This document shows, piece after piece, positions 1 to 64,000 of a DNA stretch of 64,000 nt. The position numbers and the translations under genes are program-made. This DNA comes from Bacteroidota bacterium (GTDB taxonomy: Bacteria > Bacteroidota > Bacteroidia > Sphingobacteriales > Sphingobacteriaceae), in contig JABDGE010000008.1 of NCBI GenBank assembly GCA_013286235.1, forward strand, positions 1 through 64,000, written 5' to 3'. A model generated the notes under the pieces. It worked only from the letters and a program-made list of their open reading frames with translations, ran no database searches and had not been told where the DNA came from. How positions within the stretch are numbered: the stretch's first letter is position 1; every line of letters begins with the position of its first letter.

Positions 1-63
1 GTAAATAAATATGCCATATTAGTGAGTGAAGCCCGGCAATGTCGTATTGAATTTGCACTATGA
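1..63 (+). CDS. C-terminal end of an upstream gene (cut by window edge)
   Basis: Frame 1 is open from the first base and ends at a TGA at 61-63, giving about 20 residues ending in CRIEFAL. The other two frames have stops within the first 8 bases. The stop overlaps the next start as ATGA, which suggests translational coupling. The product cannot be named from this tail. The Wzy-like protein and glycosyltransferases downstream resemble clusters that carry an exosortase, so an exosortase is a possible but unproven identity. Confidence 0.5.
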   Translation, partial: VNKYAILVSEARQCRIEFAL

Positions 64-194
64 GAGTTGACCACAAACAAGATACAAATCCTTTTAGTGA
101 GTTAAGTACCATTCAAAAAATAAGCTACGTTGTTGCTATAGCCGCTGCCTTTGTGAGTGTTTTTGTGTGGTTTTTTAAAATTCTGTTTTTTTAA
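60..194 (+). CDS. 44-residue single-pass membrane peptide in exopolysaccharide operon
   Basis: The ATG at 60 overlaps the preceding stop by four bases (ATGA). The 44-residue product has a polar N-terminal half (MRVDHKQDTNPFSELST) and one hydrophobic helix from about residue 23 to the end, rich in Val, Ala and Phe and ending in KILFF. The Wzy-like gene starts 16 bases after its stop, so it sits tightly inside the operon. I do not recognise a family with certainty. Position and coupling suggest a small accessory of the membrane protein encoded just upstream. It is too short for most gene callers. Confidence 0.55.
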   Translation: MRVDHKQDTNPFSELSTIQKISYVVAIAAAFVSVFVWFFKILFF

Positions 195-210
195 TTTTTT
201 GATTACCCGG

Positions 211-1701
211 ATGCTGAACAGTGATGTCGACGGAAAAGCTTACAGAAAAACCTTCTGGCATAGGATAATTTTAAAAAAGCTCAGCGCCCCGATAGTTATC
301 CTATTTCTGCTGGTTAGTTCGTTGGCCGTGAGTTTCGTGGTAGCGCGGGAGGGCTATGTACTTGGTATTATTATCCTTTGCGGCGTCATCGCGATCCCTG
401 TTGCGTATGCTGTTGTGGCCCACCCGAATTCGGGTATGGTAATTCTGATACTCCTCTCCTTCTTCGTTAATGAATCTTCGAGATTTTTACCCGAACCGAC
501 TCCCATCGGTTTGGTTTTAGACGCAGTGACATACTTACTGATACTTGGCTTTTTTGTTCGACAGAAAAAGGAACACGACTGGAGCTACTTTAAAAATTCG
601 ATAACCTATTTTGTACTTATTTGGATAGGATATAACATATTTGAGATTATCAATCCCGAGCAGCCCACCATACTGGAATGGGTTTTTACCGTGCGGACGA
701 TAGCATTTATCATGCTGATGTACTTCATTTTTCTTTATCACATCCGGTCAAAGGAGTATATAAGATTTCTGATCAAATTACTTCTCGTACTTGAATTAAT
801 CGGAGCGCTTGCCGCCTTTCAGCAGGAACAGTTCGGTTTGTTCTCTTTTGAAAATATATGGCTGAACAGGGAGCCTGGCCGGTTCCAACTGCTGTTTATT
901 GGCGGCCACCTGCGTAAGTGGGGGGTTTTTTCGGACCCTGTAGTATTTGCCTTCAATATGGTATCCGGGTGTTTGATTTGTATATCGCTTATTTTGAGCA
1001 AGATAAGCAAAATGAAAAAAATCATACTGGGACTGATCGGCAGTTTTTTTTTCATGACCCTTTTATATTCCGGCACCCGCTCATCCTACGTTATAGTTCC
1101 GGCGGCGTTGGTGATGGTGGTAATTTTGAATTTCAATATAAGGCTATTTTTCGTGACAATTTTTGTTGGGCTAGGTCTTGCATTTATGATAATGGTGCCA
1201 ACCCGGAACCCCACCATAGCCAGGTTTCAGAGCGCGTTTAAACCAACGCATGACCGGTCTTTTGAAACAAGGGCCGAAAACCAGGAACGCATCAAACCAT
1301 ATATATTGGCCCATCCTATCGGCGGCGGCCTGGGTTCCGTGGGAATTTGGGGGGCACGTTTTGCACCGAATTCCTACCTCGCTAAGTTCCCGCCTGATAG
1401 CGGGTACGTAAGGATCGCCGTTGAATTGGGTTACGTGGGCCTGTTTATCTTTTGCCTGTTTAACTTCGTCGTGCTATACAAAGGCATTACCTATTATTAT
1501 TTAATTAAAGACCCCGAACTGAAAAGTTATTGCCTGGCAATGGTATTGATTATTTTCGCCCTCGATATCGGTAACTATCCACAGCAATCTACCGTACAAT
1601 ACCCCACAAATATTTTATACTTTTTGGCGCTCGCGCTTATAAACGTAACCATGCGACTGGACATTGAACAAAGGCAGCCAAAAACGGCAATAGCCCGATA
1701 G
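211..1701 (+). CDS. O-antigen ligase / Wzy-like polysaccharide polymerase
   Basis: A polytopic inner-membrane protein of 496 residues with about 10-12 hydrophobic segments. It has the Wzy_C-type pattern of a transmembrane helix followed by GTRSS (around residue 290) and then a large periplasmic loop with PIGGGLGSVG. These proteins polymerise or transfer lipid-linked glycans at the periplasmic face. A GTG at 157 extends the frame, but that region overlaps the 44-residue peptide in another frame, so I take the ATG at 211 (MLNSDVDGK). The acyltransferase follows after 27 bases and then the flippase, which fits a Wzx/Wzy exopolysaccharide locus. I recall Wzy-like proteins of this kind from exosortase-linked clusters, but no exosortase is visible here. 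Confidence 0.8.
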   Translation: MLNSDVDGKAYRKTFWHRIILKKLSAPIVILFLLVSSLAVSFVVAREGYVLGIIILCGVIAIPVAYAVVAHPNSGMVILILLSFFVNESSRFLPEPTPIGLVLDAVTYLLILGFFVRQKKEHDWSYFKNSITYFVLIWIGYNIFEIINPEQPTILEWVFTVRTIAFIMLMYFIFLYHIRSKEYIRFLIKLLLVLELIGALAAFQQEQFGLFSFENIWLNREPGRFQLLFIGGHLRKWGVFSDPVVFAFNMVSGCLICISLILSKISKMKKIILGLIGSFFFMTLLYSGTRSSYVIVPAALVMVVILNFNIRLFFVTIFVGLGLAFMIMVPTRNPTIARFQSAFKPTHDRSFETRAENQERIKPYILAHPIGGGLGSVGIWGARFAPNSYLAKFPPDSGYVRIAVELGYVGLFIFCLFNFVVLYKGITYYYLIKDPELKSYCLAMVLIIFALDIGNYPQQSTVQYPTNILYFLALALINVTMRLDIEQRQPKTAIAR

Positions 1702-1728
1702 TGGCTAAGCCTGGTAAATAGTAAATGT

Positions 1729-2343
1729 ATGTCCCTGCAGCAGATCATTAAATCAAACCCCGGAATTAAAAAATTTGCGCACTGGTTATTGATACCACCG
1801 GGGCAGGCCAGGCCAAGACTATGGGTACGTTTATTTGTTAACCGATTTGTTCATAAAAGAGGCAAAGGGGTTAAGATCAGGTGGAGCGCAAGGCTGGACC
1901 TTTTCCCCTTTAATAAATTTACGATCGGAGAGAGAAGCATTATCGAAGATTTTGCGACGATAAACAACGGCGTTGGCGACGTGCTCATTGGCCATCATGT
2001 GGGCATCGGATTGGGGAACGTGATCATTGGCCCTGTTAAAATCGGCGATTATGTAATGCTAGCGCAAAACATCGTGATATCGGGTTTAAACCACGGATAT
2101 GAAGACGTTACCATGCCGCCAAGGCTTCAAAAAGTGGTTACAAATGAAATAATTGTGGAAGACAACGTATGGATAGGCGCCAATTCTGTTGTTACAGCCG
2201 GCGTTACCATCGGAAAACATGCCATCATTGGTGCGGGGAGCGTGGTAACCAAAAGCGTCCCCGGATTTAGTGTAGCCGTAGGAAACCCGGCTCGTGTAAT
2301 AAAGAAATACGATTTTAAAACAAACAACTGGTTGAAGGTATAA
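1729..2343 (+). CDS. left-handed beta-helix acyltransferase (hexapeptide repeat)
   Basis: The 204-residue protein is built largely of hexapeptide repeats from about residue 60 to 190 (for example IGERSIIED, IGHHVGIG, VWIGANSVVTAGVTIG), the LbetaH fold of serine-, maltose- and colanic-acid-type O-acetyltransferases. It has the usual loop with GLNHGYED before NEIIVEDNVWIGAN and ends with VGNPARVIKKYD, which is typical of the family. It probably acetylates a sugar of the exopolysaccharide repeat unit using acetyl-CoA in the cytoplasm. Its stop overlaps the flippase start by one base (TAATG), so the two are likely translationally coupled. The sugar acceptor cannot be told. Confidence 0.85.
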   Translation: MSLQQIIKSNPGIKKFAHWLLIPPGQARPRLWVRLFVNRFVHKRGKGVKIRWSARLDLFPFNKFTIGERSIIEDFATINNGVGDVLIGHHVGIGLGNVIIGPVKIGDYVMLAQNIVISGLNHGYEDVTMPPRLQKVVTNEIIVEDNVWIGANSVVTAGVTIGKHAIIGAGSVVTKSVPGFSVAVGNPARVIKKYDFKTNNWLKV

Positions 2344-3680
2344 TGGGATTTTTCAAAAATTTAGTCAACAAACATACCCTGTCTTTAGCCAGCAATGCAG
2401 TAATGCCCTTGGTTGGGATGGTCTCCGTATCGCTGCTCGCCCGCAACTTGTCGGAGCCTGATTTCGGTAACTGGATATTATTCCTGATAACCTTTACCCT
2501 GGCGAACTTTTTCAGGGCGGGATTCCTACAAACGTCGATGGTTAAATTATACGCCGGTGCTGAAAACGACAGAAAAACAAACGTTGTCGGTTCAACATGG
2601 TTTGTGGCCACATTGCTTACGTTAGCTTTGGGCTTTTTAAGCCTGTTTATCTATTTTTTCTTCAGCCGGGACACATCTGCGGGGATGATAGCCAAGTGGT
2701 TCAGCATCATTTTCTTCAGCACCCTTCCTTCCAGCATTGCACTATGGGTTTTGCAGGCCGAAGAACGATTTGACCAAATTTTTATCCTGCAGCTGATCGG
2801 GCAGGGTACTTTCTTTATATCAATAATAATATTAATTATCCTTCATAAAGCCAACTTCCATGTTATTATCTATGCTTATTGCTGGTCGGCCATCTTAACC
2901 AGCCTTATTTCAGTGACAACCGGGTGGGCCAAAATTCAGTCTATCCCCAAAAAAACCAGGGCTTGCATTATGCAGCTGGTACATTTCGGAAAATACAGCG
3001 TTTTCACTTCCATCAGTTCGTATTTGCTGCGGGGCTCCGACACCTTCATTATTAAATTTATGTTCGTCGACCCAGCCATCGTTGCGGTATATTACCTGCC
3101 GCAGCGCCTGATGGAAGTAATTGAAATACCTTTGAGGAGTTTTATAGCCACTGCCCTTCCTGCTATGTCAGCCGCGCTGCAACGCAATGACGAGGAATAT
3201 ATGACCCACATAATGAAAAAATATGCCGGGATATTGACTGTTCTGTTGATCCCGGTGTCGCTGGTCGCATTTTTTACCGCTGATTTCGTGATTGAAATAA
3301 TCGGGGGATCAAAGTTTGTTCACTCCGATGCGGCTAATGTCTTCCGCATATTTATGAGTTTCGCAATCCTGCTGCCTGTTGACCGGTTTTTTGGCATCAC
3401 TCTTGACTTACTAAATAAACCGCATATCAACCTGATAAAGGTTGTGCTGATGCTGGTTGTAAATGTGGTGGGCGATTTCGTTGGGATCTATATAACACAC
3501 AACTTATATGGTGTTGCACTGTCTTCTATTTTCACATTCCTTGCCGGAATTGTTTATGGCTACTGGGTGCTTAAAAAGAATTTAAAATTTAAAATACACG
3601 ACATTTTCAAACTGGGAATGGTTGAAACTAAATTGGTTACTGTGGCCCTGATCAATCGGCTGGGCGCCAAGAATGGTTGA
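2343..3680 (+). CDS. oligosaccharide flippase (Wzx / polysaccharide transport family)
   Basis: A 445-residue protein with about 12-14 hydrophobic segments. Its N-terminus (SNAVMPLVGMVSVSLLARNLSEPDFGNWILF) has the usual Wzx pattern of an amphipathic start followed by LLARxLxxxxFGxW. It belongs to the MOP flippase superfamily, which moves undecaprenyl-linked repeat units across the inner membrane. It starts on the last base of the acyltransferase stop. A 237-bp repeat-rich gap follows before the next glycosyltransferase, so the operon may be split here or read through. Confidence 0.85.
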   Translation: MGFFKNLVNKHTLSLASNAVMPLVGMVSVSLLARNLSEPDFGNWILFLITFTLANFFRAGFLQTSMVKLYAGAENDRKTNVVGSTWFVATLLTLALGFLSLFIYFFFSRDTSAGMIAKWFSIIFFSTLPSSIALWVLQAEERFDQIFILQLIGQGTFFISIIILIILHKANFHVIIYAYCWSAILTSLISVTTGWAKIQSIPKKTRACIMQLVHFGKYSVFTSISSYLLRGSDTFIIKFMFVDPAIVAVYYLPQRLMEVIEIPLRSFIATALPAMSAALQRNDEEYMTHIMKKYAGILTVLLIPVSLVAFFTADFVIEIIGGSKFVHSDAANVFRIFMSFAILLPVDRFFGITLDLLNKPHINLIKVVLMLVVNVVGDFVGIYITHNLYGVALSSIFTFLAGIVYGYWVLKKNLKFKIHDIFKLGMVETKLVTVALINRLGAKNG

Positions 3681-3685
3681 TCATG

Positions 3686-3805
3686 AGAATCAAGAGCCAA
3701 GAGCCAGGGAGAAAGTGGCAGTGACAGTAGCAGTGGCAGGATGAAGGGTTGGGATGAAAGAGGAAAGCCCGAGGAGAGTCAAGAACCAAGAGCCAGGAGC
3801 CAGGC
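3686..3805. repeat. degenerate tandem repeat tract (GAGCCAAGAGCCAGG / GTGGCAGTGACAGTAG)
   Basis: The gap between the flippase and the next gene (3681-3917) carries iterations of a GAGCCAAGAGCCAGG-like unit at 3690-3706 and 3776-3804, with a GTGGCAGTGACAGTAGCAG tract between them. The same two motifs recur together at 37666-37851. No gene or clear terminator is visible here. Confidence 0.7.
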
Positions 3806-3917
3806 TGGAATTTACCTGCTTATCCTGTTTTGTCTTTCCCGCATGTGCGGGATTGATTCGCGTTAATAATATTTTTTACCTGTTTTATGAATCCGATCCG
3901 CCCCTAATTTTTTTAAG

Positions 3918-5132
3918 ATGAGCCTTAAGGAACAAAATATTATCTTTTTTTCTCAAATGCAGTATGATAGTCCGCTGGAATCAACCAACTTCATCCTTGC
4001 AAAACACCTGGCAAAAGACAACCGCGTGTATTATGTCGACAGGCCTTATACCTGGCGGGATTACTTTACATCACGGAATACGGCTAGTTACCGCAATCGC
4101 CGGGCGCACTTTTTTTCGTCGGCCAATAGTATAATTGAAACAGAAATACCGAACCTCAAAATAATTATAACACCTCCCGTCCCCTCAATAAATATGCTTC
4201 CGGAGGGCTGGTTATACAGGCTTGCGCTAAAAATAAACGAAAAGATAGTTGGCAACCGGCTAAAAAAGGTGATCAGGAATTTAGATATCAGGAACTATAT
4301 TTATATCAATTCCTACAACGTCGCATTTCCGTCGTTGCATAAGCAACTTGACCCGGTTCTGACGGTATATCACTGTGTAGATCCGTTAATTGAGCCCTAC
4401 CAGGTAAGGCATGGCCTGGTATCCGAAGATATACTGGTAAAGGATGTTGATATGGTGATCTCGACCAGTAAAGAATTGAGTAACAAAAAGCGGCTGCTGA
4501 ACGAACAATCATTTTTCAGCCCGAATGCTGCTAACATCAGCCACAGCCAAAAAGCACTTGATCCCGAACTAAAAATCGCGGACATCCTGGCCGGAATAAA
4601 AAAACCTATTATCGGGTACTTTGGCAATATAGAACGAAGGATAGACTATGACCTGGTAAAAGGCCTGATCAGTTCAAATAAGGATAAAAACTTTGTTTTT
4701 ATCGGCCCGGTTGATAAGTATTATGCAAATGAGGCAGATTATACAGCGCCAAACGTGCATTTCAAAGGCCCGGTACCATACGAGCTGATGCCGGCTGTAT
4801 TAAAAGGCTTCGACGTTGCCATTATTCCTTTTAAGAAAGACGAGGTTAGCAACAATATTTTCCCCCTGAAGCTTTTTGAGTACCTGGGATCGGGTAAGCC
4901 GGTTGTTTCAACCGATTTCAATCCTGATTTAAAGGACTTTACCGGTGAAACTGTATTCTATTGTAAAGACATCAGGGAATTCTCAAAAGCGCTTGACCTG
5001 GCATTGAATGACGATGAACCTTCGATGCAAAAACGATTGGAAGTAGCAGCCGATAACACCTGGGAACACCGCGCGGTTGAAGTAAAAAAGCTCCTGAGAG
5101 CATCCCTTGATCATAAACTAAGCACCATTTGA
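3918..5132 (+). CDS. GT-B glycosyltransferase (GT1/GT4-like)
   Basis: The 404-residue soluble protein has the two-lobed GT-B layout. The C-terminal half shows GYFGNIERRIDYDL and then PFKKDEVSNNIFPLKLFEYLGSG, followed by KPVVSTDF. That is the nucleotide-sugar binding region with the E-x7-E-like pattern of GT4 and related enzymes. The N-terminal half (SLKEQNIIFFSQMQYDSPLES, then HLAKDNRVYYVDRPY) resembles teichuronic-acid TuaH-like transferases. It should add a sugar to the exopolysaccharide precursor. Donor and acceptor are unknown. The start ATG lies 11 bases downstream of an A/T-rich stretch without a Shine-Dalgarno site, which is normal for this phylum. Confidence 0.8.
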   Translation: MSLKEQNIIFFSQMQYDSPLESTNFILAKHLAKDNRVYYVDRPYTWRDYFTSRNTASYRNRRAHFFSSANSIIETEIPNLKIIITPPVPSINMLPEGWLYRLALKINEKIVGNRLKKVIRNLDIRNYIYINSYNVAFPSLHKQLDPVLTVYHCVDPLIEPYQVRHGLVSEDILVKDVDMVISTSKELSNKKRLLNEQSFFSPNAANISHSQKALDPELKIADILAGIKKPIIGYFGNIERRIDYDLVKGLISSNKDKNFVFIGPVDKYYANEADYTAPNVHFKGPVPYELMPAVLKGFDVAIIPFKKDEVSNNIFPLKLFEYLGSGKPVVSTDFNPDLKDFTGETVFYCKDIREFSKALDLALNDDEPSMQKRLEVAADNTWEHRAVEVKKLLRASLDHKLSTI

Positions 5133-5203
5133 TCCTATTTTGCAAAAAATCAAAAAAAACCCACCAATTTAACGGGTACAACCGTATAAATCCCCGTTAA
5201 CTT

Positions 5204-6388
5204 ATGGAGATCATCAGATTCATCGCTTCGGCCATTACAACTTTGATTTTTGTGTACCTCGGGGTTTACAGTTTATACCTATTCGTATTTTCAATCTCGG
5301 GGAAATTGATCAGGGTTAAAACTCCTGCCAAAAGCAGCAAGCTGGCCAAGTTTGTTATTTACATTTGCTCCTATAAAGAAGATGAGATCATTCTCAATTC
5401 CGCAGCCAGCGCGGTAACTATTGATTACCCCAAGCACCTTTTTCACATTTGCGTGATTGCTGATTCGCTGCAACCGGAAACAATTGCAAAACTGAAGAAA
5501 ATGCCGATACAGGTGCTGGAAGTGGTATTTGAAAACAGCACCAAATCAAAAGCGCTGCACAAAGCAATTGAAAACACATGCGACGACTATGACGCCGCGG
5601 TTGTATTTGACATTGATAATATAGCAGCTCCTGATTTTCTCTACCGCATTAACGATTACCTGCAGGCCGGCAACAAAGTTGTCCAGGGCCATCGCCTGGC
5701 AAAAAACACCAACACAAAGGTTGCTATACTTGATGCGGTGAGTGAAGAAGTAAATAACCACATCTTCCGGAAATCGCAGCGGGTGTTTGATTTGTCGGCG
5801 GCAATTATAGGGTCGGGTATGGCCCTGGAGTACAATTTATTCAAGGATGTTATGCTACGCATTGATGCTGTGGGCGGCTTTGATAAGGAAATGGGCATAC
5901 TGCTGACTCATGACCGTGTTTCCGTAGCCTACGCAGAAGACGCTTTGATCTATGATGAAAAGGTGAGCAATCCCGAAATGTTTAAAAAACAGCGGCGCAG
6001 GTGGCTCTCGGCGCAATTTAACCTGCTTAAAAAGTACGGCCTCACCAGTTTTAAAGCACTGTTACGTGGCAACTTTGACTATGTAAATGAGATATATCAA
6101 TTATCGATACTGCCGCGGGTAATGATGCTTGGTTTTATGCCTTTAATGTTATTTATCTCGCTGGCAACTCCAGGTATCGGGCCGGGCTGGACTTTATGGC
6201 TGGCCGCAACGCTTTGCTGTTATGCCGCGATTTTAGTTGCCATACCGGCCAATCTTATAAATGAGGATTTTTGGGGCGCTGCTTTAAAGGTGCCAATGAT
6301 ATTTGTAACAATGTTTTTGCTTCTGTTTAAATTAAAGGGAGCTAACAAAAAATTTATTCATACACAGCATATCCATAACACAGAATAA
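5204..6388 (+). CDS. family 2 glycosyltransferase with membrane anchors
   Basis: A 394-residue protein with an N-terminal transmembrane helix (residues about 5-30), a GT-A catalytic domain and about three C-terminal membrane helices. The visible motifs are YKEDE near the start of the GT domain, the metal-binding FDIDN in place of DxD, and QRRRW (QxxRW-like) near residue 265. Together these indicate a membrane-bound inverting GT2 of the processive or cellulose-synthase-like group. The layout fits the GT2 proteins I recall from exosortase-linked Sphingobacteriaceae clusters (a family named XYAG1), but I could not test this. It is separated from the NRPS gene by 57 bases that hold a small hairpin. 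Confidence 0.8.
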   Translation: MEIIRFIASAITTLIFVYLGVYSLYLFVFSISGKLIRVKTPAKSSKLAKFVIYICSYKEDEIILNSAASAVTIDYPKHLFHICVIADSLQPETIAKLKKMPIQVLEVVFENSTKSKALHKAIENTCDDYDAAVVFDIDNIAAPDFLYRINDYLQAGNKVVQGHRLAKNTNTKVAILDAVSEEVNNHIFRKSQRVFDLSAAIIGSGMALEYNLFKDVMLRIDAVGGFDKEMGILLTHDRVSVAYAEDALIYDEKVSNPEMFKKQRRRWLSAQFNLLKKYGLTSFKALLRGNFDYVNEIYQLSILPRVMMLGFMPLMLFISLATPGIGPGWTLWLAATLCCYAAILVAIPANLINEDFWGAALKVPMIFVTMFLLLFKLKGANKKFIHTQHIHNTE

Positions 6389-6445
6389 ACCGTACAAAGT
6401 AACATTCCTGTTACAGATTTAATTGATACCCCTAGCTTTCACAGG

Positions 6446-9130
6446 ATGACATTTGAAGGAACCATCTTAAAACAAATGAATAGCCAGGTGCACATCGAAC
6501 AAAACAGTTTAAACAACACTTCCGCAAAGTATCCTAAAGACAAAACCCTCCCGTGGTTTCTCAATAAATGTGCGAAACAAAGTCCGGAAAAGGTTGCTAT
6601 TAAATTCCATGAGCGGCAATTTACTTACCGCTTCTTATACGAAAATTCGAATAAGCTTGCAAAGCTATTGATCCACAATGGTATCAAAACCGGTGATATA
6701 GTAGCATTGGCGCTCGATCGATCGCCGGAGATGGTGATTTCACTGCTCGCTATCCTTAAATCGGGGGCTGCCTACGTGCCGCTCGACCCTGAATATCCAA
6801 AGGACCGCATAGAATTTATGCTGGAAGATTCCGCCGCTAAAGTACTGTTAACCTCCAAAAAATATCAAAAGCAATTTCAGTCGAATGCAAAGGAGATATT
6901 AATTGAAGATGCATTAGCCGAACTTGACAATTATAGCGCGGAAGAACCTGAAATTGATTTTAGCAGTAAGGGACTGGCTTATGTTCTTTATACTTCCGGG
7001 TCTACAGGGAAGCCAAAAGGCGTTCAGATAAGGCATTACAACCTGGTCAACTTCTTACTGAGCATGCAGAAGGAACCAGGCATGACTTCAGCAGATAGAA
7101 TATTAGCTGTAACCACCGTTTCGTTTGATATAGCCGGGCTGGAATTATACCTGCCGTTAATTAGTGGCGCCGAGCTTATACTCGCCAACGCTGAAACATC
7201 GAAAGACGGCCGCCTTTTACTCGACCTGGTTAAGGATGAAAATATCAGCATTATGCAGGCAACGCCATACACCTGGCGGATGATGATGGAAGCAGGCTGG
7301 GAAAACCATCTTCCGATAAAAATACTGTGCGGCGGCGAGGCCTTACCAAAAGATATGGTTAATAAACTTACGTGGCGGAGCAGTGAGCTATGGAACATGT
7401 ATGGCCCAACCGAAACTACCATCTGGTCCACCTTAAAGCTTATCAAGAGTGACGAGGATATTTCGATCGGTAAGCCAATTGCCAACACACAGGTTTATAT
7501 TTTGGATGAACAACTGAATAACCTGGCTGATGGCTCCATCGGGGAAATATATATTGGGGGCGACGGTGTTGCCGCGGGATACCTCAATCGCCAGGAACTG
7601 ACCAACGAACGGTTTATAAACGACATTTTTTCAACAATTCCAGGCAGCAAATTATACCGCACCGGCGATTTGGGCAAACTGAACGAAAGCGGCGAAATAC
7701 AATGCCTTGGGAGGATAGATCACCAGGTAAAAGTGCGCGGATACCGGATAGAACTTGAAGAAATTGAGCATGCGCTTGCAAAACAGGAGGATATAAAGGA
7801 AGCCGTTGTAATTGCGAGGGAAGATACACCGGGTGATCCGCGGCTGGTAGCATATGTAGTATTGGCCAATAAACCCGAAAATATCGATCTGAAAAAGCGA
7901 ACTTTTATTTGGCACCAGGCATTGATGAGCGTACTACCGGAATACATGGTTCCTGACGATTTTGTTTTGTTAACTGCCATACCCATAACGCCAAACGGCA
8001 AAACCGACCGTAAATCGCTGCCAAAACCCGATTATACGTTAATTACACGCTTTGGTGAATTTATAGCGCCCCGAACCGACGTTGAAAAACAGCTTGCAGA
8101 AATATGGCAGGAAGTTATGGGCATTCCAAGAATAAGTGTGCTCGATAATTTTTTTACGTTAGGCGGCCGTTCTCTTGTTGCGGTGCAGATCATGGCGCGT
8201 ATCGAGAAGGCTACAGGGCTGCGCCTGCCCCTGGCAACGCTTTTTGAGCATTCGACCATCGAAAAATTGGCGCTTCGGCTCCAGGTGGATGCCAAATCCA
8301 TCACCTGGGAATCATTGGTTCCTATCAAGCCATCCGGTTCCAAAATGCCTTTATACATTGTGCATGGCGCAGGGCTAAACGTGCTGCTATTTAATGCTTT
8401 GGCGATGAATATGCACGACGATCAACCCGTTTATGGCTTACAGGCAAGAGGCCTCAATGGTATTGACAAACCACTGGACGTAATGGAAGAAATTGCCGCT
8501 AACTATATCTCCGAAATAATCGCCCAAAATCCGTCAGGACCCTACGCCCTTGCGGGTTATTCATTAGGAGGAACCATCGCTTATGAAATGGCCCGCCAAA
8601 TGATAGCCATGGGTAAAGACGTAAAGCTGCTTGCTGTGTTTGATACCTATGCCAAACAGACCGATAGCTTCGACCCGTTCGGCAAAAAAATATTCAACCG
8701 AATATCGCTTTTCGTGATGCAATTTTTTTACAGCTTTGTTTTATTTGCCAACGACCCTAAAAGAACAATCGAGTACAAGGGGCTGGTGATTAAACGCCGG
8801 CTCATCCGCTTCCTGTGGAAAATAAAAGGAACCGAAGAAAAACGCGAAGGCTTTTTTGCTTACGACAACGAAATTGACGAGGCCAGCGCAAAGGCAAAGC
8901 AGAATTATTACCAAAAACCATTGAATATAACCGTCGACCTGTTCAGGGCTAAAAAGAAAACATTTTATATGTCGGATTTTAAGTACCTTGGTTGGAGGGA
9001 ATTTGCACTTAAAGGAGTTAACGTTCATGACATTCCCGGAGAGCACAACACTATTTTCGCACCCCCTAACGATAAGGAGTTTGCTATTGAGTTGCAGAAA
9101 TGCCTTGATAGAATTTCCGAAAATGAATAA
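6446..9130 (+). CDS. single-module NRPS: adenylation, carrier, thioesterase (A-T-TE)
   Basis: The 894-residue protein has three domains in order. The first is an adenylation domain (about 30-525) with YTSGSTGKPKG near 181, FDIAGLEL near 226 (with the Asp that binds the amino-acid amine), YGPTE, YRTGDL and NGKTDRKSL near 517 (catalytic Lys). The second is a peptidyl carrier domain with FFTLGGRSL, where Ser576 takes phosphopantetheine. The third is an alpha/beta-hydrolase thioesterase with GYSLGG (Ser706), Asp733 and His867. No condensation domain is present. It activates one amino acid and releases it from the carrier. Inside an exopolysaccharide locus it may supply an aminoacyl decoration, which is inference. 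A second ATG at 6476 is an alternative start. The next gene overlaps its stop by one base. Confidence 0.9.
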   Translation: MTFEGTILKQMNSQVHIEQNSLNNTSAKYPKDKTLPWFLNKCAKQSPEKVAIKFHERQFTYRFLYENSNKLAKLLIHNGIKTGDIVALALDRSPEMVISLLAILKSGAAYVPLDPEYPKDRIEFMLEDSAAKVLLTSKKYQKQFQSNAKEILIEDALAELDNYSAEEPEIDFSSKGLAYVLYTSGSTGKPKGVQIRHYNLVNFLLSMQKEPGMTSADRILAVTTVSFDIAGLELYLPLISGAELILANAETSKDGRLLLDLVKDENISIMQATPYTWRMMMEAGWENHLPIKILCGGEALPKDMVNKLTWRSSELWNMYGPTETTIWSTLKLIKSDEDISIGKPIANTQVYILDEQLNNLADGSIGEIYIGGDGVAAGYLNRQELTNERFINDIFSTIPGSKLYRTGDLGKLNESGEIQCLGRIDHQVKVRGYRIELEEIEHALAKQEDIKEAVVIAREDTPGDPRLVAYVVLANKPENIDLKKRTFIWHQALMSVLPEYMVPDDFVLLTAIPITPNGKTDRKSLPKPDYTLITRFGEFIAPRTDVEKQLAEIWQEVMGIPRISVLDNFFTLGGRSLVAVQIMARIEKATGLRLPLATLFEHSTIEKLALRLQVDAKSITWESLVPIKPSGSKMPLYIVHGAGLNVLLFNALAMNMHDDQPVYGLQARGLNGIDKPLDVMEEIAANYISEIIAQNPSGPYALAGYSLGGTIAYEMARQMIAMGKDVKLLAVFDTYAKQTDSFDPFGKKIFNRISLFVMQFFYSFVLFANDPKRTIEYKGLVIKRRLIRFLWKIKGTEEKREGFFAYDNEIDEASAKAKQNYYQKPLNITVDLFRAKKKTFYMSDFKYLGWREFALKGVNVHDIPGEHNTIFAPPNDKEFAIELQKCLDRISENE

Positions 9131-10026
9131 TGAAATTATCTGTCATCACCGTAAATTTTAACCAACCCCAGGTTACGGAAGACTTACTTGCTTCGATATC
9201 CCATACCGATGATATGGAGATCATCGTGGTTGACAATGGCAGTGTGCCCGACGTCACACCGGGATGGAAAGCCAAATATCCAGCCGTTAAATTCATACGC
9301 TCCGATATCAATCTCGGCTTTGCGGGGGGCAACAATTTAGGCATCAAAGCGGCTAGCGGCGATTGCCTTTTTTTTGTCAATAATGATACCGAGTTTACCT
9401 CCGGCCTTGTTGCCACGCTTACAAAGGTGCTGGACAACAGCCCAGGAGTTGGGATGGTATCGCCAAAAATAAAATACTTCCATAATAAAAACCTCATCCA
9501 ATATGCGGGCTACACGCCTTTAAACTTTTATACCTGCCGCAATAGCTGCATAGGCTTACGCGAGGAAGACAACGGGCAGTACGATAACTACACGGGGCCG
9601 ACAGCGTATTGCCATGGCGCGGCGATGATGGTGCGTAAACAGGCGATAGAAAAAGCCGGGATGATGAACGAAAATTTTTTCCTGTATTACGAAGAACTGG
9701 ACTGGGGCGAACATATCAAGCGTGCCGGTTACCAGGCATGGGTTTGCACCAACGCGGTAATTTATCACAAGGAGTCGGTATCTGTTGGTAAAAAAAGCAG
9801 GCTCAAAGAATATTTTATGAACCGCAACCGCATCCTGTTTATGCGCAGAAATGCGCCGGTTTTTAAAAAGGCAGTATTTTATTTATATTTTTTGGCGTTT
9901 GTTGTACCCCGCAACGTACTCGGTTACGTAAAAGCTAAAAATTACAATTATATCCCAACCCTTGCTAACGCAGTTTGGTGGAATTTTACACATAGCAAGA
10001 ACAGTACAAATTTAGGTTACCGGTAA
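9130..10026 (+). CDS. family 2 glycosyltransferase (rhamnosyltransferase-like)
   Basis: The 298-residue protein begins MKLSVITVNFNQPQ and continues with IIVVDNGS and the metal-binding FVNNDTEF, then GAAMMVRKQAIEKAGMMNE and FLYYEELDWGEHIKRAGY. This is the WbbL/rhamnosyltransferase-like GT2 pattern. The C-terminal region (about 230-290) is a short hydrophobic or amphipathic segment. It should transfer a sugar to a lipid-linked intermediate in the cytoplasm. The start ATG shares one base with the NRPS stop, so expression of the two is coupled. Confidence 0.85.
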   Translation: MKLSVITVNFNQPQVTEDLLASISHTDDMEIIVVDNGSVPDVTPGWKAKYPAVKFIRSDINLGFAGGNNLGIKAASGDCLFFVNNDTEFTSGLVATLTKVLDNSPGVGMVSPKIKYFHNKNLIQYAGYTPLNFYTCRNSCIGLREEDNGQYDNYTGPTAYCHGAAMMVRKQAIEKAGMMNENFFLYYEELDWGEHIKRAGYQAWVCTNAVIYHKESVSVGKKSRLKEYFMNRNRILFMRRNAPVFKKAVFYLYFLAFVVPRNVLGYVKAKNYNYIPTLANAVWWNFTHSKNSTNLGYR

Positions 10027-10031
10027 ATCAT

Positions 10032-11216
10032 ATGGAGATAGTTTTTTGGCTGAGCCTATTTATCGTATTCTACACCTTCATCGGCTACGGTATCCTGCTG
10101 TATTTAATCATAAAAATAAAACGGGCAATCAGGGGGAAAGCCGCGTCAATAACGCCCATTGGCAACCTGCTGCCATGCTGCACCCTTATTGTTGCTGCTT
10201 TTAACGAAGAGCATTTTATTGAGGATAAGATAAAAAACTGCCTGCAGCTGAAATACCCTGCCGGTAAGTTAAAGCTATTGTTTATTACCGACGGTTCGAG
10301 CGACGCAACCACCTCAATTGTCGAGCGTTACCCACAGGTTACTTTATTATACCAGGGCACGCGCGCAGGGAAAATAGCCGCTGTACACCGGGCTATGGCC
10401 CATGTCGACACGGAGATCGTTGTTTTTACAGATGCTAATACTTTTTTAAACTCCGAGGCGATGATCAATATTTGCCGGCACTATATCGATAAAACGGTTG
10501 GCGCAGTTGCAGGTGAAAAACGTGTCCAAATTGATGAAAACGCCGATGCCAGTTCAGCCGGCGAAGGATTTTACTGGAAATATGAATCCACGCTGAAAAA
10601 ATGGGATTCGGAGCTTTATTCGGTTGTGGGCGCTGCCGGTGAGTTGTTCAGCGTAAGGCGATCACTTTACGAAGATGTGCCTGCTGACACCGTACTCGAC
10701 GATTTTATGATATCGATGCTAATAGCAGCGAAAGGGTACCGGATCGTCTACGAGCCCAAAGCTTTTGCGATGGAAACAGGATCAGAAAACGTTAAAGAAG
10801 AGCTAAAAAGAAAAATAAGGATTGCCGCAGGCGGCATACAATCCATCCTACGATTAAAAGCCCTGTTCAATCCGTTCAAATACCCGGTATTATCGTTTCA
10901 ATACGTAAGCCACCGGGTGCTTAGATGGACTGTTACTCCTTTCCTTCTTATTCTTGCGTTGTTGCTTAATGTTGTTTTAGTCGTTCAAACAGGCGGTCTA
11001 TTGTACGGCGCGATTTTGGTGGCGCAGTTGCTATTTTACTCCCTTGCCTTAGCGGGAATGATCATGGAAAAACGCCAGGTGCGCATAAAGGCATTATTCG
11101 TGCCTTATTATTTTTGTGTGATGAACTATGCCGTGCTGATGGGCATCATCCGGTATTTTACCAAAAAACAAAGCGCCGTTTGGGAACGGGCGCAGCGGAA
11201 ACAGCAGTTGGCTTAA
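10032..11216 (+). CDS. membrane-bound family 2 glycosyltransferase
   Basis: A 394-residue protein with an N-terminal membrane helix (about 3-28), a GT2 domain with CTLIVAAFNEEHFIEDKI, DGSSD and FTDANT (DxD region), a TVLDDFMISM acceptor motif, and about three C-terminal helices. The arrangement matches polysaccharide-synthase-type GT2 enzymes. It starts 5 bases after the previous glycosyltransferase and is the last gene of the exopolysaccharide operon. The next genes run on the opposite strand and the gap is only 7 bases. Confidence 0.85.
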   Translation: MEIVFWLSLFIVFYTFIGYGILLYLIIKIKRAIRGKAASITPIGNLLPCCTLIVAAFNEEHFIEDKIKNCLQLKYPAGKLKLLFITDGSSDATTSIVERYPQVTLLYQGTRAGKIAAVHRAMAHVDTEIVVFTDANTFLNSEAMINICRHYIDKTVGAVAGEKRVQIDENADASSAGEGFYWKYESTLKKWDSELYSVVGAAGELFSVRRSLYEDVPADTVLDDFMISMLIAAKGYRIVYEPKAFAMETGSENVKEELKRKIRIAAGGIQSILRLKALFNPFKYPVLSFQYVSHRVLRWTVTPFLLILALLLNVVLVVQTGGLLYGAILVAQLLFYSLALAGMIMEKRQVRIKALFVPYYFCVMNYAVLMGIIRYFTKKQSAVWERAQRKQQLA

Positions 11217-11223
11217 CCAGCTT

Positions 11224-11520
11224 TTAATAAACGCCATCGTGCGTGCCAATATCCAATAGAAGTATTATTTCGACATTTGGATCCGCTAAATCGTTTTCAA
11301 TAGTAAAAACAATTCTACAGTCATAGCCGCATGAACATGCAAAGTATGCAGCTAATTTACCACTTAGCTTATGTGTTTTTAGGGACGGCTGGTATGGGTC
11401 CAGTTCCAATTTATTTAAAGCGAAGGCTATCGAAGATTTAAGCGACTGGTTTTTCCCGGTAAATTTTTTATATGATTTCTCGAACGTCTTCGATAACACT
11501 AATTTTCCAGCTAAAGGCAT
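11224..11520 (-). CDS. type II toxin, RelE/YafQ-like mRNA interferase
   Basis: I start at the ATG at 11518-11520 (MPLAGKLVLSKTFEKSYKKF), giving 98 residues. The longer frame up to 11586 runs into the antitoxin gene. The protein has the RelE/StbE-family pattern: FEKSYKKF near the start, DPYQPSLKTHKLSGKL in the middle, YDCRIVFTIE, and the conserved end LLLDIGTHDGVY. Such toxins cleave mRNA on the ribosome until bound by the antitoxin. The antitoxin stop lies 4 bases before the start, the usual antitoxin-first order. The extra Cys residues (FACSCGYDC) are unusual for the family. Confidence 0.8.
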   Translation of the reverse strand: MPLAGKLVLSKTFEKSYKKFTGKNQSLKSSIAFALNKLELDPYQPSLKTHKLSGKLAAYFACSCGYDCRIVFTIENDLADPNVEIILLLDIGTHDGVY

Positions 11521-11524
11521 CTCC

Positions 11525-11731
11525 CTAGCTATTAAGCTTTTCGATAACCTCTTTTGCAGAAAGTGGCTGTAACTTTCCGGAACCATACTCCTGCAATGAT
11601 TTTCTGGCTCCTTTTGCTATTTCCTCGCGCCGGGCCTCTACCTGACGCTTCTGCAATATTTCCAACAGCATTTCCCTTGAATCAAAATCCAACTTCATGA
11701 TGTCATCTAACGTAGAATCAATTGTAACCAT
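11525..11731 (-). CDS. antitoxin partner of the RelE-like toxin
   Basis: A 68-residue, mostly helical and charged protein (DFDSREMLLEILQKRQVEARREEIAKGARKS) directly upstream of the toxin. Composition, length and position fit a small type II antitoxin that neutralises the toxin through its C-terminal part and binds the operon promoter. No specific DNA-binding fold is obvious from the sequence. The function call rests on the pairing with the toxin. Confidence 0.7.
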   Translation of the reverse strand: MVTIDSTLDDIMKLDFDSREMLLEILQKRQVEARREEIAKGARKSLQEYGSGKLQPLSAKEVIEKLNS

Positions 11732-11744
11732 ACCCTATCTAATA

Positions 11745-11752
11745 CAAAGCTA
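11745..11752 (-). promoter_or_regulatory. -7 box of the toxin-antitoxin operon
   Basis: On the minus strand this reads TAGCTTTG, an exact match to the Bacteroidota -7 consensus TAnnTTTG, 13 bases before the antitoxin ATG. No matching TTTG -33 element was found at normal spacing. Confidence 0.4.
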
Positions 11753-11921
11753 CAAATACAAAATTGAAAACGGCATCCCCATCAATCAAAAAGTTTTGCC
11801 CCATCAAGCACTTTGTTTACTTTCTCATCATTCCTGTACATTCTAATCCGTATTTACACGCAGAATTGAGGTCAAATGCTCAAAGCAACGGCATTCACCA
11901 CTCACCAATCACTTCAAAAAA

Positions 11922-12872
11922 TCAAAGGATCAATTCCATCTGGATGTTAGATCTTTCATAGGGCGAGGGCTTATCAACCACCCTTTTAAAACCCAACTTC
12001 TGGTATAAGTTTAGCGCGGGTTTCAGCACGGTGTTGCTTTCAAGGTATAGCCTCCCCGCCCCTGCTTGTTTTGCTTTCGCAATTGCCGCGTCGCCTAAAA
12101 GTGTCCCGATCCCTTTTCCTTTTAAAGCAGGAGATACGGCCATTTTACCCAGCTCAAATGTTTTATCATCCAGTTTGATCAATGCACAGGCGCCAACCGG
12201 GTTATCGCCGACCAGGGCAAACAGTATATACCCACCTTTATTAATAATATTTTCTTCCGGGTGATCAAGGTATTTGTAGTCAGCTGGCTCCATCTTAAAA
12301 TATTGCTGTATCCAGTCTTCGTTCAATTGGCGGAAGGATAGTTTGTATTGAGGATGGTAATCCACAATCCTTATTTCCTTGCTTTCGCGTACTTTTTTTT
12401 CATCTCGCACCCGTTTCAATAAGCTCTTTTCGTTCAATAAATATTCCCATTCTTCCATAGCGCGCCAAATATTATTTTGCGTTTGGGACATTGCTTTTTC
12501 AATTGCCCCCTCCACGTCACGGTATTGCGCCTGAACCCGTTCGTTTATTTTATATCCTTTTTCACTGAGCCGTACATAGTTTTCCCGCTTGTCGACTCGG
12601 TTCCCTGCTTTTACCACAACATCGTTTTTTTGCATTTCCTTCACGATCGTACTTACCGACGGATGTGAATGACCAATCTCCTGAGCAATCTGTGAAATGG
12701 ACATCTCGCCATTCAGCGACAACACATAAAATACCGGGAACCATTTCGGCGCCAATTCCACCCCATACATTGCGTACACCTCGGCGGCCTGGTCGGTTAG
12801 TAATTCACTCAAGCGCCGCAGCCGGCTCCCCAAAGCCATTTTTCCAATATTTTGATAAAAATCCATATGCAT
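11922..12872 (-). CDS. MarR-type regulator fused to a GNAT acetyltransferase
   Basis: The 316-residue protein has two parts. Residues 1-150 form a winged-helix MarR domain (LNGEMSISQIAQEIGHSHPSVSTIVKEMQKNDVV, then DKRENYVRLSEKG). Residues about 165-316 form a GNAT domain with ALVGDNPVGACALIKLD, ELGKMAVSPALKGKGIGTLLGDAAI (acetyl-CoA loop, GKGIG) and LGFKRV. This MarR-GNAT fusion is a known architecture. The acetylated substrate is not predictable. The AATTACG repeats just upstream could be its own operator. M1 and M3 are both possible starts. Confidence 0.85.
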   Translation of the reverse strand: MHMDFYQNIGKMALGSRLRRLSELLTDQAAEVYAMYGVELAPKWFPVFYVLSLNGEMSISQIAQEIGHSHPSVSTIVKEMQKNDVVVKAGNRVDKRENYVRLSEKGYKINERVQAQYRDVEGAIEKAMSQTQNNIWRAMEEWEYLLNEKSLLKRVRDEKKVRESKEIRIVDYHPQYKLSFRQLNEDWIQQYFKMEPADYKYLDHPEENIINKGGYILFALVGDNPVGACALIKLDDKTFELGKMAVSPALKGKGIGTLLGDAAIAKAKQAGAGRLYLESNTVLKPALNLYQKLGFKRVVDKPSPYERSNIQMELIL

Positions 12873-12876
12873 AATA

Positions 12877-12903
12877 AATTACGTAACTAATTACGCAATT
12901 ACG
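12877..12903. promoter_or_regulatory. AATTACG repeat cluster, candidate MarR operator
   Basis: Three direct AATTACG copies start at 12877, 12889 and 12897. The first two also give an inverted repeat, CGTAA-ctaa-TTACG (12882-12895). The cluster lies immediately upstream of the MarR-GNAT start at 12872, where an autoregulatory operator is expected. Confidence 0.45.
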
Positions 12904-12936
12904 GAGCAGAAATCCAAAAAATGTGAAATTTTAAGA

Positions 12937-13170
12937 CTATTGTGTCAGGGCGTCAATTTCGCTGGCAAGCAGCCGGTCTTTGTCGGTTACCTTATCTCCA
13001 GCGGAGTGGGTATTCAGCCAGATTTCGAGCTTGTTGTAGGTATTTGTCCAGTTGGGGTGATGGTCGTGTTTTTCAGCCAGCAACGCAACCCGCGTCATAA
13101 AGGCAAACGTTTCCGAAAAGTCTTTAAATTTAAAAGCCTTGTAGAGTTTATTATCGGTTTCGTGCCACAT
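12937..13170 (-). CDS. phhB: pterin-4a-carbinolamine dehydratase
   Basis: The 77-residue protein carries the DCoH/PCD signature KHDHHPNW followed by [11 protein letters not shown] and [11 protein letters not shown]. The first pair of histidines and the later His are the catalytic ones. It dehydrates 4a-hydroxytetrahydropterin so that the cofactor of aromatic amino-acid hydroxylases can be recycled. It is shorter than the usual 95-105 residues because the N-terminal helix is reduced. No phenylalanine hydroxylase gene is in the window. Confidence 0.85.
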
Positions 13171-13285
13171 ATCTTTGTTTTCTTTGGATTAATAACCAAA
13201 AACACTGCTAAATTGTTTCAATACGACAGGTCCACTGCTACAGCCTTACGTTCGGCATAGCTGAGAACTGATAACTGCGAACTGG

Positions 13286-14611
13286 CTACTGACTCGCCTT
13301 CAACGAGTCCGCCTTCAAATACTTCAAATAGGTATCCTTATTAATCGTAAGCACCCCGATGGGCGAGCCGACGTCGTAAAAGTTAGCATAGCTTTTTATC
13401 GCTTGCCCTGTTTTATCAGTTTTAATCGTATTGATCAACTCTGAAAAGCCTGTTGCACTGATTTCCTTCAATTTAAAGTTATTCTTCAGGTTGATGCTGT
13501 CTGCCCAGGGCACCAGCCGCGGTGGAATCCCTCTTCTAACCTTCGACAGGTTAAGATACCAGCTCGTTTCGTTTATTATACTGTCGCCGGTGCTGCTGAG
13601 CCTGGCCACTTCAAATGAAGGGTAATTACCATGATTGGAGCAAACGGAAGGGACAAGCCGGATAAACGATACCGGCGCCGGTTTTTTCCCCCTGCTGTAG
13701 ATCACTTTAAAATCATCGAAATGAATATGACTGCAAATCACGAATCTTACCGTGGATGAATATTTCGCTACGGTGTTTACAAAATCACGCGCGTATTCCT
13801 TTCGCCAAAAATCCTGCCCGTTATAGCCGTTAACACCGGGCGGTATATGCATAACTATCCAAACATTCTTGCCATTGGCGCCGGCCAGGCTGGCTTTTAC
13901 CCATTTGAGCATAAAAGCAGCGGTATCGGGATGATTGCCATTTGCGTACAGCAATGCGCTGTTCATCACCAGGAATTTCAGATTCCCCTGTTCACAGGAA
14001 TAATAGCCGTTCTTTTTGAGTGAATCACCAGAAGTCCGCAGCAGGTTTGGTGCCCAGGCGTCGGCAAAATCGTTCAAAAATTTGGGGTCCTGCAAATCGT
14101 AATCGTTTCCATAGGTATCATTATTCCCCATTGCAGGGACGATCAGGGTTCCCGGAAAATTCTCCTTGAACAACTTCGCGATAAATTGGATGGTTTTCTT
14201 TTTTAACAAAGAGTCGGCAGGCGTTGCATTATGCCAGATGAAATCACCCGCAATTACGATAAATGCCGGATTCGGAAGCTTCCTTTTCATATTGGCCACG
14301 GCCGACTCCAAAATGGCATAATTCGCGTCTTTGAACAGCATGTTCGAATCCATCTGCATCTCTGCCGGCTTGCCTTCAAAATAAACTTTCCAGTTGTCAA
14401 GCGACCAGGCCAGCAGCTTTCTTTTTAATGCCGTATCCTTTTCGGATGAACCCAAAAGCGGGCTGAAATGGATATCCGACACGATGAGGCAATTGCGGGT
14501 TCCGGTTGCAGCCACCGGCCTTTGACGCCGATAAGCGAAGGAAAATATTGCGAGTGAAAGAACCAGGGCCGACAGTAATAATGCGCCCGGGTGAATATTG
14601 TAGTTCCGCAT
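13286..14611 (-). CDS. exported metallophosphoesterase
   Basis: The 441-residue protein has an N-terminal hydrophobic signal or anchor (residues about 8-27) and then the calcineurin-like metal-ligand series SDIHFSP, AGDFIWH, MGNND, MHIPPG and SHIHFDDF. The wide spacing and the region after GNND resemble acid-sphingomyelinase-like phosphodiesterases rather than 5'-nucleotidases. It probably hydrolyses a phosphodiester in the periplasm or at the surface. The substrate is unknown. It stands alone, with gaps of 115 bp downstream and 417 bp upstream. Confidence 0.75.
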   Translation of the reverse strand: MRNYNIHPGALLLSALVLSLAIFSFAYRRQRPVAATGTRNCLIVSDIHFSPLLGSSEKDTALKRKLLAWSLDNWKVYFEGKPAEMQMDSNMLFKDANYAILESAVANMKRKLPNPAFIVIAGDFIWHNATPADSLLKKKTIQFIAKLFKENFPGTLIVPAMGNNDTYGNDYDLQDPKFLNDFADAWAPNLLRTSGDSLKKNGYYSCEQGNLKFLVMNSALLYANGNHPDTAAFMLKWVKASLAGANGKNVWIVMHIPPGVNGYNGQDFWRKEYARDFVNTVAKYSSTVRFVICSHIHFDDFKVIYSRGKKPAPVSFIRLVPSVCSNHGNYPSFEVARLSSTGDSIINETSWYLNLSKVRRGIPPRLVPWADSINLKNNFKLKEISATGFSELINTIKTDKTGQAIKSYANFYDVGSPIGVLTINKDTYLKYLKADSLKASQ

Positions 14612-15028
14612 GGATTAGCTTGTGTAAGGCAATAAATGTCTGTATAAAAATTCGTAACAGGAATTAAAGCCGATAAAATAGAAGATTGAAATTATAATAA
14701 ACAGGATAGTTAAACGCAGTTGAGAGAGACTTAAATCCGTAATTTAATCTTTACAGACACAAAAGGGCTTGGAAACAGCGGCTAATCAGGGCATATACGC
14801 CATCAAAATATAAAATGCCTTAACCGCTTGATTGATAAATATTTTATCACCTACAATGAAACCACAGGACATATTTTGATCAATAAAGGCCGGGATGGTG
14901 AGTTCAAAAGGGTAAAATAAGTTTGGTCCCGGCAGGGAATTTATTTTGAGTATTTATAAGGCTGATTATTAAATATTTGCAGATAACAATCGCTATATTG
15001 TAACCAATTTGAACTACCGATCCTCACA
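14612..15028. other. 417-bp divergent intergenic region
   Basis: The region separates the minus-strand phosphoesterase from the plus-strand sensor kinase and must hold both promoters. It is A/T-rich. A near-match to the -7 box (AATATTTG) lies around 14976-14983. I see no gene, structured RNA or long repeat. Confidence 0.5.
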
Positions 15029-18000
15029 ATGAGTAACCGGCTGAAAACCTACGCACTTCTTATCGCCATCCCGGTTGGACTCGGGATGGCCCTCGCATCG
15101 TGTAATCACCCCTCTCCCATCGATGTGCCGCCTCCGACTGAGTTTGCGCAGCCCGTTATCCAGCCTCTAAAATTCAGTAAAGCAAAAAAGATAGACTGGA
15201 GCGCTGTTAAAGCAGTGAAAGTAGCGCCGGTCGTCGCCAAATTAAACTGGGATAAGCTGCCGGAGCAGCCTTATTATACCGCAGGTTTTAAGCCCTTTAG
15301 ATACCCGGCTGAAGAAACCAAATTTGATTACAACTCCCTGCCCTCAAAAGATTTGGATATTGATAAGCTCTCATCACATCCGCTAAAATTTAAAACCTAT
15401 ATTTTGCCGCCGCCTAAACTGATAAAGGGGGCCAAACTGCTATTTAAAAATGGGAATTTATTGAATTTGGGATTTGGTGTTGACCAGAGCACCGCAGGTA
15501 TAGCCGTATTTCATTTGCTGAATGATCGGGACGGGTTTTTGTGGATCGCCACCGGGCAGGGTATTTATCGGTACGATGGGGAAAATCTTTTATTATATGT
15601 GCCGGACACTTTTACTAAAACTTTTGTTTGGGACATGATGCAGGATAACCAGGGAAATATCTGGTACAATAGTTATGACGACGGCGTCACGGAGATAATT
15701 CCCAAACATGGAATACTAAAAAGGTTAGGCGCCAATCAAGGTCCTGACCATTTGAGTACTCACCAATTTATGCAGGACAAGCAGGAGAGAATATGGCTAA
15801 CCTCCAAAGATGGTATAGTTATCATCGACACTAAAACACAAACAATTAAAAAACTGGACAAGGCACACGGCCTGATTGCCGACACCTGTTGGGGAATTAC
15901 GAAGGATAAGGACGATAAGGTATGGATCAGTTCATGGAACGGCGGGGTAGATATAATTGACCTTAAGAATAAAAAAATCAGCTACCTGGACAAAATGTAC
16001 GGCTTAAAAACAAACGAAACAGGTGGGCTAATTTGCGACAATATGGGGCGTGTGTGGGTAGAATTGCGAGGTGGGGTGTTCAACATAGTAGACGTTCGAA
16101 ATAATACCATTGAAACAATCAGGGATGCGCAATTGCACGGACAAGATCTGGCTAGAAATTTATTGATCGACAAGCACGGCCGCCTATGGATGGGCTCATT
16201 TGCTGACGGGTTAGAAATAATAGACCCCGAAAAGCGCTTAGTTATGAACCTTAAAAAAACTACAGGTCTGCTTTCAAACAATGTTATAGACATCAAACAG
16301 GATAACAAAGGCCAGGTATGGATAGCAACTGTTGATGGACTGAACATGTTTGGCGACAATAAAACAGTGGTTGACCATATTGGCGAGGAAATCGTAAACT
16401 CCTTAACAGAAGATCGGCAAGGCCTGATTTGGGATGCGACCGTTTTTCACGGCATTAATATTCTGGATCTTAAAAACGGAACAAGCAAGCTGTTAGGCAC
16501 TAAACAGGGACTTCTAAATGACTCGACAAACACCATAAATGAAATAAATAATAGAATTTTCATTGTTACCAACGGCGGTTTGGATATAGTTGACTCATTA
16601 AGGCGTACAATAACGCACCTTGGCACAAAACAAGTCTTCAATAATAAGACAATAACTTTGGTGGGGGCTGATAAGGCAGGGCGGTTGTGGGTTGGTTTAA
16701 ATGACGGGGTCGATGTTTACGACCTCAAAAACCAAACGATAAAACACCTTGGGAAAGACCAGGGGCTTGTTGATGGCCAGGTGCACGATGTGTGCATCGA
16801 TCAGGAAGGCTGGATTTGGATCAATACGCCGCTTGGGGTCGGCGTCATCGATCCCGATTCATGGAGTGTTCAATATTTAGAAAATACCAATGGCTTAAAA
16901 AACGTGGACGTTTTGTTGCCTGACAACAAAGGGAACATATGGATGGGCACTGATAAAGGTATCTACATTGTTGATCGGGGCCATAAATCGCTGATTTCTT
17001 TCTCCACAAGTCAGGGGCTTGTCAATGACGGGTTGTCTTCTTTGTCAATTCGCAACGGATGCGTTTATGCAGGTACAAACGGCGGGATAACAGCAATAAC
17101 GCCTCCGGCAAATGGTTTATCTTCTAACAGAAAATGGAAGGCAGAATCTTTTAGGATCAATAAATTTACAGAATATGAACAAACTGATCTGGTTACGAGG
17201 GATGGTCTGTATTTGTGGGGAGACAGCGGCATAACTGTTTTGAATTTATCTAAAAAAGACGATTTTAAATCAACTCCATATATCTCCGGAATAAGCGTAA
17301 ATGACCATTCAATGTATTTTCTCGACACCACAAAGGTTAAAACCTCTCAAAAGGATACACTTTGGGAGCAAAACGGCGAGAGCTATTTTTTAAATGGAGA
17401 AATGCCGTTAAACAACGGCTATACCGGGCAGATTGGTTTAAAGTGGAATAAGGTTACTGGTCCAGATAACATTCCAACTGATTTGCAGCTACCCTATAAT
17501 CAAAACAATATCCGGTTTAGCTACTCCAATTTAAATTTAACCCCACATGAAACAACATCGTACCGGTATAAATTAATTGGGGCTGATAAAAAATGGAGCG
17601 ATGTAACGGACGAAACCTCCACCGCAGACTATACAAACCTTCAGGCGGGTAGGTACACTTTTGAAGTAACAAGCCGGAACGCCGATAATACCTGGAACAT
17701 GCCGGCAAGCCTAAGTTTTATCGTTACGCCGCCCTGGTGGCGAACCTGGTGGGCTTATGTGCTTTATTTATTCTTGCTTGCAGGCCTTATATGGTGTTTT
17801 CGCTCAATTCAACTGGTAAATGAAAAACGGATACTTGAACATAAAGTTCTGTTGCGCACCCAGGAAGTGATGCAGCAGAAGGAGGAAATCGAAGCGCAAC
17901 GGGATGACCTTGACAAAGCGTTTAAGGAGTTAAAGGCCGCGCAAAACCAACTCATTCAATCCGAAAAAATGGCTTCATTGGGCGAGCTTACTGCGGGCAT

Positions 18001-18745
18001 AGCCCATGAAATACAAAACCCGTTGAACTTTGTGAATAATTTCTCCGACGTAAATGCCGAAATGATCGGCGAGCTGGAAGGCGAACTAAAAGCAGGGAAC
18101 ATAGATGAGGCATTAGCCATTGCGGCTGACATCAAAGATAATGAACAAAAGATCAATCATCACGGCAAGCGTGCCGACGCCATTGTAAAAGGCATGCTGC
18201 TGCATAGCAGAGCCAGCAGCGGCGCCAAAGAACTAACTGACATAAATGCTTTGGCGGATGAATACCTACGGTTGTCTTATCATGGTTTGCGGGCGAAGGA
18301 TAAATCGTTTAACGTAGTGACGGAAACCCATTTTGATGCGGCCATCGGGAAGTTAACTATCAATCCGCAGGAGATCGGCCGCGTGATCCTAAACTTGCTT
18401 AACAATGCCTTTTACGCGGTTAACGAAAAAAAGAAAACCAATCCCGAAGGCTATGAACCTACCGTGACGATTACTACCAAACTTCTTTCTGCCCCGCTGG
18501 CCAGGGGGGATCGGTTGGTTGAACTTTCAGTGAGAGATAACGGAGGGGGAATCCCGCAAAAAATACTTGATAAAATATACCAGCCATTCTTCACCACCAA
18601 GCCTACCGGGCAGGGAACCGGGCTGGGATTGTCCATAAGCTATGATATTATAAAGGCTCACGGCGGAGAATTAAAGGTTGAAACAAAAGAAGGTGAGTTT
18701 ACCGAGTTTACTATTCAAATGCCGTTTAAAAATGATGTGGTATGA
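15029..18745 (+). CDS. two-component propeller sensor histidine kinase
   Basis: A 1238-residue membrane sensor. It starts with a signal ending in a lipobox-like MALASC (Cys25). Residues about 155-700 hold repeated propeller blades of the type GxxWIATxxGIxxYDG. A Y_Y_Y domain (about 820-890) is followed by one membrane helix (about 905-928), a coiled coil, a HisKA domain with GIAHEIQNP (His993) and a HATPase with NNAFYAV, DNGGGIP and [10 protein letters not shown]. It should sense a periplasmic ligand and phosphorylate a response regulator. Unlike hybrid HTCS proteins it has no receiver or AraC domain, and no regulator gene is adjacent. The pairing of a lipobox with a later membrane helix is odd. 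Confidence 0.9.
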
Positions 18746-18849
18746 TCGGGTTTAAAAGTGCCTCTGTAACTTGATCCCGGGTGAAAATTGGCTCGCAAAA
18801 ATTCCATCTGATGATTGTTTCTAACACGCGGGTCAGGGAGTTTTCAAGT

Positions 18850-20364
18850 TTAGCCGGTAACCGCCGTCTTCTCCTTAAACTTCATTGCCACCATTACGGC
18901 AACCACCAAAACTACCAGGGCGCTAAAAAAAGCTGTGATATGAAGGGCGTGCACAAAGGCCTCTTTCGCCAAGGTAAGCAAGGCTTGGTCGTGAAGTCTT
19001 GATGCCTGTACTACCGCACCCCCTATGGTACTTTTTACAGTTTCGATTTGGCGCGCGGTTAGGCCGGCAGGCATTTTGTTTGAGAGTTCGTTCCGGTAAA
19101 GGGCTGTCCAGGTACAACCTAACAAGGCAATGCCAAGCGAAGCGCCAAAAGTGGTGCTGGTTTCTGAAATACCCGCGGCAGCTCCGGCTTTGTTTGGCGG
19201 GGCCGATGCCACCACCCTATCTATACCCAATGTTACTGTTAAACCGCAGCCGCCTGAGATCAAAAAGGTAGATAATACCAATAACCAAAGCGAATTGTTG
19301 GTTAGCAGGCATAGCAGCAATATGCCGGCTGCCAGCACTGTTAGTCCAAAAGCAATCAGCCGGCCGCGGCTAAAATGCTTTACGGCAAAGGGCGCCATCA
19401 TACATAACAATACGCTTCCCAACGCCCCCGGGAGCATCCACAAACCAGCCGCAAATGGCGTGATGCCAATTACCGACTGCAAGTACTGCCCTACAAACAA
19501 AAACAAGCCTGCCCAGCTAAATAAGCCGATAAATAGCGCAGTTAGCGCGATGGAAAAGCCTTTTATTTTGAAAAGCTCCAGGTCAATCAGTGGGTGCCGT
19601 AATTTTTTTTGCCGTTTGATAAATAAAATGACCAATAAGATGCCTGCTGCTATCAGCAGGGCCGGGAATGCGCCGGGGCCATTTTGTGCGACCTGTTTGA
19701 TCCCATATATGGCCGCAAGCGTACCGAATATCAACAAGGCCGCGCTTAAGAGATCGATCGCTTTAGCCCCGTGATCTTTAAACTCGGGCAGTAAGGCCGG
19801 CGCAGCAGCTAACAGGATGAGTATAAGCGGCACGGGCATTAAAAATATGGAGCCCCACCAAAAATGGCTTAGCAAAAAGCCGCCGATAATAGGTCCCAGC
19901 ATCGTGCCTGCCGAAAAACAGGTGGTGTATAAACCCATCGCAAATGTGCGTTCGGTATCATTGTGAAACATGTTGCGAATAAGCGAAAGCACCGTCGGCA
20001 ATAAAGTCGCGCCGGCAATACCCATAATGGCCCGCGCAAAAATCAGCCAAAAGGCCGAAGGCGCGAAAGCCGCCAGCACCGAAGCGGCCGTAAAAGCGGA
20101 GGCCCCTGCCAGCAACATTTTTTTTAAACCGATCCTGTCGCCGAGCGAACCCATAACGATCAGCAAACCGGCCTCAAAAAAACCGAATATGTCGGTTATC
20201 CAAAGCAATTCGGAACTGCTGGGTTTTAACGCAGCACTTAAGACGGGCAAAGCGAGGTAGGTTACCGTCATGTCCATCGACACCAGCAAGGTCGGCACTA
20301 TCAATATCGTCAGTGCGATCCATTCGCGGCGGGTTGCCTTCTGGCTGGCAATTGTATCTATCAT
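18850..20364 (-). CDS. MFS multidrug efflux transporter, DHA2 (14-TMS, SmvA/QacA-like)
   Basis: A 504-residue protein with about 14 membrane helices. It has the DHA2 features SMDMTVTYLALPVLSAAL in helix 1, GSLGDRIGLKKML (motif A) between helices 2 and 3, and GPIIGGFLL (motif C) in helix 5. The family exports cationic dyes, quaternary ammonium compounds and other toxicants by proton antiport. It converges with the sensor kinase gene. A putative regulator is not adjacent. Confidence 0.85.
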   Translation of the reverse strand: MIDTIASQKATRREWIALTILIVPTLLVSMDMTVTYLALPVLSAALKPSSSELLWITDIFGFFEAGLLIVMGSLGDRIGLKKMLLAGASAFTAASVLAAFAPSAFWLIFARAIMGIAGATLLPTVLSLIRNMFHNDTERTFAMGLYTTCFSAGTMLGPIIGGFLLSHFWWGSIFLMPVPLILILLAAAPALLPEFKDHGAKAIDLLSAALLIFGTLAAIYGIKQVAQNGPGAFPALLIAAGILLVILFIKRQKKLRHPLIDLELFKIKGFSIALTALFIGLFSWAGLFLFVGQYLQSVIGITPFAAGLWMLPGALGSVLLCMMAPFAVKHFSRGRLIAFGLTVLAAGILLLCLLTNNSLWLLVLSTFLISGGCGLTVTLGIDRVVASAPPNKAGAAAGISETSTTFGASLGIALLGCTWTALYRNELSNKMPAGLTARQIETVKSTIGGAVVQASRLHDQALLTLAKEAFVHALHITAFFSALVVLVVAVMVAMKFKEKTAVTG

Positions 20365-20456
20365 ATCCGGCGGTTAATTTAACGTAAAAATAATTCGGGA
20401 CAAACAAAACTTAGGGGTGATTGGGCGACAATTTGAGGGGTAGATTTGACAACCGG

Positions 20457-20474
20457 GACGCGAAGTATCGCGTC
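20457..20474. repeat. GACGCGA-agta-TCGCGTC palindrome
   Basis: A perfect 7-bp inverted repeat around a 4-base loop, followed by TCTACG. It lies upstream of the C1-like peptidase gene. I recall very similar GAGACGCGATACTTCGCGTCTC elements in many Bacteroidota intergenic regions. No T tract follows it, so it does not look like an intrinsic terminator. Confidence 0.6.
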
Positions 20475-20585
20475 TCTACGCCGAAAAATCATTATAATAA
20501 CAAAATATACATTTTTAAACAGGCTCATAAAATACCGCTTTTTAATTTTATTATCTATTTTTAACCGTTTATTCCAATTGTACCA

Positions 20586-21710
20586 ATGAGAAAACTTTCC
20601 TTTTCGGCCTTAATCATCGTTTTGACTAAAATTTCCTTCGCGCAGGATATTGCACCGGCCACTATTGCTCAAATTCCCGCCGGAACGGTAAAATACCAGG
20701 GCGGAACGAACACCTGCTGGTCATTTTCAACCACCTCGATGATCGAAAGCGGTGAAATAAAAACTGCTCAAAAGGACATCGATCTTTCAGAGCTATACAC
20801 TGCGCGCAACCTGTTTATTGAAAAGGCTAAACGCTACATTTTATCAAATGGAACAACTTTATTTGAGGCAGGCGCGCTTTCGCATGATGCTTTGTTCGGA
20901 ATTGCAAAATATGGCGCCATACCGAATGAATTTTATTCGAGGGATAAAGGCGTAGCTTTTTCCGATAAATCGAATATTCAGCTCGACCAGATCCTAAAGA
21001 ATTACCTTGATTCTGTTTTGAAAACGAAGCCGATCGACCCTAACTGGCTCGCCGGCTTTATCAAAAAACATGATGCAATTGTTGGGACGCCGCCAACTGA
21101 TTTTACCTGGGAAGACAAGGACTATACTCCCCTGACCTTTGCGCAGGAAGTGTTAAACTTCAATCCCGACGATTATGTGACAATTACCTCCTTCACCCAT
21201 CATCCATTTTATAAAAACTTCGCGCTCGAAATACCCGATAATTATCTATTGGCCGAACCCTATCTTAATGTGCCTCTTGATGAACTGATCGGGATGGCGC
21301 GCAATACAATCGAAAAGGGATATTCGCTGGCGGTAGATGTCGACCTGAGTAATAATGGATGGAATTGCAATAAAAGCGGTTACGCCTTGTTCGAAAAAGA
21401 CAGGTTTAACCACGTCAGCAATCCCGACACTACCGAGATGGCTTACAGCCAGGCGCTAAGGCAGGAGCTGTTTGAGTCGTTGGTGACACAGGATGACCAC
21501 CTGATCCATGTAGTGGGCCTCGCCAAAAGTAAAAACGGGAAATTATTTTTCATTTTGAAAGACTCGCTCGGCCCGACGCCATTCAAGGGTTACGATTATA
21601 TATCCGAAAATTATTTTGGCATCAACGCCGTCAGCATAACCGTCCCCAAAAAGGCGCTTGATGCTAAATACCGCTCGCTCGCCGAAAGCGAACCGGGGAG
21701 GCCGTTGTAG
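20586..21710 (+). CDS. exported C1-family (papain/bleomycin hydrolase-like) peptidase
   Basis: The 374-residue protein has a signal peptide cut near residue 19-20 (ISFA-QD). Then comes KYQGGTNTCWSFSTTSM, giving the oxyanion Gln38 and catalytic Cys44, and later DDHLIHVVGLAKSKNG with His305. At the place of the papain Asn (NSWG) the sequence reads KDSLG, with Asp326. The length and the long insert between Cys and His match the bleomycin-hydrolase branch of C1. With Asn replaced by Asp it may be a slow or altered peptidase. It is monocistronic, with a 150-bp gap to the next gene. Confidence 0.75.
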   Translation: MRKLSFSALIIVLTKISFAQDIAPATIAQIPAGTVKYQGGTNTCWSFSTTSMIESGEIKTAQKDIDLSELYTARNLFIEKAKRYILSNGTTLFEAGALSHDALFGIAKYGAIPNEFYSRDKGVAFSDKSNIQLDQILKNYLDSVLKTKPIDPNWLAGFIKKHDAIVGTPPTDFTWEDKDYTPLTFAQEVLNFNPDDYVTITSFTHHPFYKNFALEIPDNYLLAEPYLNVPLDELIGMARNTIEKGYSLAVDVDLSNNGWNCNKSGYALFEKDRFNHVSNPDTTEMAYSQALRQELFESLVTQDDHLIHVVGLAKSKNGKLFFILKDSLGPTPFKGYDYISENYFGINAVSITVPKKALDAKYRSLAESEPGRPL

Positions 21711-21860
21711 TTACAATCAGCGAAATCAAATAAATCAGCTTTATCAATGGTTAGGACAATATTTGGCCTTATCAATCGCTATTATTAACTTTGTATTTCA
21801 AAGTACTTTAATATAGGAACGATGCCGTTAATCGTCATTTCATAAAACTCAGAATCGTAA

Positions 21861-22622
21861 ATGCCAAAATATTTTGCAGATAAAGCTTCTATCGTAAGGC
21901 AAATCTGGGGGAGTGCGGATACCGTGCTCTTTATTTTTGCCGGCGCTGCCGCCGAATTTGCTTTAAACAAAGCAGTGGACTGGCTTTACTTCACCGGCCG
22001 CCTGCCTGCCGACCCACTGGGCCGCTTGTTCTCCACGGTAGTTTACGCCCGCGAGATCATCTTTTCGGAGGAAGAGAAAGCTTTGGCTGCAATCGATCAA
22101 ATAACAGCAATTCATACGGCCGTAGAAAACAAACGGGAAAGTAAAATTCCCGACTGGGCTTACCGCGACGTATTATTTTTGCTGATCGACTATTCTATCC
22201 GCTCGTTTGAAATGCTGGAGCGAAAACTAACCGCGGAGGAATTGAATGAGGTTTTCGATGTCTTCAACCGGGTGGGGATCCGGATGAAACTAAAGGGCTT
22301 ACCTGCCTCTTTTGGAGCATGGCAACAAATGCGCAACAATCATTTGAGGGAGGACCTGATTCGGAGTGAATTTACCATCGACCTGTACCGGCAATACCAA
22401 AAACACCTTGGAAAAATCCGGTTTGCTATACTTAAACAAGTGCAGGTGAACCTTTCGCCGGATGAAGTTAACGAGTTGCTTGGTTTAAAAAAGGGCGCCT
22501 GGTTTGGTTTGTTGCTAAAAGCATACAAAATAAGCAAGCTCATTAAAGTGAATAAGCTATTAAAAGGCGCCCTGCTTCCCAACGCATACCGGGCACAAAT
22601 AAGGGGCCTGGATAATAAATAG
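21861..22622 (+). CDS. MpaB-family (DUF2236) putative haem-dependent oxygenase
   Basis: The 253-residue protein aligns by eye with the DUF2236 pattern: VLFIFAGAAAEFAL, then DPLGRLFSTVVYAREIIF, IHTAVENKR, PDWAYRDVLFLLIDYSIRSFEML and KLTAEELNEVFDVFNRVG. The family includes the fungal MpaB and latex-clearing LcpA enzymes, which are haem proteins, and many uncharacterised bacterial members. The His of IHTAV is a plausible ligand. Substrate and pathway are unknown, and the neighbours give no hint. Confidence 0.65.
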   Translation: MPKYFADKASIVRQIWGSADTVLFIFAGAAAEFALNKAVDWLYFTGRLPADPLGRLFSTVVYAREIIFSEEEKALAAIDQITAIHTAVENKRESKIPDWAYRDVLFLLIDYSIRSFEMLERKLTAEELNEVFDVFNRVGIRMKLKGLPASFGAWQQMRNNHLREDLIRSEFTIDLYRQYQKHLGKIRFAILKQVQVNLSPDEVNELLGLKKGAWFGLLLKAYKISKLIKVNKLLKGALLPNAYRAQIRGLDNK

Positions 22623-22728
22623 CGTCAAATAAAATAATCCGGCTCAAGCTATTGAACCCTGCGGTTTAATAACTTAAGCCGGACCTATTACCTTATGCTA
22701 AAACCGAAAGAAGTTTAGCACTTATTTC

Positions 22729-22938
22729 TCACCAGCCTGTGCCTTTTTTTGCAGTGCCGCTGCTGATATGTCCTTCAGCTGTAGCTTTACTCATGATAGC
22801 CGACATTTTATTACCCGCAGCGTCTTTTCCGCTGGCAATATAACGGCCTGATTTGATGTCGATAACCGGATCGATCATTGGTACATTTTTTTCTTTTGTT
22901 TTTACTGAGTATGCAGTAATTCCACCTGATGTTGCCAT
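22729..22938 (-). CDS. 69-residue protein resembling a cysteine-less zinc ribbon
   Basis: A compact protein with no cysteine and many Lys and Gly. Residues 10-15 (YSVKTK), 21 (M), 31-32 (GR) and 42-45 (GNKM) match by position the DUF5679 pattern YCVKCK...M...GR...CGTKM, with every Cys replaced. DUF5679 proteins are small zinc ribbons. If the match is right, this is a metal-free relative. It lies alone in a convergent spot after the MpaB-family gene. No Shine-Dalgarno site is visible. The gene call rests on coding character and a clean frame. Confidence 0.55.
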   Translation of the reverse strand: MATSGGITAYSVKTKEKNVPMIDPVIDIKSGRYIASGKDAAGNKMSAIMSKATAEGHISSGTAKKGTGW

Positions 22939-23172
22939 AATAAATTTTTTTAAGTGTTAACCAATTTAGGAAATAATTGTTTTTGAATTGTTTAGCTATT
23001 TGCGGCTACAAAAAGCTAAATATGGTGGCAAGATATATAATTATGTTTAACAAACAACACAGTTTATTTATTTGTTATTAACATCGTCATAAAATTTGAT
23101 ACATATAGGAAATTTGCAACTCTTAACAATAAGTATTAGCTTAACCCCTTGAAATTATTTGCCAATTAAAAA
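22939..23172. other. 234-bp divergent A/T-rich gap
   Basis: The region between the 69-residue protein and the small membrane protein has long A/T runs but no gene, clear repeat or exact TAnnTTTG box. It must carry both promoters. Confidence 0.4.
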
Positions 23173-23370
23173 ATGAGAAACCGCGATTCAAGCATACTTT
23201 ACCTCGTATTGGGGATTTATGCACTAATGATAAACTGGTATTATAATCATAACCTTATCTTATTACTTTTTGCCTGGATATTCTGGCCCTTATACCTGAT
23301 CTACGAATTGCTCACAGGCGGACTGGCCGGAGGGATGTGGAAAGAAATACCTCTCTCCTACTTCAAATAA
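23173..23370 (+). CDS. small membrane protein, two helices
   Basis: A 65-residue protein, MRNRDSSILYLVLGIYALM..., with two hydrophobic helices (about 8-25 and 27-48) joined by WYYNHN, and a GGLAGGMW tail. I do not recognise a named family. It stands alone with 140-bp gaps. The frame has normal codon use and an amphipathic charge pattern, so I consider it real. Confidence 0.55.
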   Translation: MRNRDSSILYLVLGIYALMINWYYNHNLILLLFAWIFWPLYLIYELLTGGLAGGMWKEIPLSYFK

Positions 23371-23530
23371 ATTTCCTGGTTATTCGTTTCCCTATTAATT
23401 CACCAGGCGCAACCTGGTAGCGCCACTATTAACCCGCTTGTTAAGGCCTAAGTGTTAAATTGTGTAAAAAAAGCAATACCGGTTATATGATTACAAGCTA
23501 AAAATCGTTCTTTTGCAAAACATATCAAAT

Positions 23531-24064
23531 ATGAATAAACTTTCACTTATTGTTGCTCTCTTACTGGCGGTCTTGTTACTTCAGAAATGCAAAAAGGATA
23601 CTTTTACCGAAACAGCTACTTCAGACAATACGCTTTTTGCCCTTGTTAATGATAGTACCTGGAACGCCGACACCATAAATGCTTCGTTGACGTACACGGC
23701 TGCTACCCACACCAAGGTTTTTACCTGTACAGGAATTGCCGACAACAAAGAGGTTAATATCCAGGTTACCCAAACCGACGCCGTCAACACGGCCGGGATA
23801 CCTTTGCTAACCTACAACTCAAACGGTGGATCAAACAATTTTTCTTATTACACCTCCGAGTTAACGGGTGGAAAAGTAACCTGGTACGAACAGGGCACTG
23901 TTGCAGCAGGTTCAGGCACCCTAACGTTTACCGCCGTCGATTCAGTAAAACACCAGGTTAGCGGAATATTTTCCTTCATTTCCGAAATACCGGCAACCGT
24001 TACTGATTTCCAGGTCCAGGCCGGCGCTTTCAATAATCTTCCCTATACTTTTGTAAGTCAGTAA
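23531..24064 (+). CDS. DUF6252-like lipoprotein
   Basis: I start at the ATG at 23531 (MNKLSLIVALLLAVLLLQKC), which places the hydrophobic signal at the N-terminus and a lipobox-like LLQKC. The ATG at 23513 would add six residues. The mature part (about 155 residues) is a beta-rich domain rich in Thr, Asn and Val with FALVNDSTWNAD near its start and the end GAFNNLPY. That matches the DUF6252 group of Bacteroidota surface or periplasmic lipoproteins of unknown role. A strong terminator follows. Confidence 0.65.
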   Translation: MNKLSLIVALLLAVLLLQKCKKDTFTETATSDNTLFALVNDSTWNADTINASLTYTAATHTKVFTCTGIADNKEVNIQVTQTDAVNTAGIPLLTYNSNGGSNNFSYYTSELTGGKVTWYEQGTVAAGSGTLTFTAVDSVKHQVSGIFSFISEIPATVTDFQVQAGAFNNLPYTFVSQ

Positions 24065-24093
24065 AAGCTTATTCAATTTGAATAGAAATTCGA

Positions 24094-24136
24094 ACAAAAG
24101 GATGGCATCGGCAAAATGCCATCCTTTTGTTTTTTT
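24094..24136 (+). terminator. intrinsic terminator of the lipoprotein gene
   Basis: A perfect 15-bp stem (24094-24108 with 24116-24130, ACAAAAGGATGGCAT and its complement), a 7-base loop and a run of seven T from 24130. It is the clearest rho-independent terminator in the window. Confidence 0.9.
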
Positions 24137-24268
24137 CCTGAGAGGCCTTAATCGGAGGTAACGATGGGGAATCGCTTTTATAATAGCCGGTAGCTTAAGC
24201 GCGTGTAATTGAGGACGACGGCGGCGTATCTAATCGCCGAGGCCTTTTCGGCGGTATTTGAGTGAGGG

Positions 24269-24330
24269 GACTCCTCCGGAGTCTATTTGCTCTTTGTTTT
24301 TTCTATAAACTGGTTACCCCTCCGGGGTTT
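24269..24330 (+). repeat. double-palindrome repeat (GACTCC...GGAGTC, TTTTCTATAAAC, CCCC..GGGG)
   Basis: The unit has palindrome GACTCCTCCGGAGTC (24269-24283), a spacer with TTTTTTCTATAAACTGG, and palindrome ACCCCTCCGGGGT (24316-24328). A reverse-oriented copy with the same architecture lies at 44986-45048. The 24137-24542 gap holds no gene that I can support. Confidence 0.7.
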
Positions 24331-24404
24331 AAAAATCGAACACAGCGGATATCGTATTTCTGGAAAAGCGTCGTGTTTTTTAAAGCCGCTGATTTTTTAC
24401 AGAA

Positions 24405-24481
24405 CACAGAGAAGTCAACGAGAACGGAGGGAGAAAATTGAGTTTTTATATGGAGATATTTTTAAACGCGATTCACTGGAC
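24405..24481 (+). repeat. GAGAACGGAGG-type repeat, left copy
   Basis: The unit runs from a CAGAGAAGTCAACGAGAACG motif to AAACGCGATTCACTG. A second copy at 25137-25211 has the same ends, so the pair flanks the GmhB-like gene as direct repeats. A third, inverted core lies at 54361-54402. Confidence 0.55.
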
Positions 24482-24518
24482 GGTAAAGGGCAGCGGGCAA
24501 CCCCTTTTTCAAATTTAT

Positions 24519-24526
24519 TAGCTTTG
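24519..24526 (+). promoter_or_regulatory. -7 box for the GmhB-like gene
   Basis: TAGCTTTG, an exact TAnnTTTG match, 17 bases before the ATG at 24543. There is no clear -33 element. Confidence 0.45.
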
Positions 24527-24542
24527 CCAAAATTTACATTGA

Positions 24543-25034
24543 ATGCAGGGGAAGAATAAGGCTGTTTTTTTAGACCGGGATGGGGTGCTCAACCGCGAAT
24601 TGGGTGATTATGTTTGCCGTTTTGAGGACTTTGAAGTGCTGGACAATTTCCAGGCATTGAAGATATTGCAGGATAAAGGCTACCTGCTGCTGGTGGCAAC
24701 CAACCAGGGGGGCCTGGCGAAAGGATGGTACACGGAAGATGAGCTCGGAAAAATGCACTGCCATTTGAAAAAAGTTTACGGCGACCGTGGGGTAACGATC
24801 ACCGATTTTTATTATTGCCCTCACCATCCGGACCATACGGGCGACTGCGATTGCCGCAAACCGAAGCCGGGTTTATTGCTTCGGGGAATTGCCGACTACA
24901 ACCTTGATCCTGAAAGCTCTTATTTTATAGGCGACCGCGAAAGGGATATGGAGGCGGCTGCGGGAGCCGGGGTTAAAGGTATTCTTATCGATAGCGATCA
25001 GCCTTTGATGGAGGTCGTTAGTTTAATAGATTAA
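24543..25034 (+). CDS. gmhB: HAD-IIIA phosphatase, heptose 1,7-bisphosphate phosphatase-like
   Basis: The 163-residue protein has the HAD motifs FLDRDGVLN (residues 9-17), TNQGGLAKG, KPKPG and FIGDRERDM, plus the zinc loop CPHHPDHTGDCDC that is typical of GmhB/HisB-N. GmhB removes the C7 phosphate in the ADP-heptose branch of lipopolysaccharide inner-core synthesis. Other heptose genes are not adjacent, so a related sugar-phosphate substrate is possible. A paralogous domain forms the N-terminal half of HisB at 33279. Confidence 0.8.
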   Translation: MQGKNKAVFLDRDGVLNRELGDYVCRFEDFEVLDNFQALKILQDKGYLLLVATNQGGLAKGWYTEDELGKMHCHLKKVYGDRGVTITDFYYCPHHPDHTGDCDCRKPKPGLLLRGIADYNLDPESSYFIGDRERDMEAAAGAGVKGILIDSDQPLMEVVSLID

Positions 25035-25136
25035 GATTGCTGTTTACCGGACTGCTATCATTTGCCAGGAAATTGACTTTTAGAACTACAGGCAGCGTAA
25101 ACATCAGTCTTTAGAACAGATAGCGTACGTTTAAGG

Positions 25137-25211
25137 ACTCGGAGGAGGCGCAGAGAACACGGAGGAAAAATTTGTACTTTCAGAAATAACTTCAAACGCG
25201 ATTTCACTGAG
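25137..25211 (+). repeat. GAGAACACGGAGG-type repeat, right copy
   Basis: The unit CGGAGGAGGCGCAGAGAACA through AAACGCGATTTCACTG matches the copy at 24405-24481. The rest of the gap 25035-25310 shows no gene. Confidence 0.55.
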
Positions 25212-25310
25212 ATCATTCGACGGCCGCTTTAATATTCATGTAGAGAATAATATCTTTACAGGCTTTAAAACAATTAAGGCACGCCTGATTAACCCGTCCA
25301 AACAACCAAA

Positions 25311-27044
25311 GTGAACGCCAAACGCTATTTAAATAACCTGGATTCGCTCATCGCAGCATGCATCGGCTTTTATGTCATCCACTTGTTTACCAGCTATAGC
25401 GGCGTTGGTATCTCGCCCGATTCAATCATGTACGCCAGCACGGCAACCAATATGCAAGCCCACGGCTCGCTGCTCACCTTCAACAAACACCCGCTCACAT
25501 TTTTCCCTGTTTTCTACCCATTTTTCCTCGGAATTATACAATTTATATCGCGAGTCGATCCTGTTAAGGCCGGCGCACTCATTGATGCGTTTTTGTTTGG
25601 CGGGGTGGTATTCACCAGTGGCTGGATCATATCTCAATTTATCACCAACTCAAAGATCTGGACCTGGGCCAGGCTACAGAAGATCAGCATATTTCGCGGC
25701 CGGCGGGTTTTGTTTTTGGTCGCGGGGATATTGCTTGTAAATTTATTGGCCGCTTTTAAGCTTACCTACAAGGTTGTTATTCCCGACGATTTACTTTGGC
25801 TGGGTCTAAAAACGACCATCGGCTCAACACTTTGCTGGTTTCTAATCATTACAATAATTGAAGTGGTCGCGTTTGCGGTAAGCTCGAGTTATAAAAGGAT
25901 CATACTTGCCGCCATCATATTAAGTCCGGGCTTACTCGAAGTTTATACCTATCTATGGTCCGAGACGCTTTTTATTTTCGAGATCCTGCTGTTTATCATT
26001 GCTTACCGCCGTTACCAGCTTAGCCACACGCTAAAAACATTGTTAGTGGCTGGAGTCATTACGGCCATTGCCTGTATTACCCGTTATGTGGGCATTACTA
26101 TTATCGGCACCGGGGGTTTATTGCTGTTGCTCGATGATCAACTCCCCTGGAAAAAAAAGATCGGCCACATCCTGTTCTACGGCGCAATCTCGTCCTGCCT
26201 GCTTGCTGCCAACCTTATATTAAATAGCACAGCCACCGGCTTGAGCACCGGCACCCGCGAGCCCTCCATTACGCCATTTTCCGAAAACCTGTACTATATC
26301 GGCACCGTGATATGCGATTGGGGCGCGCTAAGCAACAAAGTATACCCCTATGCCATCCCAATCGCCGCTTTTATATTCCTGGCCCTTATTGTCGTGTTAC
26401 TTTGGAAAGCGTTCAAAGGGAAGATCGATCGCGCCGAGAACATTGTTATCGCATTTGCCATCGTGTATGGGCTGTTTATCCTGATTTGGGCGAGTATACA
26501 GCGTTTTGAACGCATCAACAGCCGCTTGCTGGCGCCCATGTTTATCGTGCTCCTTATTGCCTGTACCAGTTGGGTGCCCGATGTGCTGAAGCTGGTAAAA
26601 TCGAAATTAAAATATTTCCTCGCCGGCCTCACGGTCGTCCTTATGCTGGCCTTTGAGTTCGCCACCTACCAGGTAGACTGGCAGCGTTATGACGATGAAG
26701 GCGATTATGGTGTCCCCGGCTACAGCGACGACGACTGGAATAAATCGGAGTTTGTGGTCTATTTAAAACAACATAAAAAACTTTACAAACCGGGTGTGCC
26801 CATTTATACCGATGCTGATGAAGCCGTCTATCTGTTTACCGGCATGTCGTCCACCCTTGTTCCGCACAAATTTTTCAAAGCCGATGTGCAAAAGTTTTAT
26901 GCGGTAAAACGGTTTTATCTCATCTGGTTTAACACCCTCAGCAACCCAGAAATTCTAAGCTTGCAGGATATCATGAAAAATAAAAAGCTGGTAAAAATTG
27001 GTACGGCGAAAGAGGGGGAGATTTATTATTGCGATGAACCTTGA
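25311..27044 (+). CDS. polytopic membrane protein, glycosyltransferase family 39-like
   Basis: A GTG-initiated, 577-residue protein with about 11 membrane helices followed by a soluble C-terminal part of about 130 residues. The first loop reads YSGVGISPDSIMYASTATNM, comparable to the acidic (D/E)-x-Y loop of GT39/ArnT-type transferases. The C-terminal domain contains YTDADEAVYLF. These features suggest a lipid-linked-sugar-dependent transferase acting at the periplasmic face, but no full family motif is present. It stands alone. Confidence 0.5.
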   Translation: MNAKRYLNNLDSLIAACIGFYVIHLFTSYSGVGISPDSIMYASTATNMQAHGSLLTFNKHPLTFFPVFYPFFLGIIQFISRVDPVKAGALIDAFLFGGVVFTSGWIISQFITNSKIWTWARLQKISIFRGRRVLFLVAGILLVNLLAAFKLTYKVVIPDDLLWLGLKTTIGSTLCWFLIITIIEVVAFAVSSSYKRIILAAIILSPGLLEVYTYLWSETLFIFEILLFIIAYRRYQLSHTLKTLLVAGVITAIACITRYVGITIIGTGGLLLLLDDQLPWKKKIGHILFYGAISSCLLAANLILNSTATGLSTGTREPSITPFSENLYYIGTVICDWGALSNKVYPYAIPIAAFIFLALIVVLLWKAFKGKIDRAENIVIAFAIVYGLFILIWASIQRFERINSRLLAPMFIVLLIACTSWVPDVLKLVKSKLKYFLAGLTVVLMLAFEFATYQVDWQRYDDEGDYGVPGYSDDDWNKSEFVVYLKQHKKLYKPGVPIYTDADEAVYLFTGMSSTLVPHKFFKADVQKFYAVKRFYLIWFNTLSNPEILSLQDIMKNKKLVKIGTAKEGEIYYCDEP

Positions 27045-27230
27045 TGCAAGTTCGGCATGTGTTTAACACCGCGTTCGCGTCACGTCTCGCCGGCCAGTGC
27101 AGTTTCCCCCGGGCAGGGAGGGGTTTAGTCCGCTGTTTTAATTCCCTAAATCGTACTGCCTCGGCCAAAAAAAGTGCAATTTGTTGATTCACAGGCTTTT
27201 ACCAATGTCACTGTATTTCCCCAAATGCCC

Positions 27231-29624
27231 CTACTCGCTCCTCAAACTCTTAACCGGGTTAGCCAATGCCGTTTTTACCGCCTGGAAACTGATGGTAAGC
27301 AGTGTAATGCCGATAGTAATAACCGCCGACAGTATAAATACCCCCGGGCCGATGCTGATACGGTACTGGTATTTTTGGAGCCAGTCGTTAAGGAAGTAAA
27401 GGGCTATCGGCGAGGCGATGATACAGCTGATGGTTACCAGTACAATAAAATCGGCGGAGAGCAGCACCCATACTTTGGCGGCGGAGGCGCCTAATATTTT
27501 GCGGATGGCGACCTCCTTGCTGCGCTGCTCGGCCATGTACGCTGCGAGGCCAAACAGGCCCAGGCAGGATACAAAAATGGCGAGGCCGGCAAAAATGGCC
27601 GCCAGCTTGCCTACCAGTGCCTCGAGGCTGAATTTTTTGTCGTACGACTCGTTGACAAACACATAGGAAAATGGATAGGCGGGGTTATATTTATTAAACA
27701 GCTTGCCGATCTTTTCGATAGCGGTGTGCGGGCTTACACCGGGCGTCAGGCGGTAGATGACCTGGCTGCTAAAGTTGTTTATGCGGTTAAATACAGTTGG
27801 TTCCACGGGTGTAAAGGGCGAACCCATAACGGCATCCTGCACCACTCCGATGATGCGCGACTTGCCGTTGATGCCATCAAATGTGATGAGCTGGTTAATG
27901 GGCTGTTTGAGGCCCATGCGTTTAACAGCGGCTTCGTTTACGATGATATTAGTGGCTTCGGCCGCCAGGTTGTTGGTAAAATTACGCCCTGCGATGAGGT
28001 GCATGCCTACGGTATTAAAATAGGTTTCGTTAACGATGACCGCGCCCACGTTTATTTTAAGTTCGCCCGGGCTTTGGCCGGGCCAGGCGGATATGCCGGT
28101 ATGCCAGCCGATTTTGGTAAGAGGGCTGGAGGCGCTGGTAACGCTTTGCACCATACCACTAGCCAGCAGGTCATTTTTTAGCGCCGGGTAGTTGTCGTAC
28201 AGATCCTTGGTCATAAAGGTGGATACCAGGCGGTCGGCGCTATAGCCGGCGGGGCGGTCCTTAGCATATTGTATTTGCCGGTAAATGATGATGGTGCTGA
28301 TGATAAAGGCCACCGAACAGCTGAATTGCAGCACTACCAGTATTTTGCGCGGCGTAGCGGCGGCCTTGCCGATTTGGATGCTGCCTTTGAGCACTTTTAC
28401 CGGGTTAAATGCCGACAGGTAAAACGCGGGCCCGCAGCCGGCCAGCAAACCGATGCCGAGCACATAAGCCAGCATAATGCACCAGAAAACGGGACTGCCA
28501 TAAGGGATTTGCACCCCGCTGCCGGTTAGCGTGTTGAATTGGGGAAGCGCCAGGATGACCAAAACAATGGCCAACACAAAGGCGGCAAAAGTGATGAACA
28601 CCGACTCGGTTAAAAACTGGAAAATAAGATGATACCGCCGGGAGCCGATGGCTTTGCGGACGCCCACCTCGCGCGCCCGTTTTTGCGACCGGGCGGTAGA
28701 CAGGTTAACGAAATTGATGGCCGCGATGAGCAGTACCAGCGCCCCGATGATGCCGAACATGCGCACATAGATGATAAACCCGCCGGCGGCTTTGCCGTTT
28801 TTAAAGTCGGCGTACAGGCGCCAGTCCTTTAGCGGGTACAGGAAAACCTGGGGCTTGTAAGCGCGCACGTTGGGGTTGTTTTGGGCAATGAGGCTTTTGA
28901 TACGGTAAGTAACTTGCGCCTGCGTAGCGCCGGGCTGCAGGGCCACAAAAATCTCGAAGGAGGAATTGTCCCACTGGGTGCGTGCGGCTTTAACATAGCT
29001 GGCAGTTTGTTCGGCAAAGCCGAAGGGCATTAAAAAATGGAACTGGAAGGAGGTATTGGCCGGGAAATCCTTCATCACGCCTGTAACTTTTACGTTGTAC
29101 TGGTTATCCACACGGATGATCTTGCTGATGGGGTCATTATCGCCAAACAGGGCTTTTGCGGTAGATTCGTCGAGGACGATGGAAAAAGGGTCGTTCAGTA
29201 CGCTGTTTACATTGCCTTTTATCAGCGGGTATTGAAATATTTTGAGGAAATCGGGCGCGACGGTGCCACCGTCGACAAGCAGTTTTTTATCGCCAACGAT
29301 AAAATCGTGACCGGGAAAATCCGCGAAATCTGTCTCGGCCACATATTGTATACCGGGAATGGTGGTACGGAGCAGGCCGGCCAGCGGCAGGGGCAGGTAA
29401 TTTTGGGTGCGCGTGCCCTCCTGTGGGTCGGCGTAGTTTACCTTAAGGGCATAAGCCTGCTGGTAATGGGGCAAAAAACGGTCGTACGAAATCTGGTTAA
29501 ACACCCAAAGCCCGATGAGCAGGGCCACGGCCATGCCGGTGGCAAGGCCCACAATATTCAGTGCGCTGTAAACCGGGTTGCTGTGTATGTTGCGCCAGGC
29601 AGTTTTGAGATAATTCTTAATCAT
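27231..29624 (-). CDS. FtsX-type ABC transporter permease (MacB-like)
   Basis: A 797-residue protein with two MacB-periplasmic-core and FtsX units. It starts MIKNYLKTAWRNIHSNPVYS, has helix 1 with ALNIVGLATGMAVALLIG, and FtsX motifs RAREVGVRKAIGSRR in the first half and RSKEVAIRKILGAS in the second. Bacteroidota have many such duplicated permeases that work in mechanotransmission or export of lipoproteins and antibiotics with a separate ATPase. No ATPase gene is adjacent, so this copy is an orphan. The gap to the convergent gene upstream on the map (27045-27230) holds nothing recognisable. Confidence 0.85.
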   Translation of the reverse strand: MIKNYLKTAWRNIHSNPVYSALNIVGLATGMAVALLIGLWVFNQISYDRFLPHYQQAYALKVNYADPQEGTRTQNYLPLPLAGLLRTTIPGIQYVAETDFADFPGHDFIVGDKKLLVDGGTVAPDFLKIFQYPLIKGNVNSVLNDPFSIVLDESTAKALFGDNDPISKIIRVDNQYNVKVTGVMKDFPANTSFQFHFLMPFGFAEQTASYVKAARTQWDNSSFEIFVALQPGATQAQVTYRIKSLIAQNNPNVRAYKPQVFLYPLKDWRLYADFKNGKAAGGFIIYVRMFGIIGALVLLIAAINFVNLSTARSQKRAREVGVRKAIGSRRYHLIFQFLTESVFITFAAFVLAIVLVILALPQFNTLTGSGVQIPYGSPVFWCIMLAYVLGIGLLAGCGPAFYLSAFNPVKVLKGSIQIGKAAATPRKILVVLQFSCSVAFIISTIIIYRQIQYAKDRPAGYSADRLVSTFMTKDLYDNYPALKNDLLASGMVQSVTSASSPLTKIGWHTGISAWPGQSPGELKINVGAVIVNETYFNTVGMHLIAGRNFTNNLAAEATNIIVNEAAVKRMGLKQPINQLITFDGINGKSRIIGVVQDAVMGSPFTPVEPTVFNRINNFSSQVIYRLTPGVSPHTAIEKIGKLFNKYNPAYPFSYVFVNESYDKKFSLEALVGKLAAIFAGLAIFVSCLGLFGLAAYMAEQRSKEVAIRKILGASAAKVWVLLSADFIVLVTISCIIASPIALYFLNDWLQKYQYRISIGPGVFILSAVITIGITLLTISFQAVKTALANPVKSLRSE

Positions 29625-29821
29625 GGCTATGCTGTTTTGCTGAGGTTTAGGATAGTTGACGTGTTTTTTTTATCGGCGTTGCATAGAATACCTAACGGGT
29701 AAAAAAAATTATTTCCCGCCACCGTAGGGTTTCTTACGGAAGACCTTTCGCTGGATAATTATTCTATTTTATCAAAACAACCATGAACTCCTCCTGTTGC
29801 TGCTATTACCACCTCCCCCGG

Positions 29822-29840
29822 CCCATGAACCATGAACTTT
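29822..29840. repeat. CATGAACCATGAAC repeat
   Basis: The motif CCCATGAACCATGAAC belongs to a family also seen, as iterations of TTCATAGTTCATGG, at 41116-41140, and as ATGAACTATGAGTCATGG at 47881-47906. The rest of 29625-29856 contains no gene. Confidence 0.5.
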
Positions 29841-29856
29841 CCTCCGCGCACAATAA

Positions 29857-29887
29857 TTTTGATTTCCAAAACATGTACGTATATTTG
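29857..29887 (+). promoter_or_regulatory. histidine operon promoter
   Basis: The -33 element TTTG is at 29858-29861 and the -7 box TATATTTG (exact TAnnTTTG) at 29880-29887, spaced 18 bases apart, close to the 19-21 of the Bacteroidota consensus. Transcription should begin near 29894, about 37 bases before the leader peptide ATG. Confidence 0.65.
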
Positions 29888-29930
29888 CAACACAATCAGA
29901 AGCGGCTTGCTTAGTGCTTCCCAAAAAAAG

Positions 29931-29990
29931 ATGAACGCAACTACATTACATCATCGCCATCTGTACCACCACCATGTGGTGATCAGATAA
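29931..29990 (+). CDS. hisL: histidine operon leader peptide
   Basis: A 19-codon frame encodes MNATTLHHRHLYHHHVVIR, with six histidines at positions 7, 8, 10, 13, 14 and 15. It lies between a good promoter and hisG, 65 bases upstream of the hisG start. This is the expected form of an attenuation leader: scarcity of charged tRNA-His would stall the ribosome at these codons. Codons 13-15 form the 5' arm and loop of a hairpin, so stalling there directly affects RNA folding. It is too short for ordinary gene calling. Confidence 0.85.
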   Translation: MNATTLHHRHLYHHHVVIR

Positions 29991-30034
29991 TGTATGTTTC
30001 TACGCGAAATAACACCCCGGTTCATTCTTTTTTT
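29967..30034 (+). promoter_or_regulatory. probable his attenuator region
   Basis: A perfect hairpin CACCAC-cat-GTGGTG (29967-29981) lies inside the leader frame. A run of seven T is at 30028-30034, preceded by a weak AACaCCCCGGTT stem. The CACCCC at 30013-30018 could pair with GTGGTG as an alternative. I see no strong classical terminator stem, so the exact mechanism is open. Confidence 0.5.
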
Positions 30035-30055
30035 ACGTTCCCTTAAAATCAATCA

Positions 30056-30907
30056 GTGAAAACATTAAAAATAGCTATCCAGAAATCTGGCCGGCTCAAT
30101 GAAAAATCAGTTGAATTACTGAAAAACTGCGGCCTTAGCTTTGAAAATTATAAGAGCTCGCTCATATCGCCGGTATCCAACTTCCCTCTCGAAATACTTT
30201 TCCTGCGCGACGATGACATCCCCGAATACGTACAGGATGGCATTGCCGACCTGGGCATAGTAGGCGAAAATGTGATCCACGAAACCGAGGTGGAAATAAG
30301 CTATTTACAAAAGCTCGGTTTTGGCAAATGTTCGCTGAAAATAGCCGTGCCTAACAACAGCCACATCGAAACGCTAAGTGAGCTTGGTGGAAAATCCATC
30401 GCAACCACGTACCCGGTTATTCTTGGGAAGTTTCTCAAAAAACATGACATAACGGCCGAGATCAGGACCATATCCGGTTCTGTGGAGATCTCACCTGGTT
30501 TAGGCTTGAGCGACGCCATCTGCGACCTGGTTTCAACCGGCGGCACATTAAAAAGCAATGGCCTAATACCTTTCGCTGATGTAATGTCTTCAGAGGCGGT
30601 TTTGATCGGGCGCAAGGGAAGCGAGAACGAAGAACCGGTAAAAGAGCTGATCCAGCGCGTACAGTCCGTTTTACGGGCGCGTGAAACAAAGTATGTGGTG
30701 CTGAACATTCATTCCGATAATTTACCGGCTATCACCAAATTGTTGCCCGGCATCAAAAGCCCATCGGTTATTCCATTGGCCGAAGAAGGTTGGGTTGCAG
30801 TACATACGGTGATCCCCGAAAGTGATTTCTGGGAAAGGATCAGCTTGCTCAAACAGGCAGGCGCACAAGGCATTGTTGTAATGCCGATTGAGAAGATAAT
30901 TTTGTAG
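30056..30907 (+). CDS. hisG: ATP phosphoribosyltransferase, long form
   Basis: First enzyme of histidine synthesis: ATP plus PRPP give phosphoribosyl-ATP. The 283-residue length and a C-terminal regulatory domain (about 210-283, ending AQGIVVMPIEKIIL) show the long, histidine-inhibited form that does not need HisZ. Motifs are KIAIQKSGRLNEKS at the start, LGIVGENV, and the PRPP-binding SGSVEISPGLGLSDAICDLVSTGGTL. It starts with GTG at 30056. It is the first structural gene after the leader peptide, so both attenuation and feedback inhibition probably act here. Confidence 0.95.
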   Translation: MKTLKIAIQKSGRLNEKSVELLKNCGLSFENYKSSLISPVSNFPLEILFLRDDDIPEYVQDGIADLGIVGENVIHETEVEISYLQKLGFGKCSLKIAVPNNSHIETLSELGGKSIATTYPVILGKFLKKHDITAEIRTISGSVEISPGLGLSDAICDLVSTGGTLKSNGLIPFADVMSSEAVLIGRKGSENEEPVKELIQRVQSVLRARETKYVVLNIHSDNLPAITKLLPGIKSPSVIPLAEEGWVAVHTVIPESDFWERISLLKQAGAQGIVVMPIEKIIL

Positions 30908-30928
30908 TCCGACGTTTACGGGGCGATA

Positions 30929-32212
30929 ATGAAAGTTAATAAATACAACGACTTAAGCATCAACCAAATCAAACAGCTGGTTCAACGCAATGTTGACCCT
31001 GCCAACGAGGTTCGTGAAGTTGTCGAAAGTATTATCGGCGAGGTTAAGGACCGCGGCGACGCGGCGTTGTTGGATTATGCCTTAAAGTTTGATAAAGTTA
31101 AGCTGGGCAAACTATACCTGGACAAAGCCGAAATTGCTGAGCTTGCTGATGGCGTAAACGACCGTCAAAGGGCGGCGTTGAATGTGGCTTATAATAACAT
31201 CAACAAATTTCACAGCGCCCAGCTAAAGGCTGAAGATAGGATTGAGACGATGCCCGGCGTAACCTGCTGGCGCGAAATACGGCCTATAGAAAGGGTTGGC
31301 CTGTACATACCCGGCGGATCTGCCGTTTTGCCAAGTACTTTTTTGATGCTTGGGATACCGGCCCGGCTTGCGGGCTGCCGCGAAATTGTGGTGTGCTCGC
31401 CACCGCAGCAGAATGGAAAAGTAAACCCTTTTATCGCATGGGTTGCGTTGAAGCTTGGTATTGAGAAAATATACCTGGCGGGCGGCGCGCAGGCCATCGC
31501 GTCTATGGCCTATGGCACCGAAACCATTACCAAAGTGGATAAGATTTTCGGTCCCGGTAACCAGTATGTAACCAAAGCCAAAACCATCATTCAATCCACG
31601 ACGACCACGGCGATAGATATGCCGGCCGGCCCGTCGGAAGTATTGGTCATCGCTGATGAAACTGCCGTGCCGGCTTATGTTGCTGCTGATCTGCTGGCAC
31701 AAGCAGAACATGGAACCGACAGCCAGGCTGTTTTGGTTTGCACTTCGGAGAACTTCGCTAACGAAGTCTTGGCCGCGGTTGACCAGCAATTGCAAAAGCT
31801 AAGCCGGGCGGCTATCGCCGAAAAAGCACTTGAGGGCTCATACGTCGTCGTGGTCGATTCACTGGAAAAAGCCATGGACTTCAGCAATGAATACGCACCC
31901 GAACACCTCATCCTGGCAACTGCCAAATGGCAAAGCCTAACCGGATCCATTGTTAGCGCAGGTTCTGTTTTTCTCGGGAGCCTGACACCTGAGAGCGCCG
32001 GCGACTACGCATCAGGCACCAACCACACCCTGCCGACCAGCGCTTTTGCGAAGGCCTATTCGGGGGTTTCGGTGGATTCTTTTGTAAAGAAGATCACTTT
32101 TCAGCACATCAGCCCGGAAGGGATCAAGAATATAGGACCTGTTGTTGAAGTGCTTGCGGAGCTGGAGGGTTTGGATGCGCACAAAAATGCTATGAGCATC
32201 CGGATGAAGTAA
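30929..32212 (+). CDS. hisD: histidinol dehydrogenase
   Basis: A 427-residue zinc enzyme that oxidises histidinol to histidine in two NAD-dependent steps. It shows the family features ERVGLYIPGGSAVLPST, AGGAQAIASMAYGTETI, KIFGPGNQYVTKAK, DMPAGPSEVLVIAD and AEHGTDSQA, and the YASGTNHTLPT region. Length is normal. It follows hisG by 21 bases within the operon. Confidence 0.95.
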   Translation: MKVNKYNDLSINQIKQLVQRNVDPANEVREVVESIIGEVKDRGDAALLDYALKFDKVKLGKLYLDKAEIAELADGVNDRQRAALNVAYNNINKFHSAQLKAEDRIETMPGVTCWREIRPIERVGLYIPGGSAVLPSTFLMLGIPARLAGCREIVVCSPPQQNGKVNPFIAWVALKLGIEKIYLAGGAQAIASMAYGTETITKVDKIFGPGNQYVTKAKTIIQSTTTTAIDMPAGPSEVLVIADETAVPAYVAADLLAQAEHGTDSQAVLVCTSENFANEVLAAVDQQLQKLSRAAIAEKALEGSYVVVVDSLEKAMDFSNEYAPEHLILATAKWQSLTGSIVSAGSVFLGSLTPESAGDYASGTNHTLPTSAFAKAYSGVSVDSFVKKITFQHISPEGIKNIGPVVEVLAELEGLDAHKNAMSIRMK

Positions 32213-32235
32213 TTATTAATCACTGTGTAGATAAA

Positions 32236-33282
32236 ATGTTTGTTCTCAATAACATACTAAGGAAAAATATCGCAAACCTTGTCCCCTACTCATCCGCGCG
32301 TGATGAGTTCCAGGGAGAAGCCAGCGTGTTTTTAGATGCAAACGAAAATGCGTTCGGCTCGCCGCTGGAACAGCAATTTAACCGCTATCCCGATCCGCTG
32401 CAATACAGATTAAAAAAACGGCTAAGTGAGATAAAAGGCGTTCCCCCACGCAATATATTCCTCGGTAACGGCAGCGACGAAGCAATTGATATCCTGTTCC
32501 GCTGCTTTTGCAATCCCGGTGTTGATAACGTAATACTGGTACCGCCAACCTATGGCATGTACCAGGTTTCGGCCAACATCAATGACGTAGCCGTTCGGAA
32601 CGTACCGCTCACTGCCGAATACCAGTTAAATTTAGACGGCATAGCCGAAGCGATAGACGAACGCACCAAGTTGATATTTATCTGTTCACCCAACAATCCC
32701 ACCGGTAATTCGATCCGCCGGGCCGACGTGGAGACCCTGCTCGCCAACTTCAACGGTCTGGTAATCGTCGACGAAGCGTATATCAACTTTAGCCGGCAAA
32801 AAACTTTCATCCAGGAACTGACCGAATATGCCAACCTCGTGGTTTTACAAACACTTTCGAAAGCATGGGGGCTGGCCGCGTTGCGGGTTGGAATGGCATT
32901 CGCCAGCGAAGAGATCATTGATGTAATGAATAAGGTAAAGCCGCCTTATAACATTAACGATGCATCGCAGCAACTGGCATTACAAGCCCTGGACAAGGTA
33001 GACCAGGTTAACCAATGGATAAAGGAAATATTATTCCAAAGGGACAGGCTTGTACTGGCGTTGAAGCATTTTGACTTTGTGCTGGATATTTACCCTTCGG
33101 ATGCAAATTTTATCCTGGTGAAAACGACCGATGCCAAAGGCATTTACAATTTTTTGGTTAATAAGGGCATTATTGTACGCGACCGGTCGAAAGTGGGCTT
33201 ATGCGAAGGATGCTTGCGCGTAACTGTGGGAACACCAGCCGAAAACGACATATTATTACAAACTTTACAGGATTTTAAATGA
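32236..33282 (+). CDS. hisC: histidinol-phosphate aminotransferase
   Basis: A 348-residue PLP enzyme of the class I/II aminotransferase fold that makes histidinol phosphate from imidazole-acetol phosphate and glutamate. It has [11 protein letters not shown] near the N-terminus, [15 protein letters not shown], the [11 protein letters not shown] motif, VDEAYINF and the PLP-lysine motif [13 protein letters not shown]. The stop overlaps the hisB start by four bases (ATGA). Confidence 0.95.
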
Positions 33283-34430
33283 GCAAGTTGCAAAAGATAT
33301 TATTTGTCGACCGGGACGGCACAATGATCATGGAGACGGCGGATGAGCAGATTGACTCGTTTGATAAGCTTGAGTTTTACCCCGGCGCATTGCAATATTT
33401 GCCACGTATAGCGCGGGAACTGGATTATGAGCTGGTAATGGTCACCAACCAGGATGGCCTGGGCACCCCCTCCTATCCCGAAAATACGTTCTGGCCGATT
33501 CAGAATTTTATCCTGCAAACTTTTAAAAACGAAGGCGTGCAGTTCTCGAATATTTGTGTTGACCGGACTTTCCCCTCGGAACATGCGCCCACCCGGAAAC
33601 CTGGTACCGGCATGCTCACGCAATATTTCGACGCTGAAAAGTACGACCTAAAAGGCTCCTATACCATTGGCGACCGGAAAAACGATGTTTTACTTGGTTA
33701 TAACCTGGGCTGCAAGGCTGTGTGGCTTAATAACCATTCGGATTTAGGGGGCGCAGAATTTTCCGGCGAAGTGGAAAAAAACATTCTTAAAGCAACAACG
33801 GCGCTCGAAACCACCGATTGGAAAAAGATATACGAGTTTCTAAAATTAGGTGAGCGTGTTGTTGAGCACCGACGATCAACTAAGGAGACCGATATCTACA
33901 TAAAAATCAATCTCGACGGTAAGGGTGAAGCAAAAGTAAACACCGGGCTTCATTTCTTTGATCATATGCTCGACCAAATCGCCCGGCATGGAAATATTGA
34001 CCTTGAGGTTATTGCCAAAGGCGACCTGCACATTGACGAACACCATACGATAGAAGACACGGGTATAGCCCTCGGCGAAGCTTTAGCGCTGGCATTGGGA
34101 AACAAAATGGGTATTGAGCGATATGGCTTTTGCCTGCCTATGGATGATTGCCTGGCCCAGGTTGCGATTGATTTCGGCGGGCGGAACTGGATTGTATGGG
34201 AGGCGGCATTTAAAAGAGAAAAGATCGGCGAAATGCCCACAGAAATGTTCTTCCATTTTTTTAAATCCTTCAGCGATGCTGCAAAATGCAACCTAAACAT
34301 AAAAGCCGAAGGCGAAAACGAGCATCATAAAATTGAGGCCATCTTTAAAGCGTTTGCAAAAGCCATCAAAATGGCCGTAAAAAGAGACGCAGAAAAAATG
34401 GTGTTACCCAGCACAAAGGGAGTATTGTAA
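33279..34430 (+). CDS. hisB: bifunctional histidinol-phosphatase / imidazoleglycerol-phosphate dehydratase
   Basis: The 383-residue fusion has a HAD phosphatase domain (1-165; [30 protein letters not shown]) and a dehydratase domain (about 190-383; [13 protein letters not shown], the metal-binding [17 protein letters not shown], and [14 protein letters not shown]). It carries out two separate steps of the pathway. The HAD half is related to the GmhB-like protein at 24543. The start overlaps the hisC stop. Confidence 0.95.
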
Positions 34431-34441
34431 TTTTTATTCGG

Positions 34442-35107
34442 ATGAGTAAAATGGAAACAGAACCGGCATTAGGTACCGTCCAATCAAACTCCCCCGCTGG
34501 CCAGCGGGGGCCGGGGGGCATTGGCATCATCACTTACGGCGCGGGGAACATATTCTCGTTGACGGCGGCTTTGGAACGCTTACAGATCCCCTATGGCATG
34601 ATAACGTCTGAAGCTGATTTTGCCCATTATAGCCGTTACATCATTCCGGGTGTCGGCCATGCAGGCGCTGCCATGACCAAGCTGTCACAGACGGGACTTA
34701 TACCGGCCATAAAGTCGTTAACAAAACCAACGCTGGGCATTTGTGTGGGTATGCAGCTGCTTACGTCGTACTCGGAAGAAGGAAACTCCGACCTTTTGGA
34801 TATCATCCCGGTTAAAACTTTAAAGTTTGCAAACGAACACGGCTACAAGGTGCCCCATACAGGCTGGAACAGGGTGTTCCCTGAAAAGGATAACCCGCTT
34901 TTTGAAAATATCCCGCACGGTTCACACTTTTACTTTGTACATTCATACTTTATTGAGCACAGCAATACATTCACTTTATCGTCAACCACTTACAGCAATA
35001 AATTTTCGGCATCAATTTGGCGGGATAATTTTTATGGTGTGCAATTTCACCCCGAAAAGTCAGGCGCTTATGGAGAGATGCTACTAAAGAATTTTTCAAA
35101 AATATAA
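34442..35107 (+). CDS. hisH: imidazole glycerol phosphate synthase glutaminase subunit, with palindrome-derived N-terminus
   Basis: HisH releases ammonia from glutamine for HisF. The amidotransferase triad is visible in GICVGMQLL (Cys) and VQFHPEKSG (His, Glu). The first 26 residues do not belong to the family. Residues 16-26 (SNSPAGQRGPG and one more Gly) are encoded by a GC-rich palindrome (34487-34520), and the canonical sequence resumes at I27 (IGIITYGAGN). Gly26 stands where the initiator Met should be, so translation must begin upstream at the ATG at 34442 or 34451. The body of the enzyme is intact, so I expect it to be active. Confidence 0.9.
   Translation: MSKMETEPALGTVQSNSPAGQRGPGGIGIITYGAGNIFSLTAALERLQIPYGMITSEADFAHYSRYIIPGVGHAGAAMTKLSQTGLIPAIKSLTKPTLGICVGMQLLTSYSEEGNSDLLDIIPVKTLKFANEHGYKVPHTGWNRVFPEKDNPLFENIPHGSHFYFVHSYFIEHSNTFTLSSTTYSNKFSASIWRDNFYGVQFHPEKSGAYGEMLLKNFSKI
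34487..34520 (+). repeat. GC-rich palindromic element inside hisH
   Basis: The core CCCCCGCTGGCCAGCGGGGG (34491-34510) is a perfect 20-bp palindrome, followed by CCGGGGGG. It has the same orientation as the copy at the hisF junction (36265-36298), and like it ends in GGC directly before codon 2 of the host gene. Confidence 0.9.
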
Positions 35108-35111
35108 ACAG

Positions 35112-35861
35112 ATGTACATTATCCCCGCGATTGATATATTAGACAAGAAAGTGGTGCGCCTGCGCGAAGGCGATTATAAGCAGGTTACGGAATATGATGT
35201 ATCCCTCGAGGAAATGATCGACCGGTACCAGGCCAACGGCACTAACCTGATCCACATTATCGACCTCAACGGCGCAAAAGGCGATTTTTCGAACCAGGAA
35301 CACCTATTTGACGTGATCCGCAAAACAGACATGAAGGTGCAGTACGGCGGCGGTATCCGGAGCATTGAAAAAGTGCTGGAACTGATCGATGCCGGCGTTC
35401 ACCGGGTGATCGTCGGAACGCAGGCGCTTACCAACCCGCCATTTCTGAAAGAACTAAGCCAGGCACTCAGCGGCCGGAGCAAATGTATCGAAAAGGTAGT
35501 GATTGCCATTGACGTGCTGGACGAGGTGATCAAATACTCCGGATGGATGGAAAGCTCCCCCATCAAGCTGATGGACTATGTGGACAAGTGCCTGCAGTTA
35601 GGATTCTTCCGGTTTTTGTGTACCGATATCGGCAAGGACGGCAAACTTGGCGGCGCGGGTATCGATCTGTACGGAAAGCTGCTCGATCATTCGCCTTTTA
35701 TTAAGCTGATTGCTTCGGGTGGAGTAAGCTCAATGGCAGATATCGAAAAGTTGAGTAATCTTAAAATAGAATCCTGCGTGGTTGGAAAGGCGATCTACGA
35801 AGGAAGAATATCAATTGAAGAAATAAAAAACTGGAATTTGGAATCGTTAATTTCAATTTAA
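35112..35861 (+). CDS. hisA: phosphoribosylformimino-AICAR ribotide isomerase
   Basis: A 249-residue (beta/alpha)8 barrel that opens the ribose of ProFAR by an Amadori rearrangement. It has IPAIDILDKKVVRL with the catalytic Asp near residue 8, LIHIIDLNGAKG, VQYGGGIRS and the second-half Asp region CTDIGKDGKLGGAG, then ASGGVSSMADI. It starts 4 bases after the hisH stop. The inserted cassette begins four bases after its own stop codon. Confidence 0.95.
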   Translation: MYIIPAIDILDKKVVRLREGDYKQVTEYDVSLEEMIDRYQANGTNLIHIIDLNGAKGDFSNQEHLFDVIRKTDMKVQYGGGIRSIEKVLELIDAGVHRVIVGTQALTNPPFLKELSQALSGRSKCIEKVVIAIDVLDEVIKYSGWMESSPIKLMDYVDKCLQLGFFRFLCTDIGKDGKLGGAGIDLYGKLLDHSPFIKLIASGGVSSMADIEKLSNLKIESCVVGKAIYEGRISIEEIKNWNLESLISI

Positions 35862-35864
35862 CTC

Positions 35865-36298
35865 GCCCCCTAACCCCCGCTGGCTGGCGGGGGAACTATA
35901 GTTGCATATGAAGAAGCGAATGTTTATGGGCGCGGATCGCTTGATATTCCAAAATGCTGCAGATCTTAGAAATCACATGACGCAGGCAGAAATGTTGCTT
36001 TGGGGTCATTTAAAGGGAGGGCAACTTGGCGCAAAATTCCGAAGGCGGCATCCACTGGGAATTTACATTGCGGATTTCTATTGTCATCAATATAAAGTTG
36101 TTATTGAGGTCGACGGCACAATCCATAATCTTCCCGATGTTGCCGAAAACGATATTCGTCGCCAGCTTTCTATCGAAAAAGATGGCATCAAAGTCCTCAG
36201 ATTTGCTAACGAAGATATATTCAACAATATAGAAAGAGTGTTATCTACAATTAAAAACGAATTAAGCTCCCCCGCTGGCCAGCGGGGGCGGGGGGGCC
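35865..36298. mobile_element. putative palindrome-flanked DUF559 nuclease cassette
   Basis: The left end (35865-35897) reads CCCCCTAACCCCCGC followed by TGGCTGGCGGGGG. The right end (36265-36298) reads CTCCCCCGCTGGCCAGCGGG, then more G. Each end is itself a palindrome (core 35874-35893 and 36269-36288), and the outer G/C runs show that they lie in inverted orientation, like terminal inverted repeats of about 33 bp. Between them is a single DUF559 nuclease frame. The cassette separates hisA from hisF and its right edge falls exactly on the hisF start codon. I see no target-site duplication. Confidence 0.65.
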
Positions 36299-37053
36299 TG
36301 AGTAAGCGAATAATTCCATGTCTCGACGTTAAGGACGGGCGCACCGTAAAAGGCGTCAACTTCGTCGACTTACGTGATGCCGGCGATCCGGCAGAGCTCG
36401 CATGGAATTATTCACAGCAGGGAGCTGACGAATTGGTGTTTCTTGATATTACTGCTACGCACGAGCGCCGCAAAACGATGATCGAATTGGTAAAAGCGGT
36501 TGCCAGGCAGGTAAATATCCCGTTCACTATAGGCGGGGGCATTAACGAAATAGGCGATGCCGATGCCCTTTTAAACGCGGGCGCCGATAAAATATCGATA
36601 AATTCGGCCGCGGTACGGAATCCTGCTTTGATAGATGAGCTGGCAAGGGCCTTCGGCGTTCAGTTTGTGGTGATCGCGGTGGACACCAGGCGGGCAGAAG
36701 GGAAAAACATTGTTCACTTGAATGGTGGCCGCATACCGACCGAAAAGGAGACCATGGATTGGATTTTGGAGGCCGAAAGCCGGGGTGCAGGGGAGATCCT
36801 GCTCACTTCGATGGATCATGACGGCACAAAGGGTGGGTTTGATACGGCGTTTTTAAAGGAAGTAAACGATGCTGTAAATATCCCGGTAATCGCATCGGGA
36901 GGGGCCGGTAACGTGCAGCATTTTGTAGATGTATTTCAACAGAGTAACGTCGACGCAGCCCTGGCCGCCTCGGTGTTTCATTATGGCGAGATATTGATCC
37001 CCGATCTAAAACGTATTCTAAAACAAAATCAAATCGAAGTACGGGAAGTTTAA
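35908..37053 (+). CDS. hisF: DUF559 nuclease domain fused in frame to HisF cyclase
   Basis: With the ATG at 35908 the product has 381 residues (a TTG at 35902 would add two). Residues 8-117 form a DUF559/Vsr-like nuclease domain with TQAEMLLW (Glu28), [16 protein letters not shown] (Asp56) and [10 protein letters not shown] (Glu67, Asp69). Residues 119-130 ([12 protein letters not shown]) are encoded by the palindrome. HisF starts at L131 with [14 protein letters not shown] and contains the catalytic Asp140 and the later AVDTRR. HisF cyclises PRFAR with ammonia from HisH. The hisF initiator ATG is absent (GGC in its place), so HisF can only be made as the fusion unless CTG at 36298 initiates. 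Confidence 0.9.
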
Positions 37054-37076
37054 GCACCGTCGACAAACACGCAGCT

Positions 37077-37664
37077 ATGAATATCGATTTCAATAAATTA
37101 AACGGCCTCGTGCCGGTCATCATACAGGACGGGCAAACACTTGAAGTGCTGATGCTGGGCTTTATGAACCAGGAAGCATATGATAAAACGGTGAATGAAA
37201 ACATCGTGACCTTTTTTTCGCGGTCAAAGCAGCGCCTGTGGACGAAAGGAGAAACCAGTGGTAATTTCCTGCATGTTCAAAGCATCGATATCGACTGCGA
37301 TAACGATACGCTGCTCATAAAAGTAAAAGCCGACGGGCCAACTTGTCACACCGGGTCGCGGAGTTGTTTCAACACAGCCTATAATCAAAATTTTATCCTT
37401 CAGTTGGAAGGCATTGTTGCCGACAGATACATAAATCCAAAAGAAGGATCGTACGTTAATAAACTGCGCGGTAAAGGCCTGAACAAGATCGCCCAAAAAG
37501 TTGGCGAGGAAGCCGTGGAAACAGTGATAGCCGCGCTTAACCAAACGGAGGAAGACTTGATTAACGAGGCGTCGGATCTTGTTTTTCATTTATTGGTTTT
37601 ATTGCGCGAAAAGGGATTGTCGCTTGAAACGATCGCGAAGAATTTAGAGGAAAGGCATAAGTAG
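37077..37664 (+). CDS. hisIE: bifunctional phosphoribosyl-AMP cyclohydrolase / phosphoribosyl-ATP pyrophosphatase
   Basis: The 195-residue fusion has a HisI domain (1-105; [31 protein letters not shown], the zinc-binding DIDCDNDT and [10 protein letters not shown]) and a HisE domain (about 110-195; [31 protein letters not shown]). These catalyse steps 2 and 3 of the pathway. It is the last gene of the operon and is followed by a repeat-rich gap. Confidence 0.95.
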
Positions 37665-37665
37665 G

Positions 37666-37851
37666 TTGGCGGTTTGCAGTATTGCAGTTGGCAGTGATGA
37701 GTTCCTCCGTCCCTGAAGCTATGGCGGACGAAGGGCAGTTAGCAGCGAGTGGTGGCATATCAATGGCAGTGGCAGTAGGAAGAGAGCCAAGAGCCAAAAA
37801 TCAAGAAGGAGGTTGCAAGTTGGCAGTTGGCGGTATTACAGTTGGCAGTTG
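37666..37851. repeat. degenerate repeat tract (TTGGCAGTTGGCGG and AGAGCCAAGAGCCAA)
   Basis: Iterations of TTGGCAGT/TTGGCGGT (37666-37695, 37819-37851), an AGTGGCAGTAGGAAGAGAGC stretch and AGAGCCAAGAGCCAA (37782-37797) fill the gap between hisIE and the WD40 gene. The same motifs occur at 3686-3805. A CCGTCCCTGAAGCTATGGCG segment at 37706-37725 resembles part of 50559-50598. Confidence 0.65.
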
Positions 37852-37855
37852 AAAA

Positions 37856-38767
37856 ATGATCTCAGTTAAAAAAAAGGCAGAACTTAACGGGCATGGTAAC
37901 CCTATTTTTACGCTGGAGCTTTCGCAAAAGCCTGGTATTCTGTTTTCCGGGGGAAATGATAAGGGGCTGGTGGAATGGAGCTTAAAAACGGATTCGTTTA
38001 TAAAAGTCCTTTTTCCGGTGCTTTCGTCTGTTTATGCCATCCATTGCCCCGTTGGTTTGCCACTTCTGTTTGCAGGCTTAAGAAACGGAAATATCCAGGT
38101 CTTCGACTTTTTAAAGCAGCAACTCATCAGTCCGCTGATCCATCATCACAAACCTGTTTTTGATGTAAAAAGTGTGCGGGAGAAACAGGAATTGATCGCC
38201 GCTTCGGAAGACGGCACTGTGTCCGTATGGAGCCTGGAAACCCTGTCCCTCGTTCATGTTCTAAAAGTATCGGGTGACACTGTTAGGAGTATAAGCATAT
38301 CACCGGACGAAACACAGGTGGCTTTTGGCTGCCGCGACAATACCATCGCCATTTACGATCTGTCAGAATATACACTGATCAAAACCATTCATGGGCACAC
38401 CATGCCGGTTTTTTCTTTAGCGTATTCGCCATCCGGCAGTCATTTGGTTTCGGGCGGCCGCGACGCGCAGGTAAGGATATGGGATACCAGCGATTACAGC
38501 CTTATTCACACAATTCCCGCGCACTTGTTTGCCGTTAACGCGATAGCCTTCCACCCGCAATTACCTTATTTTGCTACCGCAAGCATGGACAAAAGCATCA
38601 AAATATGGGGCGCGGATGATTTTAAGCTCTATAAGATCATCAGCCGTGAAAAAGGATTTGAAAGCCATCAATTGTCCGTCAATAAAATAATATGGAACGG
38701 AGATCAATTGATCTCAACCGGGGACGATAAACGTATTATTATTTGGGATGTGGAAATAAACGGTTAA
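37856..38767 (+). CDS. WD40 repeat protein
   Basis: A 303-residue, cytoplasmic seven-blade beta propeller with repeated WD40 blades such as ELNGHGNPIFTLELS, LIKTIHGHTMPVFSLAYSPSG, VSGGRDAQVRIWDTSDYSL, and the final STGDDKRIIIWDVE. Such proteins are scaffolds and no enzymatic motif is present. Its 3' end overlaps the convergent C40 peptidase gene by four bases. Role unknown. Confidence 0.85.
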   Translation: MISVKKKAELNGHGNPIFTLELSQKPGILFSGGNDKGLVEWSLKTDSFIKVLFPVLSSVYAIHCPVGLPLLFAGLRNGNIQVFDFLKQQLISPLIHHHKPVFDVKSVREKQELIAASEDGTVSVWSLETLSLVHVLKVSGDTVRSISISPDETQVAFGCRDNTIAIYDLSEYTLIKTIHGHTMPVFSLAYSPSGSHLVSGGRDAQVRIWDTSDYSLIHTIPAHLFAVNAIAFHPQLPYFATASMDKSIKIWGADDFKLYKIISREKGFESHQLSVNKIIWNGDQLISTGDDKRIIIWDVEING

Positions 38768-39525
38768 AATATTCGCTTGATTGTGCTAAGCTTATGGGTA
38801 TATCGCTTCAATTCTTCTGAATAAATGCCCTTTTCGTCAATAGGGTCAATTTTCACCTTCCCCGAGGCATGAATGATCTTTTCATTGTTCAGCATAATAC
38901 CTACATGAACCACTTTGCTATCAGCATTCTCAAAAAAAGCAAGGTCGCCCAATTTCGTATCGTGGATAGCGTTTATAGCATAGCCTTGTTCAGCCTGCAT
39001 GCAGGCGTCGCGCAGCAAATTGATCCCCTGCAATTTGAAAACTGTTTGGGTAAAGCCAGAGCAATCGATGCCGAAATGTGTCCGGCCACCCCACAGATAC
39101 GGGGTATTCAAAAACGAGGTAGCGGTAACAACGAGGTTCTCGGTTTCGCCAATCTCTCCTATTATTTCAAACTGTTCGTTCCCGATGCGACAGGTTGTAC
39201 CCTCAAGAAATGCGAGCGAACTGCCCACCGGCAAATATAAAACGCTGTTATTGGCTATTTTCCAGGCCTGGGTAACGGGCCGGTAAGTAAGCGGCGGCGG
39301 GGTTTGTTTAAAGCGCTTATAGGCCAAATGACCCAGCATAATAAATTGGAGCCGGCCTATCCAACCCGTGTAATTGTCAAAACCCGTAACGATATTAACC
39401 CAATTATCCTTCCATTCCCTGATCTCGAATATTTCACCAAAAAGCACTTGGGATACCTGCTCGCTGCTATCGTTGGCTTCGGCCCGCAAAGGGATGATTG
39501 AAAGATTACAAATACCGTATTCCAT
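38764..39525 (-). CDS. NlpC/P60 (C40) peptidase with N-terminal SH3-like region
   Basis: The 253-residue protein has a bacterial SH3-like part (about 1-70; ANDSSEQVSQVLFGEIFEI, WVNI, GWIGRLQ) and a C-terminal C40 domain with FLNTPYLWGGRTHFGIDCSGF (catalytic Cys), VVHVGIML (His) and KIIHASG. These enzymes cut the gamma-D-Glu to diamino-acid bond in peptidoglycan stem peptides. No signal peptide is visible, so it may act on recycled muropeptides in the cytoplasm. A minus-strand TAGTTTTG -7 box is at 39542-39549. Confidence 0.9.
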   Translation of the reverse strand: MEYGICNLSIIPLRAEANDSSEQVSQVLFGEIFEIREWKDNWVNIVTGFDNYTGWIGRLQFIMLGHLAYKRFKQTPPPLTYRPVTQAWKIANNSVLYLPVGSSLAFLEGTTCRIGNEQFEIIGEIGETENLVVTATSFLNTPYLWGGRTHFGIDCSGFTQTVFKLQGINLLRDACMQAEQGYAINAIHDTKLGDLAFFENADSKVVHVGIMLNNEKIIHASGKVKIDPIDEKGIYSEELKRYTHKLSTIKRIF

Positions 39526-39541
39526 AAAATGGCTTATACAA

Positions 39542-39549
39542 CAAAACTA
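39542..39549 (-). promoter_or_regulatory. -7 box of the C40 peptidase gene
   Basis: The minus strand reads TAGTTTTG (exact TAnnTTTG) 17 bases before the start codon, with a TTTG 22 bases further upstream. Confidence 0.5.
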
Positions 39550-39570
39550 TCGGGGCAATAGTTTTCAGAA

Positions 39571-39603
39571 ACAAAAAAGGGAAAGTACACAATACTCTCC
39601 CTT
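39571..39603 (-). terminator. intrinsic terminator after the ferredoxin gene
   Basis: On the minus strand AAGGGA-g-AGTA pairs with TACT-t-TCCCTT around a 5-base loop, followed by six T (complement of 39573-39578). It ends the ferredoxin transcript just before the C40 peptidase promoter. Confidence 0.75.
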
Positions 39604-39631
39604 CTTCCAAATATTTTAAAAATAGAATAAA

Positions 39632-39985
39632 TTACTCATCCATGTGCAGCCATTCTTTCTTGGCCAGCAACTCTTCTTTCGTTTCGCGCACATCCTCATC
39701 ATCTACACAACAATCAACCGGGCAAACAGCAGCGCATTGCGGCTCGTCATGAAAACCTACACATTCCGTGCATTTATCAGGCACAATATAATAAATATCA
39801 TCAGACAAGGCCGCCTGTGTCTCTTCTGCATTTAATGTATTCCCGTCACCAAAATCGATAAGCCCTTTTAAACCCGTGCCATCCGAGAAGCGCCATGCAG
39901 CCCCGGCATCGTAAATCGCGTTATTAGGGCATTCCGGCTCACAGGCTCCGCAGTTTATACATTCGTCAGTGATTTTGATCGCCAT
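39632..39985 (-). CDS. ferredoxin with two [4Fe-4S] clusters
   Basis: The 117-residue protein has the first cluster motif CINCGACEPECP near residue 9 and a second, CTECVGFHDEPQCAAVCPVDC, near residue 72. The 50-residue insert between them and the long acidic C-terminal helix match the Bacteroidota version of the Allochromatium-type 2[4Fe-4S] ferredoxins. It is divergent from the acyl-CoA reductase gene with a shared 101-bp promoter region. The two may work together as donor and reductase, but this is inferred from position alone. Confidence 0.9.
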   Translation of the reverse strand: MAIKITDECINCGACEPECPNNAIYDAGAAWRFSDGTGLKGLIDFGDGNTLNAEETQAALSDDIYYIVPDKCTECVGFHDEPQCAAVCPVDCCVDDEDVRETKEELLAKKEWLHMDE

Positions 39986-40011
39986 TTTACTTAATATCTT
40001 ATAATCTCAAT

Positions 40012-40046
40012 TACCTTTGCCAGCTTAACAGAGGCCTGCAAATATA
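40012..40046. promoter_or_regulatory. divergent promoter pair for ferredoxin and acyl-CoA reductase
   Basis: The plus strand has TACCTTTG at 40012-40019 and the minus strand has TATATTTG at 40046-40039. Both are exact TAnnTTTG boxes, and they face across each other, so the two transcripts overlap by a short stretch. Transcription in one direction may affect the other. Confidence 0.5.
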
Positions 40047-40086
40047 ACAAAAAAAGGTTTTGCGGGTTTCCAGCCTCAACATTTAT

Positions 40087-41121
40087 ATGTCAAAATTTGA
40101 TTCTGCACACTTAATAAACGTATTTTCTGAACTTGGGGTGCGCCTAACTGAACCGGACGAAGAATTTTCAGCCCTCATCGAAGATCAAAAACTCTTCAAC
40201 CCGTGGTTTACTGCCAATAACGTATTCCATGCTGTAAGATCCATCGGGGCCAGCTTAAACAAGTCCGATCTCGTTCTATGGCTTTCCCGCTATACAATCT
40301 CGCCGGGGGCTCCAAAACGGGTTGGCCTTATATTAGCAGGCAATATTCCGTTGGTTGGATTTCACGATGTACTTTGTGTGCTGGTAACCGGAAATTATGC
40401 TTTGATCAAAGCTTCATCGCAGGATTCGAAGCTGATTACACATGTTTTGCAGATGCTAACCGATATCGAGCCCGCTTTTGCCGAACGCTACAGCTTTGTA
40501 GAAAGGCTTGAAAATTTTGATGCCGTTATAGCAACCGGGAGCAATAACAGTTCGCGTTATTTCGACTATTATTTTGGTAAAGTCCCAAATATCATTCGCA
40601 AAAACCGGAGCAGCATTGGGGTCTTGTCCGGCAACGAAACCAGGGAGCAATTGCATGCGTTAGGGAAAGATATTTTCGATTATTACGGCTTGGGTTGCCG
40701 CAACGTGTCGAAATTAATGATTCCTGCCGGATATGTGTTTAACGGGTTTTTTGAGGCGATAGAAGATTACCAGCCGGTTGTTAACCATCACAAATACGCC
40801 AATAATTACGATTACAATAAATCCATCTTCCTTGTTAATTGCGAAGAGCACCTCGATAATGGTTTCCTGCTTTTAAAAGCGGACAAAAAGATCGCCTCTC
40901 CCCTCGCGGTTTTATATTATGAGTATTATGATAGCCTTGGGGGTGTGGAAGCCGAATTGATTGAGCAAAACGAACAGATACAATGTGTGGTTGGCGCCCT
41001 GCCGCTGGATATAAAGAGCCAGGTTGTTGACTTTGGGCACAGCCAGGAGCCTGCCTTATGGGATTATGCCGACGGGGTTGATACGATGGCTTTTTTGACG
41101 GGGCTGCAGGCCGGTTCATAG
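40087..41121 (+). CDS. acyl-CoA reductase, LuxC-like
   Basis: I start at the ATG at 40087 (MSKFDSAHLINVF), because the upstream TTG adds an implausible tail. The 344-residue protein matches the LuxC/acyl-CoA reductase family: APKRVGLILAGNIPLVGFHDVL (dinucleotide site), SNNSSRYFDYYFG, NRSSIGVLSGNE and the catalytic Cys in DYYGLGCRNVSKL. It reduces an acyl-CoA or acyl carrier to an aldehyde with NADPH. It is smaller than LuxC (about 480 residues). The divergent ferredoxin gene is next to it. Confidence 0.8.
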   Translation: MSKFDSAHLINVFSELGVRLTEPDEEFSALIEDQKLFNPWFTANNVFHAVRSIGASLNKSDLVLWLSRYTISPGAPKRVGLILAGNIPLVGFHDVLCVLVTGNYALIKASSQDSKLITHVLQMLTDIEPAFAERYSFVERLENFDAVIATGSNNSSRYFDYYFGKVPNIIRKNRSSIGVLSGNETREQLHALGKDIFDYYGLGCRNVSKLMIPAGYVFNGFFEAIEDYQPVVNHHKYANNYDYNKSIFLVNCEEHLDNGFLLLKADKKIASPLAVLYYEYYDSLGGVEAELIEQNEQIQCVVGALPLDIKSQVVDFGHSQEPALWDYADGVDTMAFLTGLQAGS

Positions 41122-41201
41122 TTCATGGTTCATGGCCGGAGATGAGCTGAAAGCAGAAAGACCAGAGCGGAAGATTGTTAAATTGGTTTTTAAGACGCGA
41201 A

Positions 41202-41280
41202 GGCAGACTTAACAAGTTTGAAGCGGAGCCCTCAATGAGGTCTTTGAAAATAGACAACTCCGGGTTAAGCTACGTCTGCC
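41202..41280 (+). repeat. long REP-like element (79 bp)
   Basis: The ends GGCAGAC (41202-41208) and GTCTGCC (41274-41280) are inverted. Inside are GACTTAACAAGTTT and the conserved AGCCCTCAATGAGG (41227-41240) with CTTTGAAAA, then ACAACTCCG. The same layout, in reverse orientation, is found at 54276-54357. A TTCATAGTTCATGGTTCATG tract (41116-41140) lies just before it. Confidence 0.75.
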
Positions 41281-41287
41281 GCGTTTT

Positions 41288-41791
41288 TCAAACGATTTCT
41301 TTCAACACCCTTACGGTAACCAGCAATTGCCCCAAATGCCGCATGCTATGTTCGGCAGCATGAAAATATAAGCCGGCAACAGTTGATGAAAGCTTAGCCC
41401 TGCCCACTTCCCTTTTTTCAGTCAAACCCGATTCGTCTGTTTGAGCAAGTTGCAACAGCGCAAAGTCAACCTGCCGGTTAAAGGCTATGATCAGCTCATT
41501 TAAGTCCGCCGTAGCTTTACCCTCGTTTGCCAATGCTTCGAGTTGAGAAGCGGTCAGCTGTTCGCCACTTGCGTAGGTAAACAGCCGGTCGGTAACGCCG
41601 TTCAGGTGCTGCAAATGAAATCCGGGCGAAGCCAGGCCGGCCGGTTTTTCCCACAAAAGCGTCTCGGGGAACCCGGTCATCAATTCGTTTACTTCTTCCC
41701 GCGCCTGCAACAGCGCATGGGCAACCGGTTGCAACAGCGGCGGAATTCCTTCTACCGGCCCGCGAAGCCAAACTTCCGGCTTGCCGCTCAT
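41288..41791 (-). CDS. DinB-family metal-dependent protein
   Basis: The 167-residue four-helix-bundle protein carries the three-histidine metal site of DinB/YfiT proteins: HLQHLNG in the first half and FHAAEHSMRHLGQ near the C-terminus. Family members are often thiol-dependent transferases or hydrolases. Its function here is not known. Its first base overlaps the GH26 stop by four bases, so the two may be co-transcribed. Confidence 0.8.
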   Translation of the reverse strand: MSGKPEVWLRGPVEGIPPLLQPVAHALLQAREEVNELMTGFPETLLWEKPAGLASPGFHLQHLNGVTDRLFTYASGEQLTASQLEALANEGKATADLNELIIAFNRQVDFALLQLAQTDESGLTEKREVGRAKLSSTVAGLYFHAAEHSMRHLGQLLVTVRVLKEIV

Positions 41792-42816
41792 TTAATGTTT
41801 TTGATCGAATCCAGCTTTGCCTGCACCTCATCGTGGTTTAAGGCGCGGGGCATATTATAAACCTGTTTTACCCGGTCGCGGGTGTTGTCCGTCCACAGCC
41901 AGCTCGTCCAAACCATAAACCAGCACCATTGGGGCTGTACGCTCAATATCAACGGGGTGGGCAATTCGCCGGTTTCGGTGAGGGCGATGGGTTTACCATT
42001 GGCCAGCGCCAGCAGCGAGTTATAGTCCTTTTGTTCGTAGTCGAAGTGGTAAACGTCAGCGCCTAAAATATCCACGTATTCGGGGCCGGGGTAATAGTCC
42101 GCATAATCATAGGCTTCGTCAAAGGGTATATCGCGCAAACCGTTTGCGCCCCAAACCCAAAGGAGGTTATTCAAATGATGGTAATTGGTAAAACGGTCGT
42201 ACATCATTTTCCAAAGTTTGGCTATACCATCCGGGCCCTTGCGGTTTCCCCACCAAAACCAAACACCGTTCATTTCGTGGTAGGGTCGCCATAAAACGGT
42301 TACGCCGGCATCTCTTAATTGTTTCAGGTAACCCGCAATCACATCGATCTGCGCCAGCCATTTTTTATTCAATGGCGTTCCGGGTGTGGTGAGCTGCGTC
42401 CAGGCAGTATCAGCAATTCTCCCTTTTACATTACGCTCAAAGTCATATGGCGGGTCGTCCGTCGGCCTGCCTTCATGCCACATTAAAGTGATCAAATAAC
42501 CGTCGTGCGACTTTTTGATCGCTTCGGCCACGATTTGCGGGCCAAGGTCCTTATCACCCCAATTCATAAAATCGCAGCCCCAAACCGCCGGGTACTTGCC
42601 GGTGATATTTTTGGCGCTATCCGAAAAGGTATTGCGGTTGCTGTTATAATTCTGCTGTCCTGATAAAATGTATTTGCCCTTTATATCATACAGAAAATTG
42701 AGCGTCCGCTTCACGCCATCGGAGGCATCGGGGTTTACCGGGCTAAATCTTTGTGCTGTGGCACTGATGCTTAGCGCGATAAGATAAATAAACAGGAAAT
42801 TTTTTTTAGCTGGCAT
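41788..42816 (-). CDS. glycoside hydrolase family 26 (beta-mannanase-like)
   Basis: The 342-residue protein has a signal peptide (cut near TA-QRF, residue 21) and a GH26 barrel. WRPYHEMNGVWFWWG holds the acid/base Glu, and ALTETGELPTP holds the nucleophile Glu. GH26 enzymes cleave beta-mannan or related beta-1,4/1,3 glycans and are normally exported. There is no SusC/SusD pair or other CAZyme nearby, so this is not part of a utilisation locus here. A -7 box TAGTTTTG is at 42874-42881 on the minus strand. Confidence 0.85.
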   Translation of the reverse strand: MPAKKNFLFIYLIALSISATAQRFSPVNPDASDGVKRTLNFLYDIKGKYILSGQQNYNSNRNTFSDSAKNITGKYPAVWGCDFMNWGDKDLGPQIVAEAIKKSHDGYLITLMWHEGRPTDDPPYDFERNVKGRIADTAWTQLTTPGTPLNKKWLAQIDVIAGYLKQLRDAGVTVLWRPYHEMNGVWFWWGNRKGPDGIAKLWKMMYDRFTNYHHLNNLLWVWGANGLRDIPFDEAYDYADYYPGPEYVDILGADVYHFDYEQKDYNSLLALANGKPIALTETGELPTPLILSVQPQWCWFMVWTSWLWTDNTRDRVKQVYNMPRALNHDEVQAKLDSIKNIK

Positions 42817-42873
42817 ATTATTCGCTTTAAATAATCCGGCCGCTGATCATAACGGCTATTGTGTCAAAATTAA

Positions 42874-42881
42874 CAAAACTA
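42874..42881 (-). promoter_or_regulatory. -7 box of the GH26-DinB operon
   Basis: The minus strand reads TAGTTTTG, an exact TAnnTTTG match, 57 bases before the GH26 start. Confidence 0.4.
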
Positions 42882-42936
42882 TAACTATAATCGCCTGTTG
42901 ATTTGCTACGATGTTGTATCTTAGCGCTTTATTTAG

Positions 42937-44487
42937 ATGACCAGATTTGCCCCGGTAAAAATTGCCGTTACAGTTTTTGTATCTTTCGTTGCTATCCTTC
43001 TATTCACGCTTTCCGGCTGTAAAAAAAAGCGGTCGGAAACAGCCACCATTCTTTTTAAACAAACACACGAAAAAGTTTTTAAAGACCTTACCGACGAGGG
43101 CTTTAAAAATGCCTTTAAGCAGGTTTTTAACCAGCAACAAACAAAAATCAAGCACGCCGACCTGATCCAGGCATTTTATAAGGCGCATAACTACGAACCT
43201 GTATTTCTGATCGATCATGGATTTAACGGCGACCTGGATACTGCTGTGAATTATTTATTCCGCGCCGGCGACCATGGCCTTGATCCTGCAATGTTCCAGG
43301 CAACACAATTAAAGGCGCTATTGGCTCAATTTCATCAAAAAGGAGAGATAAAGACTGTAAACCAGGCGTATCAGGCCATGGCGCAGCTGGAAATTACGGC
43401 CGCCAACTCGCTTATTAACTATTGCAACGACCTGCAGTTTGGTGTGATCAATCCGAAAGCCATCTACCAGAGGTATTTCCTGGCCACGGCAAGACCGGAT
43501 AGCACCTCGATGGCTGCTGTTTTACAGGCAACCGATATGCAGGCCTTCCTGCGGGATATCCAGCCTAAAGACCCTCAGTATAAAGCTTTGCAGAACACGC
43601 TGCGACTTGGCCTGCGTGGCCCCAAAATGTCCGCCGAAGAAACCCGCCGCCTGCTGATCGTTAACCTGGAGCGTTTGCGCTGGCGAAATAAGCCGGTTGA
43701 AAACAGGTACGTGATTGTGAATATCCCCGATTTTACGTTGGATGTGGTAGACAGCGGGAAATCCGTGCTGCACATGAAAGTATGTGTGGGGCAGGGCCGC
43801 AATATGGACTACGCCAACACATTGGCTGCTTATGACGACAGCTGCAAAGAGGATAAGCCTGGCGAACACGAGACCCCCTTATTAAACAGCCTGATCTATG
43901 GCGTGGAGGTGAACCCGGTGTGGAACATACCCCAGAGCATTGCCAATAAAGAAATTATTGTAGAGGCGGCAAAGGATAAATTTTACCTCGAAAATAACAA
44001 TATCGACGTTTACGAAAACGGCAAGTTGGTGGATAACCCGGAAGATATCGATTGGTCGACCATTACAAAAGCCAACCTGCCTTATGATTTTAAACAAAAA
44101 CCCGGGTCGGATAATTCGCTGGGACTCATTAAGTTCGTGTTTAACAACAGGAGTAACGTCTATTTACACGATACGCCTGCAAAATGGGCATTCTTTCAGA
44201 AGATGCGTGCAATCAGCCACGGATGTGTACGGCTCGACAATCCGAAAGGGCTGGCTCAGAACTTATTTGGCCAGGGCGAACAATTTCAAACCATTTCCGA
44301 CGATATGGGCAAGGATGACCCGGACCCTGAAATGATCTATCTGCCAAAAAAGGTACCGGTGTACATCACCTATATCACTTGCTGGGCAGATCAAATCGGT
44401 AATGTACAGTTCAGGAAGGATGTTTACGGGCTTGATATTGTGTTGTATGATCATTTGGCCAGTATTATCAATGCGGCGAATAATTAG
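42937..44487 (+). CDS. L,D-transpeptidase lipoprotein (YcbB/LdtD-like)
   Basis: The 516-residue protein has an N-terminal signal with a lipobox at LSGC (Cys28). A helical scaffold region is followed by a YkuD domain from about residue 255 to 460 with the catalytic motif SHGCVRLDNP (Cys430). The large N-terminal scaffold and the long substrate-lid segment resemble the E. coli LdtD (YcbB) group. It forms 3-3 (diaminopimelate) crosslinks in peptidoglycan or attaches proteins to it. It stands alone between a GH26 operon and a repeat-rich gap. Confidence 0.85.
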   Translation: MTRFAPVKIAVTVFVSFVAILLFTLSGCKKKRSETATILFKQTHEKVFKDLTDEGFKNAFKQVFNQQQTKIKHADLIQAFYKAHNYEPVFLIDHGFNGDLDTAVNYLFRAGDHGLDPAMFQATQLKALLAQFHQKGEIKTVNQAYQAMAQLEITAANSLINYCNDLQFGVINPKAIYQRYFLATARPDSTSMAAVLQATDMQAFLRDIQPKDPQYKALQNTLRLGLRGPKMSAEETRRLLIVNLERLRWRNKPVENRYVIVNIPDFTLDVVDSGKSVLHMKVCVGQGRNMDYANTLAAYDDSCKEDKPGEHETPLLNSLIYGVEVNPVWNIPQSIANKEIIVEAAKDKFYLENNNIDVYENGKLVDNPEDIDWSTITKANLPYDFKQKPGSDNSLGLIKFVFNNRSNVYLHDTPAKWAFFQKMRAISHGCVRLDNPKGLAQNLFGQGEQFQTISDDMGKDDPDPEMIYLPKKVPVYITYITCWADQIGNVQFRKDVYGLDIVLYDHLASIINAANN

Positions 44488-44684
44488 TTTTTGGGATTTC
44501 ACCGATTGGGGAATGATTTCACCGATTTTGATTTGAGTACACCGATTCCGTGTGAATGGTGAGGAAAAAAAGAGTTAGTCATAAAATAATATTTTACTTA
44601 GATTTTCCATCACAACTAACTATTAATCAAGTAATTATACTGAAAAAAAGCCTGCGCGAGGGGTTCCCCTCGAGAGAGTAATGG

Positions 44685-44846
44685 CACTAACTTAATCCAA
44701 AAACGCGCTGGAATTAATATCGAATAATGAATTTTGACCCGATAGCTATCGTGGTGTCCAATAACGAAGTTTGAACTTCGTCAGCCGATAGTTATCGGGG
44801 CTACATTCAGCGTTCGATATTCGATATTAAATTCCATAAGTTAGTG
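44685..44846. mobile_element. 162-bp MITE-like imperfect inverted repeat
   Basis: Nested inverted pairs share roughly one centre near 44770: CACTAACTTA (44685-44694) with TAAGTTAGTG (44837-44846); GGAATTAATATCGAATA (44710-44726) with its complement at 44818-44835; CCCGATAGCTATCG (44738-44751) with CGATAGTTATCGGG (44786-44799); and a central ACGAAGTT-tg-AACTTCGT (44764-44781). It has no coding frame. No target-site duplication is clear. It fits a non-autonomous mobile element. Confidence 0.6.
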
Positions 44847-44903
44847 ACATCCCTCTTGAAGGCCGGTTCCAAATTACTATGGAGCTTAAAACTCTATTTT
44901 TAC

Positions 44904-45048
44904 TTTTCTATAAACAAGGAACCCTCTGGATTTTTTAAATCAGAAAAATTTTAGGAACCCAAGTCAGATCTTACACACAACAGCCACCCCGTAGGGGTAT
45001 CCTGTTTATAGAAAAAACCCAACCCTTCAATTAGGCTCCGTAGGAGCC
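44904..45048 (-). repeat. TTTATAGAAA double-palindrome repeats
   Basis: ACCCCGTAGGGGT (44986-44998), TGTTTATAGAAAA (45003-45015) and GGCTCCGTAGGAGCC (45034-45048) form the reverse of the unit at 24269-24330. A partial opposite copy, TTTTCTATAAACAAGGAACC, is at 44904-44923. Together with the 162-bp element these fill much of the 44488-45175 gap, where I see no gene. Confidence 0.65.
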
Positions 45049-45175
45049 TCCTGTTAGCCGACTTGCACACCGATTTGCTCTGCCCGAAAAACATATACTC
45101 CGGTGTGTCCTGCGGGTTTTACGAGGAATTCCCTTCAGGACACAACGTTTGTTGAAAGATGATCCCCGGTTTTAG

Positions 45176-45925
45176 TTAACGGCTCTCGTACTTAATCCTG
45201 TCTTCAATCAGTTTTCTCACTTCATCCCGCAGCGTATCCGCATCGGCTACCGTTAAATGGGACGTTTCAATAGGCTTGTGCACAAAAACATTGCAAATGC
45301 CTGGTCTTGTGCCATATTTCACGCCGTCATCCCAAAATGTACGCCAGGTATTTAAAGAAGAAACCGGGATGATGGGTACTTTTTGTTCGATGGCCAGGCG
45401 GAAGGCGCCGCTTTTGAATTCCTGAACCTTTGGCGGGAAATCGACGGCTATTCCACCTTCGGGAAACATAACCATTGATGTTCCATTTGCCAGTTTATTA
45501 GCTGCCGTTTTAAATGCTCTGAATGCTGCCATCTTGCTATTACGGTCCACCGGGAGGTCTACCGTACGAAAGTAGATGCCGGTAACCAGGCCGTCCTTCA
45601 GGTCTTCTTTTCCCATGATCGAGAATTGGTTGGTCTTCATTAGGATGCTGATCATAAAAGTATCCAGGTTTGAGGTATGGTGAGGGCAGATCACGTAGGT
45701 TTTGCTCCAGTCGATCGGCGTTTCAAATTCAAACCTGAAGAAAATCCCGGCAAAAAAAGTGCTCAGGTGGGCCCACCAGCGCCGGAGCATAACCATGCCC
45801 CAGTACCTCTCCGGTTTCACCGAATAATAATAATACACAGCCGGGTACAGAAGGAAACCGAAAAAAGCCATATTGAACATCACCAGGTAGTAATGCAGTT
45901 TTTTGAAGCGTAGTTTTATTCCCAT
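45176..45925 (-). CDS. plsC: 1-acylglycerol-3-phosphate acyltransferase, copy A
   Basis: The 249-residue membrane enzyme has one or two N-terminal hydrophobic segments, then HHTSNLDTF (HX4D catalytic motif), GKEDLKDG and FPEGGIAVDF. It acylates lysophosphatidic acid to phosphatidic acid in phospholipid synthesis. It is a clear paralogue of the next gene (same order, same strand, 56-bp gap). Which of the two is the main PlsC is not decidable from the sequence. Confidence 0.85.
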   Translation of the reverse strand: MGIKLRFKKLHYYLVMFNMAFFGFLLYPAVYYYYSVKPERYWGMVMLRRWWAHLSTFFAGIFFRFEFETPIDWSKTYVICPHHTSNLDTFMISILMKTNQFSIMGKEDLKDGLVTGIYFRTVDLPVDRNSKMAAFRAFKTAANKLANGTSMVMFPEGGIAVDFPPKVQEFKSGAFRLAIEQKVPIIPVSSLNTWRTFWDDGVKYGTRPGICNVFVHKPIETSHLTVADADTLRDEVRKLIEDRIKYESR

Positions 45926-45981
45926 AATTTAACAGGTTTCTGAACTACCTATGTATTAAAAGTAGCCAGGATTCGTCGAGT

Positions 45982-46734
45982 TTAAGGATTTTCCTTCGAA
46001 ATACCGCCGGTTTCCAATCTATTAGCCAGCAACTCGTAAACTTTATCGCGTAAGGCATCGGCGTCGGCCGGTAAAAGCTGGTCGGTGGGGATCGGCTTGT
46101 GGACGTAAAAATGGCAGACACCCGGCCTGGTGCCATATTTGGTACCATCATCCCAAAGTTTTTTCCAGGTATCCGACGAAGAAACCGGGATGATGGGAAC
46201 CTTCAGATCAATGGCAAGCTTAAACGGGCCGTTCTTAAACTCATGCAGCGTAGGCGGATAGTTATCCGCTATCCCGCCCTCGGGAAAAATGATCATGGAA
46301 ACACCACTTTTAAGTCTTTCGGCGGCCATTTTAAAGGCCCGGTAGGATGACATCTTGCTGTCGCGGTTGACCGGGATATCCACCGAGCGAAAAAATAAAC
46401 TGGTTACCAATCCGTCTTTTAAAGTCTCCTTACCTATAAAGCTGCAATTGTTATTCACTAATATGCACATGGCGGGAATATCCAGGTTGGAGGTATGATT
46501 AGCGCAGATGATATAAGTTTTGCTCCAGTCGACAGGCGCTTCATATTCGAATTTAAAAAAGAAACCAACACATGCCGAGCTCACAAAACCCCATACCCTC
46601 CGGAGCTGGTTCATTCTTTTATAACGGGCTGGTTTGCGGGAATAGTAATAGAAAAAAGGCCAGAAAAGGAAGTAATTTAAAGCGACGCTGGCCACGTACA
46701 GGTAAACGTGAACTTTTTTCAATAGCACTTTCAT
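45982..46734 (-). CDS. plsC: 1-acylglycerol-3-phosphate acyltransferase, copy B
   Basis: A 250-residue paralogue of the downstream copy, with ANHTSNLDIP (HX4D), GKETLKDGLVTSLFFR, VNRDSKMSSYRAFK and FPEGGIADNYP. I start at the ATG at 46732-46734 rather than the upstream TTG. A minus-strand TATTTTTG -7 box (46748-46741) lies only 6 bases before that ATG, so the message may have almost no leader. It is divergent from trpS with a 37-bp gap. Confidence 0.85.
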   Translation of the reverse strand: MKVLLKKVHVYLYVASVALNYFLFWPFFYYYSRKPARYKRMNQLRRVWGFVSSACVGFFFKFEYEAPVDWSKTYIICANHTSNLDIPAMCILVNNNCSFIGKETLKDGLVTSLFFRSVDIPVNRDSKMSSYRAFKMAAERLKSGVSMIIFPEGGIADNYPPTLHEFKNGPFKLAIDLKVPIIPVSSSDTWKKLWDDGTKYGTRPGVCHFYVHKPIPTDQLLPADADALRDKVYELLANRLETGGISKENP

Positions 46735-46740
46735 CGTCAC

Positions 46741-46767
46741 CAAAAATATAAAAATTCCTTACTTTCG
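46741..46767. promoter_or_regulatory. compact divergent promoters for plsC and trpS
   Basis: The minus strand has TATTTTTG (46748-46741, exact TAnnTTTG). The plus strand has TACTTTCG (46760-46767, one mismatch). The start codons lie 6 and 4 bases beyond these boxes, so both transcripts would begin at or next to the start codon. Confidence 0.45.
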
Positions 46768-46771
46768 CCCC

Positions 46772-47767
46772 ATGGAAACTGTTGTCAGTGGTATCCGTTC
46801 AACCGGAAACCTGCATTTGGGAAACTATTACGGAGCTATACAAAACTTCGTAAAAATGCAAAAGGAATATAATTGCTACTTTTTTATAGCCGATCTTCAC
46901 TCTTTAACCACACACCCTACCCCTGCCGATTTGCATGGCAATGTAAAGCAGGTGCTGATTGAATACCTCGCTGCCGGCATCGACCCTGAAAAGGCTACCA
47001 TCTATATACAGTCGGATGTTCCGGAGGTTGCGGAGCTTTATTTATACCTCAACATGAATGCCTACCTGGGCGAGCTGGAACGCAGCACCTCGTTCAAGGA
47101 TAAAATACGTTCGCAGCCGGATAACGTAAACGCAGGCCTGCTCACCTACCCGGTGCTGATGGCGGCCGATATCATCATCCACAAAGCTGTTAAGGTACCC
47201 GTTGGCAAGGATCAGGAACAGCACCTCGAAATGGCGCGCACCTTTGCAAACCGCTTCAACAGGCTCTATAACCGCGAATGTTTCCCCGAGCCTTATGCCT
47301 TCAACTTCAGCTCCAGCCTGGTAAAAATTCCGGGCCTCGACGGTAAAGGAAAAATGGGGAAATCCGAAGGTGAAGGGAATGCCGTCTACCTGTCAGACTC
47401 ACCTGATGTTATCCGCAAAAAAGTTATGAAGGCCGTAACCGACGGCGGTCCACAGACTGAAAACCAGGAAAAACCGGAAGAGATCCAAAACCTTTTCGAC
47501 ATTATGAAGGTTGTATCTACGCCGGATACACTGGAACATTTCGACAACCTGTACAATTCCATGAATATCCGTTACGGCGATTTTAAGAAGCAGCTTGCTG
47601 AAGATATTGTCCTGGCTACCGCCCCTATCCGCGAGCGGATAAAAGACATTTCGACCGATGCTTCCTACCTGCGCCAGGTGGCGCGCCATGGGGCGATCAA
47701 AGCCCGGGAAAGCGCCTCGCGAACTATAAAAGAGGTTAGGGAGATCATCGGTTTCAGGAGTTTTTAA
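46772..47767 (+). CDS. trpS: tryptophan-tRNA ligase
   Basis: A 331-residue class I aminoacyl-tRNA synthetase with the HIGH-like motif GNLHLGNYYGA (residues about 11-21), the KMSKS-like GKMGKSEGEGNAV near residue 193, and the family's VGKDQEQHLEMAR. It charges tRNA-Trp with tryptophan. Length is normal for the short bacterial form. It is divergent from the plsC pair. Confidence 0.95.
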   Translation: METVVSGIRSTGNLHLGNYYGAIQNFVKMQKEYNCYFFIADLHSLTTHPTPADLHGNVKQVLIEYLAAGIDPEKATIYIQSDVPEVAELYLYLNMNAYLGELERSTSFKDKIRSQPDNVNAGLLTYPVLMAADIIIHKAVKVPVGKDQEQHLEMARTFANRFNRLYNRECFPEPYAFNFSSSLVKIPGLDGKGKMGKSEGEGNAVYLSDSPDVIRKKVMKAVTDGGPQTENQEKPEEIQNLFDIMKVVSTPDTLEHFDNLYNSMNIRYGDFKKQLAEDIVLATAPIRERIKDISTDASYLRQVARHGAIKARESASRTIKEVREIIGFRSF

Positions 47768-47880
47768 ATTTGATTCATACTTCAAGTCTCATAGTATTTT
47801 TTTGCACGTTCGTTGAAACTTGAAACCCTAACATGTATATTAGGCGGAGTTTTATTTCAAAAGTGAACGTAGCTTCGGCC

Positions 47881-47906
47881 ATGAACTATGAGTCATGGAC
47901 TATGAA
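47881..47906. repeat. ATGAACTATGAGTCATGG repeat
   Basis: An iteration of the CATGAACTATGAAC family in the gap before the nucleoside kinase gene. Other members are at 29822-29840 and 41116-41140. Confidence 0.5.
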
Positions 47907-47932
47907 CACCACAATCAACCATCAACTAAAAC

Positions 47933-48547
47933 ATGCATATCGCAATTGTAGGAAACATCGGCGCCGGTAAAACCACCCTTACGGAGTTATTAGCAAAAAA
48001 TTATGGCTGGGATCCCTTATTCGAGGCGGTTGACAACAACCCCTACCTCGAGGATTTTTACAGCGATATGAAACGCTGGAGCTTTAACCTGCAGATATAT
48101 TTTTTGAATACCCGGTATCGCCAGATCATCGACATACAAAAAGGCGGTCATAATATTATCCAGGACCGCACGATCTATGAAGATGCCTACATCTTTGCCG
48201 AAAACCTGCACGATATGGGCCTGATGACCACCCGCGACTACCAGAACTACCAAGCCATTTTTGATAACATTACCGAATTCATTAAACCGCCCGACCTGCT
48301 CATCTATCTGAGGGCATCGGTACCCACTTTAGTAAACAATATCCAGCGCCGCGGTCGCGAATACGAATCCGGTATCCGGTTGGATTACCTGTCCAAGCTC
48401 AACGAAAAATACCAGAAATGGATAAACGGTTATAAACTGGGTAAACTATTGGTAATTGATAAAGATAACCTTGATTTCGCCAATAAAACCGAAGATCTGG
48501 CCACGATTGTGCAGTTGGTCGAAAGAGAGATACATGGACTATTTTAG
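47933..48547 (+). CDS. deoxynucleoside kinase (dNK/dGK family)
   Basis: The 204-residue protein has the P-loop GNIGAGKTT (residues 7-15), ERNPYLEDFY-like NNPYLEDFYSDMKRWSFNLQ, the DRTIYEDAYIFA motif (DR[ST]) and the lid RRGREYESGI. It phosphorylates deoxyadenosine or deoxyguanosine in nucleotide salvage. The exact nucleoside preference is not visible. It is followed by an inverted-repeat gap and kdsB. Confidence 0.85.
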   Translation: MHIAIVGNIGAGKTTLTELLAKNYGWDPLFEAVDNNPYLEDFYSDMKRWSFNLQIYFLNTRYRQIIDIQKGGHNIIQDRTIYEDAYIFAENLHDMGLMTTRDYQNYQAIFDNITEFIKPPDLLIYLRASVPTLVNNIQRRGREYESGIRLDYLSKLNEKYQKWINGYKLGKLLVIDKDNLDFANKTEDLATIVQLVEREIHGLF

Positions 48548-48690
48548 ATTTACGAATTACGATTTACGATTTTAGATGTGAGATGTGAGATATGAGACAT
48601 CGGGTTGGGGAATTATGGTCTAATGCGTTCCGATTTCCTTTTCAACATCGTAAACCCTAAATCTAAAATCGTAAATCTAAAATCGTAAAT
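48542..48690. repeat. ATTTACGATTTTAGAT inverted repeat
   Basis: ATTTACGATTTTAGAT at 48562-48577 pairs with two tandem ATCTAAAATCGTAAAT copies (48661-48676, 48675-48690). The last ends exactly at the base before the kdsB ATG. A GATGTGAGATGTGAGATATG tract lies in the loop. The kdsB message would start with this stem if transcription begins upstream. Confidence 0.7.
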
Positions 48691-49437
48691 ATGAAAATCC
48701 TCGGTATTATCCCCGCCCGCTACGCTTCAACCCGTTTTCCGGGTAAGCCGCTGGTTGATATTTTGGGTAAGAGTATGATCCGGCGGGTTTATGAGCAAAG
48801 TAAAAAGTGTGCGCACTTATCAGAAGTTATCGTGGCTACAGACGACGAACGCATCTACAAGCATGTGCATGATTTTGGCGGCTCGGCCGTCATCACCTCG
48901 CCCGACCATGCCAGCGGCACCGACCGCTGCGCCGAAGTAGCGGTGAAACATCCGCAGTATGATGTGGTGATCAATATCCAGGGCGACGAACCCTATATCG
49001 ACCCGGAACAGATCAGCAAGCTCGTTTTTTGTTTTAACGATGCCGCTACACAGATCGCAACGCTGGTAAAGAAAATCCGTAGTGCCGAAGAGTTATTTAA
49101 TGTGAACTCGCCGAAAGTGGTGATCAATAACTTATCCGAGGCCGTTTATTTTTCGCGCTCTCCCCTGCCTCACATCCGAGGCCAGGCACCGGAAAACTGG
49201 CTGCAGCAATTTACTTATTTTAAGCATATCGGCATTTACGGCTACCGGGCCGATGTTTTGCAGCAGATCACCAAATTACCCATCTCATCACTTGAAAAGG
49301 CCGAAAGCCTGGAGCAGTTGCGATGGATAGAAAATGGCTACACGATAAAAATTGCAGAAACAGAGCTGGAAACTTTTGCAGTAGATACGCCGGAGGATTT
49401 GGAAAAGTTAAAACTTCATATTAGCTTAGCAAAGTAA
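48691..49437 (+). CDS. kdsB: 3-deoxy-manno-octulosonate cytidylyltransferase
   Basis: The 248-residue enzyme has the nucleotidyl-transfer motif IIPARYASTRFPGKPL (5-20), ATDDERIYKHV, HASGTDRCAEVA and INIQGDEPYI. It activates Kdo as CMP-Kdo for lipopolysaccharide inner-core synthesis. Length is normal. Its immediate upstream region is a repeat. Confidence 0.95.
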   Translation: MKILGIIPARYASTRFPGKPLVDILGKSMIRRVYEQSKKCAHLSEVIVATDDERIYKHVHDFGGSAVITSPDHASGTDRCAEVAVKHPQYDVVINIQGDEPYIDPEQISKLVFCFNDAATQIATLVKKIRSAEELFNVNSPKVVINNLSEAVYFSRSPLPHIRGQAPENWLQQFTYFKHIGIYGYRADVLQQITKLPISSLEKAESLEQLRWIENGYTIKIAETELETFAVDTPEDLEKLKLHISLAK

Positions 49438-49501
49438 AACAATCAGAGCGTTCAAGCCCCTCACGATACGCGGTTATACCTAAAAAACCAACGTATAGAT
49501 C

Positions 49502-50104
49502 ATGAAATATTTTTCAGCTAAAACAATTATGCTGCTGGCCGGCCTTGCTGTCCTTTCGTTAAAATCACGCAGCCAGGACATTGTCATCACCAACAAACAC
49601 GACACCATTCGCTGCAAGCTATCCCACTCGATGATGGGCGCCTTCAAGTATAAGGATGATAAGGGCGAAACGGTAAAACTTGAAATGGGCGATGTGAGGG
49701 AGTATTATACCGAAAATAAAAAGACCTGGGTACGGCGGGTTTATATAACCAGTTCACGGTTACCCGTTTTTGTGGATGTGGTTACTACCGGCAAACTCAA
49801 CCTGTACGAGCTGAGCTATAAAAACCAGTATTATGATGGCTCTCTTACCTGGAGTTCCATACCCAGCAGCATGGGCGGGAATCAACACAATTCAAAAACC
49901 CAATACTATGTGGCGAAATCCGACACGGCCGAGGTTGTATGGGATGATGATCTGTCGCGGTCGAGATCAAAAGACCTGATGGATGCCAAGTTTGTACCCT
50001 TTATACAGGATAACAGTACCGTATACGGCCTTTACCAGGCAGAAAACAGGGTGAACGCCGCGGAACTTAAGAAACTGGTTGATGCCTATAATGGCAGTAA
50101 ATGA
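49502..50104 (+). CDS. exported protein of unknown function
   Basis: The 200-residue protein has a signal peptide (residues 1-24, cut near SRSQ-DIV) and a mainly beta-strand mature part, starting VITNKHDTIRCKLSHSMMG and EMGDVREYYTENKKTWVRRV. I recognise no family. The pattern NKHDTIRCK followed by a conserved E/Y resembles uncharacterised Bacteroidota secreted proteins of about 200 residues. It follows kdsB by 64 bases. Confidence 0.6.
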   Translation: MKYFSAKTIMLLAGLAVLSLKSRSQDIVITNKHDTIRCKLSHSMMGAFKYKDDKGETVKLEMGDVREYYTENKKTWVRRVYITSSRLPVFVDVVTTGKLNLYELSYKNQYYDGSLTWSSIPSSMGGNQHNSKTQYYVAKSDTAEVVWDDDLSRSRSKDLMDAKFVPFIQDNSTVYGLYQAENRVNAAELKKLVDAYNGSK

Positions 50105-50797
50105 TAATACGTGGGTTCGTCTCCTGAATGTTGAAAACTAAAGCTTGACAGCAACTTATAAAAATACTAAATTTGTTAGTAATATTAAATGCGGGTTCTC
50201 CCATCTAAATGGCTTTAAATTGAAAATGCCCCCCTCACAGAGGAAATCTTAAAAAATTTGACTTTTGGAAGCAGGCAAAGGGATATGTTTTAGTAGACTC
50301 ACCTAAAAGTGACTCGAATCAAAATTCTTATAATCAATAACTTAAATATAAAATAGGCTGCTATAAAATAGGGTGCACAGGATTTATTCAGGGGAAAAAC
50401 CAACAATAACCATGCAAAAAACATAGCATTAACCTCGCATTAGCCCGCTAAAAACAGCAATAAATGCACAAAAAAGCTACCATTAGCCTCGCATTAAACT
50501 GCAATAAACAATGGTAGTAAACAAAAAACAGGATTATCCTTAGGCGGCCGCAGCCTATTCAACCGCCGTAGCCGCAGCGAAGGAGGTAGCGAAGGCGGCT
50601 AACAAAAGTGTAAATCTATTTCAAAGCAAGACATCTCCTAATACCTATGGGTTTTTACTTATGACTTTGCTCCAATTCAATATTCGATTTGGCGCGGCGA
50701 ACTGGCCGCAAACAGCAAAGCTTTTCCACAATTACGATTTCTTTCCAGCCATCTGACAAAATTTCGTACTTTTGTATCCCGTACACAAACAAAAATC
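50105..50797. other. 693-bp intergenic region upstream of pyrG
   Basis: There is no supportable gene. It contains related segments AGCATTAACCTCGCATTAGC (50425-50444) and ACCATTAGCCTCGCATTAAA (50479-50498), a stem CTACCATT/AATGGTAG (50477-50484, 50510-50517), and a GCCGTAGCCGCAGCGAAGGA-type palindromic repeat at 50559-50598. The pyrG promoter lies near the right end. Confidence 0.5.
50767..50774 (+). promoter_or_regulatory. -7 box of the pyrG-yidC operon
   Basis: TACTTTTG, an exact TAnnTTTG match, 24 bases before the pyrG ATG. The -33 region has only a weak TTTC. Confidence 0.5.
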
Positions 50798-52408
50798 ATG
50801 ACCAAGTATATATTTGTAACGGGCGGCGTAACCTCGTCGTTGGGGAAAGGTATTATATCTGCTTCCCTTGCCAAACTGCTCCAATCGCGCGGTTACCGTG
50901 TTACCATCCAGAAGTTCGATCCTTATATTAACATCGACCCCGGAACTTTAAACCCCTATGAACATGGCGAATGCTACGTTACCGAAGACGGCGCCGAAAC
51001 CGACCTTGACCTGGGCCATTACGAGCGTTTTTTAAACCGCCCAACCTCCCAGGCCAATAACATTACCACCGGCCGTATTTACCAAAATGTGATCAACCGG
51101 GAACGCCAGGGCGATTTCCTCGGTAAAACCGTACAGGTTGTACCCCATATCACCGATGAGATCAAAAGAAACATTCGCCTTGTGGGCGAAAGCGGCGATT
51201 ATGATATTGTGATAACAGAATTAGGCGGCACCGTAGGCGACATCGAGTCCTTACCTTATATAGAAGCGGTGCGCCAGTTCCGCTGGGAAATTGGTTCGGG
51301 TAACTCCCTGGTCATCCACCTCACGCTGATTCCCTTCCTGGCTGCTGCCGGTGAGTTAAAGACTAAACCAACTCAGCACTCGGTAAAGATGCTGCTGGAA
51401 TATGGTATCCAGCCCGATATATTAGTTTGCCGTACCGAACATCCCATCAATATGGAGATACGCAAAAAGATCGCTTTGTTCTGTAACGTAAACGTAAACG
51501 CCGTTATTGAATCGATCGACGCCTCCACTATTTACGATGTGCCGCTGCTGATGCTGAAAGAGCAATTGGACCGCACCGTGCTTACTAAATTAAAGCTCGC
51601 CCATAAAAATGAACCGGACCTGGAAAGCTGGAAGGATTTTTTGGGACGGTTAAAAAATCCAACATCCGATGTAAAGATTGGCCTGGTAGGTAAGTATGTG
51701 GAATTGCCCGATGCTTATAAATCCATAAGTGAGTCCTTTATTCACGCGGGCGCCAAAAACGAATGCAAGGTAAAAGTTGAATATATACCTTCAGAAACGC
51801 TTACGCCCGAGAACGCTGTTGAAAGGCTGAAAGGCCTGCACGGCGTTTTGGTCGCTCCCGGCTTTGGAGAACGCGGATTTGAAGGTAAGATTGAAGCGAT
51901 ACGCTATGTGCGCGAAAACAATATCCCGTTTTTTGGGATTTGTTTGGGCATGCAATGTGCGGTTGTTGAATTCGGAAGGCATGTTTTAGGCTTGGAATCG
52001 GCCAGCAGCACCGAAATGAACCCTGAAACGCCTTACCCCGTGATCGCGATGATGGAAGAACAGAAAAAAATTGTGAACAAGGGCGGTACCATGCGGCTTG
52101 GTGCATATGCATGCGACCTGAAAAAAGGCAGCAAGTCCGCAAATTACTATGGTAAAAACCATATTTCGGAGCGGCACCGGCATCGGTATGAATTCAATAA
52201 CGAATACTTAAAGGACTATGAGAATGCCGGATTGATCCCAACTGGCATCAACCCCGAAAATAACCTCGTTGAAATTGTCGAGCTTAAAAACCACCCGTTT
52301 TTCATCGGCACGCAATTTCACCCCGAATTAAAATCCACAGTTGCTAATCCGCATCCACTTTTTATTAACTTTGTCGCCGCTTCAATGGCTTATGCCCGTA
52401 AGCGCTAA
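50798..52408 (+). CDS. pyrG: CTP synthase
   Basis: The 536-residue enzyme has an N-terminal synthase domain ([54 protein letters not shown]) and a C-terminal glutamine amidotransferase domain with [11 protein letters not shown] (Cys) and GTQFHPE. It converts UTP to CTP using ATP and glutamine. It is followed by yidC after 19 bases, a pair that is common in this phylum. Confidence 0.97.
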
Positions 52409-52427
52409 TATACTACGATAGAAAGAA

Positions 52428-54263
52428 ATGGATAAGAATACGTTTACCGGGTTGTTCCTGATCATGATCATTATGGGGGCTTCGATCTTCTTTATGAAGC
52501 CGTCACAGGATGAACTGAAAAAGGGCGCGGCCCGGGTGCATGCAGATTCCGTAAAAAAGGGGCTCATTCACGAACCGGCCATTACAAAAATTGCCGACAC
52601 TGTAAAAACGCCGGCTCCCAAAGCACCCGATACGGCCCTCCTGAAAAGCCCCTTCGGTGCAGCAACAGTGGGAACCGACAAACTGGTTACACTTGAAAAT
52701 AAAGATGTCATCATAAAGCTGACCACCCATGGTGGTCGTGTTTATTCGGTTGAGCTGAAGGACTACAAAACCTTTAACAAAAAGCCGCTTATTTTATTCG
52801 ATGGCGCCAATAATCATTTCGGCCTTGCCTTTAACGCCGGCAATAGCAGCATCCATACGGATAACCTGTATTTTAAGCCAAGCGCCGATAATTTAACCGT
52901 TACCGGCTCCGATTCCGCCTCGGTGAGCATGCGCTTGAGCTATAGCCCAACGCAATACATCGACTACATTTATTCGCTAAAAGGCAGCGGTTTTAAGCTG
53001 GGATTGACGATCAAACCCACCGGCCTCGACCAGGTAATAAGCAATACCAATACCCTTAACCTGAATTGGGGCGCCGACATGCGCAAGGAGGAAATGGATA
53101 TTGAACAGGAGCGCCGTTATTCCACCATTTATTTTATCGACAATGATGGCTCGATCGATTACCTCAGCTCGAACAAAGACGACCAAAAGACGGTAACTGA
53201 TAAAAAACTACAATGGGTATCATTCCAGGCGCACTTCTTTTCGGGCGTGATCATCGCCGACCAGGGTTTTGATAAAGCGAATCTGTCAGTGAATACCGAC
53301 ATTGCCGACAGCACCCACAGCAAACAAATGAACGCCAGCCTGAACCTCAATAAAAACGTTGCCGGTGCATTCCCGGTCTTGTTTTATTTCGGGCCTGATA
53401 AGTACAGCATCCTGAAGGACCAGGGTTATAACCTGCAAAAGCAGATCTATATGGGCTGGGCGCTTTTTGCCTGGATCAACCGCTTTGCCGTACTTCCGGT
53501 ATTCAATTTCTTTAGCCAGTTCACCAATAATTACGGTCTGATCATTTTGGCGCTGACGTTGATCTTAAAGCTCGTGCTATCGCCGCTTACCTACAAGTCA
53601 TACCTTTCAATGGCCAAAATGCGGATATTGAAGCCGGAGATGGATGAAATAAAAACCAAAGTAGGCGAAGATAACCCGACCTTACTGCAGCAGGAATATT
53701 TAAAATTGTATAAAAAAGCAGGGGTTAACCCGCTTGGCGGCTGTTTACCGCTGCTGATACAAATGCCCATCGTGTTTGCCTTTTTCCGCTTTTTTCCAAG
53801 CCTGTTTGAGTTGAGGGGTCATGGCTTTTTGTGGATGCACGATTTAAGCACCTACGATGCATTGATCACCTTCCCTGCTATTCCGTTTATCGGCAATCAC
53901 CTCAGTATCATGTGCTTGCTGATGACCATCTCGACGCTGATCTACACCTATTTTAATAACCAGGTATCAGGCGCTACGGGGCAGATGAAATATATCGGGT
54001 ATATTACCCCGGTGATATTTTTGGGAGCGCTGAACAGCTATCCGGCAGGTTTGAACTACTATTATTTCCTGGCCAACATGATGACATTTGCCCAGCAATA
54101 CATCATCAGGTTAATGGTGGATGATAAAAAAATCCATGCCCAGATACAGGAAAACAAAAAGAAACCCGAAGTAAAGAAAAAGGAAGGCGGTTTCCAGGCG
54201 CGTATGGAACAAGCCATGCGGCAGCAGCGCCAGGGAGCCTTGCCACCGGGTAAAAAGAAATAG
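52428..54263 (+). CDS. yidC: membrane protein insertase YidC/OxaA
   Basis: The 611-residue inner-membrane protein has an N-terminal anchor, a large periplasmic beta domain (about 80-330) and the conserved C-terminal core of five helices. In the core are NNYGLIILALTLILKLVLSPLTYKSYLSMAKMR, LLQQEYLKLYKKAGVNPLGGCLP, and the Lys/Arg-rich tail (KKPEVKKKEGGFQARM). It inserts proteins with Sec or alone. A long REP-like element follows the stop and could help end transcription. Confidence 0.95.
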   Translation: MDKNTFTGLFLIMIIMGASIFFMKPSQDELKKGAARVHADSVKKGLIHEPAITKIADTVKTPAPKAPDTALLKSPFGAATVGTDKLVTLENKDVIIKLTTHGGRVYSVELKDYKTFNKKPLILFDGANNHFGLAFNAGNSSIHTDNLYFKPSADNLTVTGSDSASVSMRLSYSPTQYIDYIYSLKGSGFKLGLTIKPTGLDQVISNTNTLNLNWGADMRKEEMDIEQERRYSTIYFIDNDGSIDYLSSNKDDQKTVTDKKLQWVSFQAHFFSGVIIADQGFDKANLSVNTDIADSTHSKQMNASLNLNKNVAGAFPVLFYFGPDKYSILKDQGYNLQKQIYMGWALFAWINRFAVLPVFNFFSQFTNNYGLIILALTLILKLVLSPLTYKSYLSMAKMRILKPEMDEIKTKVGEDNPTLLQQEYLKLYKKAGVNPLGGCLPLLIQMPIVFAFFRFFPSLFELRGHGFLWMHDLSTYDALITFPAIPFIGNHLSIMCLLMTISTLIYTYFNNQVSGATGQMKYIGYITPVIFLGALNSYPAGLNYYYFLANMMTFAQQYIIRLMVDDKKIHAQIQENKKKPEVKKKEGGFQARMEQAMRQQRQGALPPGKKK

Positions 54264-54275
54264 ATTGCCGGATTG

Positions 54276-54357
54276 AAACTTACGAAGTTTAATTCGGAGT
54301 TGTTTGTTTTTCAAAGGCCTCATTGAGGGCTGGGCCGTTTAAAAACTTCGTAAGTTT
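54276..54357 (-). repeat. long REP-like element (82 bp), followed by T tract
   Basis: AAACTTACGAAGTTT (54276-54290) and AAACTTCGTAAGTTT (54343-54357) are inverted arms. Inside is AGCCCTCAATGAGG on the minus strand (54318-54331). In reverse it matches the element at 41202-41280. It follows yidC and runs into a T tract, so it may also terminate the yidC transcript. Confidence 0.75.
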
Positions 54358-54360
54358 TTT

Positions 54361-54402
54361 TTCTCTGTGCCCTCTGTGCCTCCTCCGTGCTCTCTGCGGC
54401 TA
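54361..54402 (-). repeat. GCACAGAGGG / CACGGAGGAGGC repeat
   Basis: On the minus strand this reads AGAGCACGGAGGAGGCACAG followed by AGGGCACAGAG, the same family as the copies at 24405-24481 and 25137-25211, in opposite orientation. Confidence 0.5.
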
Positions 54403-54526
54403 AACTCTGCATATGTCCCTTCGGTTTGTCCTCAGAAACTCCTGCATATGTTCTCTCGGTTACTCTCCACAAACATCTTTCAATTCCAACTAAAATAATT
54501 AGCAAAAAGTATTTATATTTACAGCG

Positions 54527-55891
54527 ATGTATGCGATTGTAGATATAGAAACGACGGGGGGGCATGCCAGCGCTAACGGCATTACCGAGATAGCGATATG
54601 CATACATAACGGCAAAAAAGTTATTGAGCGTTACTCCACGCTGGTAAACCCCGAACGGGATATCCCAATCTATATCAGCGCCCTCACCGGCATCACCAAC
54701 GACATGGTGAAAGACGCGCCGCCGTTTGCGGACGTGGCGCACGATATTTATCACCTGCTGAACAATAAGATATTTGTAGCCCATAATGTAAACTTCGATC
54801 ATTCTTTTGTTCGATACCATCTCGCTGCGGCGGGCTACGAGCTGCAATGCAATAAATTGTGTACCGTAAGGTTGGGGCGGAAAATATTACCCGGTCTCCC
54901 CTCCTATGGCCTTGGAAAGTTGTGCCGGCACCTTGGCATTGAAAACGAGAGCCGCCACCGCGCAGCCGGCGACGCTGAAGCAACGGCGATATTGTTCTCC
55001 ATGTTGTTGCAGCAGGACAAGGAAAATCATATTCAGCAGGCGCTAAAACAGAATTCGAAAGAGCAGGTCTTGCCGCCGAACCTGCCAAAACAGGATGTGG
55101 ATAGCCTGCCCATGACGCCGGGCGTTTATTACTTTCATGATGATAAGGGCAAAGTAATTTATGTTGGAAAGGCAAAAAACCTTAAGAAACGGATCTGCAG
55201 TCATTTTACGGGCAATAATCCCGGCCCGCAACGGCAGGAGTTTTTAAGGAATATTCACCATATCACCTACCAGTTGTGCGGCACGGAGTTGATTGCTTTT
55301 GTGCTGGAGTCGGTAGAGATCAAAAGGCTTTGGCCGAAGTATAACCGGTCGTTAAAGCGATTCGAACATGCCTACAGCTTGTATGCCTTTGAAGACCAGC
55401 GTGGGTACCTGCGCCTTGTGGTAGATAAACACCGCAAAATGACCGGCGCTATTTATAGTTGCAATACGCTTTACGAGGGCAGGACGATTTTGCTGCAGTT
55501 GATTGACAATTATGGGCTTTGCCCCAAACTGTGTTTTATACAAACCAATACGGAAGCCTGTACCGGCATAAACGGGGGCACCTGCGCTTGCGAAGGGATT
55601 GAATCGCCCGAAATTTATAATGCAAAGGTTAACGCCGCTATTGAAGAATTACAAAACGCCCTGCCCACTTTTGCCATTCGCGATGCCGGCCGGACAGCCG
55701 ATGAGCATAGCTGCCTGCTGGTAGAAAAAGGCAAATTTTATGGTATGGGCTATATCTCCCACTATTTCGACGTCGACAACCTCCAGCAACTTAAAAATCA
55801 TCTTACGCCATACCCCGGCAACGATTATATACGGAGCATGGTAGCGGGCTATGCAACCCGCTTCCCTGAACGGAAAGTAGTGTTCGCGTGA
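54527..55891 (+). CDS. DnaQ-like exonuclease fused to a GIY-YIG (Cho/UvrC-N) nuclease
   Basis: The 454-residue protein has a DEDD exonuclease domain (1-170; VDIETTGG with Asp6 and Glu8, FVAHNVNFDHSF, HRAAGDAEAT) and a GIY-YIG domain (about 192-280; MTPGVYYFHDDKGKVIYVGKAKNLKKRI) like the N-terminus of UvrC and Cho. A C-terminal region of about 170 residues follows, with CPKLCFIQ and a Cys-rich CTGINGGTCAC. This DnaQ-Cho fusion is known in several phyla and is thought to act in nucleotide excision repair. A 263-bp gap with repeats lies upstream. Confidence 0.85.
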   Translation: MYAIVDIETTGGHASANGITEIAICIHNGKKVIERYSTLVNPERDIPIYISALTGITNDMVKDAPPFADVAHDIYHLLNNKIFVAHNVNFDHSFVRYHLAAAGYELQCNKLCTVRLGRKILPGLPSYGLGKLCRHLGIENESRHRAAGDAEATAILFSMLLQQDKENHIQQALKQNSKEQVLPPNLPKQDVDSLPMTPGVYYFHDDKGKVIYVGKAKNLKKRICSHFTGNNPGPQRQEFLRNIHHITYQLCGTELIAFVLESVEIKRLWPKYNRSLKRFEHAYSLYAFEDQRGYLRLVVDKHRKMTGAIYSCNTLYEGRTILLQLIDNYGLCPKLCFIQTNTEACTGINGGTCACEGIESPEIYNAKVNAAIEELQNALPTFAIRDAGRTADEHSCLLVEKGKFYGMGYISHYFDVDNLQQLKNHLTPYPGNDYIRSMVAGYATRFPERKVVFA

Positions 55892-55898
55892 CCGAATT

Positions 55899-55933
55899 AA
55901 AACTTACGAAGTTTTGAAAACTTCGTAAGTTTT
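55899..55933. repeat. short REP hairpin upstream of the REP transposase
   Basis: AAAACTTACGAAGTTTT (55899-55915), one base, then AAAACTTCGTAAGTTTT (55917-55933) form a perfect palindrome, ending 16 bases before the transposase ATG. It has the same arms as the elements at 54276-54357 and 57512-57544. Confidence 0.8.
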
Positions 55934-55949
55934 CACGTATTTTTAATAG

Positions 55950-56495
55950 ATGAAAATTTACGCTGACACGTACTATCACATTTACAACCGTGGCAATAAT
56001 AAAGACCTGATCTTTTTTGAAGATGAGAACTATCGCTATTTTCTCAATCAGTTTAAGAAATTCGTTGCTCCGTTTTGTGACGTTTATGCTTATTGCCTTA
56101 TGCCTAATCATTTCCATTTTTTTCTAAGAGTGAATGATGAGCCGCTTTTTGAGAAAGGAATAAAAAACTTCTTTATTTCCTACGCAAAAGCCATAAACAA
56201 AAAATATAATCGAGTGGGGAGTTTATTTCAAGGCAGATACAAAGTCTCTGAAATAACTTCCGAAAGTTATTTTACACGAATAATCACTTATATCCATCAA
56301 AATCCTGTTGTCGCAGGGCTTGTTAAAAACATGGAGGATTATAAATACTCGTCTTATGCCGCCTATTTGTCGAACAAAGAAACTTTGATAAACAAACAAG
56401 GCGTTTTAGATTGGTTTGGTGGATTGGATGGATTTATTGATGATCATAAAATACCGGCGGAAGAAAGGGAAATTGAGAAATATTTAAAAATTTAG
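55950..56495 (+). CDS. REP-associated Y1 transposase (RAYT / TnpA-REP)
   Basis: The 181-residue protein has the Y1_Tnp fold of IS200-like transposases: the N-terminal YYHIYNRGNNKDLIFFEDENY, the HUH motif MPNHFHFF (His54, His56) and the tyrosine in FFISYAKAIN (Tyr78), then RVGSLFQGRYK and ITYIHQNPVVAG. RAYTs process REP hairpins and are domesticated, single-copy relatives of IS200/IS605. Matching hairpins lie 16 bases upstream, 1.0 kb downstream and 1.6 kb upstream. The gene is intact. Confidence 0.9.
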   Translation: MKIYADTYYHIYNRGNNKDLIFFEDENYRYFLNQFKKFVAPFCDVYAYCLMPNHFHFFLRVNDEPLFEKGIKNFFISYAKAINKKYNRVGSLFQGRYKVSEITSESYFTRIITYIHQNPVVAGLVKNMEDYKYSSYAAYLSNKETLINKQGVLDWFGGLDGFIDDHKIPAEEREIEKYLKI

Positions 56496-56551
56496 GCTAA
56501 TATGATTCTAAAATCAAAACACGCAAAACTATAAGTAAAACAAGAGTTCAA

Positions 56552-57439
56552 TTACAAGTTATTGAACCATTCATTTTTTACTATTACCGTTTCAGTTAAT
56601 TTTGTATCAATGCCAAGTTTCAGTTCTCTCAACTTATCACAAAGTAGTTCCCCATCAATGAGATCAATCGGCGGCGCGCCATCTCTGGTTGCTTCTTTAA
56701 TTGCCTCTCTTGTAAATGTTCCTGTAGTTATAACAAGCCCTTTATCTGCCCGCCCCTGCATAGCTCCTCTAAAGTCCCTTATTTGACTGGGTGTAACGGA
56801 CCCCTTGTAACGCTTACATTGAAAAATTACATGAAAGCTCAAAAGCCCACTTACCCTTACAATCCCTTTTCCATCGATACCACCATCACCAACCTTTCCC
56901 GTCACCTCTACCTGAAAAAAGCCACTTTCCCGTAAAAGTCTTTGTGCGAGTCTTTCAAAAGCGGCTGGCGTTATATTATAAAGAATATTTAGAAGCTGTT
57001 CTTTCCATTCTTCCGAATCATCTACTTCATCTTGAATCTCATGTTCAATTTGATCGTTCGTTACAACCGTTTTTTTAACTTGGGACTTTGCGTCGTTATT
57101 TAGTTTTTTTACGGTTTTTACAATTTCAGAATAGTCAAGTTTAGATGTGTCAATATCTGATTTAGATAGTGCCCAAATTCCACGCGACGAATTTTCAAGA
57201 AGCCCAAATTTTTTAAGGTATGTTCTACTCCAGGCAAGTCGATATTCGACCTCGCTCATTGTTCCTTCCTCACCATGAGGTATTTGTAAAATATCATCAG
57301 GAAGTTTAACAATCTCAAAAACTTTGTTGTTTATTTCTTCAATTGTTCCTGAGCCTCCTAATTTAATAAGAGCCTCAACTGTAGGGACTATGAGTTCATC
57401 ATAGGAAGGTAGATTACTTATCGATTTTTTTCTTCCCAT
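56552..57439 (-). CDS. mrr: Mrr-type restriction endonuclease
   Basis: The 295-residue protein has an N-terminal winged-helix DNA-binding domain (about 10-100; LGGSGTIEEINNKVFE, EVEYRLAWSRTYLKKFGLL, SRGIWALS) and a C-terminal Mrr_cat domain with AFERLAQRLLRESGF, the PD-(D/E)xK site VGDGGIDGKG...FQCKRYKGS, and RDFRGAMQGRADKGLVITTGTFT. Mrr cuts methylated foreign DNA. No methyltransferase is adjacent, as expected for a modification-dependent nuclease. It lies between the REP transposase and a REP hairpin. Confidence 0.9.
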   Translation of the reverse strand: MGRKKSISNLPSYDELIVPTVEALIKLGGSGTIEEINNKVFEIVKLPDDILQIPHGEEGTMSEVEYRLAWSRTYLKKFGLLENSSRGIWALSKSDIDTSKLDYSEIVKTVKKLNNDAKSQVKKTVVTNDQIEHEIQDEVDDSEEWKEQLLNILYNITPAAFERLAQRLLRESGFFQVEVTGKVGDGGIDGKGIVRVSGLLSFHVIFQCKRYKGSVTPSQIRDFRGAMQGRADKGLVITTGTFTREAIKEATRDGAPPIDLIDGELLCDKLRELKLGIDTKLTETVIVKNEWFNNL

Positions 57440-57511
57440 CGGTTTAAGGTCAAAGATTAAACGTCCAAATTAGTGATTATTCTTTGTAATTAAGTTATCA
57501 AAATTACCATC

Positions 57512-57544
57512 AGACTTACGAAGTTTTAAAAACTTCGTAAGTCT
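57512..57544. repeat. short REP hairpin between mrr and the next minus-strand gene
   Basis: AGACTTACGAAGTTTT (57512-57527) is followed, after a short A loop, by AAACTTCGTAAGTCT (57530-57544). It has the same arms as the hairpin before the transposase and is positioned after the 57558 stop, where it could help terminate transcription. Confidence 0.8.
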
Positions 57545-57557
57545 TTCTCGGACACCC

Positions 57558-58475
57558 TTAATTTACTCCCTTAAATATATCCTTCAAATATTCCGGCTTA
57601 ATTTCGTCTGTGAACGAGGATTTGGTCCTGGAGTAGATAAGTTGCCCGGTCCTGGAGTTCATAATGGCAACCACATTCCCGGCCACATGATTATGCAGGT
57701 AAATCAAATAGTAAAATGGCTCCTTGTCGGCTAAGATTTTTGCACTAAGTTGATCAATAGAGATCACGCTGTAAGGGTATGGATAGTCCCGGAACACTTC
57801 CTTAATAAATTTAGCCTTGTCACGATTCGAAGTGGACTGGAAAAACACATCAGGTGAGCAATAAAGTGTTTGGCTTTGTAATAACTTTAGTTGATCCTTG
57901 TCGGTGATATCGTCGGACACATCCGCTTTTTTACCGGAAAGGATTGCTGCGCTAAACTCCTGCAAAAAGTTTTTAAGATTGCCCCGCGACCAATAGCCAA
58001 TGGAGTTTGCACCAACGGTATCCGCAATCCGCCGCCCCGAATAGTGCACATTTTGGGTTAGCACTATACTTCCGATAAAGTTGTCAGTGGCGTTTGAAAA
58101 GCTTTTACGTTTCCTCAACACCCGGTTTTTAGGCATCCATAAAGCAATAGATGCGTCCACAGCCTCGGTACCTCTCGCTTCGCCGTCTATTTCCCTCGTT
58201 ACCACAAAATAGGAATCGGCCGGATCCAGTCTGTCCGGCAAATCATTTGGCGAGATGAAACTGACGTCTTTTGTAATTGTCCAGTATTTTTGAAATATAT
58301 CCAGGAATGCCTCTTTATTTGAAAGGATCGGCGTAAATCCGACAATGTAGGTATGGCCGTCTTTTATTCGATTGATGGCGTTTTTATAATCAACATTCAC
58401 CTGCGCCCTAAGGCCAATAGGAAACAATGCAATTAAAATACCCAGGAGATAAAAAGGCTTCGGTCTGTCAACCAT
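57558..58475 (-). CDS. exported protein of unknown function
   Basis: The 305-residue protein has a signal peptide (residues 1-24, LLGILIALFPIGLRAQ) and an alpha/beta mature domain with NRIKDGHTYIVGFTPILSNKE near the start and VVAIMNSRTGQLIYSRTKS near the end. I recognise no family. The mature part has neither Cys-rich motifs nor catalytic signatures. It is 39 bases downstream of pyrF on the same strand and may be co-transcribed with it. Confidence 0.6.
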   Translation of the reverse strand: MVDRPKPFYLLGILIALFPIGLRAQVNVDYKNAINRIKDGHTYIVGFTPILSNKEAFLDIFQKYWTITKDVSFISPNDLPDRLDPADSYFVVTREIDGEARGTEAVDASIALWMPKNRVLRKRKSFSNATDNFIGSIVLTQNVHYSGRRIADTVGANSIGYWSRGNLKNFLQEFSAAILSGKKADVSDDITDKDQLKLLQSQTLYCSPDVFFQSTSNRDKAKFIKEVFRDYPYPYSVISIDQLSAKILADKEPFYYLIYLHNHVAGNVVAIMNSRTGQLIYSRTKSSFTDEIKPEYLKDIFKGVN

Positions 58476-58514
58476 AATTTGAAGATTAGTTCAGGATAAA
58501 TTTAGAAAAATCTA

Positions 58515-59348
58515 TCAGATAATACCGGCTTTTTCCAGCTCTGCCTTCATTTGGACCTGAATTTTTAGCGCTTCGGCGCGGGCGGCCTCGGCAAAATCCT
58601 TCCCGTTAGATGCATATATAATGGAACGGGACGAGTTCACGATCAAGCCGCAGTCTTTAGTTATGCCATACTTGCAAACCTCTTCGAGGCTGCCGCCCTG
58701 TGCGCCAACGCCGGGCACCAGCAGGAAGTTATCGGGTGCGAATTTGCGAATATCAGTAAACTCGCAGCCCTTGGTGGCGCCGACTACAAACATCAATCGA
58801 TCGGGCCCGGCCCAGGTCACCGCCTTTTTGACCACCGCTTCGTACAAAAAGCCATCTTCGGTGCTGAGGTATTGGAAATCTTTACTGCCAGCTGAGGAAG
58901 TTAGCGCCAGCAGGATGACCCATTTGCCGGGATAATTTAAATAGGACGACACAGAGTCGTGCCCCATATACGGCGCAACGGTTATCGCATCGAAACCGAG
59001 GCCCGAGGCCTTTTCATCGAAAAAAGCCCTGGCGTACATATCCGAAGTGTTGCCGATATCCCCGCGTTTTGCATCAATAATGCTCAGGCAATCGGCGGGC
59101 AAGTATTTCCAGGTTTTCGCCAGGCTTTCGAGGCCTTTAACGCCGCAGGCTTCGTAAAACGCAGAATTGGGCTTATAGGCTATGCACAAATCGCGGGTGG
59201 CATCAATTATCTGCCTGTTGAATTCAAAGATGGGATCAGCGTGATCCAATAAGAAATGAGGAATTTTTTCAATATCAACATCAAGGCCTACACACAAAAA
59301 GGATTTTTTACGTTTTATCTGTTCAATCAGTTGCTGCCTTGAGATCAT
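58515..59348 (-). CDS. pyrF: orotidine 5'-phosphate decarboxylase (type 2)
   Basis: I start at the ATG at 59346-59348 ([11 protein letters not shown]), because the upstream TTG adds a tail not seen in the family. The 277-residue enzyme has the signature [27 protein letters not shown] and the catalytic [14 protein letters not shown] with Asp-x-Lys-x-x-Asp. It makes UMP from OMP in pyrimidine synthesis. The longer type 2 form is usual for this phylum. The 400-bp gap upstream toward rho contains no gene. Confidence 0.95.
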
Positions 59349-59748
59349 CCGGGGAAAGAAAATATTCTTCGGCAAAAAAACTAAAAATTAAATAAAGTGT
59401 TAACAATAACAGGATATTTTTTAAATAATTTGAATCTTCTAAAAAAATTGAGTACCATTGCATCGTTTTCCGATGAATTTTTCTTGCACTAAAGAAACAA
59501 TTTAAAAACTCCGGGTTATTTTATTAATTGAGTCACTGGGTTTAGATGTTGCATAAACAAAGCTGCAAAACAAATTTCTTCTATATAAAAACATCCCCGT
59601 GTACAAAAAATACCAGGATTTGCTAAAACAATAAAAGTCTTGCTTTTAATTAGCCGCTACAAAAAACAACGGTTTTTAACGCCGGCAAAAATTGATACAA
59701 TCACAAAATATTCTAAATAAAAGAATTCCTTGAACTATAATTATTAAT
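59349..59748. other. 400-bp A/T-rich divergent gap between pyrF and rho
   Basis: The region carries the promoters of both genes. It has long A/T runs and no recognisable gene, palindrome, or exact TAnnTTTG box that I trust. The rho ATG is preceded by TAATTATTAAT. Confidence 0.5.
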
Positions 59749-61371
59749 ATGTTTGATACAAACGAATTGAACGACAAACTCGTGTCGGAGTTGCGAGATA
59801 TTGCCAGGAACCTGGGCATTGCAGAGGCCGATGATTTGAGAAAGGCCCAGCTCATTGAGCGCATTGTTGAACAGGAACAATTGATTGAAGCGGCACGGGC
59901 TCAGCAAACAACTGTAAACACGATCTATACCCCTAAAGGTGCTGCGCCTCCTGAAAGCACTGAAAAAACACGAAAAAGAACTCGGGTTATAAAAACCGTC
60001 CCATCAAACCGTCCACGGGTGGAGGTACCCTTAGACGACACCAACCTGTTTGATATGCAGGACGAGGAGCAGCAGGATGAAGAGCCTGAAAACGGAAATT
60101 CCACTGCAATAGATACGGATAACGAATTTATTCAAAATGAGGATGGCCAATCGGCGAACGGGGATGACAGCGGTGATGGCCGGCCGAAATACGATAAGAA
60201 AGCCAACAATCAAAATAACCAGTCCAAAGCACAGGAATTAGCCATCAACCTCGACTTTGACAATGTGATCGTTAATGAAGGCGTTTTAGAGATCATGCCT
60301 GACGGTTATGGCTTTTTGCGCTCTTCGGATTATAATTATCTCACCTCGCCCGACGATATTTACGTTTCCCAATCACAGATAAAACTGTTCGGTCTGAAAA
60401 CGGGCGATACGGTTCGCGGAAGCATAAGGCCGCCTAAAGAAGGTGAAAAATACTTCCCGCTGGTTCGTGTGGAGGCAATTAACGGACGCGGCCCGGCAGA
60501 AGTGCGTGACAGGGTTCCATTTGACCACCTCACCCCTTTGTTCCCTTCGGAAAAGTTATCGCTGTTTACCGACCCCGGCAACTATTCAACCCGGATAATG
60601 GACCTGTTCTCCCCTATTGGGAAAGGACAACGCGGTTTAATTGTAGCCCAGCCAAAAACGGGTAAAACCATGCTTTTGAAAGATGTTGCCAATGCAATCG
60701 CCAAAAACCACCCCGAAGTTTACCTGATCATCCTGCTGATTGACGAACGTCCGGAAGAAGTTACGGACATGGCGCGCAGTGTTCGCGCCGAAGTAGTTTC
60801 TTCAACTTTTGACGAACCGGCCGAACGCCATGTAAAAATCGCCAATATTGTGCTGGAAAAAGCAAAACGCATGGTGGAGTGCGGTCATGACGTGGTTATC
60901 CTGCTCGACTCGATCACCCGCCTGGCGCGTGCTTACAATACCGTTGCCCCTGCATCCGGTAAAATATTATCGGGCGGTGTCGATGCCAATGCGCTCCATA
61001 AACCGAAACGCTTTTTTGGCGCGGCGCGTAACATCGAGGACGGCGGCTCCTTAACTATTATTGCTACGGCGCTTACCGAAACCGGCTCAAAAATGGACGA
61101 AGTTATCTTTGAAGAATTTAAAGGAACGGGCAACATGGAATTGCAGCTTGACCGTAAGCTGTCCAACAAACGTATTTTCCCAGCTATCGATATCACAGCT
61201 TCGAGCACACGCCGCGACGATCTTTTACTTGATCGCGACACCCTGCAGCGCATATGGATATTGCGCAATCACCTTGCCGATATGAACTCCCAGGAAGCGA
61301 TGGAGTTTTTGCAGGCACAAATAAGGGGGACTAAAACCAATGAAGAATTTTTGATATCGATGAATTCGTAA
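59749..61371 (+). CDS. rho: transcription termination factor Rho
   Basis: The 540-residue protein has a Rho_N/SAP-like start ([17 protein letters not shown]), an acidic, Asn- and Glu-rich low-complexity insert (about 60-150), a cold-shock RNA-binding domain ([20 protein letters not shown]) and the ATPase core with [10 protein letters not shown] (Walker A), [16 protein letters not shown] and [11 protein letters not shown]. It unwinds nascent RNA to end transcription. The insert makes it longer than the E. coli protein (419 residues) and is common in Bacteroidota. Confidence 0.97.
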
Positions 61372-61472
61372 TATTTTAGCGTTTATGAAGTTAATGCTAT
61401 TGCTGTTTTAATTTAAAACTTCAAGATTGCTTCAGAATTTCTTCAGATAACAATTATACCTTCAATGGCATA

Positions 61473-62228
61473 ATGAAGAATCGTGTTAAAAAACACTTAC
61501 CAAATGCAATTACCTGCGCAAACCTTTTCAGCGGATGCGTAGGTATTGTGCTTGCTTTTAAAGGCGAGCTGATTGCGGCTGCGTATGCCATTTTTCTTTC
61601 GGCCATCTTTGATTTCTTCGACGGGCTTGCTTCGCGGGTGCTTAAATCATTTTCGGGCATTGGGAAAGACCTCGATTCGCTGGCTGACATGGTAAGCTTC
61701 GGGGTGTTGCCGGCGGTAATAATGTACCAGCTATTTTTGGAAGCGCACCAGATCGAAAAAGTGAGCCCCTGGCTCAACTTCATCGCATTCCTGATACCTG
61801 TATTTTCCGCCTTACGGCTTGCCAAGTTCAACACGGATACCAGGCAGGCAGAAAACTTTATAGGTTTGCCCACGCCGGCAAATGCCATTTTGATTGCTTC
61901 ATTCCCGATCATCCTCAGTCACCATAACCAGTTTTACTCGCCATACCTGCTCAACCCTTATGTGCTGCTGTGTTTGGTTATCATTATGTGCAGCTTGCTG
62001 GTGGCAGAAATGCCGATGATGTCGCTAAAATTCAAAACGAGCGACTTTAACGAGAATATTTACCGTTATTTATTGCTGCTCTTCTCGGCCATTCTGATTC
62101 TATTTTTTAAATTTGCAGCCGTTCCGGTAGTCATATTCATTTATATCGTGTTATCGGTTGTTCAGTTCAAATTTACTGGCGAACCAATCATTAACAGCCC
62201 AAAAAACAGCGCAAAGGCTGGCAAATAA
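61473..62228 (+). CDS. pssA: CDP-diacylglycerol-serine O-phosphatidyltransferase
   Basis: The 251-residue membrane enzyme has about six helices and the CDP-alcohol phosphatidyltransferase motif DGLASRVLKSFSGIGKDLDS (DGxxAR...GxxxDxxxD) near residue 50. It makes phosphatidylserine, the precursor of phosphatidylethanolamine. It is followed after 31 bases by purS, probably in one transcript. Confidence 0.9.
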   Translation: MKNRVKKHLPNAITCANLFSGCVGIVLAFKGELIAAAYAIFLSAIFDFFDGLASRVLKSFSGIGKDLDSLADMVSFGVLPAVIMYQLFLEAHQIEKVSPWLNFIAFLIPVFSALRLAKFNTDTRQAENFIGLPTPANAILIASFPIILSHHNQFYSPYLLNPYVLLCLVIIMCSLLVAEMPMMSLKFKTSDFNENIYRYLLLLFSAILILFFKFAAVPVVIFIYIVLSVVQFKFTGEPIINSPKNSAKAGK

Positions 62229-62259
62229 TTGTCCGGACCGCTTTATAAAATTATCTCAA

Positions 62260-62514
62260 ATGAAAAAATTCCAGGCCGAAATAGACGTAATGCCTAAAAA
62301 AGAAATACTCGACCCACAGGGAAAAGCTGTAACCGGAAGTATGAAGAACCTTGGCTTAGCCGAAATTCAGAACGTTCGTATTGGTAAGCACATTTCATTG
62401 GAGATCGAGGCCGACAGTTCGGAAACTGCCCATTCAAAAGTAGACCAGGCCTGCAAAAACCTGCTGGCTAACCTGATTATGGAAAGCTATAGTTTTAACG
62501 TAAAAGAGGTTTGA
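62260..62514 (+). CDS. purS: phosphoribosylformylglycinamidine synthase subunit PurS
   Basis: I start at the ATG at 62260 (MKKFQAEIDVMPKKEILDP). The upstream extension is out of the family and overlaps pssA. The 84-residue protein matches PurS: PKKEILDPQGKAVTGSMKNLG near residue 12 and the conserved C-terminal CKNLLANLIMESYSF. It bridges PurL and PurQ in the purine pathway, and neither gene is adjacent. A short repeat tract of ATTCCGAAATC units follows at 62581-62630. Confidence 0.9.
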   Translation: MKKFQAEIDVMPKKEILDPQGKAVTGSMKNLGLAEIQNVRIGKHISLEIEADSSETAHSKVDQACKNLLANLIMESYSFNVKEV

Positions 62515-62580
62515 TTGAATAAATGGAGTTAATTCGATAGTCCGGGACTCTCCAGGCCCAGAATCTATTCTGTGCATTTT

Positions 62581-62630
62581 CAAAATCCGAAATTCAAATC
62601 CCAATTCCGAAATCGAAATTCCGAAATCAA
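62581..62630. repeat. ATTCCGAAATC repeat tract
   Basis: At least four degenerate copies of (A)ATTCCGAAATC in the convergent gap between purS and the FolK-HPt gene, with no coding potential. Confidence 0.5.
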
Positions 62631-62632
62631 AA

Positions 62633-63514
62633 CTAAAGCTCCGCTTCCTTTTCCGCCTTAATCCTCACCAGGGAATGCAAATTGTCTTCAATGATTGCCT
62701 GCACGTCAACAAATTTAGCATTGAGTACATCAGGTGCCGGGGCGCCTGCTTTCGCCATCAGCTCAACTTCCTGCATCATGCCCTGGGATATCAACATGCC
62801 GAAAAATCCAAGGTTTGGTTTTAGTTTATGCGACGCCTGGGCAACGATCGTCCAGTCTTCGGCCGCCAAACCATTGGCTATTGTTTTTAACAATTCCGGG
62901 GTTTGATGTAAAAACATATCGATAGATTCGACAAGAAATTCGTTGCTGCCATCCGCAATTTCTTCCAAAATGGATAGGTCAAGGTCCTGGGGGATTGAGT
63001 TCTGTAACATTAGCTCGTTGTGGTCTTCGTTATAAATATACCTTTTTACGTGCAAATCGTCAATAAGTTCTGTTTCGAGCGTTAAAATATTTTTTTTTAA
63101 TACAGGGTGCACCAGGTATGGGGCCATCTCCGCAAGGGGCGCCAAAGTAAACCTTCTTTTATGCAAGTCAGGATGGGGCACCTGTAGTCCCGGCTCGTTA
63201 ATAATTTCCGCCCCGTAAAACAATATGTCGATGTCAATTGTCCTCGAGCCCCATTTTTCTTCGCGATGCCTGCCAAGGTCTTCCTCGATCGCTAATATTT
63301 TTTGAAGCACCTCCCTGGCGCTCAAATCTGTCGACAACCAGATAACCTGGTTAAGGTAATCGGGCTCCCCCGTTTTACCCCAGGATTGGGTTTCGTAAAC
63401 CGACGACCTTTGCAATACCGGGGCAATAGCCGCTGCTATCCTTTCGATGGCTATCTTGAGGAAGGATTCCCTGTCACCGAGATTGCTCCCCAATAACAAA
63501 AAAACGCTTTGCAT
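62633..63514 (-). CDS. folK: FolK pyrophosphokinase fused to an HPt domain
   Basis: The 293-residue protein has a HPPK domain (1-150) with LLLGSNLGDRESFL, GRHREEKWGSRTIDIDILFY (the family's signature, residues 81-100) and VPHPDLHKRRFTLAPL. A 30-residue linker and a four-helix histidine phosphotransfer domain (about 178-293) follow, with ASHKLKPNLGFFGM, where His229 is the predicted phospho-acceptor. HPPK makes the pyrophosphate intermediate of folate synthesis. A fused HPt domain is unusual and suggests input from a two-component system, which is inference. The frame is continuous, so this is not a sequencing join that I can see. Confidence 0.85.
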   Translation of the reverse strand: MQSVFLLLGSNLGDRESFLKIAIERIAAAIAPVLQRSSVYETQSWGKTGEPDYLNQVIWLSTDLSAREVLQKILAIEEDLGRHREEKWGSRTIDIDILFYGAEIINEPGLQVPHPDLHKRRFTLAPLAEMAPYLVHPVLKKNILTLETELIDDLHVKRYIYNEDHNELMLQNSIPQDLDLSILEEIADGSNEFLVESIDMFLHQTPELLKTIANGLAAEDWTIVAQASHKLKPNLGFFGMLISQGMMQEVELMAKAGAPAPDVLNAKFVDVQAIIEDNLHSLVRIKAEKEAEL

Positions 63515-63567
63515 GTTGTAACAATTATTATAGACGATGCTCTTAATATTAATCGGTAGTGAATTGC

Positions 63568-63575
63568 TAAGTTTG
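63568..63575 (+). promoter_or_regulatory. -7 box of the sppA-like gene
   Basis: TAAGTTTG, an exact TAnnTTTG match, 26 bases before the ATG at 63602. No -33 element at normal distance. Confidence 0.45.
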
Positions 63576-63601
63576 CATAGATAAACGATTTAAAACATTT
63601 A

Positions 63602-64000
63602 ATGAAACAATTCTTCAAATTTGTGTTTGCCAGCATGTTAGGCATCTTTTTGATGAGCCTGATCTTCTTCGGGATTTTTCTTATTTTTATTTTCGGCGTA
63701 ATAGCGACTGCAAGTGAAAAGACGGTAGACGTAGAGCCGGGCACTGTGCTGCATATTGTTTTTAACACCGCCATCACTGAGCGTACACCCAACGACCAAT
63801 TAGCAGGCTTGCTGGGTCTTGACGAAGACAAAAGTATTGGATTAAATGATATACTTGCCGACATCAAAAAGGCAAAAACCGACAATAACATCAAGGGCAT
63901 ATTTTTGGATGAAAGTGATGTAACGCCCGGAGAAGCTACATCCGAGGAGATCAGGAATGCTTTGCTCGACTTTAAAGGATCGGGAAAATTCATCATTGCA
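63602..64000 (+). CDS. sppA: signal peptide peptidase SppA (67K type), N-terminal part
   Basis: The frame is open from the ATG at 63602 to the window edge (133 residues). It begins with a strong membrane anchor (residues about 5-38, MKQFFKFVFASMLGIFL and a following Phe/Ile-rich helix), then VEPGTVLHIVFNTAITERTP, and ITERTPNDQLAGL with a domain that continues DILADIKKAKTDNNIKGIFLD, matching the start of the 67K-type SppA. SppA degrades cleaved signal peptides in the membrane with a Ser-Lys dyad, which would lie beyond the window. The divergent neighbour is the FolK-HPt gene. Confidence 0.8.
   Translation, partial: MKQFFKFVFASMLGIFLMSLIFFGIFLIFIFGVIATASEKTVDVEPGTVLHIVFNTAITERTPNDQLAGLLGLDEDKSIGLNDILADIKKAKTDNNIKGIFLDESDVTPGEATSEEIRNALLDFKGSGKFIIA

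Follow-up and report, generated by a model that had tools for sequence, protein, structure and literature searches.

Palindrome-ended DUF559 nuclease genes in frame with host genes of Bacteroidota: probable non-splicing, homing-like elements with captured start codons at hisH and hisF

In a 64,000-nucleotide stretch of a Bacteroidota draft genome (hereafter the window; contig 8 of an assembly of 4.31 Mb that is 65% complete), a GC-rich palindrome stands where the initiator codon of hisH would be expected, and another copy stands in the corresponding place at hisF. The genome is probably that of a Mucilaginibacter, to judge from named Mucilaginibacter rows that lie among rows of its genus in the quick nuclease tree described below. 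The locus raises the question of how a palindrome comes to be translated at the very start of two genes, and of what this palindrome is a part. A sequence-only reading of the window had proposed that an element replaces the initiator codon in both genes with the frame kept, and our analysis agrees; it had overlooked that the hisF copy is one end of a nuclease-coding element, of which the hisH copy looks like the reduced form. We propose that non-splicing, in-frame, homing-like elements probably captured the start codon at hisH and hisF. We are surer of the anatomy of the element than of this reading as a whole, and we give homing in the strict sense about an even chance. The element appears to be small, nuclease-coding and probably mobile, and lies in the frame of its host with no sign of splicing out. 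Its in-frame architecture, the occurrence of empty, solo, mini and full states at a single site, the invariance of its acidic residues, the purifying selection on it and its changes of host site can all be read from the compared sequences.

Palindromes at the starts of hisH and hisF

The palindrome at hisH is, as had been claimed, real, in the frame of the gene and adjacent to codon 2. Its perfect 20-bp core spans 34491-34510, its tail reaches 34519, and the frame passes from it directly into ATT GGC ATC (IGII). The copy before hisF (core 36269-36288) has the same orientation and the same codon 2 junction, again in accordance with the earlier claim, and it closes a full element (35865-36297) in which a left palindrome and a DUF559 nuclease are followed by a palindrome in inverted orientation. 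This last palindrome joins HisF codon 2 in frame, and nuclease, palindrome and HisF constitute a single open frame (Table 1). Because the match to the HisH model TIGR01855 starts at residue 27 of the 221-aa ORF, HisH has 26 extra residues when counted from the first ATG (34442), the extension previously described; judged from the ATGs in relatives, a start at the second ATG (34451), with 23 extra residues, is more likely.

Table 1. Features of the hisH and hisF junctions in the window
Feature	Position	Strand	Remark
Leader giving hisH its start codons	34442..34488	+	ATG 34442 or 34451
Right-end palindrome at hisH, CTCCCCCGCTGGCCAGCGGGGGCCGGGGGGC	34489..34519	+	Read as SPAGQRGPGG; adjoins HisH codon 2 (ATT 34520)
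hisH ORF with N-terminal extension	34442..35107	+	TIGR01855 match from residue 27
Left-end palindrome of full element, GCCCCCTAACCCCCGCTGGCTGGCGGGGGA	35865..35894	-	Core 35874-35893; 3 bp past hisA stop
ORF nuclease - right palindrome - HisF, stop-free	35902..37053	+	First ATG 35908; 383 codons
DUF559 nuclease domain (PF04480; predicted Vsr/I-Bth0305I-like fold)	35950..36264	+	
Right-end palindrome of full element	36267..36297	+	Translated; adjoins HisF codon 2 (CTG 36298)
hisF without its own initiator codon	36298..37053	+	TIGR00735 match

Chance or GC bias can be discarded as the origin of the palindromes: two matches to the pattern C5-N3..10-G5-NN-G6 are present in the window but none in 100 Markov shuffles, and the genome contains 34 copies of it versus none of a reversed control pattern.

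Comparison of 30 hisH loci (own included) reveals a plain ATG before codon 2 in 18 and its absence in the other 12, all of which are extended. A GC-rich palindrome of varying sequence occupies the junction in ten of these 12 (own included; that of L013 is degraded). The sequence-only reading had held that the same extension in palindrome-free relatives would speak against insertion, and the comparison favours insertion. In the nine other GC-palindrome loci the loops are TTTA, TTCA or TTTTCA, unlike the loop in the window. By reading, eight of these nine have an inverted left palindrome at the hisB end of the gap, starting at the hisB stop codon or a few bases from it, and a short stretch between the palindromes with an ATG in the leader of the hisH frame; at that end L030, the remaining locus, shows no more than a degenerate GC-rich stretch. 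The two remaining extended loci are L017, with a different small palindrome, and L029, with no recognisable palindrome; since the leader of the latter resembles that of L030, it is probably an eroded copy.

By its position, the hisH leader in the window (34442..34488) matches the interior of relatives' mini-elements. It contains no recognisable left palindrome, and no nuclease was seen at hisH itself in any of the 30 loci. The inverted left copy in eight of the nine other GC-palindrome loci makes the hisH copy look like a remnant. It represents the right end of an element that is present in full at a distance of 1.3 kb, and it is best read as a derivative with no nuclease, in which the right end and a start codon are all that is left. 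Other palindromic repeats, of the CAAGAATC..GATTCTTG type and GGCAGTTT-like, occupy the hisB-hisH gap with the hisH ATG intact (L002, L003, L005, L008-L010, L012, L019, L020, L022, L023, L026-L028), and some of these types recur in frame in the loop at LeuRS site 1 described below.

At hisF, 29 of the 30 loci could be compared (L027 gave none): 13 have a plain ATG, nine an intact fused nuclease, and seven remnants or broken nucleases. None of these seven has an ATG at hisF codon 1; in L025 there is one six codons upstream. In L003, L013, L021 and L028 the nuclease before hisF is broken by a stop or an apparent frameshift, and hisF is likewise devoid of ATG at codon 1. A dead nuclease thus does not bring back the start codon, a state that would deserve the name of "start-codon capture". 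The insertions at hisH and hisF may each represent one old event inherited in the genus rather than many hits.

A census of 29 of the 34 copies in the genome gives the following picture. Thirteen have no frame of at least 75 codons leading to the palindrome or starting out from it. Another three lie within an open frame that continues through them, at hisH, at hisF and towards the N-terminus of an Anthrone_oxy-like protein (L260), for which the single close orthologue found (L372) offers no empty site. In five (L236, L240, L242, L243, L251) a gene stops inside the palindrome or a few codons beyond it and so gains a C-terminal extension, the genes concerned encoding a SpoU methylase, a patatin, a glutamine cyclotransferase, HemE and a dicarboxylate symporter. 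A further two lie immediately upstream of genes that keep their ATG (L231, L255), and six touch long frames (L233, L237, L239, L245, L246, L257), of which that of L233 matched no Pfam family. With the palindrome found in frame within ORFs, the likeness to Rickettsia palindromic elements, to which the earlier reading had pointed, proves a good lead.

Relatives' hisH and hisF copies mostly have TTTA or TTCA loops. The exact pattern CCCCCGCTNGCNNGCGGGGG, which fits both copies in the window, is present in only one of 59 other genomes, and ten of the 34 own copies have extended loops like those at hisH and hisF; on these grounds, copies appear to have been exchanged or renewed within this genome. 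A local type seems to have served as the source from which both his copies were renewed, by steps that kept the frame.

The DUF559 nuclease and its host proteins

Of 60 genomes, that of the window among them, 49 encode DUF559; its weakest matches lie in helicase-like proteins that are not such elements. By reading, the free-standing copies mostly lie between inverted palindromes of clade-specific sequence. As a narrow GC-palindrome pattern missed 19 of 86 DUF559 copies, an inverted-repeat test was used instead: an exact inverted repeat of at least 10 nt flanks 25 of 33 free, 34 of 52 embedded and 46 of 79 named loci, compared with 17 of 300 places chosen at random; for one embedded copy and one named locus the flanking sequence was too short.

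Many DUF559 copies lie in very long open frames, where Pfam finds host proteins split around the domain or joined to it. The nuclease is encoded in the host's own frame, and as this frame continues without a stop across the palindromes into the host sequence, nuclease and host would be made as one polypeptide. In Bacteroidota, about 25 host proteins share the palindrome-nuclease-palindrome architecture in frame, and most of them are represented by one to five loci: LeuRS (at two sites), IcmF, HisF, IleRS, ValRS, RecG, RecJ, UvrA, Lhr, MetH, TruB, guanylate kinase, chorismate synthase, acetyl-CoA synthetase, IspF (YgbB), RdgB (Ham1), an amino-acid kinase, a DegT aminotransferase, Epimerase_2, GH31, a CoA transferase, a SpoIIE phosphatase, HsdR, an AAA helicase and an SpvB/RHS protein. 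The identity of IleRS and some site labels are presumed from motifs beside the Pfam class I synthetase models. One host taken at some point for NrdA is in fact IcmF.

In a scan based on aligned embedded nucleases, the best 80 of at least 549 confirmed relatives were all Bacteroidota by record title (an assignment that, for some of them, we take to be correct), and 58 of these 80 have at least 100 residues beside the domain, on one side, in the same stop-to-stop frame. In a sample of the phylum, DUF559 matches at E 1e-15 occur in 125 of 296 genomes, and at least 32 matches, among the matches listed, lie in frames of more than 800 codons, as judged by frame length only. Embedded copies are found in the named isolates Pedobacter sp. 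Leaf194, Winogradskyella sediminis, Flavobacterium difficile and Cellulophaga baltica. An intron or an intein was considered and dropped: no intein (Hint) domain was detected at E 1e-5 in 37 Pfam-scanned proteins, and no group I or II intron family reached the gathering score in eight scanned stretches, the two RNA-family matches in that scan (a SAM riboswitch and Flavo-1) being outside the elements.

The nuclease of the window, modelled with 31 relatives (mean pLDDT 79.6), is predicted to have the catalytic fold of the Vsr/I-Bth0305I type. The model matches an endonuclease-like protein (PDB 3hrl, E 8.6e-8) and the catalytic domain of I-Bth0305I (3r3p, E 3.5e-4), with a weaker match to Vsr (1vsr), and the sequence profile matches 3r3p at E 2.6e-7. 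Alignment columns D53, E65, D67, H71 and D81 are at 1.00 in 86 rows; the histidine is merely near-invariant once the named loci join the alignment. As judged from sequence divergence, the nuclease is under purifying selection: dN/dS is 0.03-0.13 in nine of ten pairs, those with finite dS.

In a tree of 86 domains, 39 embedded copies form one clade (97/95 support) without a free-standing member; the hisF group and the embedded copies of HsdR and RHS fall outside it. A quick tree of 107 domains in frames of at least 250 codons, calculated from few columns, places 105 of them in 27 host sites (two are unassigned). The host-site labels require 36 changes on this tree versus a minimum of 27, and its starred branches require that the label LeuRS site 2 was gained or lost at least three times and LeuRS site 1 at least twice. 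On this evidence nuclease lineages have changed host site, in a direction that the quick tree does not give. Nucleases often cluster by genus, so much of the pattern may be vertical.

Homing predicts a sharp synonymous drop at the nuclease and its flank, and such a drop is seen as predicted in some of the pairs compared. A sliding scan, made after the first dS values were known and on pairs that are close rows of the tree, covered eight of ten pairs, leaving out one that is saturated and the window's own hisF pair, which is nearly so. In three of the eight, synonymous divergence dips at the nuclease and at least one flank (windows of equal size that are as low: 0/82, 0/77 and 1/79), with 0.030 versus 0.215 in IcmF (L124/L125), 0.465 versus 0.764 in LeuRS (L223/L227) and 0.172 versus 0.376 for L221/L229. 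The other five have no clear dip, with 14/71, 18/78, 22/75, 51/78 and 71/96 windows as low.

At LeuRS site 2, at IcmF, at hisH and at hisF, the same site is empty in some relatives and filled in others. Among 30 loci from the family, LeuRS site 2 (before YEYELSTMPGW) has seven solo right palindromes, one mini form with both ends, one ambiguous case (L160) and 21 empty or nearly empty sites; full nuclease copies stand there in six further loci (L072, L076, L079, L080, L224, L225). All seven solo copies are right ends in one orientation, as at hisH. The IcmF site is filled in five of 30 loci and empty in 25. No convincing target-site duplication and no base-exact pair of empty and filled alleles was found by eye at LeuRS site 1 and IcmF. 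The empty IcmF site often reads GGTGAG, like the right end of the element, which is possibly microhomology. In L071, L077, L078 and L123 several palindromes stand in a row around the IcmF nuclease, which suggests repeated insertion of palindromes into or beside older ones. The variable loop at LeuRS site 1 (before VFTTR) accommodates palindromic peptides of unrelated kinds too; in L151, L154, L156 and L163 such small palindromic or repetitive peptides, e.g. RISDFEFRNSDKSEIENSKSDF, which differ between species, mark a hot spot for in-frame repeats that have no nuclease. An AlphaFold model of a nuclease-bearing LeuRS (mean pLDDT 69, 20 rows) is too weak to argue from; its low-confidence stretches on either side of the nuclease are consistent with linkers.

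Proposed mechanism and rival explanations

According to our proposal, the complete element consists of a left palindrome, a single DUF559 nuclease ORF and an inverted right palindrome. The nuclease would cut or nick empty alleles (or extruded hairpins), and repair would copy the element, palindromes included, into the cut allele, which amounts to homing. The only insertions to survive would be those that are open in frame and situated in tolerant loops, termini or gene gaps, and their palindromes would turn into linkers. At the tight hisB-hisH and hisA-hisF junctions, the element would have displaced the initiator codon and supplied its own, so that clean loss would cost the gene its start, and such capture would favour retention even once the nuclease is dead. 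It is tempting to extend this scheme to a whole class of selfish elements across the phylum: nuclease genes with palindromic ends that home in frame and without splicing into essential genes (those of aminoacyl-tRNA synthetases, of recombination and repair and of central metabolism) and are translated, via palindrome-encoded linkers, together with the host enzyme. Start codons captured at operon junctions would make the host gene dependent on the element, and the many solo palindromes, in-frame or intergenic, would be its fossils. In our estimate, this extended scheme could equally well prove right or wrong.

The strongest rival, which we nevertheless regard as unlikely, is that palindromes and nuclease are both passive, i.e. 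that the palindromes are MITE- or REP-like repeats moved by an unrelated transposase (e.g. RAYT), the nuclease is a passenger, and the in-frame cases are mere survivors. Y1 transposases are indeed present in 37 of 41 genomes of the genus, with flanking inverted repeats of at least 10 nt at 11 of 30 Y1 genes; nuclease-less palindromes far outnumber nucleases (34 versus one in the incomplete genome studied here), and both the hisB-hisH gap and the LeuRS loop are also occupied by palindromes of other types. However, a GC palindrome of the tested patterns lies within 250 bp on either side of only one of 30 Y1 genes, versus 67 of 86 DUF559 copies and 302 of 2000 random places, and RAYT, not being associated with GC palindromes at these 30 loci, was rejected as the mover. 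The paired palindromes of most free-standing DUF559 genes, which by reading differ from clade to clade, also speak against a passive passenger, as do the invariant acidic residues and the purifying selection. The window itself contains a Y1_Tnp match (55965-56303, E 1.2e-8, in the region 54268-57546) among AAACTTCGTAAGTTT palindromic repeats; repeats and transposase together constitute a REP-like system with no relation to the GC palindromes.

Purifying selection on the nuclease and the grouping by genus in several cases would also be expected if the nuclease-host fusions were functional ones, fixed for the benefit of the host in regulation or defence. Such an origin seems very improbable to us, given about 25 hosts with no shared function, patchy presence between close relatives, and the persistence of solo, mini and dead copies. 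PADLOC matches are weak as well: mREase_II matches the nuclease of the window at E 6e-4, mad8 matches a part of IcmF outside the nuclease, and L269 has no match at all.

To specific targeting of initiator codons, which the sequence-only reading had suggested from the exact codon 2 junction, repeated at hisH and hisF in many species, we assign a smaller chance still. Elements of the same kind are found in the middle of genes (LeuRS, IcmF, RecG, UvrA), towards a C-terminus (TruB) and in intergenic positions. At the two his junctions the whole gap to the upstream gene is taken up by the element, which therefore necessarily meets the start codon, and each of the two insertions may be one inherited event. 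Least probable of all is an artefact, with ATT as the true start of HisH or the palindrome as a hairpin that is not translated, in a misassembled draft: although the genome is 65% complete and N-terminal REPs may be extragenic through misannotation, according to the accessible part of one report (PMC3733652), the same geometry with different palindromes recurs in nine other of the 30 hisH loci, embedded copies exist in named isolates, and the inserts in LeuRS, IcmF and RecG lie mid-gene and cannot be start-site errors, those in LeuRS and IcmF ruling out start-site misannotation as a general answer.

Significance and relation to known systems

The nuclease domains appear to persist within the LeuRS, IleRS, ValRS, RecG or UvrA protein. 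If our preferred reading of homing-like, non-splicing elements is true, it describes a new route for selfish DNA into important genes, by which proteins gain linkers and domains; it provides in-frame palindromes with a candidate mobilising enzyme, and it suggests a role for DUF559, a Pfam family still of "unknown function". LeuRS or HisF "fusions" of this kind would then be annotated as parasites rather than as bifunctional enzymes. In the literature within our reach, mostly outside subscription journals, we found no report of in-frame DUF559 elements in genes, and comparison with the P. gingivalis MITE, as far as the accessible part of its report goes (PMC4596501), gave no lead.

One of the closest parallels is the ShiLan domain of phage methylases (PMC11855218, from the portion available), likewise a stop-free in-frame insertion for which no splicing apparatus was found, with homing-like spread and a hidden nuclease. 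There, the nuclease is of the HNH type and out of frame, the hosts are phage methylases, and the accessible text does not mention palindromic ends, whereas here the nuclease is Vsr/EDxHD-like, lies in the frame of the host and occurs in about 25 bacterial proteins. With the EDxHD homing endonuclease I-Bth0305I (3r3p; PMC3943268, in the part available), the elements share the catalytic-domain fold, the profile match and the choice of conserved sites in conserved genes. However, I-Bth0305I is a mobile intron protein by its PDB name and no intron or intein was found here, and the DUF559 domain, of about 104 aa, is without the long DNA-binding regions described for I-Bth0305I in that part.

In the REP/RAYT system (REPtron), as presented in the accessible part of PMC3733652, the gene of a DNA-processing enzyme also lies between inverted palindromes that exist in many solo or paired copies besides. 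RAYT is, according to the same source, an HUH tyrosine transposase and its REPs bear a GTAG tag, neither of which holds here; by reading, the GTAG/CGTC tag and its complement are absent from 34489-34519 and 36267-36297. The Rickettsia palindromic elements (PMC10969869, PMC3733652, in the parts available) are also small and in frame in protein-coding genes, and a TruB gene serves as host to both; we compare them by their description rather than by their sequence. The accessible accounts do not mention a nuclease gene in these elements, unlike the elements described here, the complete copies of which encode a nuclease and the solo and mini forms of which look like derivatives. If solo palindromes are indeed fossils of nuclease-coding elements, this may also hint at the origin of nuclease-less in-frame palindromes such as those in Rickettsia.
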